Translations under genes and position numbers: made by a program
From: a virus
DNA length: 26,543 nucleotides
IMG/VR virus record: IMGVR_UViG_3300024346_000434
Span: 1 to 26,543 of that record
Direction: 5' to 3' (one strand)
Shown: piece by piece, positions 1 to 26,543 of the stretch
Position numbering within the stretch: the stretch's first letter is position 1
How the letters are laid out: the number at the start of each line of letters is the position of its first letter
The notes under the pieces: generated by a model
Databases searched by the model: none
What the model was told of the DNA's origin: nothing
What the model saw: the letters and a program-made list of their open reading frames with translations, nothing else

Positions 1-231
1 CTATTCACACTGGCGTTTGTGGCCGGATACATTGTTAATGAGCACACAAGATCAGATCACATCACACCTGTGCTGCATCAAGTTGAGGGTGCAACGCAAG
101 CAGTACACGCTGATCTGGTGGCACTTCAAAGGCATCTGCAGAGCGTTGAGAGACGAGAGCAGCAGATGTTTCAACTGTTTGATCGATTGACCGGGTTGAT
201 CGACACATCTGAAGTTGCGCATTCCAATTGA
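1..231 (+). CDS. Partial small membrane-anchored helical protein, function unknown (5' end outside window)
   Basis: The reading frame is open from base 1 to the TGA at 229-231, so the gene begins to the left of the window. The visible N-terminal residues (LFTLAFVAGYIV) form the end of a hydrophobic, probably membrane-spanning segment. A hydrophilic, glutamine- and arginine-rich tail of about 65 residues follows and looks alpha-helical, possibly coiled coil. This one-membrane-segment-plus-helix layout recalls inner-membrane spanin subunits and other small phage membrane proteins, but no family motif is visible. A GTG at 19 could serve as a start but lies inside the hydrophobic stretch, so reading through is preferred. 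No function is claimed. Confidence 0.5.
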   Translation, partial: LFTLAFVAGYIVNEHTRSDHITPVLHQVEGATQAVHADLVALQRHLQSVERREQQMFQLFDRLTGLIDTSEVAHSN

Positions 232-243
232 ATAGATTATAAT
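215..243 (+). promoter_or_regulatory. Sigma70-like promoter giving a probable leaderless transcript
   Basis: A -35-like TTGCGC (215-220) and a perfect -10 TATAAT (238-243) are separated by 17 bases. The ATG at 250 lies 6 bases after the -10 box, about where transcription should start. The same GTTGCGCATT string precedes the promoter at 772-800. Confidence 0.6.
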
Positions 244-249
244 TGATAT

Positions 250-438
250 ATGAACAGGCAAGCACAACTCACACAACAACTGCAGACCATCACACATCGA
301 TTGCAACTTGCTCAGACAGCAACACGCACACATCCAGGAAACACTCGAGTGTTGGATCGATTGCATGAGCTGCAACACGAACATCGAAGCATGCAGATCA
401 GATTGGGTCTGTATCAACAACTCACCACCACACACTGA
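250..438 (+). CDS. Small helical protein, unknown function
   Basis: This 62-residue frame is very rich in glutamine, histidine and leucine (for example QLTQQLQTITHRLQLAQ), with heptad-like spacing of leucines suggesting a helical hairpin or coiled coil. The ATG at 250 sits 6 bases after a perfect TATAAT box, which supports the start and implies little or no 5' leader; no Shine-Dalgarno sequence is seen. The next gene begins 13 bases after its TGA, so the two are probably cotranscribed. No family is recognised, and small size plus low complexity limits certainty. Confidence 0.5.
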   Translation: MNRQAQLTQQLQTITHRLQLAQTATRTHPGNTRVLDRLHELQHEHRSMQIRLGLYQQLTTTH

Positions 439-451
439 CACCACACACATC

Positions 452-658
452 ATGTACACCATATTGAACAACAACACAGCAGTGATCGACTGCGACGATT
501 TACAAACAGCAATCAGATTCGTGCAGAGTCTGGAGAGCGGATTGGACAGACTCAAGAGTCACTCACCATACACAATAGTCAAGTCCACACTCATGCCCAC
601 CCGAGCTGCAACAGCTGATGCCAGCACAGGTGAGACTCAATTGCATGCCGCACAATAA
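452..658 (+). CDS. Small protein of unknown function
   Basis: A 68-residue frame starts at ATG 452, 13 bases after the preceding stop. The same frame stays open upstream to another ATG at 308, but that extension lies entirely within the upstream gene in another frame and reads like a shadow, so 452 is chosen. The N-terminal part (MYTILNNNTAVIDCDDLQTA) reads like a short beta hairpin followed by a helix; the C-terminal 20 residues are alanine/threonine-rich and probably disordered. No motif links it to a known family. Confidence 0.45.
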   Translation: MYTILNNNTAVIDCDDLQTAIRFVQSLESGLDRLKSHSPYTIVKSTLMPTRAATADASTGETQLHAAQ

Positions 659-692
659 GCAACCGAACTTTTTTCCCCATCTTATTCAGAAA

Positions 693-770
693 ATGAGCAA
701 CTCAAACACCACACCACTAGCAATCTGGCCACCAGTGCCTGGACCACGCAACCATCCTTGCCCAAGATAA
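693..770 (+). CDS. Possible 25-residue proline-rich peptide
   Basis: In the 174-base gap between two small genes an ATG-started frame of 25 codons ends with TAA at 768-770. Its product is strikingly non-random: five XP-type turns and a tryptophan in the segment LAIWPPVPGPRNHPCPR. No ribosome-binding site is obvious. The frame ends just before the -35 box of the next promoter. It may be a real micro-protein or chance; it is listed because nothing else explains the stretch. Confidence 0.2.
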   Translation: MSNSNTTPLAIWPPVPGPRNHPCPR

Positions 771-771
771 G

Positions 772-800
772 TTGCGCATTCAACAACACTAGCATATAAT
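772..800 (+). promoter_or_regulatory. Sigma70-like promoter with tandem -10 boxes
   Basis: TTGCGC (772-777), 17 bases, then TATAAT (795-800), with a second overlapping TATAAT at 800-805. The GTTGCGCATT context is the same as in the promoter at 215-243. Unlike that one, it leaves a leader of about 25 bases, rich in CAA, before the ATG at 833. Confidence 0.55.
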
Positions 801-832
801 ATAATTTTAACAACAACAACACAATCAAAGTT

Positions 833-1186
833 ATGGAAAAACAAATCAAAAAATCTCGCCGAGCAAAAGCTTACTACACTCTACAAAACGCTGCAGGTGC
901 GGATGTGAGCATCGATCTGAACAACTACAAGATCATCTGCAACACCACAGGCGAGCACAAAAGCTTTTATCACAAGTATCTAGCAGGCATGATCAAGCGT
1001 AAGTATGGCAACAACATCGATCGATTCAGAACTGAGTACACTAGCAGAGCGGCTGCACCAGACAAGAACCAAAGACGAGCCAAACAATTGCAAGATCGTA
1101 TCAGTCGATTGTATGTACAGATAAGCAATCTCAAAGGCGAACTAGCAGAGGCTGAGAGTGGAGTTGTTTGCTTTCCTGACGCCTAA
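833..1186 (+). CDS. Basic protein with C-terminal coiled coil, unknown function
   Basis: This 117-residue protein has a strongly basic N-terminus (KQIKKSRRAKAYY), a central region of mixed strands and helices (about residues 15-65), and a C-terminal helix at about residues 77-108 with heptad-spaced hydrophobics (RISRLYVQISNLKGELAEAE) that should form a coiled coil. The basic start suggests contact with nucleic acid, which is inference only. It has its own promoter at 772-800 and is followed by a structured non-coding stretch rather than another gene. No family is recognised. Confidence 0.55.
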   Translation: MEKQIKKSRRAKAYYTLQNAAGADVSIDLNNYKIICNTTGEHKSFYHKYLAGMIKRKYGNNIDRFRTEYTSRAAAPDKNQRRAKQLQDRISRLYVQISNLKGELAEAESGVVCFPDA

Positions 1187-1204
1187 CACTTTCCATAACT
1201 GATC

Positions 1205-1328
1205 CAGGACGGGGGTTTGAGACACAGGCCCCCGTTCTCTGTGTGTGACTGGCTCAGAGAGCCAACCTGCTCTGTAGACACGGGCGTGCGAGAAATCAAA
1301 TAGGCAAACCAAAACCCCCGTTAACGGG
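1205..1328 (+). other. Structured non-coding region with alternative hairpins
   Basis: The 224 bases between the genes at 833 and 1411 hold several inverted repeats. ACGGGGG (1209-1215) pairs with CCCCCGT (1229-1235), and the stem can extend inward through wobble pairs. TGGCTC (1250-1255) pairs with GAGCCA (1259-1264). CCCGTTAACGGG (1317-1328) is a perfect 12-base palindrome. ACGGGGGTTT (1209-1218) is also an exact complement of AAACCCCCGT (1312-1321), so the 5' arm has two mutually exclusive partners. There is no long T tract directly after the first stem; a run of T follows at 1345-1352. A terminator for the upstream gene, a structured leader for the downstream gene, or a small RNA are all possible. 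Confidence 0.4.
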
Positions 1329-1410
1329 TATCTGCATGCCAAAATTTTTTTTCGCAAAATTTACCACTTTTTCCACATTGCCCTTTGCGCCTGGCACATT
1401 AAATAAACAC

Positions 1411-1893
1411 ATGCGAACAATGGATCGAGTGGAACTGTTGCTGATCATGATGCTGGTGATCATGTGGACCTGTCTGGTGCTCATGGGATGTGGCATGAAC
1501 GGTCCTGCGAAGCAGCAAAAAATCAAACATGCTGAACAATTCACAAGCATGGTGTCTGTGGCCACTGTGGATCTCAATCAGGACGGCATGCTGGACACTC
1601 GAGAACAGGCACAACTCCACAACTCCACATCAAACCAGCAACACGTGTTGATCACATTCGTGTGCATCGTGGGTCTGGTCACGGTGATCAGTGTGTCATG
1701 TGGTGTGATCAGTCTCAGAAGCAGACGTCGTGATCAATCCAACACGTCTGACCGGTCTCAACATCAGCAACCAGGTGATTCAGGTGCCGCTGCGGCATTG
1801 GAGCCTGCGGCTCCTGAGCAATTGTTGAACGAGACCGAGCAGTCGGAGCGCCTGCGGCGCCCCAGGCCCGAGGACGAACAATTTCAAATATAA
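1411..1893 (+). CDS. Two-segment membrane protein with a periplasmic EF-hand calcium loop
   Basis: From ATG 1411 the product has 160 residues; an ATG at 1420 is equally possible, and an upstream in-frame ATG at 1336 would add an unlikely phenylalanine-rich stretch from the structured region. Segment one (about residues 7-27, VELLLIMMLVIMWTCLVLMG) is hydrophobic and ends in LMGC, a loose match to a lipobox. The loop between the membrane segments contains DLNQDGMLDTRE, which fits the 12-position EF-hand loop exactly (D1, N3, D5, G6, D9, E12). Segment two (about residues 80-104) is followed by RSRRRDQ, which should be cytoplasmic. The tail is disordered and rich in Ala, Pro, Gln and Glu. The role is unknown; a membrane or cell-envelope function is inferred. 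Confidence 0.6.
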   Translation: MRTMDRVELLLIMMLVIMWTCLVLMGCGMNGPAKQQKIKHAEQFTSMVSVATVDLNQDGMLDTREQAQLHNSTSNQQHVLITFVCIVGLVTVISVSCGVISLRSRRRDQSNTSDRSQHQQPGDSGAAAALEPAAPEQLLNETEQSERLRRPRPEDEQFQI

Positions 1894-2114
1894 TGAATCC
1901 AAAAGAGATAGAAAAAATAAATCAGCTGTACAAGCAACTGGACCAAGTCACGCAAGAAAACGAACAGCTCAAGGCAAATGCCGCATCAGCTGGTTGGAAT
2001 CAATTGGCCTCTGATATAGATCAAGTGAAACAACAGGTTGACCAACTGGTGCAAGCCAGCAGTGACATACTGGACACACTGGACAAGAGCACCAGCAAGA
2101 CCCGGAAAAAATGA
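1893..2114 (+). CDS. Small coiled-coil protein, unknown function
   Basis: This 73-residue protein is almost entirely heptad-patterned (INQLYKQLDQVTQENEQLK, then VKQQVDQLVQASSDILDTL) and ends in a basic tail (KTRKK). Its ATG overlaps the previous stop as TAATG, and the next gene overlaps its own stop by 4 bases, so all three are translationally coupled. The product probably oligomerises and may pair with one of its neighbours. No family is recognised. Confidence 0.6.
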   Translation: MNPKEIEKINQLYKQLDQVTQENEQLKANAASAGWNQLASDIDQVKQQVDQLVQASSDILDTLDKSTSKTRKK

Positions 2115-2653
2115 GCGGCTCGTTCGAGCACAAGATACTGGATCGCAGCGGCATCAAAGAGCGCAATCTGTTGAGGCCCGCCAGCCTGGCCATGGTCAAG
2201 CCGGACACCGGTGTGCACATCAAAGTGAAAAGTGCTTACTATGTGATACGCGACTGTGCCACGTTGGCTCATGATTATGTGGCTCTCAAGTGTTACAGCA
2301 GTTTTGATGATCCCATACGTGAACTGGCTGGTGTGTTTGACAAGCAAGACATCATAGATTTTGTGGCTCGTACTCGTGATGAACCACACACCAAACAGCT
2401 GCTGTACATCATATTCAGCGACATATACAAGCTGGAAGCCGCCAGCTGGACACCACCAGAGCCAATCAAGCCATCAAATGAACCGTTGGACATAGATGCT
2501 GATGCAGACCATGACGAGATCTATGGAGACTATGGTTATGCCGAGCCACAAGCTGTGGATCAAGTGATCGAGCTGCCAGTGGAGGCTCCTGTGGATCTGG
2601 GTGATGGGGAAGAGGTGATCGACAAGCTGCTACAAGCTTTTGGAGTGGCCTAG
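2111..2653 (+). CDS. Unknown protein with acidic C-terminal tail
   Basis: The 180-residue product starts at an ATG that overlaps the previous stop (ATGA). Residues 1-115 look like a compact mixed alpha/beta domain (for example GVHIKVKSAYYVIRDCATLA and KQLLYIIFSDIYKLE). Residues 116-165 are acidic and proline-rich with repeated Asp and Glu, so probably disordered. A short helix (EEVIDKLLQAFGVA) closes the protein, resembling a peptide used to dock on a partner. The last 4 bases overlap the convergent holin-like gene. No enzymatic motif or known family could be identified. Confidence 0.55.
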   Translation: MSGSFEHKILDRSGIKERNLLRPASLAMVKPDTGVHIKVKSAYYVIRDCATLAHDYVALKCYSSFDDPIRELAGVFDKQDIIDFVARTRDEPHTKQLLYIIFSDIYKLEAASWTPPEPIKPSNEPLDIDADADHDEIYGDYGYAEPQAVDQVIELPVEAPVDLGDGEEVIDKLLQAFGVA

Positions 2654-3084
2654 CGACTCTTGCTGGGCACCGCGTAAAATCCAATCACCATGAAACACAA
2701 ATCGAAAAAACTCGTGAGCAACAACCCACCGGTCATCTGCACCAGCTCCCAATCTTTGCCACCGAATATCCAGCTGAACACACCCCATCTGGTGCTCTCA
2801 CCCTTGGGCACGATCACATCGTACGTGATGTGTGGATTCATGGCGTAATAGATCATCAAGAAACACAGTGTGAAAGTGATGCTCATGAACAACACACGAC
2901 GTGTCATCTGCACGAACGGATCACTGGCCTGTTTGTTCTGGTTGCACAACAACGCGTCCAGCATCTTGTCATCACGTGCTGCCAACATCATCTGATCTTG
3001 TCGTTTCTGTTCCAACCAGCTGTTTATCAAATTGACGCCCAACTTTATACCGGCGCCGATAATTGTGTTCAATATGGGTCCCAT
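2650..3084 (-). CDS. Holin-like membrane protein
   Basis: The 144-residue protein has a hydrophobic/amphipathic N-terminal helix (residues 1-24), a charged stretch, then two strong membrane segments at about 64-82 and 117-139, joined by a loop with aromatic residues (WGVFSWIFGGKDW). The order N-terminal helix, DPF-x-R motif just before the first strong membrane segment, and a final segment ending in a short basic tail resembles the three-segment holins found in gene transfer agents and marine phages. That family assignment is from memory of the general pattern, not an alignment. Its promoter-like box overlaps the start of the divergent gene at 3102. A holin would permeabilise the inner membrane at lysis; no endolysin is in this window. 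Confidence 0.45.
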   Translation of the reverse strand: MGPILNTIIGAGIKLGVNLINSWLEQKRQDQMMLAARDDKMLDALLCNQNKQASDPFVQMTRRVLFMSITFTLCFLMIYYAMNPHITYDVIVPKGESTRWGVFSWIFGGKDWELVQMTGGLLLTSFFDLCFMVIGFYAVPSKSR

Positions 3085-3096
3085 GTAAATACTTAG
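3085..3096 (-). promoter_or_regulatory. Weak T4-type late promoter box
   Basis: On the minus strand CTAAGTATTTAC directly precedes the ATG at 3084. It differs from the better box GATAAATATTTACG found before the fibre gene at 19088 mainly by a G inside TAAATA. The stretch TAAATACTTA is nearly symmetric, so some signal may also face the divergent gene at 3102. Confidence 0.35.
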
Positions 3097-3101
3097 GCAA
3101 A

Positions 3102-3410
3102 ATGAGGTTCACTCTCACATTACACGACTACTTGAGTCAATACATACACAACATAACCAACGAGGATGACCATTGTCCGGTTTGTTATGGTCGTGAGTTG
3201 CAACATGATTCAAAACATGATGTTCAACACGTGTTGGATTGCTTCAAAGCTGATATGCTGTATCGGGCGTTACGAGAGTACAAATTGACCAAAGGCCACA
3301 ATCCAGATAAAGACACTCTGAGTCTGTTGATAAAGCTGGTTAACAAGCGTGTGAGCGAGCATATGCTCAACTGTTGTGAGCTTCTAGAAACTCAATGTGT
3401 TGTTGATTGA
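3102..3410 (+). CDS. Small zinc-finger-like protein
   Basis: The product from ATG 3102 has 102 residues; an in-frame upstream ATG at 3063 lies inside the divergent membrane gene and is not preferred. A compact cluster of potential metal ligands stands out: C25-P-V-C28, then H35, H39, H43 and C47, which could bind one zinc. The remainder is helical and charged. The gene ends by overlapping the convergent Clp gene by 44 bases. Small zinc-finger proteins in phages often bind nucleic acid or host proteins, but no specific role can be assigned here. Confidence 0.55.
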   Translation: MRFTLTLHDYLSQYIHNITNEDDHCPVCYGRELQHDSKHDVQHVLDCFKADMLYRALREYKLTKGHNPDKDTLSLLIKLVNKRVSEHMLNCCELLETQCVVD

Positions 3411-5823
3411 CGTTGATCATGATCTTGCGATGACCTGGATTGGTGATTATGTGTTCAGCTAGTGGTGTCTCCACATGTTCGGTTATGATTCTGCGGATGG
3501 GTCGAGCCCCATACTCTGGTGTGTCGTGTCTGTCAAGTATCCACTCGATCAACTCTTTGGTGTAAGTCAGTGTCTTCTTACAATTGTTGCGCACGTTGTG
3601 TTTCAGATCTTGCAGCATGTTGTTGCATATGCTGTGCAGATCGCTTGATTGTAGTGGATCAAACACCACCAGCTCGTCCAATCGATTGATGAACTCAGGA
3701 GCATAAGCCTTTTTGAGTTCATCAACAACTGCTGTTCTGATGTCTGTTGATGAGCTAGTTGAGAACCCAACAGATGGTTGTTTGGTAAACTTGTGTGCTC
3801 CTATGTTGCTGGTCATCACTATGATGGTGTTTCTCATGTTAACATCCACACCCTCGCTGTCTGTCAATTGACCATATTCCAGCATTTGCAAGAACAATTG
3901 CAACACATCTGTATGTGCTTTTTCAATCTCATCAAACAACAACACGCTGTACGGATTGAATCGAACAAATTCAGTCAACGCACCACCCTCACCATAACCC
4001 ACATAACCTGGAGGGCTTCCGATCAACTTGCTGGTGCTGTGACTCTCACTGTATTCACTCATGTCAAACTTCTTGAATTTACCGTCATAGAACATTTGCT
4101 CACCTATGATTTTGGCCAGATGTGTTTTGCCCACACCAGTTGGTCCTAGAAACAACAGCGAGCATATAGGTTTGTTAGGATCACACACCCCGGCTTTGTT
4201 TCTCTTGATCGCATCACATATCTTTTTCACGCCATGATCCTGTCCATGTACATGTCGTTTGATGCCTTTCTCTAAATTTTGCAACATGTTAGATTCAGAT
4301 TGCTCTATGTCGTCCACCGGCACACCTGTTCTTGCGGAGATTAATTGCCGGACATGTCGAGTGGTTATTTTCTTCATTTTACTGGTGTCAGTGTCATCAA
4401 CAAGAGTTGTTATTTCTTTTGCCAACAGCTCTTCTGCTTGTCTGTAATCCAATGCCAGATCAAATTTTTTAAGTTCCACGTGCTTTTGTTTGCTCACCAC
4501 AGCTTGTTCGAACGATTTCTTGAGCTGGTCAAACAGCTCCACATCCATGTTTCTGGAGACTTTCACTTTGGCACCCACCTCGTCCAGTATGTCAATCGCT
4601 TTGTCTGGGAAGTTTCTGTCCACCATGTATCTGTCACACAATCTCACAATCTCACTCAACACTTGTGCGGTGTATTTGACATTGTGAAATTTTTCATATT
4701 TGTGCTTGACACCTTTCAATATGTTCAAAGTGTCTTGCTCTGTTGGTTCATCCACTTGTATTGGTTGAAATCTACGCTGCAAGGCACCATCTTCTTCAAA
4801 ATACTCTTTGTACTCTTGTATAGTTGTGGCTCCAATACAACACAGATTACCACGGGCTAGACTTGGTTTCAACATGTTGCTAGCATCCATGCTACCAGTG
4901 GTGCTTCCTGCTCCAACTATCATGTGTATCTCGTCTATAAACAATATGATGTTGTCGTGCTCTTGAACATATGATATCACTTCTTTGAGCCTCTCTTCAA
5001 ATTGACCTCTGTATATAGTACCAGCCACAAGTTGTGCCAGATCCAATGTGTATATTTGTTTGTTCAACAGATTCACTGGTACTTGTTTGCTCACAATACG
5101 TTGAGCCAACAACTCAACGACAGCAGTTTTACCCACTCCAGGTTCTCCTATCAACACAGGATTGCTCTTGGTCCTTCTGCTCAACACTTGTATCATGTCT
5201 TGAACGTTTTCTGTACGACCTATCACCGGATCAAGCTCTCCATTGTATGCTTGCCGGGTCAGATTGCTCGCGTATTTCTCTAGAACACTACTTGACTCCT
5301 CAACTGGTTGTTCGACACTTTGATCTGGTGTGTTTCCGTTGAATGATTGTTTGGCTTTGCGTTTGGTTCTTCTGGCCAACCGGTCGTATATTTTCTCGTA
5401 CAACACATCCGCATCAATGTTTTTCAAGCGAAACATGTTGTTACCACTGCCAGTGTCACTCACCAGTATGCTCATCAATATATGATCCACGTCAACATGT
5501 GTGGATCCGAATTCTGTTGAGATTGAACTGGCGTATGTCAGCATCTTCAACACTCTACCACTCGGCTCGATATTTTTTATTTGTGGCTTTTGTTTACCCT
5601 TGTATTTGTTTAAATTTTTTATTACAAACGACTTGAACAATTCTATATCGACACTACTACCCAACACTCTCACGCTCATGGGCTGGCGATCGCTGTTGAG
5701 TATGCTCAGCAACAAATGTTCTGTCGTTATAAAATCATGATACAGTTCACTAGCGAGCTTTTTAGCTTGTATCATCACCCGCCGACCTCCGGCAGATAGT
5801 TCTGGTATGTTTTTCATTGACAT
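3367..5823 (-). CDS. ClpA/ClpC-type AAA+ unfoldase with two ATPase domains
   Basis: The 818-residue protein is a full Hsp100 unfoldase. Residues 1-150 form a Clp N-domain (TTEHLLLSIL). The first ATPase has Walker A GEPGVGKT (226-233), Walker B ILFIDE (293-298) and a tyrosine pore loop (GTIYRGQFEER). The second has Walker A GPTGVGKT (560-567), Walker B VLLFDE (627-632), pore loop GYVGY (606-610) and sensor-2 GARP (772-775). The middle region (about 425-470) is short, as in ClpA/ClpC and unlike ClpB. VGF at 685-687 sits where ClpC carries its ClpP-docking tripeptide, so it may feed substrates to host ClpP. ATG 5817 (third codon) is an alternative start, because a late-promoter box ends only 3 bases before ATG 5823. 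That box suggests late expression. Substrates are unknown. Confidence 0.9.
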   Translation of the reverse strand: MSMKNIPELSAGGRRVMIQAKKLASELYHDFITTEHLLLSILNSDRQPMSVRVLGSSVDIELFKSFVIKNLNKYKGKQKPQIKNIEPSGRVLKMLTYASSISTEFGSTHVDVDHILMSILVSDTGSGNNMFRLKNIDADVLYEKIYDRLARRTKRKAKQSFNGNTPDQSVEQPVEESSSVLEKYASNLTRQAYNGELDPVIGRTENVQDMIQVLSRRTKSNPVLIGEPGVGKTAVVELLAQRIVSKQVPVNLLNKQIYTLDLAQLVAGTIYRGQFEERLKEVISYVQEHDNIILFIDEIHMIVGAGSTTGSMDASNMLKPSLARGNLCCIGATTIQEYKEYFEEDGALQRRFQPIQVDEPTEQDTLNILKGVKHKYEKFHNVKYTAQVLSEIVRLCDRYMVDRNFPDKAIDILDEVGAKVKVSRNMDVELFDQLKKSFEQAVVSKQKHVELKKFDLALDYRQAEELLAKEITTLVDDTDTSKMKKITTRHVRQLISARTGVPVDDIEQSESNMLQNLEKGIKRHVHGQDHGVKKICDAIKRNKAGVCDPNKPICSLLFLGPTGVGKTHLAKIIGEQMFYDGKFKKFDMSEYSESHSTSKLIGSPPGYVGYGEGGALTEFVRFNPYSVLLFDEIEKAHTDVLQLFLQMLEYGQLTDSEGVDVNMRNTIIVMTSNIGAHKFTKQPSVGFSTSSSTDIRTAVVDELKKAYAPEFINRLDELVVFDPLQSSDLHSICNNMLQDLKHNVRNNCKKTLTYTKELIEWILDRHDTPEYGARPIRRIITEHVETPLAEHIITNPGHRKIMINVNQQHIEFLEAHNS

Positions 5824-5826
5824 AGA

Positions 5827-5834
5827 TATTTATC
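5827..5834 (-). promoter_or_regulatory. T4-type late promoter box for the Clp gene
   Basis: GATAAATA on the minus strand, 3 bases before ATG 5823 and 9 bases before the second in-frame ATG at 5817. The same octamer precedes the fibre gene at 19088. In T4 the late box is TATAAATA at about -10. Confidence 0.5.
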
Positions 5835-5855
5835 TAATAATGTTAAGGTTTAAAG

Positions 5856-5884
5856 TTGATAAGTGCAACCATTTATAATATAAT
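5856..5884 (+). promoter_or_regulatory. Sigma70-like promoter of the DNA-modification block, leaderless geometry
   Basis: TTGATA (5856-5861, 5 of 6 matches to the -35 consensus), 17 bases, then a perfect TATAAT (5879-5884). A second overlapping TATAAT lies at 5874-5879. The ATG at 5891 follows the -10 box by exactly 6 bases, so transcription should start at or next to the start codon. Confidence 0.7.
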
Positions 5885-5890
5885 TAGTGT

Positions 5891-6709
5891 ATGAAGATTA
5901 ATGTATCACACGAGAGTCCGATCAGCATTCTAGAAGAATCGATGGAGTATAATGATTACGGGTACGCATTAGTGCATCTGTTTGAGACACATCCACAGTA
6001 CTACAGATGGTTTAAAGACATGAGAACACAAACAGACACGCCTGTGTTGTTAGACAACAGCATATTCGAGTTGAAGAAGGCTTTTGATGCAGACAAATAC
6101 TATGAATGGGTAGAGAAGCTACAACCCAACTATTATATTGTGCCAGATGTTCTCGAGAGTGGTGTGGACACCATACAGAAATGGAAAGATTGGGTGGTGA
6201 ACTACAATGACAACACAGACGCTTTGAGAATAGGAGTGGTGCAAGGCCGGGATTGGAATGAATTGGTCAAGTGCTACAATTTCATGAAGGATAGAGCCGA
6301 TTACATAGCCATAAGCTTTGATTACAGTTATTATCTGCACACTGGTGTGGTGGAGGATGATTGGGCAGACACCACGTTGATGAAGTTCTGCACTGGCAGA
6401 AAACGATTCATACATCAGTTGATAGATGAAGGTATCTGGTGTTGGGACAAACCACATCATCTGCTGGGTTGTAGTCTGGCGAAGGAATTTAGATACTATG
6501 TTGACAACAATATACACAACATACACAGTGTGGATACAAGCAATCCAATTGTTGCTGGTATCAAAGGAAAGAAATACAATGATGTGTTTGGACTGCCTAA
6601 CAAGCCTAGAACATTGTTAGCTGATTTAATAGATCATCAAGTAACAACACATGAGATGGAATGCATAAAGTACAACACTGACATGTTCAAGAAAATACTA
6701 AACAGGTGA
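5891..6709 (+). CDS. dpdA: TGT-like 7-deazaguanine DNA transglycosylase (DpdA family)
   Basis: The 272-residue protein has the signature order of a TIM-barrel tRNA-guanine transglycosylase: LLDNSIFE (53-60, D55 at the position of the DSGGF-type aspartate), YIVPDVL (82-88), RIGVVQG (113-119, matching the VQG base-recognition motif), HHLLGCS (189-195) and SVDTSNP (213-219, D215 as candidate nucleophile). No zinc-binding cysteine cluster typical of tRNA enzymes is visible. In phages such proteins (DpdA) exchange guanine in DNA for preQ0, preQ1 or related bases after replication. The QueF gene 2.2 kb downstream and the formyltransferase that overlaps this stop support a DNA role. A tRNA substrate, or another TIM-barrel function, is not excluded. 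It is the first gene of its block and has a promoter 6 bases from its ATG. Confidence 0.7.
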   Translation: MKINVSHESPISILEESMEYNDYGYALVHLFETHPQYYRWFKDMRTQTDTPVLLDNSIFELKKAFDADKYYEWVEKLQPNYYIVPDVLESGVDTIQKWKDWVVNYNDNTDALRIGVVQGRDWNELVKCYNFMKDRADYIAISFDYSYYLHTGVVEDDWADTTLMKFCTGRKRFIHQLIDEGIWCWDKPHHLLGCSLAKEFRYYVDNNIHNIHSVDTSNPIVAGIKGKKYNDVFGLPNKPRTLLADLIDHQVTTHEMECIKYNTDMFKKILNR

Positions 6710-7260
6710 ATCTTTTGAACAACAAACGATGGGTGGCATTTTTCAGTCACACCGGCAATGAAATAAACAATCTATCCAGGAAAATTGGACGCTACCCTGA
6801 CAGAGTGATCACTAACCGGTCACCAGACAAAGACATGAATCAAGAGCTGTTGTCATCCACTGACATGGTGTACACCAGAAGTAAACCGGATGCAGAGGAT
6901 TACAGTAGAGTGTTGAAAGATGATGAATGTGTTGTGACGTTGCATGGATGGATGAGAATAGTGCCAAAGAGCATATGTGATGAATATGATATATACAATT
7001 TACATCCTGGGTTGATAACAAAGTACCCACAATTGAAAGGGGCTGATCCACAATCACGTGTAGCTGCAGAGCAAGACGAATCGATATACAAGCATGTTGG
7101 TTGTGTCATACACAGAGTGACACCCGGTGTTGATGAGGGTGAAGTGTTGGCTAGCGTGTCGACATCAAATGTATATTCAGGTGAGAAAATGCTAACAAAA
7201 CAATTACATAACATGGCATTGGATCTGTGGATAGATTTTATATCTCATGAAGATTTTTAA
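6706..7260 (+). CDS. dpdN: PurN-fold formyltransferase, candidate dPreQ1 formyltransferase (DpdN)
   Basis: The 184-residue protein shows the catalytic triad of 10-formyltetrahydrofolate-dependent transferases: N98 and H100 in YNLHPGLI, and D143 in TPGVDEGEV. The preceding GWMRIVPK corresponds to the usual Gly-(F/W)-M-R segment. It is shorter than most PurN proteins (about 200 residues) and its N-terminal loop (FSHTGNEI) departs from the usual glycine-rich form, suggesting another amine acceptor. It starts with GTG, overlapping the DpdA stop as GTGA, so the two are translationally coupled. With QueF in the same block, the free amine of dPreQ1 is the obvious acceptor; DpdN is the name proposed for such a phage enzyme. 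Purine synthesis (true PurN) is the main alternative. Confidence 0.65.
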   Translation: MNLLNNKRWVAFFSHTGNEINNLSRKIGRYPDRVITNRSPDKDMNQELLSSTDMVYTRSKPDAEDYSRVLKDDECVVTLHGWMRIVPKSICDEYDIYNLHPGLITKYPQLKGADPQSRVAAEQDESIYKHVGCVIHRVTPGVDEGEVLASVSTSNVYSGEKMLTKQLHNMALDLWIDFISHEDF

Positions 7261-7786
7261 ATTAAACAAAGAAGATGATATACAAGTTGGTAGTGTTGTT
7301 AGATACAAAGACACTAGCAACAACAAGCGAGTTGGTGAGGTGTGTAGTATTATCGGGACAGGTGAGAATGTGAAGTATGAATTGATCATGTATGACAAGC
7401 GGTTGAAGCCTGTCATGTCCACTGACAGTACATACAAGCGTAAAACAATCAAGAGTGGCAGATGCAAATTGATAGATGTGAACTTCAAATTCAACACCGA
7501 TGAAAGCTTTGAGTTAGGTGATGTTATATGCAAAACATCAGGCTTGACAAAGCGATACGGTGTAATTGTTGGTTTCTTGCATCCAGATGGTTTGAACACA
7601 ACATCTTACGAGCATGGTTACAATGGTGTTTACCTGTTGCAATGTGTAGAGATTAACAAAAGAGGATTGCAACGTAAACGTGACATGATGGGAAATGTAA
7701 AGAGATTCACAGCTATTAAAAACAATGTCAAGTGTTGTGTAATTGATCTATGGAATCGAACAGGTCCCAAGATCATAACAAAATAA
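7247..7786 (+). CDS. Basic beta-rich protein of unknown function in the modification block
   Basis: The 179-residue product overlaps the formyltransferase gene by 14 bases. Residues 12-40 (VGSVVRYKDTSNNKRVGEVC) and 90-110 (LGDVICKTSGLTKRYGVIVG) both read like small SH3/KOW-type barrels with the pattern G-D/S-V-V-x-turn-x-G-V-V, suggesting a duplicated domain. The protein is rich in lysine and arginine, compatible with nucleic-acid binding. No catalytic motif is apparent. Its position between modification enzymes makes an accessory role plausible, but this is inference from location only. Confidence 0.6.
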   Translation: MKIFKLNKEDDIQVGSVVRYKDTSNNKRVGEVCSIIGTGENVKYELIMYDKRLKPVMSTDSTYKRKTIKSGRCKLIDVNFKFNTDESFELGDVICKTSGLTKRYGVIVGFLHPDGLNTTSYEHGYNGVYLLQCVEINKRGLQRKRDMMGNVKRFTAIKNNVKCCVIDLWNRTGPKIITK

Positions 7787-7992
7787 TGGCACCATGGCAC
7801 AAGTTGAATTTCAAAGGCAAATTGATGTTTGTGTCTTGCATATTGAATATAATAGCCGCGGTTGTTATAGCTCGTGAAGGTTCTTGTTTTGCAGTTGTGT
7901 CATGGTTTTTTGCTATGTGGTGCGGAGTTTTAACATTGAATAAACATTATCAATACAGAGATGCAAAGGAAATTAATGACGAAAGACAATAA
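7786..7992 (+). CDS. Small membrane protein with two predicted membrane segments
   Basis: From ATG 7786, which overlaps the previous stop as TAATG, the protein has 68 residues. An in-frame ATG at 7750 lies within the preceding gene and is less likely. Two hydrophobic segments are visible: residues 12-29 (KLMFVSCILNIIAAVVIA) and 36-50 (AVVSWFFAMWCGVLTL), with a charged tail (YRDAKEINDERQ). No family is recognised. It is out of place functionally among nucleotide enzymes and could act in host takeover at the membrane, which is speculation. Confidence 0.55.
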   Translation: MAPWHKLNFKGKLMFVSCILNIIAAVVIAREGSCFAVVSWFFAMWCGVLTLNKHYQYRDAKEINDERQ

Positions 7993-8335
7993 TAGACAAT
8001 TTGAAACCGGTGCTCAACGAGACACAGGTGAAGGTAAACTCCGAATGAGTTTAGTGCCACAACAAGAATTGAAACGTGTGATGAAACGCTATCTAGATGG
8101 TGCTGAAAAATATGGTGAGAACAACTGGATGAAAGGTATGCCATTGAGCGTGTATTATGATTGTGCTCACAGACACCTTGAAGCGTGGTGGAGATGTGAT
8201 GATGACGAAGACCACGCCGCAGCTGTTGTGTGGAACTTGCTATGTGCCATGCATACGGAAAGAAAGGCTCATGATATTGACGTTTTACCTGATGAGAAAA
8301 AAATGGATGATCGTATCAAATATCCAAAAGATTAG
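7976..8335 (+). CDS. dATP/dGTP diphosphohydrolase-family protein (DUF5664, MazG-like)
   Basis: The 119-residue product carries the conserved phage pattern of this all-alpha family: ETGAQRDTGEGKLRMSLVP near the N-terminus, a KYG-x-x-NW motif (EKYGENNWMKG), then HRHLEAW and DEDHAAAVVWNLL, whose acidic and histidine residues would coordinate magnesium as in MazG-type pyrophosphohydrolases. Related enzymes hydrolyse dATP or dGTP to the monophosphate and pyrophosphate. ATG 7976 is chosen because AAAGGAAA lies just upstream with normal spacing; ATG 7961 is possible. It overlaps the membrane-protein gene by 17 bases. Role: shaping the deoxynucleotide pool. The exact substrate cannot be read from sequence. 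Confidence 0.75.
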   Translation: MTKDNNRQFETGAQRDTGEGKLRMSLVPQQELKRVMKRYLDGAEKYGENNWMKGMPLSVYYDCAHRHLEAWWRCDDDEDHAAAVVWNLLCAMHTERKAHDIDVLPDEKKMDDRIKYPKD

Positions 8336-8364
8336 TGGACATTTTACGTTGAATATGGTATAAT
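8336..8364 (+). promoter_or_regulatory. Strong extended -10 sigma70-like promoter, leaderless geometry
   Basis: TGGACA (8336-8341, 5 of 6 matches to the -35 consensus), 17 bases, TATAAT (8359-8364), with the extended -10 TG at 8356-8357. The ATG at 8371 again follows the -10 by exactly 6 bases. The promoter begins on the base after the upstream stop codon. Confidence 0.75.
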
Positions 8365-8370
8365 TTATTT

Positions 8371-8934
8371 ATGTTAGTAAGTTTCACAGGTGCACAGTGT
8401 ACGGGCAAAACCACATTGCTCAAAAAATGTAAGAGTGAAGCCACGTTCGATGGATGGAAATATGTTGATGAGGTCACAAGAAAGGTAAATAGAGGTGGTA
8501 ACAACATAAACGAATCCGGTGATGATACAACTCAATTGTTTATATTGAGTGAACACCTACACAATCATCAAAAACGTGACACCAACTACATGCTGGACAG
8601 ATGTATACTGGATGGTTATGTGTACACCAGGTGGTTGTATTTGAACGGTACAGTGAGTGAATGGGTGTTAAATTATGCTGGTAATTTAATGTCACATCTG
8701 ATAGACAACCTGGATGTTGTATTTTACACACAACCAGAGGATGTGCCTCTGGTTGGTGATGGTGTGAGAAGTGTGAATGTGGAATTTCGACAAGATATTT
8801 TAGATATATATGAAGAACTGTTCGCTAGAAAAAACAGCTGGATGTATAAATTGGTTAGACTGAATGGTACAGTTGAAACAAGAATGAACACAATTTTAAA
8901 TAAAATCAATGAGAAAACAAACATTAGACAATAG
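8371..8934 (+). CDS. P-loop nucleotide kinase (AAA_28/NadR-like)
   Basis: The 187-residue protein begins with a Walker A motif, GAQCTGKTT (residues 7-15), directly after the first beta strand. LDRCILDGYVYTRWLY (75-90) is the DR-x3-D-x-x-Y block found in deoxynucleoside and NadR-type kinases, where the Asp/Arg pair contacts the nucleoside. VFYTQPEDVPLVGDGVR fits the strand and lid region. Such phage kinases phosphorylate nucleosides or nucleotides; the substrate cannot be read here. A salvage role alongside the dATP/dGTP diphosphohydrolase, or action on a modified nucleotide, is possible. It has its own promoter and overlaps queF by 26 bases. Confidence 0.7.
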   Translation: MLVSFTGAQCTGKTTLLKKCKSEATFDGWKYVDEVTRKVNRGGNNINESGDDTTQLFILSEHLHNHQKRDTNYMLDRCILDGYVYTRWLYLNGTVSEWVLNYAGNLMSHLIDNLDVVFYTQPEDVPLVGDGVRSVNVEFRQDILDIYEELFARKNSWMYKLVRLNGTVETRMNTILNKINEKTNIRQ

Positions 8935-9844
8935 TAGAATAACAAAACATTTAGGTCAAACATCTGAGTACAAAGATCAGTACGATTCTTCACTGCTTGT
9001 GAATGAACCAAGGAGCAACAATCGGACGCATCTCAATATACAAGATGATGATTTACCTTTCGTGGGTTATGACACATGGAACGCGTATGAAGTGAGTGCA
9101 CTGACAAACAATGGACTACCTGTCGCTGGTGTTGCGAAAGTGGTGTATCCATGTGACAGCAAGTATATTGTTGAGAGTAAGAGCATTAAACTGTATTTCA
9201 ATTCATACAACATGTACAAGTGTGGAGAAACACCCGAGGATGTGATGAAATTTATTGATGATAGAGCCTCAGAAGATATCTCAAAACTCCTGGAGACAGA
9301 CGTGCAAGTAAAGACATTGCCAGCTGATATCATATCCAAGGGAGATGATGTTTTGTGTAGAGACAGTTATACTACGTTAGAGAATTGGTTTGAACCAGGA
9401 GAACTATCTAGCATGCAATTGGAAACATATAATGAATCTCCAGATTTGTTGGAGGTTGTTGATGATGCAAGCGGAGTGTTCTCTTCAACAGTTAGATGGC
9501 ACAGCAGTTTGTTGAAGAGCAATTGCCGGGTCACAAGTCAACCGGATTGGGGTGATGTTTATATTAGTTATACAGGTCATCATCATGTGAGCCCAGCCAG
9601 CTTGTTGAAGTATATAGTGTCATTTAGAGACGAGTGTCACTTTCATGAAGAGATTTGCGAGACAATATACAAGCGATTGCATGATATTCTGAATCCTAGT
9701 GAGCTGTGTGTCACGTGTCTGTATGCTAGACGTGGAGGTATAGATATCAATCCAGTACGAGCCACATCTGAACGAGCGATTGCTATCGAGTGTCCAGATC
9801 TGATTGATGTCAATGCGTTACACACCAAAACTGCCAAACAATGA
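8909..9844 (+). CDS. queF: NADPH-dependent 7-cyano-7-deazaguanine (preQ0) reductase, bimodular type
   Basis: The 311-residue protein is recognisably QueF of the long, two-module type seen in E. coli (about 280 residues). It shares SEYKDQYDSSLLVNEPRSNN near the start, the IVESKSIKLYFNSYN block with E89, LLKSNC with the covalent catalytic cysteine C206, QPDWG with D213, FRDECHFHEE with H246 and E247, and the closing YARRGGIDINP. All residues expected for thioimide formation and hydride transfer are present, so it should convert preQ0 to preQ1 with two NADPH. The roughly 30 extra residues are mostly in the linker between the modules (about 105-190). Its location with a DpdA-like transglycosylase points to DNA modification rather than host queuosine synthesis. 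It overlaps the kinase gene by 26 bases. Confidence 0.95.
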   Translation: MRKQTLDNSRITKHLGQTSEYKDQYDSSLLVNEPRSNNRTHLNIQDDDLPFVGYDTWNAYEVSALTNNGLPVAGVAKVVYPCDSKYIVESKSIKLYFNSYNMYKCGETPEDVMKFIDDRASEDISKLLETDVQVKTLPADIISKGDDVLCRDSYTTLENWFEPGELSSMQLETYNESPDLLEVVDDASGVFSSTVRWHSSLLKSNCRVTSQPDWGDVYISYTGHHHVSPASLLKYIVSFRDECHFHEEICETIYKRLHDILNPSELCVTCLYARRGGIDINPVRATSERAIAIECPDLIDVNALHTKTAKQ

Positions 9845-10231
9845 GTGAAGGATTTACCGGATAACATAACAGACATTGCACATATTTTACCTTACGCGAG
9901 CAATGTAGGTGCACCTAAAATTGAACCTGATCATAGTTTAGCCGGTTGGAAGCAAGCTGCTGTACATAATGCTAACAAACATTACAAATACAAATTCGAT
10001 GAACTAAAATCTCAATTCGAGCAGTTCGCAGAAGAGTTTAAATGTAATGAACTGATGTACAATGCAGAGATGAGAATCAAACCGGTTATAGGTAAGGTAT
10101 ATCACCTGTATAGTAGAGGCACCGGTACCAACTATGTATCGTTGTTTGCTCCAGATGAGCGGATGGGTGGTCGTGAAGATTTTATAGGTTCATTTAAACT
10201 CAATCACGACAATCGTTGGGAACCAGCGTAA
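9845..10231 (+). CDS. DUF2452 family protein
   Basis: The 128-residue product starts with GTG immediately after the queF stop (TGA-GTG) and shows the features of DUF2452: LPYASNVGAP near the N-terminus, a helical stretch with KFDELKSQFEQFAEEFK, then MRIKPVIGKVYHLYSR and VSLFAPDE. Members occur in marine bacteria and phages and have no established function. The C-terminal half should be a small beta domain. It is the last gene before a strong hairpin, so it probably ends the plus-strand transcript. Because it follows queF without spacing, a role in the same process is conceivable but unproven. Confidence 0.75.
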   Translation: MKDLPDNITDIAHILPYASNVGAPKIEPDHSLAGWKQAAVHNANKHYKYKFDELKSQFEQFAEEFKCNELMYNAEMRIKPVIGKVYHLYSRGTGTNYVSLFAPDERMGGREDFIGSFKLNHDNRWEPA

Positions 10232-10237
10232 AAAAAA

Positions 10238-10266
10238 CGACTCTTCAGCATCACCTGTAAGAGTCG
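10238..10266 (-). terminator. Rho-independent terminator of the capsid operon (possibly bidirectional)
   Basis: CGACTCTT (10238-10245) and AAGAGTCG (10259-10266) form an 8-base stem. On the minus strand the stem is followed by a run of T (complement of the A run at 10230-10237), giving a classical terminator after the capsid gene. On the plus strand it is followed by AAAAAAG and then a T run, so it may also stop the modification-block transcript. Confidence 0.85.
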
Positions 10267-10324
10267 AAAAAAGTTTTTTATCACCGGGTATATCATTTCA
10301 CCGGTTGTTGAGACTAATCTGAGA

Positions 10325-11809
10325 TTATCCGAAGTACACCGACTGTGTGCCGGGTGTGAACGAATCACCGAGATTGTTTATCACGATCACGTGGTAATAA
10401 AGCTCTGCACCAAAAATGTTGTCAACTACACCGTAACGGGTAAGCAATCCAACACGAGGAGCAAAGTCATTAGGACCTACTGTACGTTGCACCATCACTG
10501 GGATGTACGGGCAGTAAATGATACCTGTGTCATAAAACTCAGGTCCTTTATAGCCCATGAGAATGTACTCGAGGCGAGAGTCGCCACGTTTACCATTTTC
10601 ATATTGTGCTTCTGTACGTGTGTCGCGATAGACGTTGAACCTGCCTCCAAGATTTCCAACCCGGGCAATGCCGACTGGTTGGGTGTTCACGTTGCCTTGA
10701 ACTTGCATCCACTGAAACTCAGGGAGCATTTCAAGAATCGCACAAACACGAGGAGTAGCAACTAAAAAGTTGGCTGCTCCACGACGGTTGCGGATAGCGA
10801 TACGATTCGCTTCAACGATGATCTTGGCGTATAGGTCACGATTGCGTTCTGCTAGCCAGCGGCCATCAGCTGTGGCGGGACTCCAGGTGCTTACACCTTT
10901 GCCTGCTCCAGCGGTAGCTGCGACTTGAACCATTCTCATGAGCATTTCACGGTCGATTTCAGCCTGAATTTCATACGACATTGCGTTTGTCAATTCAGTG
11001 TCGATATCGATACCGTTCATGTTCTTGAGATCCTGTTCAAGCTCCACGCTCCAACGTGCAGCAAGTCTACGTGTTCCAGCTTCAACAGCTGTTTTCTCAA
11101 AAGAAACTTCCAATTGTGGAATGTTTCCTGTGAGTTCGTAATCTTGCAACAATGCAGCTACACCTTTGTCTTCATCGATGAAATTGAGGCCAACGTCTTG
11201 AGCGCTAGCATCCTTTCCAGTCAATTTATCCGAAGATGCACCTGTGAAACGTGTGTCTAGGTCTTGATATCCAACTTCTTTCCCGTGAGGGGTTCCATCA
11301 ATGCCTGCGTCTGATGCATATGCACCATTGCCGCCACCGGAGGATTTTCCGTCGATACCTTCACCAAGTGTGTCATTGGAGTACTTGTAACGCATTGCGA
11401 AAGCAAGTCCTACCGGTCCACTCATTGGTTGAACGCCTACTATCTCATTAGTGATTAGTTCAGGGAATGTACGACGAATCATCGGGATCAAAATCTTCGG
11501 GAGACGAGCATCGCCTCCTGCGTAGAAATCTGATCCACCTGGGACTGCTCCTCCTTGACCGGGGCTACCTTGTAGCGCTCCACCTGCCATGCCACTGAAA
11601 GATCCAGAAGATCCTCCTGCAACATTACTCTCACGTAAGCACCAGTTCTCTTGGTTTTCCAAGAGGATAGCGGTGTTCAAACGAGAGTGATCGTCAGTGA
11701 TAGCTTTGACGTTGTCAGAGCTATAATCAAGTACGGGGGCCCATTTCTCAAGAAGTACGCTTGCGCGTTCTTGATCGATATATGATTGTGCGGGTTTTAC
11801 CTGTGCCAT
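10325..11809 (-). CDS. 23: Major capsid protein, T4 gp23-like
   Basis: The 494-residue protein resembles T4 gp23 (521 residues) in length, position after the scaffold gene, and landmark segments: LPKILIPMIRRTFPELITN, VGVQPMSGPVGLAFAMRY, and the C-terminal part with CPYIPVMVQRTVGP. The first 60 residues are helical and end in LRE, fitting the (L/I)-x-E cleavage rule of the gp21 protease; a glycine/serine-rich stretch follows. This predicts removal of about 60 residues during head maturation. AAAGGAAA lies about 10 bases before the ATG, the clearest Shine-Dalgarno sequence in the window, consistent with very high expression. No late-promoter box is seen directly upstream, so transcription probably comes from the box at 12800. 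Confidence 0.95.
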   Translation of the reverse strand: MAQVKPAQSYIDQERASVLLEKWAPVLDYSSDNVKAITDDHSRLNTAILLENQENWCLRESNVAGGSSGSFSGMAGGALQGSPGQGGAVPGGSDFYAGGDARLPKILIPMIRRTFPELITNEIVGVQPMSGPVGLAFAMRYKYSNDTLGEGIDGKSSGGGNGAYASDAGIDGTPHGKEVGYQDLDTRFTGASSDKLTGKDASAQDVGLNFIDEDKGVAALLQDYELTGNIPQLEVSFEKTAVEAGTRRLAARWSVELEQDLKNMNGIDIDTELTNAMSYEIQAEIDREMLMRMVQVAATAGAGKGVSTWSPATADGRWLAERNRDLYAKIIVEANRIAIRNRRGAANFLVATPRVCAILEMLPEFQWMQVQGNVNTQPVGIARVGNLGGRFNVYRDTRTEAQYENGKRGDSRLEYILMGYKGPEFYDTGIIYCPYIPVMVQRTVGPNDFAPRVGLLTRYGVVDNIFGAELYYHVIVINNLGDSFTPGTQSVYFG

Positions 11810-11836
11810 ATTCTAATGTTTCCTTTTCACTCACTC

Positions 11837-11851
11837 AGGCCGGATTGGCCT
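11837..11851 (-). other. Small hairpin between scaffold and capsid genes
   Basis: AGGCC and GGCCT pair around a 5-base loop in the 51-base gap upstream of the capsid gene. There is no T run, so it is not a terminator; it could stabilise the 5' end of a processed capsid mRNA. Function is inferred from position only. Confidence 0.3.
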
Positions 11852-11860
11852 CAACAAATT

Positions 11861-12787
11861 TTACCACCTGTTCAACTCTCCCATGTAGTTGTTGAACAAA
11901 TTAGAGTCCTGTAAACCGGGTTCGGTTTGTTCTATTTGACTCTCTACACTTTCTTTTACAACTTCTTCACTCTTGCTCACCGGGCGGTCGGATATCTTCT
12001 TTCCTGTGGTGGCTTGTTCTTTGAGCTCAACAAGTTTGTCTTGTTCGGATTTCTCGAACATGTCCAATGTGTATTGAAAGTTTTCGTTTATAAATTCAGC
12101 TGTCTTGCCTTGTAACACTTTGTATATGTGTCTTCTTTTGGATGAAGGCAGACCTTCAGAAAGCTTTTCCAACATCAACTCAGCTTGTGTGTTTTGTGTT
12201 GATTCTTTTAAAATTTTATTCTCTTGCTCGAGTCTTTCTAACCTTGCAGCAGCCTCGTCAATTTGACGTTTACCATCGATAACAGCTTCTCTGACTGACT
12301 CGTTGGCCATGACTTTGTCAATGCTAAGCGATTTACGCAAGCTCTCTAGTATGGAAACTGCATGTTTGTTTTGTACAGCCTGTTTGATGTCCTGTTCTGG
12401 TATCATCTTCTCAACATACAAGTCAAGGTAGTTGCTGATGTTGTCAACTAAACTCTCTTTAAACACTTTGGCATCTTGATCTATCTCTGTGCGAAATCTT
12501 TCAACAACGGTGCGCAATTTTACTGCATGTGTTGAGTCTAGAGCTTCAACAACCTTTTCAAGTTTGGATGTATGATCAGCATCTATAGCCTCGAGTAGCT
12601 TTTCCAGCTTGATCGAGTGCTCTTCGTCTTGTTCGACTAAAGCTTTCTCGATACGTAATTGGGCCAGTTCATCTGCTTTGCTTTGCACGGCTTCATTGAA
12701 TGATTGTTCAATTGATTCCAATGTCTCTTCTGTGAGGACATCGGAAGCTACTTTTTCTAGTTGTTGTTTAATTTGACTCTCGCTCAT
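11861..12787 (-). CDS. 22: Prohead core scaffold protein, T4 gp22-like
   Basis: The 308-residue protein lies directly upstream of the capsid gene, where T4 has gp22. It is highly charged and almost wholly alpha-helical, with long coiled-coil regions (for example LEKLLEAIDADHTSKLEKVV and IDEAAARLERLEQENKILKE). Two adjacent near-copies of a 14-residue segment (KLEKLLEAIDADHT and KLEKVVEALDSTHA) suggest local duplication. A short conserved-looking C-terminus (NLFNNYMGELNRW) is probably the capsid-contact peptide. Scaffolds of this kind shape the prohead and are degraded by the gp21 protease. A late-promoter box lies 12 bases before its ATG, inside the preceding gene. Confidence 0.85.
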   Translation of the reverse strand: MSESQIKQQLEKVASDVLTEETLESIEQSFNEAVQSKADELAQLRIEKALVEQDEEHSIKLEKLLEAIDADHTSKLEKVVEALDSTHAVKLRTVVERFRTEIDQDAKVFKESLVDNISNYLDLYVEKMIPEQDIKQAVQNKHAVSILESLRKSLSIDKVMANESVREAVIDGKRQIDEAAARLERLEQENKILKESTQNTQAELMLEKLSEGLPSSKRRHIYKVLQGKTAEFINENFQYTLDMFEKSEQDKLVELKEQATTGKKISDRPVSKSEEVVKESVESQIEQTEPGLQDSNLFNNYMGELNRW

Positions 12788-12953
12788 GTGTACTAAAAAT
12801 ATTTATGTTTTTATGCTTGTTTATTTTGTCAAACAGCTTATTTTCTACGGCCTTTTGTAGCGATTTGTTCGCTTCCGCGTAGTTTTTACTGTTTAAGTTG
12901 TGTAGAAACTTTGAGATGTTTCCTTTAAAATTGTTTTGATTTGATTGATTCAT
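12768..12953 (-). CDS. Small prohead core protein, gp68-like
   Basis: The 61-residue basic protein sits between protease and scaffold genes, overlapping the scaffold by 20 bases and lying 1 base after the protease stop. In T4-related phages small core proteins (gp67/gp68) occupy this neighbourhood. Its central segment, ISKFLHNLNSKNYAEANKSL, has the helix-loop-helix look of those proteins, and it is Asn/Lys-rich throughout. The identification rests on position and general character more than on a decisive motif. Confidence 0.6.
   Translation of the reverse strand: MNQSNQNNFKGNISKFLHNLNSKNYAEANKSLQKAVENKLFDKINKHKNINIFSTHERESN
12800..12807 (-). promoter_or_regulatory. T4-type late promoter for scaffold and capsid genes
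   Basis: CATAAATA on the minus strand, 12 bases upstream of the scaffold ATG and inside the small core-protein gene. It is the closest late-type box upstream of the capsid gene. Confidence 0.6.
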
Positions 12954-12954
12954 G

Positions 12955-13677
12955 TTAAATTTTTTGTTTGATAGCTGTTAAAAAATCTAATACACTCTCT
13001 TTGATGTAGCTTTCTACATCCCTTTTAGGTAGTGTTGATAAATCTGATTCAAGTGTTTTATATGCCTCAACATATTCGCCATGGCGATTCAAAACGTATT
13101 GTTTGCTCTCGAGTATACCGTTCACAAAAGCTTCACCAAAACTCGGATCAGCAACACAGTCGACTGCTATCAATCTCATATCCTTCACCATGCTTACGTT
13201 TGATCCATCCTCAATTGGCATGAGTTTACCTAGAGATCTGGTGCTCATACCAACACTACACCCATCTCTTATCAGTGATTGTACTACACAACCGCTTGGA
13301 GTGCTTAGTACTTTGGATTCACCGATATATATATTTGGATCGTCCTTAGATGGTTTCAATGAAGTAACTAAATGACAGGCGCGTTCTAAATCAACATCAG
13401 CAGTTGTCGGGTGGTTCAATTCACCTAATGCTCGCTTGGTTTCAATCATTTGCTCTGTGTATCGTTTGACTTCCTCTCTCATCTCAGATTCATCATATTG
13501 TCTAAGATTTTTGTTTGTGAGTTGAGCCGCACAATATGGCCCACGTATACGTATAGTCGCTTCAGAAGTGTTACTCTTTTCTTCTATGATATATTCAAAA
13601 TCTCTCGGATCAGCCGTTTCAACTAATAAATTCGCATGCATGTTACTATTACTTATGAAATTATCAGCGTTTTCCAC
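12955..13677 (-). CDS. 21: Prohead maturation protease, T4 gp21-like
   Basis: The 240-residue protein (T4 gp21: 212) carries the hallmarks of the herpes/T4-type serine protease: GELNHP with catalytic H89, and VGMSTRSLG with catalytic S145, followed by RLIAVDCVADPSF. It cleaves head proteins after (L/I)-x-E during maturation. The start codon is GTG, one base after the stop of the gp4-like gene; the next in-frame ATG is at codon 13 and would remove part of the first strand. Order protease, small core protein, scaffold, capsid is the standard T4 arrangement. Confidence 0.93.
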   Translation of the reverse strand: MENADNFISNSNMHANLLVETADPRDFEYIIEEKSNTSEATIRIRGPYCAAQLTNKNLRQYDESEMREEVKRYTEQMIETKRALGELNHPTTADVDLERACHLVTSLKPSKDDPNIYIGESKVLSTPSGCVVQSLIRDGCSVGMSTRSLGKLMPIEDGSNVSMVKDMRLIAVDCVADPSFGEAFVNGILESKQYVLNRHGEYVEAYKTLESDLSTLPKRDVESYIKESVLDFLTAIKQKI

Positions 13678-13678
13678 A

Positions 13679-14149
13679 CTATTTGTTAAATAGCGCGAAA
13701 TCTTTTTCCGTCACAATCTGAAATATATACTTGTTTTTATCAGCCCAGTTTTTAGCAGCTGTCCATTTAGCCTGATTCACACCCCATGTCGCGTGCTCAT
13801 ATACGATTGTCGATCTTTTTTTGTTACCATGAGTTGTTGGTGGTCGTGTCTGTTTGCTTGGTTTGATTTCTATCAAATACTTGACTATATTATTACCCTC
13901 TCTTATGTGTACAGCATTATCAACAAGGTATCTGTGCATCTTGCCATCAACTGGTGAAATATACGGTATATGTACACTCTCACTGGACCATTCAACAACA
14001 TGGGGATTTCGATCACACCACTTAAAAAATTTAAGCTCCCAGCTGCTCAAATACCTGGGATATTTTGACCCTTTGAATTTGAAGCTGTTGACAGGCTTGT
14101 ATGTTCCCTGTCTGTACTCCTTGTATTTTTTATATGGTTTCTTCTTCAA
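13679..14149 (-). CDS. 4: Head completion protein, T4 gp4-like (TnsA-type nuclease fold)
   Basis: The 156-residue protein matches the gp4 pattern well: a basic N-terminus, YLSSWELKFFKWCDRNPHV, then HIPYISPVDGKMHRYLVDN with an aspartate, LIEIKPSKQTRPP with the E-x-K pair, and NQAKWTAAKNWADK near the C-terminus. The D...E-x-K order is that of TnsA/restriction-type nucleases. In T4, gp4 is needed to finish filled heads before tail joining. Translation starts at TTG, overlapping the stop of the upstream neck gene by 4 bases (TTGA), so expression is probably coupled. Confidence 0.85.
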   Translation of the reverse strand: MKKKPYKKYKEYRQGTYKPVNSFKFKGSKYPRYLSSWELKFFKWCDRNPHVVEWSSESVHIPYISPVDGKMHRYLVDNAVHIREGNNIVKYLIEIKPSKQTRPPTTHGNKKRSTIVYEHATWGVNQAKWTAAKNWADKNKYIFQIVTEKDFALFNK

Positions 14150-15171
14150 CCTACAAAAAACATCGGTGGTTGACCGTCACCGAACCCAGGTACACCTTCA
14201 TACAACTTAGTCTCAAGCTTGTCTTTCTCTTGATTTCCTTCTGATAGCAACTCTGTATAGTTAGGTGCACCGCCGCCAAATAGGTTTGTGCCGCTGTATT
14301 TGCCTCGTATACGACCAATTATAATTTTTGTCAAAGCCAATGAATATTGATATACCCATTGCTCTTGGACCAATTCATGAACTGGTCGTTCAACATATGC
14401 ACCTACTATGCCATAAAAATGTGTTCGTCGGGCTCCGCCACCTGGTTCGGGTGTCAAATACATGGTTTGTTTTCTGTCATCGAATCGATAATAGTAATCT
14501 TGGGACAACAATTTACGTCTCGTGTCTAGCCACGTTTTTAGAGTATACCAGCTGATCAAGTCAAACCCATATTTACCCAATGCATAGCTGAAATATGTTT
14601 GTTGAGCCAACGTCTGCTCCAGTGTGAACAGTGTGTTTATACCGGAAGAACTACCTTCTTCAAACGCGAACAAATCAACAACCTTACGGTAACTGTCAGT
14701 AAGATAATCATAACCCTTCATGTTGCCCAACATGTTAGGTGGATCTTGATCAGTTTGTTTCGCGGGGGATGTGTATGAGATAGAAAAATCTACAGGACCA
14801 TCACCTATGGTTGATCGACCAATTTCATACAAGCTTGTATCTAATGTTGTGTCTTCTGGATCTGTTGGATGTGAGTTCTTGAGTTGTTCTGTCGCTGTGA
14901 ACAACACATCCATTCTCAAACCTTTGCCAGGTTCATACAATCGAGAGTTGAATGTTAATAGTTCTTCTGTATAACCAGCATATTTTGAGAACATTTCGAT
15001 AGCGATACTGATGTTTTCATACACTTGATTTTGGTGTGCTTCGATATTTATCTGCGGGTAACCTAGCGTGTACGCTATCCGAGTAGCTAGTCTTTCATAC
15101 GATTTGACTATCGGGTTTAAATTGGTGCTGTAAAAAGCACTCAGTGGTTTGGTTTCAATTGATTGTGACAT
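14146..15171 (-). CDS. Neck/head-closure virion protein, probably gp13/gp14-like
   Basis: The 341-residue protein has a helical N-terminus (RIAYTLGYPQINIEAHQNQV, then IAIEMFSKYAGYTEELL) of a type seen in neck and head-tail connector proteins of many large myoviruses. The C-terminal half (VYQYSLALTKIIIGRIRGKY and a final QPPMFFVG) resembles the ending of marine T4-like neck proteins, which commonly finish with PP-x-F-hydrophobic-G. Its place next to the gp4-like head-completion gene fits. Assignment to gp13 versus gp14 cannot be decided by eye. It overlaps both neighbours (TAATG upstream, TTGA downstream). Confidence 0.6.
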   Translation of the reverse strand: MSQSIETKPLSAFYSTNLNPIVKSYERLATRIAYTLGYPQINIEAHQNQVYENISIAIEMFSKYAGYTEELLTFNSRLYEPGKGLRMDVLFTATEQLKNSHPTDPEDTTLDTSLYEIGRSTIGDGPVDFSISYTSPAKQTDQDPPNMLGNMKGYDYLTDSYRKVVDLFAFEEGSSSGINTLFTLEQTLAQQTYFSYALGKYGFDLISWYTLKTWLDTRRKLLSQDYYYRFDDRKQTMYLTPEPGGGARRTHFYGIVGAYVERPVHELVQEQWVYQYSLALTKIIIGRIRGKYSGTNLFGGGAPNYTELLSEGNQEKDKLETKLYEGVPGFGDGQPPMFFVG

Positions 15172-18100
15172 TATTCATCTGTGACTCCTACGATCAATCC
15201 ATTAACAATGTGTAGGATATGTCCACCAATGTTTATGTCTTGTGTTATTCCGGGTTTGATTACACCGCCATCCAATACAGAGTACCCAGTTGTTGATGTG
15301 TAATTATCAGCAGTCAAACTACCTGTTATTGTAGTATCACCGCTCACTCTAGCATCACCTTCACATATGATATCACCAGACACCTTATGAGTACCGGATG
15401 TGATAATATCACTTTGTGCGGAAATTGACCCATGTACTGTCAAATCACCATGTACATCATCAGATGTTGTAAATATATCGTGTAGTGTTGTGCCACCACT
15501 GGTGATGATACCGGTGGTGCTTATATCACCAGTTATATTGACATCACCCGTGTATGTACCATTGACAGCTGAGCTGTCTCCTGTTATCTCCATATCACCT
15601 GTGAATTTAGAATCACCAGACACATTGAATTGTGTTGTCAATATCTCTGTATTAACACCTATTTTACCGTCTGTACCATCAACAAAGAATGCCGCTTCAC
15701 TGGTTAAATTCACCGATTTAATCGTGAAATCGACTGGCTCGATGTTTGGATTGTTTATTATAACTTGGTTTGGAGTTGATCCCGTTCCGTCTATCGTGAT
15801 GTACTCCTGACTGTTAGTCTCGAGCGTTATTGTATCTTCACTGTATGCGATCCTTGTACCAGTATCTCCTTGGTGTATCAAATCACCAGCGATTGTAACA
15901 TTACCACCTACCACGAGCTCACCACCAACGATATCAAGACTACCAGTCATGGTGTCACCACTCACTGCTACATAGTTCATATGATTGTAATCAGTGTTGT
16001 TAGTACCACTATCACCACTAACAAATGTATATGTATCGTCCCAAGCCCCGGATGAAGATTCAACTTTTGTTATCACTAGGTCTCTTGCTGCACTGATGTT
16101 GCTAACATTTGTGTATGTATCGTCCCATGTCCCGGATGAAGATTCAACTTTTGTTATCACTAGGTCTCTTGCTGCACTGATGTTGCTAACATTTGTGTAT
16201 GTGTCATCCCAGTCAGCAGAAGCTGTTTCAACTTTTGTTATCACTAGGTCTCTTGCTGCACTGATGTTGCTAACATTTGTGTATGTGTTGCTCCAATCAC
16301 CACTCACACCACTGATGCTGTTGATGATCGCATCTATATCAGCAGTCTCTTCCCAGCTGGCACTGTTGCTTTGCACCACGTTAGATGTGTCGCTCCACAT
16401 ATCTTGTTGTCCTTGTGTGGTGTACATGTTGGTGGACCCTGGTTTGATATCATCAGTAGTTAATATCACGTGAGGTCCGGTGTTACCATTGATTGTTTGT
16501 ACTAGATCTGCAGGTAAAGCCAGTTTGTTGTATCCAGAATAAATCTCAGTACCGGCGGTATATTTACCAAAATCTCCAGGAGTAGTATCAACAGCAATTA
16601 AATTATCAAATGTAGTCACTACAATTACTACATCACCCACTTGTATTCCTTCTGTAGGATTCAAGTTGACCACGTCACCAGGATTCTGCACCACATGTAC
16701 TCGTGTGATACTCAGCTCTGGTATTTGATCTGTTAAAAGTTTACCACCAGCATCTAGAGTAGCGTATCCATCACCACTGGTTGTTTGTATATAATTGTAT
16801 ACATTGTCCCATGTGCTGCTTGTGGTGCTCGCGCTTGTGTAAACACTGTTCCAATCGGCACTGGTCTCACTAACACTTGTGTATACATCGTCCCAATCGG
16901 CGCTGGTGTTCTCAACTTTGGTTATCACCGCGTCACGTTGCGCTGACACACTCTCAAAATCACTGTATGTGGTATTCCAATTGGCGCTTGTGGTGCTCAC
17001 ACTTGTGTAAACACTGTTCCAATCAGCACTGGTCTCACTAGCATTTGTGTATACACTGTTCCAATCGGCACTGGTCTCACTAACACTTGTGTAGACACTG
17101 TCCCAATTGGCACTGGTCTCGCTAACATCTGTGTAGACACTGTTCCAATCACCACTCACACCGCTGATGTTGTTTATGATCGCATCTATATCAGCAGTCT
17201 CTTCCCAGCTGGCACTGTTTGTGTTGACTGTTGTTACAACCGTGTCCCAATCTGATGTGTTATGTTCTACAAATTCCAACCCATCATTTGTTGAGTTAAC
17301 TTTCACAAATTTTTCAGCATCAGATCCATAACCAGCCGGAGTGTCATCCATGCTAGCGAAAGTGTTTAGATTGGCACCACCGGTGAATTTTGGATGATGT
17401 GCGTTACCACCATTGTCATCATGTAAAAAGGCTTGATTGCTGTTACCAGTTGCTGTACCAGCGATATCCGTGTTGCCACCAGGGCCACCATATTGCTGTT
17501 GCAAGATTATGCGATTGTTGTTTTGCCCGGCCAATATGGAAATATCACCTTCAGCGTTGGCTTGGTTGATCACATCAACCACAACAGCAGCAATGTTGTT
17601 CATGCTCACTGGACTTGCGCTCAATCCACTGGTACCATATGTGTAATTAGTAGAGTCAATCTTTGTGTTCACACCAGACAGCTCGGCGCTGTCCGCGGTG
17701 AATGTGACGGTTCTGTACGGTACATCTTGATTGTTGTCTGTTATTGACAACGTCAATCCATTCAAAGGTATTTCTGAATCTGATCCATGATCGAACACAA
17801 TCAAAGCTGCAGTTGCTTTCACCACCTCATCTTCCACGGTGCTGGCCACCCACTTGTTTGTTGTTGATTCGTATCTCAATATGGAGTTGTTTTCAATGCC
17901 GGTTGCATCCACATCCTTCAAATCCACCAGCTGGTCAATCTCCCAATCAGAGCTGTTTGATTTGACTGTGGTATATGTGTTGCTCCAATCATCGGAATGC
18001 TCAAACACCGTTGTTTTAGCTGCAGTCCAATCTGCACTGAGTGGGGAGATATTGTTGATGATCTCGTTGATGTCTGCTGTCTCTTCCCAACTGGCACTGT

Positions 18101-19088
18101 TGCTTTGAACCACACTGGATGTATCGTCCCATGTGTCACCGTTTGCAGACACATGTGCATGTGTTTGATTCCACTGAGCACTTGTTGTTGACACAACAGA
18201 GTGTGTGTTGTCTAGTGTTTGTCCATCGATGGATATATCTCTACCATCAACCAAGCCATCAACCACAATATCATTAGTGTATGTGGTTCTCCACTTGTTT
18301 GTGTCTGAACCCAGGTCATGTGTGTTGCTGTTGCTAGGTGTGATGTTGCTGCTCACATCAGCATTGAAATTGATGTTGTCTTGATCGGTGTCACCAACAT
18401 TGATCACACCACTTGTTCCGGCGCTCAAGTATGTGTTTCCATCAACACGTAGATCACCTTTGATGTGCACATGCTCATCGAATCTGGCCGCGCCAGACAC
18501 TTTCAATGTGTTTATCGTTGTGTCGTCTGTGTGTAATGTTCCAGATATTGTGACCGGGCCAGTTATGTCTGTTGCTCCGGAGACTTGCATGGTGTTGGCG
18601 AATATTGTGCCATGTGTCACAAGATTGCTGTCCATGACCACATCACCTGCTACTATCAGTCCATTGGATAGTACTACTGCCCCGTGAACCTGCAATGTGT
18701 CTTGTAGTGTGACGCCATCCTGCACAAGCAGAGTGTTGTGTATATTCGTCACACCAGCAACATTCAGTGTATTGTTTAGTGACACAGACCCTTGTACTGT
18801 GAATGTTTGATCAAATACCCCCGGGCCATGTAACCTCATGCTGGACATGAGCTGTGTGTCAGAATCCACTTGCAACCTACCTTGTGTGGTCAAGTCACTG
18901 TTTATGGTGACATCTTGTTCAAGCAACGTGACTCCTTGCACATCAAGATTCTTTGTTATGGTGACATCAGTCATCTGTTTGGTGTTGTGGCAGCTGTCTA
19001 GCAATCTGGCGAAATCATCTCCAGTGGGTCGATCTCCATCCTCGAATTTACCTTTTAAATAGTCTAAATCTTTATGTTCTGTTGTCAT
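15171..19088 (-). CDS. Very long modular tail-fibre protein with 14-residue repeats
   Basis: The 1305-residue protein starts with a fibre-type N-terminus (FEDGDRPTGDDFARLLDS) followed by about 190 residues of short beta repeats (NLDVQGVTLLEQDVTINSDL and similar), suggesting a solenoid or triple-stranded beta shaft. A GDLRVDGNTYLSAG module comes next, shared with the gene at 23345. Tryptophan-containing 14-residue repeats (SADWNSVYTSVSET type) occur in two arrays, separated by a globular insert with VQTINGNTGPHVILTTDDI. The C-terminus (TQDINIGGHILHIVNGLIVG) recurs in the gene at 24921. A receptor-binding or structural fibre on the virion is the likely role; no enzymatic motif is seen. The 14-base gap upstream is entirely a late-promoter sequence ending at the ATG. 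Confidence 0.8.
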   Translation of the reverse strand: MTTEHKDLDYLKGKFEDGDRPTGDDFARLLDSCHNTKQMTDVTITKNLDVQGVTLLEQDVTINSDLTTQGRLQVDSDTQLMSSMRLHGPGVFDQTFTVQGSVSLNNTLNVAGVTNIHNTLLVQDGVTLQDTLQVHGAVVLSNGLIVAGDVVMDSNLVTHGTIFANTMQVSGATDITGPVTISGTLHTDDTTINTLKVSGAARFDEHVHIKGDLRVDGNTYLSAGTSGVINVGDTDQDNINFNADVSSNITPSNSNTHDLGSDTNKWRTTYTNDIVVDGLVDGRDISIDGQTLDNTHSVVSTTSAQWNQTHAHVSANGDTWDDTSSVVQSNSASWEETADINEIINNISPLSADWTAAKTTVFEHSDDWSNTYTTVKSNSSDWEIDQLVDLKDVDATGIENNSILRYESTTNKWVASTVEDEVVKATAALIVFDHGSDSEIPLNGLTLSITDNNQDVPYRTVTFTADSAELSGVNTKIDSTNYTYGTSGLSASPVSMNNIAAVVVDVINQANAEGDISILAGQNNNRIILQQQYGGPGGNTDIAGTATGNSNQAFLHDDNGGNAHHPKFTGGANLNTFASMDDTPAGYGSDAEKFVKVNSTNDGLEFVEHNTSDWDTVVTTVNTNSASWEETADIDAIINNISGVSGDWNSVYTDVSETSANWDSVYTSVSETSADWNSVYTNASETSADWNSVYTSVSTTSANWNTTYSDFESVSAQRDAVITKVENTSADWDDVYTSVSETSADWNSVYTSASTTSSTWDNVYNYIQTTSGDGYATLDAGGKLLTDQIPELSITRVHVVQNPGDVVNLNPTEGIQVGDVVIVVTTFDNLIAVDTTPGDFGKYTAGTEIYSGYNKLALPADLVQTINGNTGPHVILTTDDIKPGSTNMYTTQGQQDMWSDTSNVVQSNSASWEETADIDAIINSISGVSGDWSNTYTNVSNISAARDLVITKVETASADWDDTYTNVSNISAARDLVITKVESSSGTWDDTYTNVSNISAARDLVITKVESSSGAWDDTYTFVSGDSGTNNTDYNHMNYVAVSGDTMTGSLDIVGGELVVGGNVTIAGDLIHQGDTGTRIAYSEDTITLETNSQEYITIDGTGSTPNQVIINNPNIEPVDFTIKSVNLTSEAAFFVDGTDGKIGVNTEILTTQFNVSGDSKFTGDMEITGDSSAVNGTYTGDVNITGDISTTGIITSGGTTLHDIFTTSDDVHGDLTVHGSISAQSDIITSGTHKVSGDIICEGDARVSGDTTITGSLTADNYTSTTGYSVLDGGVIKPGITQDINIGGHILHIVNGLIVGVTDE
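16011..16304 (-). repeat. 84-base tandem repeat array (seven 14-residue units, 28-residue period)
   Basis: Three nearly identical 84-base copies (period confirmed at 16059, 16143 and 16227) encode alternating 14-residue units of the SAARDLVITKVESS and SGTWDDTYTNVSNI type. The reading frame is kept throughout. Confidence 0.9.
16779..17156 (-). repeat. 42-base tandem repeat array (nine 14-residue units)
   Basis: Nine consecutive 14-residue units, each with a Trp at position 4 and usually Tyr at position 8 (SADWNSVYTSVSET type); one is the variant SAQRDAVITKVENT. Spacing of hydrophobics at 4, 7/8 and 11 per 14 residues is compatible with a two-heptad coiled-coil unit. Confidence 0.9.
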
Positions 19089-19102
19089 CGTAAATATTTA
19101 TC
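19089..19102 (-). promoter_or_regulatory. T4-type late promoter, leaderless geometry
   Basis: GATAAATATTTACG fills the whole gap between two fibre genes. The octamer GATAAATA (19102 down to 19095) is followed by exactly 6 bases and then ATG 19088, so the transcript should begin at or beside the start codon. Confidence 0.65.
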
Positions 19103-21388
19103 TTAAAGTAGACCGGGGATCAGATTACTATTGGTGTTTATCTTGCCAATCTTTGAATTTGAGTTGAGCACCGCTTCTACTTGTGGTTGCACACTGGTGA
19201 CCAATGCACCGGAGTCCATGGATATCGGCTTGTCACCGTCTTCAGCATACAACACAGATGTTTGATCGTTACGAAACAACCTGCCATCACTCACAACAAC
19301 AGCATTGCTTCCAACATTCTGTATTTTTATATCAGCCAAATCAACATCAATCTCGTAGTTGGCATTGTCGATGGCTCTCATGCCTTTGAACCACAAATGC
19401 ACGCCAGTTTCTGTCGTGGTTGAATAAACAAAGAATGCATAGATTTGTTTGACACTCGCAGTACCATCAGCATCACTCACATCGATACCCATGGGTGACA
19501 CATAATCGGCAGATAATGTGCGTGTGGTGTCGGCTGTTGTACCACCGAAATCCAGTGTGCTACCATTTATGTTATTACTGTTGTACACCTCGTCTGGTTT
19601 TTGATCTACTGAGAACACAATCCCGGTTTCTGTTGCGACAGTGGTTATTTCAGTTGGTAACATGGCTTGTGCCCCGACCACGCAAGTGCATCTCAAACGC
19701 ACAATATCACCAACTTGTATTTCTGTTTGGTCGTATGTACCAGACACATCAACATACTCACCAGGTGTGCCTGAGTATTTGTTTGTGTATATCACACCTT
19801 GTCTCGGTGCTGTTGTGTTGTATAGTTGTATACGTGTGGTGGCTTCAATGTTTTTCACCGTCCATGGCAATACAGTATTGGAACCAAATGTACCAATTAC
19901 TACAGCATCATTTAGCAATTGAGATGAACCACCTGTGCTTATGTTACCAACAAATGTATCAGCACTGATTGTTATGGTGTCCGTGGTGCTGTTGAGTTCA
20001 AACACATTAGTGGCTTCTTTATCTACAATCACATTATAAGAGCCTGCATCAATTGTGTTACCGTCTCTTGTCACAATAGTTTCTGTTTCACCCGCATAAT
20101 TGTCCACTAGGTAAGCCTTTGCCCTGTCGTAGAACTTCTGGGGTGTGTCAATTTCGGTATAGGTATCAACGATGGCTTTATCAGACTGCGTCAAAAATAC
20201 ATCAGCAAACAAAACTACTTGTTGCTCGAGAACTCCTGTGCCAAGACACGATGGAGAGACATTATTTAATGTGTGTTCGTATGATGCTACATAAAAATTA
20301 AAAACATCTGTATTGTCAGTAGTTTCGCCACGATAATCCACTGTTGTATTTCCATTATAAACACCTTGTGGAGATAATCCTCCGTAACATGAACGAGTTA
20401 GCAATCGTTCTGTCGCTTCACCACTTGAGTCAGTTGATCCTGTGTAGACTCTGTCAGAAGAAAATATTTCATCTGCATTCTGCGCGCCCCGCCAACTTGC
20501 AGTACCAGAAAACCTATTATCATTATCTTTATCTGTAGCCCAATATTTAGCCCCTTCAATATTTGAGATGTCAGTATCCACTATTTTCAGTTTTATATCT
20601 TTGTAAAGGGTAGTTACTGCTGACCCACCACCTGTGCTATCATGGGAAATATTGAAGTCTCCTGTGAACCCCATGTTAACGAACTCAATTTTAGTCGCAG
20701 CGAAACTGCTCCCAATAAAGTCACCATTGGGTGATTCTATTCCTTGGGCATCAAAATCTGTAAGCACAAAAGGGTCATCAGTTCCCTCATTAGTACTTCC
20801 TACCTTTTGTATTACACCAGTTTCAGTGAAACCAGGATTGTACCTTTCAAATTTTACAAATGTCTTGAACACATCAAAGCGGAGATTGCCGTCAATGGAG
20901 AGTCCGTCCACCGAGCAATTGGCAGTGTTCATCCTCAGTCTTTGACCTATTGTGGAGTGGGTGGCAATTATGATTCCATTGGTGATGCTTACAGTTGAGC
21001 CATCCTCGAAGTCACAACCTCCTCTTAATTTCATTGCACCCCCATTCCAATTTAAAGTGCCTCCGCTTCGCACTCGAAACCTCCCATATCCATCATCGTG
21101 AGATATTAAACCAAGCGCACGAGAGTATCTAGTGGCTCCACCAATTACCGAAGTCACACCGAAATTCAATGTGCCACTTATGTAAAGGATGTATCTTTCA
21201 AAAAGCAAACATTCCACCTGCGGGTCAATGGTCAAAGTACCATTAATTCTTAGTTGCTTATTATCAATGTGATAAGTTTTGTGACTACCATTATCAACGA
21301 CAGTAACACCAGGCACGCCCAGTAAGCCACTAAGGTCAGTGTCGGTGCCAGTCTGTGTTATTATGTTATTTGCTTCAGCAAAACTCAT
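19103..21388 (-). CDS. Large virion or tail-spike protein, probably beta-helical
   Basis: The 761-residue protein has an N-terminal half rich in short strands with regular Gly/Asn/Thr turns (LRINGTLTIDPQVECLL, LYISGTLNFGV, FRVRSGGTLNWNGG), typical of right-handed parallel beta-helix fibres and spikes. The C-terminal half contains a beta domain with VDVSGTYDQTEIQVGDIVRL and a late FKGMRAIDNANYEIDVDLAD segment. No hydrolase or lyase catalytic motif is evident. It is one of a run of minus-strand virion genes; attachment or adhesion is inferred. A late-type promoter lies about 100 bases upstream (21485-21496). By eye the N-terminal coding part (roughly 20.2-21.4 kb) has less of the CA/TG-rich texture of its neighbours. 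Confidence 0.7.
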   Translation of the reverse strand: MSFAEANNIITQTGTDTDLSGLLGVPGVTVVDNGSHKTYHIDNKQLRINGTLTIDPQVECLLFERYILYISGTLNFGVTSVIGGATRYSRALGLISHDDGYGRFRVRSGGTLNWNGGAMKLRGGCDFEDGSTVSITNGIIIATHSTIGQRLRMNTANCSVDGLSIDGNLRFDVFKTFVKFERYNPGFTETGVIQKVGSTNEGTDDPFVLTDFDAQGIESPNGDFIGSSFAATKIEFVNMGFTGDFNISHDSTGGGSAVTTLYKDIKLKIVDTDISNIEGAKYWATDKDNDNRFSGTASWRGAQNADEIFSSDRVYTGSTDSSGEATERLLTRSCYGGLSPQGVYNGNTTVDYRGETTDNTDVFNFYVASYEHTLNNVSPSCLGTGVLEQQVVLFADVFLTQSDKAIVDTYTEIDTPQKFYDRAKAYLVDNYAGETETIVTRDGNTIDAGSYNVIVDKEATNVFELNSTTDTITISADTFVGNISTGGSSQLLNDAVVIGTFGSNTVLPWTVKNIEATTRIQLYNTTAPRQGVIYTNKYSGTPGEYVDVSGTYDQTEIQVGDIVRLRCTCVVGAQAMLPTEITTVATETGIVFSVDQKPDEVYNSNNINGSTLDFGGTTADTTRTLSADYVSPMGIDVSDADGTASVKQIYAFFVYSTTTETGVHLWFKGMRAIDNANYEIDVDLADIKIQNVGSNAVVVSDGRLFRNDQTSVLYAEDGDKPISMDSGALVTSVQPQVEAVLNSNSKIGKINTNSNLIPGLL

Positions 21389-21484
21389 GCGTGATCCTTT
21401 GTTCTAGATAAACCGGGAAGGTTAGGCTCTCCACCGGGATGTTTTATTGTTGCTATGCTGCTTGTAATTGTCCAACTCATATAT

Positions 21485-21496
21485 CGTATATTTATG
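21485..21496 (-). promoter_or_regulatory. T4-type late promoter
   Basis: CATAAATATACG on the minus strand, overlapping the stop codon of the upstream virion gene. It leaves a leader of about 97 bases before ATG 21388. That 103-base gap (21389-21491) holds no other recognisable element. Confidence 0.6.
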
Positions 21497-22031
21497 TGTA
21501 ACTCCTGTCTGTTGAGGTCAAAGTGTTTGTTGTGGTGTAACCTAGGGTTTTTGTGAGTGTGTTTCCATTCACGTTGTCTGTGGTGGTGACAGCTGTGAGC
21601 GTGTCTGTTGTGGTGTCATATTTCATCAAGCGTGTGTACAGTTTGACCGCTTCAGTATTATCTTCAAACACCTCGATCGCGGACAACGCGTCTGTTTCGG
21701 TGTATATCAGCTTGTTGAAAAATTGATCACGTGCATGAGTGTACATCACTTCAAGTGTGTTTTTATCATGCTTGTTAGCCCAGTTGCTTCCGGTGTACAC
21801 CAGAGTGTCAAGTGTGCTCACACTGGTGATTGTCACATCGAACAGATCGTTGATGTTGGAACTGAATATGTCCAACAGATCGGTACCACCGCTCAAGATT
21901 TGACCACCAGTTTGTTGAGAGTCTACATCCAGGTTTGTGGCACTCAAGCCACCGTTGTTGTCAAGCACTGATGTTTTGCTTGTTCCCACGGTCATGCCGT
22001 GTCTCACATTGAATTTTATGTCTGCTGTCAT
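21492..22031 (-). CDS. Small virion/fibre-associated protein
   Basis: The 179-residue protein begins with a short N-terminus (MTADIKFNVRHGMTVG) of the type found at the start of marine phage fibre proteins. It contains GGQILSGGTDLLDIF, a motif that recurs in the next gene (GKILSGGTDLSSMFG) and, more loosely, in the long fibre (ITSGGTTLHDIF). The C-terminal half is Thr-rich (TTTDNVNGNTLTKTLGYTT). It may be a short fibre, an adaptor or a truncated relative of its neighbours. It has a late promoter about 25 bases upstream and a terminator just beyond that, so it is probably a separate transcription unit. Confidence 0.65.
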   Translation of the reverse strand: MTADIKFNVRHGMTVGTSKTSVLDNNGGLSATNLDVDSQQTGGQILSGGTDLLDIFSSNINDLFDVTITSVSTLDTLVYTGSNWANKHDKNTLEVMYTHARDQFFNKLIYTETDALSAIEVFEDNTEAVKLYTRLMKYDTTTDTLTAVTTTDNVNGNTLTKTLGYTTTNTLTSTDRSYT

Positions 22032-22053
22032 TTGTTAGGTTCCCTGTCCCCTA

Positions 22054-22067
22054 CATGTATATTTATG
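22054..22067 (-). promoter_or_regulatory. T4-type late promoter
   Basis: CATAAATATACATG on the minus strand, between the terminator at 22096-22109 and the ATG at 22031. Its core is identical to the promoter at 21485-21496 (CATAAATATAC). Confidence 0.65.
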
Positions 22068-22095
22068 CTAGCAACATGCTCGGTCCACAAAAAAA

Positions 22096-22109
22096 CCGTC
22101 AACTGACGG
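22096..22109 (-). terminator. Bidirectional-looking rho-independent terminator
   Basis: CCGTC-AACT-GACGG forms a tight stem-loop flanked by a run of A on the left and a run of T on the right. On the minus strand the stem is followed by the T complement of the A run, ending the transcript of the gene at 22138-23307. Confidence 0.85.
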
Positions 22110-22137
22110 CTTTTTTGTTAAATCTGTTGGTTGTGTG

Positions 22138-23307
22138 TTAAATCACGCCTGTCACCTTGACAGTCACTTTGGCACCGTCAGTTGCATAGTCTCCGGCGGC
22201 TCCAAAAGACAATTGAGCTTTACCGGTGGCGCTTGTTAAAGCAATGGTACCAAAACTGATGGCACCATTGAGCACCTCACCATACACTGTGCCATCAATC
22301 ACACCACCAGTGTTGACTGCTGTCAGTTTGATCACACCCACATTTGCACCACTCTTGATTGTGATCAGAAAATCAGCACCAGTGAAGTCCGCAACCGCAA
22401 GTGTGTCGATGTTCAATGTGGCATCGGTCGACACCGTGCCGTGATACACTCCGTCTGTTACTATCGAACCACCAGTGGATTTTTGTAACACTTCCGTGGC
22501 GCTCAGCACTGGAGAACCGGATCCGTTTGGATCGATGGTGATGTCACCATTGCTTCCGTCAGTGATGGTTATGTTACCACTGTTGGTTCCAGCCACACCA
22601 TTGGTTTGTAAAGTTAAATCGTGAGCACCCTCCGACGCGAGTATAAAAGCATTTGACCCGGTTCCTCCAACTAGGTTGTTGCTGAGACTCCAATGTGAAT
22701 TATCGCTATTGTGTTTGTACAACAACGACTCGCTGATAGTGTCGATTGTGATACCAGCACCATCTGCAGCACTACTGTTCGTCACACCTTGTGCTATCAC
22801 AATGTTTTTATCATCCACTGACAATTCTGTTGAGTTGATTGTAGTGGTTGTACCATCTATTTGTAAATCACCTTTGATGATAACCGTTCCGGTGTTATTA
22901 CCGATAGCGACAGGATCGATGGTGAAGGTTGCTGCGGTGCTCAACGTGGCTGTTGTTGTGTTCGCGCCACTGAGCATCATTCCACCAAATGTTGGTGCGT
23001 CTGTGCTTCCTAGACCTGTTACACTGACATCTGAAAATGTACCGGTGGCGTTTTGTGTGTCGTATTGAATAGTGGCTTGTGTGTTACCATGAGCCCGAAT
23101 GGTCTCCACAGCATCACCAAACATGCTGGACAGGTCTGTACCACCACTCAATATTTTACCGTACGTTTCTATCGCGACCTTGGTCCCATCATACACTGGG
23201 CTAGCCCATGATGGATCACCGCCACCTACTATAATTGCTTCAGGAAACAAACCGCTTGCACCAGCTTGTAACGTGTTCTGTACTTTGAAATTTTTATCTA
23301 TTGCCAT
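22138..23307 (-). CDS. Virion/tail-fibre protein with phage fibre repeats
   Basis: The 389-residue protein contains the common marine-phage fibre segment GDLQIDGTTTTINSTELSV followed by DDKNIVIAQG (about residues 145-175). It also has GKILSGGTDLSSMFG near residue 52, shared with the preceding small gene, and a run of Thr/Gly/Asn-rich short strands. The C-terminal domain is also beta-rich (ATGKAQLSFGAAGDYATDG). No catalytic motif is seen. It is bounded by a late-type box ending 6 bases before its ATG and by a terminator 29 bases past its stop, so it is probably monocistronic. A structural fibre role is inferred from family resemblance. Confidence 0.75.
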   Translation of the reverse strand: MAIDKNFKVQNTLQAGASGLFPEAIIVGGGDPSWASPVYDGTKVAIETYGKILSGGTDLSSMFGDAVETIRAHGNTQATIQYDTQNATGTFSDVSVTGLGSTDAPTFGGMMLSGANTTTATLSTAATFTIDPVAIGNNTGTVIIKGDLQIDGTTTTINSTELSVDDKNIVIAQGVTNSSAADGAGITIDTISESLLYKHNSDNSHWSLSNNLVGGTGSNAFILASEGAHDLTLQTNGVAGTNSGNITITDGSNGDITIDPNGSGSPVLSATEVLQKSTGGSIVTDGVYHGTVSTDATLNIDTLAVADFTGADFLITIKSGANVGVIKLTAVNTGGVIDGTVYGEVLNGAISFGTIALTSATGKAQLSFGAAGDYATDGAKVTVKVTGVI

Positions 23308-23313
23308 ATGTAA

Positions 23314-23320
23314 TATTTAG
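23314..23320 (-). promoter_or_regulatory. Late-type promoter box, leaderless geometry
   Basis: CTAAATA on the minus strand, followed by exactly 6 bases and ATG 23307. It is one base off the GATAAATA/CATAAATA boxes but has the same spacing to the start as the box at 19095-19102. Confidence 0.5.
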
Positions 23321-23344
23321 TCTCTAATGATACAATTGTGTGAT

Positions 23345-24841
23345 TTATCTAGTACTTTGTCTGTTGATCCGGACCGCGCAATTGGATACATTTGTGTACA
23401 AATTGATGTTGCGTATTTTCACCTCCACATCATTGCCGTTTATGGTGGTGTAAAATTCTACAAACGCGTCTGACGTTGTGTAGTTTTGTGAATATTGTAC
23501 ACTTGACACAACAGAGCCGTCTGTCACAACAGACATCTCTGTGAAAAACACAGCACCACTTGTGCCGGTACCAGATGATACATCCTCCACTTCAATCAAA
23601 TATTTCGCTGATTTTTGATGAGTGTGATCATATGAATCAACAACTGCTCCGGGAGCCGGAGTTAAAATTTGTGTTATTTTGCTTGCAGTAGCAGCGTTTT
23701 GCCAATCAGCAGAATACGTGTTCGTTGTGGTGTACACATCATTGGCACTGACACTAGAACCACCGCTCCAATGCACTGCTCCGCTCGCGCTTAGCTGTCC
23801 ATGCGCGTTCAGATCATGTGTGTAAATTGTTTGCCAGTGTTTGTCAGCGGTGCCCAGATCAAACGTCATGTTTTGATTGGGTATGATGTTACTGTCGATG
23901 TCCGCGTTGAACACCACGTTGTCCGTGTCATCATCACCCAGATTGATCGTGTTGGTGCCACCAGCGTTGTTGGCATTGAACCACACATCGCCATCAACTC
24001 TGAGATCTCCAAACACATGTACATCTGACTTACTAGACAACTCTCCAGTCAACACAGTGTCATTGACAACACTCAGATCGCCGTGCAATGTGGTGTTCAA
24101 TTCAACGTCCAGTGTGTCATTGATTGTGGTTGCATCATCCACTGTCAATGTGCCACTCAACTCGGTGTTGCCACTGACTGCAGTGTTACCCACAATGCTA
24201 GCAGCACCACTCAGGTGTAAATCTTCATGCAATGTTGTTCGTTTAGCAACATCCAATGTGCCATTGAGTTGTGTGCCTTGCGTCACACTCATCGCTCCGG
24301 TCACATCAACTGAACCATGCGCGCTCAGATCGTGTGTGTAAATTGTTTGCCAGTGTTTGTCAGCGGTGCCCAGATCAAACGTCATGTTTTGATTGGGTAT
24401 GATGTGACTGTTCACATCAGCTGTGAACACAACAACATCACTGGTCGAGTCACCAACATTGATCACTCCGCCGGCACCCGCACTCAGATAAGCATTACCA
24501 TCCACGTATAAATCACCCTGCACATGCACATCACTCTCAAATGTTGCCACATCACGAAACTGTGTGGTGCCATACAGATACACATCCGGTATGACAGACA
24601 TTGGATGCCACGTTGTGGTGGTTGTGATGTTTCCGCCTGGTGAACTTACATATTGTTCATCACGCAACCCATCATGCCACACAATCTTCTTGGCACTGAG
24701 TGTTTCAAAGGGTATCTCTAAGTTGTCTGCTCGTAGCTCACCGGCGATTGCTACATCTCCACTAAGCACAGACACCCCAGTGACATGCAAACCTTTTTTG
24801 ACTCTAAACGCGTCTTGTAATGTATGATCAGAATGGCTCAT
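23345..24841 (-). CDS. Modular tail-fibre protein with internal duplication
   Basis: The 498-residue protein has an N-terminal beta-repeat region (GLHVTGVSVLSGDVAIAGEL). Two copies follow of a module made of GDLYVDGNAYLSAG, INVGD, VVFTADVNSHIIPNQNMTFD and LGTADKHWQTIYTHDL. The linker between copies is a run of about 12-residue beta repeats (SGTLTVDDATTINDTLDVEL). The C-terminal domain (SYDHTHQKSAKYLIEVEDVS and following) matches a beta domain found at the end of many marine myovirus fibre proteins. Related to the long fibre at 15171, which has one copy of the module. It is probably a structural or receptor-binding fibre. No promoter box is seen directly upstream; an unexplained hairpin lies at 24864-24879. 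Confidence 0.8.
   Translation of the reverse strand: MSHSDHTLQDAFRVKKGLHVTGVSVLSGDVAIAGELRADNLEIPFETLSAKKIVWHDGLRDEQYVSSPGGNITTTTTWHPMSVIPDVYLYGTTQFRDVATFESDVHVQGDLYVDGNAYLSAGAGGVINVGDSTSDVVVFTADVNSHIIPNQNMTFDLGTADKHWQTIYTHDLSAHGSVDVTGAMSVTQGTQLNGTLDVAKRTTLHEDLHLSGAASIVGNTAVSGNTELSGTLTVDDATTINDTLDVELNTTLHGDLSVVNDTVLTGELSSKSDVHVFGDLRVDGDVWFNANNAGGTNTINLGDDDTDNVVFNADIDSNIIPNQNMTFDLGTADKHWQTIYTHDLNAHGQLSASGAVHWSGGSSVSANDVYTTTNTYSADWQNAATASKITQILTPAPGAVVDSYDHTHQKSAKYLIEVEDVSSGTGTSGAVFFTEMSVVTDGSVVSSVQYSQNYTTSDAFVEFYTTINGNDVEVKIRNINLYTNVSNCAVRINRQSTR
23799..23895 (-). repeat. 97-base direct repeat, copy 1
   Basis: This segment and 24315-24411 differ at only 3 positions, with a 516-base offset. 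It encodes part of the HWQTIYTHDL module. The identity at DNA level exceeds what the protein needs, suggesting recent duplication or conversion. Confidence 0.9.
24315..24411 (-). repeat. 97-base direct repeat, copy 2
   Basis: Second copy of the repeat at 23799-23895, inside the same fibre gene and in the same frame (the 516-base offset is a multiple of three). Confidence 0.9.
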
Positions 24842-24863
24842 TGTAATGCTTCACTTTCCGCAT

Positions 24864-24879
24864 CAACCCAGCCGGGTTG
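24864..24879 (-). other. Hairpin upstream of fibre gene
   Basis: CAACCC-AGCC-GGGTTG forms a 6-base stem in the 79-base gap before the fibre gene at 24841. There is no T run on either side, so it is not a typical terminator. It may end or protect the upstream transcript. Confidence 0.35.
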
Positions 24880-24920
24880 GCGGTTAGTCTGGCCCTCCTG
24901 TGTTTAAAGACTCCATTTGT

Positions 24921-26543
24921 TTATTCCGGGCGGGAATTGACTAAAATACCATCAATAAATTGTAATATTGTACCACCCACATCAATTTCTTGTGTCAATC
25001 CTTGTTTCCAATCAGCACCAGATAAGCAATAAACCTCACCACTGATCCTGGTGGTACCACTAGCGGATAACCCACTTGTCACACTCAAGCTGGACAATTG
25101 AGCTTCGCCATCTGGTAGATTGACACCACCTATGTTGTTCACAGAAGCATTCCAGCTAGCACTTGTGTTGTTCACACTTGTGTATACATCGTCCCAATCG
25201 GCACTGGTGTTTTCAACTTTGGTTATCACTGCATCCCGATTAGCGTTGACATTCAAATAATCTGCATATGCTGTGTCCCAATCGGCACTGGTGTTTTCAA
25301 CTTTGGTTATCACTGCATCCCGGTTAGCGTTGACATTCAAATAATCTGCATATGATGTGTCCCAGTTGGCACTTGTGTTGTTCACACTTGTGTAAGCACT
25401 GTCCCAATCGGCACTTGTGTTTTCAACTTTGGTTATCACCGCGTCACGATTGGCGCTCACCGCCACGTGGTCCGTGTATACATCATTCACCTTGGGTACA
25501 ACTATGGTTCGATACTCACTCTCATTACTAGTGCTCCAGAAATTAGGATACGCTTCATGATACGCTGACGCTATATCATCGTTGGTTATGTCACCTCCAG
25601 CGTCACCGGTGTATAACGCTCCGGAAACTCCTCTGATTGTTGTGACTCTGTCTCGATCAGCTGATGTCACCTTGACGAATGTTGTGGCCTTGTTGCCTGT
25701 CCATGGACCATCTGGTACATCGTTCAAAATTATATCAGCACTGTGATCGCCTGTGACATCAGCACCGTTTTCAATTCCAGTGATTTTTTCAGTTGAATAA
25801 TTTGCATTGGTTGTGGCAGATGTTGGTATTTTTTTGTATGTGTCACCATCTTCTAACAGATCAAAACCTTTGTCTATCACGACGTTTGAGTAGAACGGCA
25901 CAGTAGCTTTGAGATGAGCTAAATCTGTTGATACGCTGCTCAGTGCTATGCTGGTCACATCACTGTACGGTGCCAGATCATCTAACTTTCTACCATCTTG
26001 TTGCATGTCTCTACCGTTGACAGCACCATGTGTATTCAACGGACCATAAGCACTTATCGTGCCATATATAGTCACGTCATACCCAGGTGTTGCCGCTCCT
26101 AAAATACCCACCTTTTTACCATCAGCCAGATCCAACATGATTTCATCACCGTCGAAAAACTGAGCACATCCGGTGCTTCCGGTCTGTTCCACTTTCAACG
26201 CGACAGTTGTACCCAGGTTCTTTATGCTGAATGAACTGGTCGCGAATGTTGTTGTGTTGAGCTGGGTTGTGGTCCCCTGTACATCCAAGTTACCGATCAC
26301 GGTTAAATCATCTGCAGACACAGATCCTGTCAGCATTGGATCTGCAAACATATGCTCTTTGCTCTCGTTGGTGACGTTTTCTAGACCAACATGATATGGT
26401 TCTGCTGCTAACAACACACTCTCGACTGTGTATTGTCTCTCTCCATGTGGTTCATCAAATTCATAACCCACAAGCATCATACCTGTGGTTGCTGTAGTGT
26501 TCGTTATGCCTGTGAGGTGACCGCTCTCACCTGCTGGGTATAC
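24921..26543 (-). CDS. Tail-fibre protein with 14-residue repeats, 5' part outside window
   Basis: The frame is open to the right edge, adding 21 codons before the first ATG (26480) that read sensibly as fibre sequence (VYPAGESGHLTGITNTTATT), so the gene probably starts outside the window. Visible parts are GNLDVQGTTTQLNTTTFATS, a QFFDGDEIMLDLADGKKVGI segment typical of marine phage fibres, an array of eight 14-residue units, and a C-terminus (TQEIDVGGTILQFIDGILV) clearly related to the end of the long fibre at 15171. The shared repeats and shared end suggest that the two fibres are paralogues that exchange modules. No enzymatic motif is seen. Confidence 0.75.
   Translation of the reverse strand, partial: VYPAGESGHLTGITNTTATTGMMLVGYEFDEPHGERQYTVESVLLAAEPYHVGLENVTNESKEHMFADPMLTGSVSADDLTVIGNLDVQGTTTQLNTTTFATSSFSIKNLGTTVALKVEQTGSTGCAQFFDGDEIMLDLADGKKVGILGAATPGYDVTIYGTISAYGPLNTHGAVNGRDMQQDGRKLDDLAPYSDVTSIALSSVSTDLAHLKATVPFYSNVVIDKGFDLLEDGDTYKKIPTSATTNANYSTEKITGIENGADVTGDHSADIILNDVPDGPWTGNKATTFVKVTSADRDRVTTIRGVSGALYTGDAGGDITNDDIASAYHEAYPNFWSTSNESEYRTIVVPKVNDVYTDHVAVSANRDAVITKVENTSADWDSAYTSVNNTSANWDTSYADYLNVNANRDAVITKVENTSADWDTAYADYLNVNANRDAVITKVENTSADWDDVYTSVNNTSASWNASVNNIGGVNLPDGEAQLSSLSVTSGLSASGTTRISGEVYCLSGADWKQGLTQEIDVGGTILQFIDGILVNSRPE
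25122..25457 (-). repeat. Tandem repeat array (eight 14-residue units, 84-base period)
   Basis: The string GTCCCA recurs at 25191, 25275 and 25359 (84-base steps), then again 42 bases on at 25401. Units are of the NANRDAVITKVENT and SADWDTAYADYLNV types, like those of the gene at 15171. Confidence 0.9.

What the first reader, a model, noticed from the sequence alone, without database searches (positions are those of the whole stretch)
5891..9844. Phage-encoded 7-deazaguanine DNA modification pathway: DpdA-like transglycosylase plus complete QueF
Seen: a TGT-like TIM-barrel protein (VQG motif, D55, D215) and a bimodular QueF with every catalytic residue (E89, C206, D213, H246, E247) lie in one plus-strand block. 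Known: QueF makes preQ1 from preQ0; phage DpdA enzymes insert 7-deazaguanines into DNA and so block restriction. Inferred: this T4-like phage replaces part of its guanine with a preQ1-derived base. The window shows no FolE, QueD, QueE or QueC, so preQ0 would be taken from the host or made by genes elsewhere in the phage.
Basis: partly seen in the sequence, partly recalled or inferred. Interest (0 to 1): 0.85.

Follow-up and report, generated by a model that had tools for sequence, protein, structure and literature searches.

The report
Phage operon replacing guanine in DNA
This stretch of a marine T4-like phage carries a compact set of genes that most likely swaps guanine in the phage's DNA for a formylated 7-deazaguanine that bacterial defences cannot cut; the chemistry belongs to a known kind, but an almost always present kinase beside the swapping enzyme suggests the swap could happen on loose DNA building blocks rather than on finished DNA.

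Summary
5891-6709 encodes a TGT-fold transglycosylase (AlphaFold pLDDT 95.7; best PDB match preQ1-bound TGT, Z 17.8). 8909-9844 encodes a bimodular QueF with every residue named and the NADPH-binding QueF motif. The reading is right in kind but incomplete. The protein's closest relatives in named phages are the 'DpdA' of Flavobacterium phage immuto and CP220 gp056; CP220 DNA is reported to have 100% of its G replaced, so 'part of its guanine' is not supported. The order DpdA-formyltransferase-kinase-QueF recurs in immuto and dozens of uncultured phages, so the likely product is N-formyl-preQ1 in DNA (from memory, the fdPreQ1/DpdA3/DpdN system of Cui et al. 2023; paper not held). In 78 non-redundant loci the kinase lies within 5 kb of DpdA in 74, QueF in 69, the formyltransferase in 52. 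Clusters of DpdA1 (9g, CAjan, Dp-1) and DpdA2 (KVP40) lack the kinase. This leaves open base exchange on free nucleotides. Verdict: new member of a known kind, with one testable mechanistic twist.

The parts
5856..5884 (+). promoter-like site TTGATA-17-TATAAT just upstream of the operon
   Evidence: 11 of 12 consensus positions, one of the two best sites in the region; consensus match only
5891..6709 (+). DpdA-type guanine transglycosylase, 272 aa, TGT fold
   Evidence: phrog_19058 E 6e-48; 43% identity to immuto 'DpdA', 42% to CP220 gp056; model pLDDT 95.7, TGT match Z 17.8; catalytic-type Asp residues 55, 86, 215 invariant
6706..7260 (+). PurN-like N10-formyl-THF-dependent formyltransferase, 184 aa; GTGA overlap with the dpdA stop; candidate preQ1 formyltransferase
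   Evidence: PF00551 E 2e-10, above cut-off; N98-x-H100 and D143 kept; 46% identity to the gene at the same place in immuto
7247..7786 (+). unknown 179-aa protein, found only in the window's close clade
   Evidence: no family match; tblastn conservation in close relatives
7750..7992 (+). small hydrophobic protein, 80 aa, probably membrane-bound (by eye)
   Evidence: ORF and conservation in close relatives; no family match
7961..8335 (+). dATP/dGTP diphosphohydrolase-type protein, 124 aa
   Evidence: PF18909 E 3e-20, above cut-off; phrog_801 E 1.7e-18
8336..8364 (+). promoter-like site TGGACA-17-TATAAT with extended -10, upstream of the kinase
   Evidence: 11 of 12 positions; consensus match only
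8371..8934 (+). P-loop nucleotide or nucleoside kinase ('thymidylate kinase'-like), 187 aa
   Evidence: PF13521 E 1.7e-13, phrog_2107 E 2.6e-22; Walker A GAQCTGKT at residue 7, DRCILD at 76; within 5 kb of DpdA in 74 of 78 loci
8909..9844 (+). bimodular QueF, NADPH-dependent preQ0 reductase, 311 aa

Best explanation
The block is a phage operon for 7-deazaguanine modification of its own DNA. PreQ0, from the host or from phage genes outside this fragment, is reduced by QueF to preQ1; the DpdA-type transglycosylase exchanges guanine for the 7-deazaguanine; the PurN-like enzyme formylates the aminomethyl group, so the expected base is 7-(formylamino)methyl-7-deazaguanine, probably replacing most or all guanine and blocking restriction enzymes. 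Shown here: the genes, their folds or families, kept catalytic residues and conserved gene order. Inferred: substrates, product, extent of replacement and protective role. The base exchange is taken to happen on DNA, as for other DpdA enzymes; the kinase and dGTP diphosphohydrolase would then act as nucleotide-supply helpers.
For: TGT fold with high confidence. QueF with all catalytic residues and the NADPH-binding motif. Formyltransferase with N-x-H-P and the VDEG aspartate kept. Same order DpdA-formyltransferase-kinase-QueF in Flavobacterium phage immuto, which also has FolE, QueD and QueE upstream and a QueC elsewhere, and in dozens of uncultured relatives. Relatives CP220 and CPt10 have 100% of dG replaced by dADG (PMC8306585). 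dPreQ1 was measured in DNA of the QueF-bearing phages Dp-1 and HVTV-1, and 7-deazaguanines protect phage DNA from restriction (PMC6884629). Large relatives carry QueC (13 of 20) and QueD (13 of 20).
Against: No chemistry has been measured for this phage. The formyltransferase's acceptor is unknown; it scores far below the PurN equivalog cut-off, which fits a new substrate but does not identify it. A post-replicative route does not by itself explain why a kinase is the most constant neighbour. The nearest large relative shows no preQ0 biosynthesis genes.
Confidence: 0.6

Rival explanations
1. Nucleotide-level (pre-replicative) replacement: the diphosphohydrolase turns dGTP into dGMP, the small DpdA exchanges the base on the free nucleotide, the kinase phosphorylates the resulting 7-deaza-dGMP, and the phage polymerase incorporates the modified dNTP. 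The formyltransferase, from a family whose classical substrate is a 5'-phosphorylated ribosyl amine, could act on the same nucleotide.
For: Kinase within 5 kb of DpdA in 74 of 78 non-redundant loci, more than QueF (69) or formyltransferase (52). Kinase homologous to the window's beside DpdA in CP220, CC_R7 and immuto, and different P-loop kinase types beside distant DpdA relatives in Bacillus BSTP12, Weizmannia Youna2 and Cellulophaga phiST. A dNTP-pyrophosphohydrolase-type gene in the window clade (PF18909), immuto (PRA-PH/MazG-like) and phiST (MazG); an HD-domain gene in CP220. DNA polymerase gene next to the pair in CC_R7, BSTP12 and Youna2. No kinase in the DpdA1 clusters of 9g, CAjan, Dp-1 or the DpdA2 cluster of KVP40. 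A modified dGTP used by polymerase was proposed for Campylobacter phages (PMC6884629). dGTP to dGMP by MazZ is the established entry step of 2-aminoadenine phages (PMC8342488).
Against: TGT-superfamily enzymes are known to act on polynucleotides; a free-nucleotide TGT is unprecedented as far as I know. From memory, Cui et al. 2023 infer post-replicative insertion. Diphosphohydrolase-type genes were found near DpdA in only about a third of the loci, and two loci, L159 and L122, have DpdA with neither kinase nor diphosphohydrolase detected nearby. Phage kinases often serve general dNTP supply.
Confidence: 0.3
2. The enzymes modify tRNA: QueF and the transglycosylase raise preQ1 or queuosine in host tRNA to help translation during infection.
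For: The fold is TGT and QueF belongs to the queuosine pathway; tRNA boosting was suggested for phages with queuosine genes but no DpdA (PMC6884629).
Against: The TGT family model does not match; the protein has no TGT-like zinc motif by inspection (cysteines only at 128, 167, 184, 194, 258) and is about 100 residues shorter than TGT; its relatives occur in phages with fully substituted DNA.
Confidence: 0.06
3. The P-loop kinase acts on the base in DNA, by analogy with the 5-hydroxymethyl-dU DNA kinases of hypermodified phages (known to me from memory), giving a further derivative.
For: P-loop kinases do activate bases in DNA in other hypermodifying phages (memory, not checked here); no tool result supports it directly.
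Against: An aminomethyl or formylaminomethyl group is a poor phosphate acceptor; the kinase also accompanies DpdA in CP220, whose measured product is the amide dADG.
Confidence: 0.03

Closest known systems
DpdA/QueF gene block of Flavobacterium phage vB_FspM_immuto_2-6A (NC_055915)
   Same: Same order DpdA, PurN-like formyltransferase, thymidylate-kinase-like kinase, QueF; 43-46% identity for DpdA, formyltransferase and QueF, about 31% for the kinase.
   Different: immuto has QueD, QueE and FolE just upstream and a MazG/PRA-PH-type gene instead of the PF18909 diphosphohydrolase; the window has two extra small genes.
Campylobacter phage CP220 gp056-gp057 (Firehammervirus)
   Same: DpdA homologue (42%) directly followed by the related kinase; genome reported 100% dADG for dG (PMC8306585).
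   Different: No QueF or formyltransferase next to DpdA; QueD, QueC and FolE elsewhere in the genome; different end product.
DpdA3/DpdN/fdPreQ1 system of Cui et al. 2023 (NAR, gkad657), from memory; paper not held
   Same: As I recall: a small DpdA subfamily allowing complete replacement, and a formyltransferase making fdPreQ1.
   Different: Reference sequences could not be compared here; that paper, as I recall, infers post-replicative insertion.
DpdA1 cluster of Enterobacteria phage 9g and DpdA2 cluster of Vibrio phage KVP40
   Same: Transglycosylase with 7-deazaguanine genes; KVP40 has QueF right after DpdA2.
   Different: Larger DpdA proteins (317 and about 460 aa), no kinase or formyltransferase in the cluster, partial modification with the 9g genes (PMC6884629).
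MazZ-PurZ-DatZ 2-aminoadenine pathway (cyanophage S-2L)
   Same: A (d)GTP diphosphohydrolase yields dGMP for base replacement at nucleotide level (PMC8342488); the window has a dATP/dGTP diphosphohydrolase-type gene in the operon.
   Different: No PurZ or DatZ seen here; the base-changing enzyme is a transglycosylase.

Membership tests
TGT/DpdA transglycosylase superfamily | TGT-type TIM-barrel fold | tested here: met
   AlphaFold2 pLDDT 95.7; TGT best Foldseek match E 1.5e-8; Z 17.8, rmsd 3.1, 230 residues
TGT/DpdA transglycosylase superfamily | catalytic aspartates conserved | tested here: met
   D55, D86 and D215 invariant in 80 sequences; one-to-one match with TGT D102/D156/D280 is by motif resemblance, and hhalign did not settle it
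tRNA-guanine transglycosylase (Pfam TGT, PF01702) | match to the family model | tested here: not met
   no match in the window
tRNA-guanine transglycosylase | Zn site CxCxxC...H | tested here: not met
   cysteines only at 128, 167, 184, 194, 258; no such motif
DpdA3 subfamily (Cui et al. 2023) | clusters with the published DpdA3 reference sequences | not testable with these tools
   paper not held; 42-43% identity to CP220 and immuto proteins, which I recall as DpdA3 cases
QueF (NADPH-dependent preQ0 reductase) | QueF_N and QueF domains above Pfam cut-offs | tested here: met
   111.4 and 81.9 bits against 25.6 and 27.3
QueF (NADPH-dependent preQ0 reductase) | catalytic residues and QueF (NADPH) motif | tested here: met
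   E89, C206, D213, H246, E247; ESKSIKLY
QueF (NADPH-dependent preQ0 reductase) | NCBIfam equivalog cut-off TIGR03138 | tested here: inconclusive
   248.8 bits against cut-off 293.45, E 7.5e-74: a diverged member
Formyl-THF formyltransferase (PF00551) | domain match above cut-off and N-x-H...D | tested here: met
   41.1 bits against 26.1; NLHP at 98, VDEG at 142
PurN (GAR transformylase) | PurN equivalog cut-off and GAR phosphate loop | tested here: not met
   42.2 bits against 150.1; GSN loop replaced by a TGxE-type loop
DpdN (dPreQ1 formyltransferase) | formylates preQ1 or dPreQ1 | not testable with these tools
   biochemical
AAA_28 P-loop kinase | domain above cut-off, Walker A | tested here: met
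   51.6 bits against 27; GAQCTGKT
dATP/dGTP diphosphohydrolase N-terminal domain (PF18909) | domain above cut-off | tested here: met
   72.4 bits against 27; activity not tested

The most novel reading that the evidence does not exclude
This DpdA family is a transglycosylase that works on free deoxyguanosine nucleotides, not on DNA: diphosphohydrolase, DpdA, formyltransferase and kinase form a pool pathway that makes a formyl-7-deaza-dGTP which the polymerase incorporates, giving complete guanine replacement. It would be the first TGT-fold enzyme acting on mononucleotides and a guanine counterpart of the 2-aminoadenine pathway.
Probability: 0.25. Interest if true: 0.85.

Novelty: new member of a known kind. 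Interest (0 to 1): 0.42.

Why it matters
Hypermodified guanine hides phage DNA from restriction and can change what sequencing and cloning recover. The survey shows that this small-DpdA module is very common in uncultured, mostly marine T4-like phages (hundreds of hits), with the formyltransferase in two thirds of the loci sampled. The constant kinase makes a specific open question testable: is complete guanine replacement done on finished DNA or by feeding the polymerase a modified dGTP?

Tried and rejected
A first AlphaFold job with 11 close relatives failed (pLDDT 55); 80 diverse sequences solved it. Isoelectric point as a sign of DNA binding: not discriminating (this family median 5.4, 9g DpdA1 5.6). 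hhalign of the family against one E. coli TGT gave no useful alignment. A profile search of PDB sequences found nothing. Palindrome counts showed no general depletion and do not discriminate. YhhQ preQ0 transporter: none in 11 records. tRNA genes and Rfam families, including preQ1 riboswitches, in the window: none. Viral scans with single distant queries found nothing. The Cui 2023 and Crippen 2019 papers are not held, so points taken from Cui 2023 are marked as memory. The kinase matches in phiST, BSTP12 and Youna2 are partly circular, since those sequences were in that model; their kinase nature rests.
Full report
What is there. The window is a 26.5 kb fragment of an uncultured T4-like phage: gp23-type capsid protein (Pfam E 4e-93), at most about 33% identical to the best-matching phages in the GenBank phage collection. 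Between a minus-strand clpA-like gene (ends 5823) and the minus-strand capsid genes lies a plus-strand block of overlapping genes, 5891-10231, with strong promoter-like sites at 5856 and 8336. The block reads: DpdA-like (5891-6709), PurN-like formyltransferase (6706-7260), two small unknowns (7247-7786, 7750-7992), dATP/dGTP diphosphohydrolase-type protein (7961-8335), P-loop kinase (8371-8934), QueF (8909-9844), then a DUF2452 protein (9845-10231).

The transglycosylase. Sequence searches alone do not place the 272-aa protein: no Pfam TGT match and no PDB sequence match. It belongs to phrog_19058 and is 42-43% identical to proteins of Campylobacter phage CP220 and Flavobacterium phage immuto; the latter is annotated DpdA. 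With 80 relatives AlphaFold2 gives a model of mean pLDDT 95.7 whose best solved matches are tRNA-guanine transglycosylases, among them preQ1- and preQ0-bound forms, Z 17.8 over 230 residues. Aspartates 55, 86 and 215 are invariant. It lacks the TGT zinc motif by inspection.

QueF. The 311-aa protein has both QueF domains, all catalytic residues and the QueF motif ESKSIKLY. The motif points to a reductase rather than an archaeal QueF-L amidotransferase (knowledge of the family). It falls below the NCBIfam equivalog cut-off, as a diverged phage member would. Published data support this direction: phages Dp-1 and HVTV-1, whose QueF-type proteins had been predicted by HHpred to be QueF-L, carried dPreQ1 (PMC6884629).

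The overlooked formyltransferase. 6706-7260 is a Formyl_trans_N protein. In the 41 homologues aligned, the catalytic N-x-H-P and the VDxG-type aspartate are kept, while the loop that holds the GAR phosphate in PurN (GSN) is replaced by a TGxE-type loop and the protein is shorter (representative rows were inspected). The cofactor side is thus PurN-like and the acceptor side is not. Its closest relative in the phage collection is the gene at the same place in immuto (46%). The simplest reading is a preQ1 formyltransferase, which from memory is what Cui et al. 2023 named DpdN, giving fdPreQ1; that paper was not available.

The overlooked kinase. Across 78 non-redundant loci (DpdA under 90% identical, at least 2.5 kb downstream), the kinase lies within 5 kb of DpdA in 74, QueF in 69, the formyltransferase in 52 and the PF18909 diphosphohydrolase in 21 (one more, L044, has the kinase 5.9 kb away). 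The loci were found through DpdA, so the kinase count is not biased by the search, but most are related T4-like phages. Beyond them, the kinase follows DpdA in CP220, in CC_R7 (then DNA polymerase) and in immuto. In Bacillus phage BSTP12 and Weizmannia phage Youna2 a phrog_761 kinase and a DNA polymerase I flank a distant DpdA relative. In Cellulophaga phage phiST an AAA_18 P-loop protein adjoins the DpdA-like gene, with MazG, FolE, QueE and QueD close by. In the phage collection tblastn with the window's kinase finds only Campylobacter and immuto phages. By contrast the DpdA1 clusters of 9g, CAjan and Dp-1 and the DpdA2 cluster of KVP40 have no such kinase.

What the kinase could mean. CP220 and CPt10 are reported to have 100% of dG replaced by dADG (PMC8306585), against 5-9% of G in cells expressing the 9g genes and traces in nt-1 (PMC6884629). 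In 2019 a modified dGTP used by the polymerase was suggested for Campylobacter phages, which were then thought to lack a DpdA (PMC6884629). A DpdA relative is present there, with a kinase next to it. The nucleotide-level model (dGTP to dGMP, base exchange, rephosphorylation, incorporation) would explain kinase, diphosphohydrolase, polymerase adjacency and completeness together, and resembles the 2-aminoadenine pathway, in which MazZ makes dGMP from dGTP (PMC8342488). It remains an inference: TGT-type enzymes act on polynucleotides, diphosphohydrolase-type genes are found in only a minority of loci, and loci L159 and L122 lack both helpers nearby. I give it about 0.25-0.3.

Source of preQ0. Among 20 relatives' records, 13 carry QueC and 13 QueD; 12 have a partial QueE match; FolE is in 4 of 9 tested. 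The nearest large relative, 146.8 kb (L031/G016, DpdA 67% identical), shows none of the four, and no YhhQ transporter was found. Both host supply and phage genes elsewhere remain open for this phage, because all these records may be fragments.

Verdict. Ordinary in kind: a further, deeply uncultured member of a phage 7-deazaguanine system whose gene order is already visible in immuto.

Noticed in passing
window 3367-5823 (-): Phage-encoded ClpA/ClpB-type AAA+ chaperone (phrog_4871 'ATP-dependent protease', E 3.7e-233), found near the DpdA operon in many relatives, on either strand.
   Followed up: partly
window 16018-17150 and 25191-25389: Tandem repeats of 42 and 84 bases inside two putative virion or fibre proteins on the minus strand, coding repeated NTSADWDxVYT-like peptides.
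   Followed up: no
L031 / G016 (146.8 kb record): Large relative with DpdA, formyltransferase, kinase and QueF but no detectable FolE, QueD, QueE or QueC: possible dependence on host preQ0.
   Followed up: partly
L120, bases 2900-5747; also L122 and L016:6840-7235: Phosphoribosyltransferase genes near DpdA (HPRT-like in L120 and L122, annotated in immuto); they could salvage the guanine released by base exchange.
   Followed up: partly
NC_027997.1 (CP220), about 5422-5937 and 55493-56035: Campylobacter phage CP220 has two places matching the window's kinase, one beside DpdA and one far away.
   Followed up: no
L101, L102, L186: phrog_20335 and the Weizmannia/Bacillus 'hypothetical' or 'NadR'-annotated proteins are distant relatives of this DpdA; some members also match PF20314 (DUF6610) weakly, so DUF6610 may be TGT-like.
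   Followed up: partly
window 7247-7786 and 7750-7992: Two operon proteins without any family match, kept only in the window's close clade.
   Followed up: no
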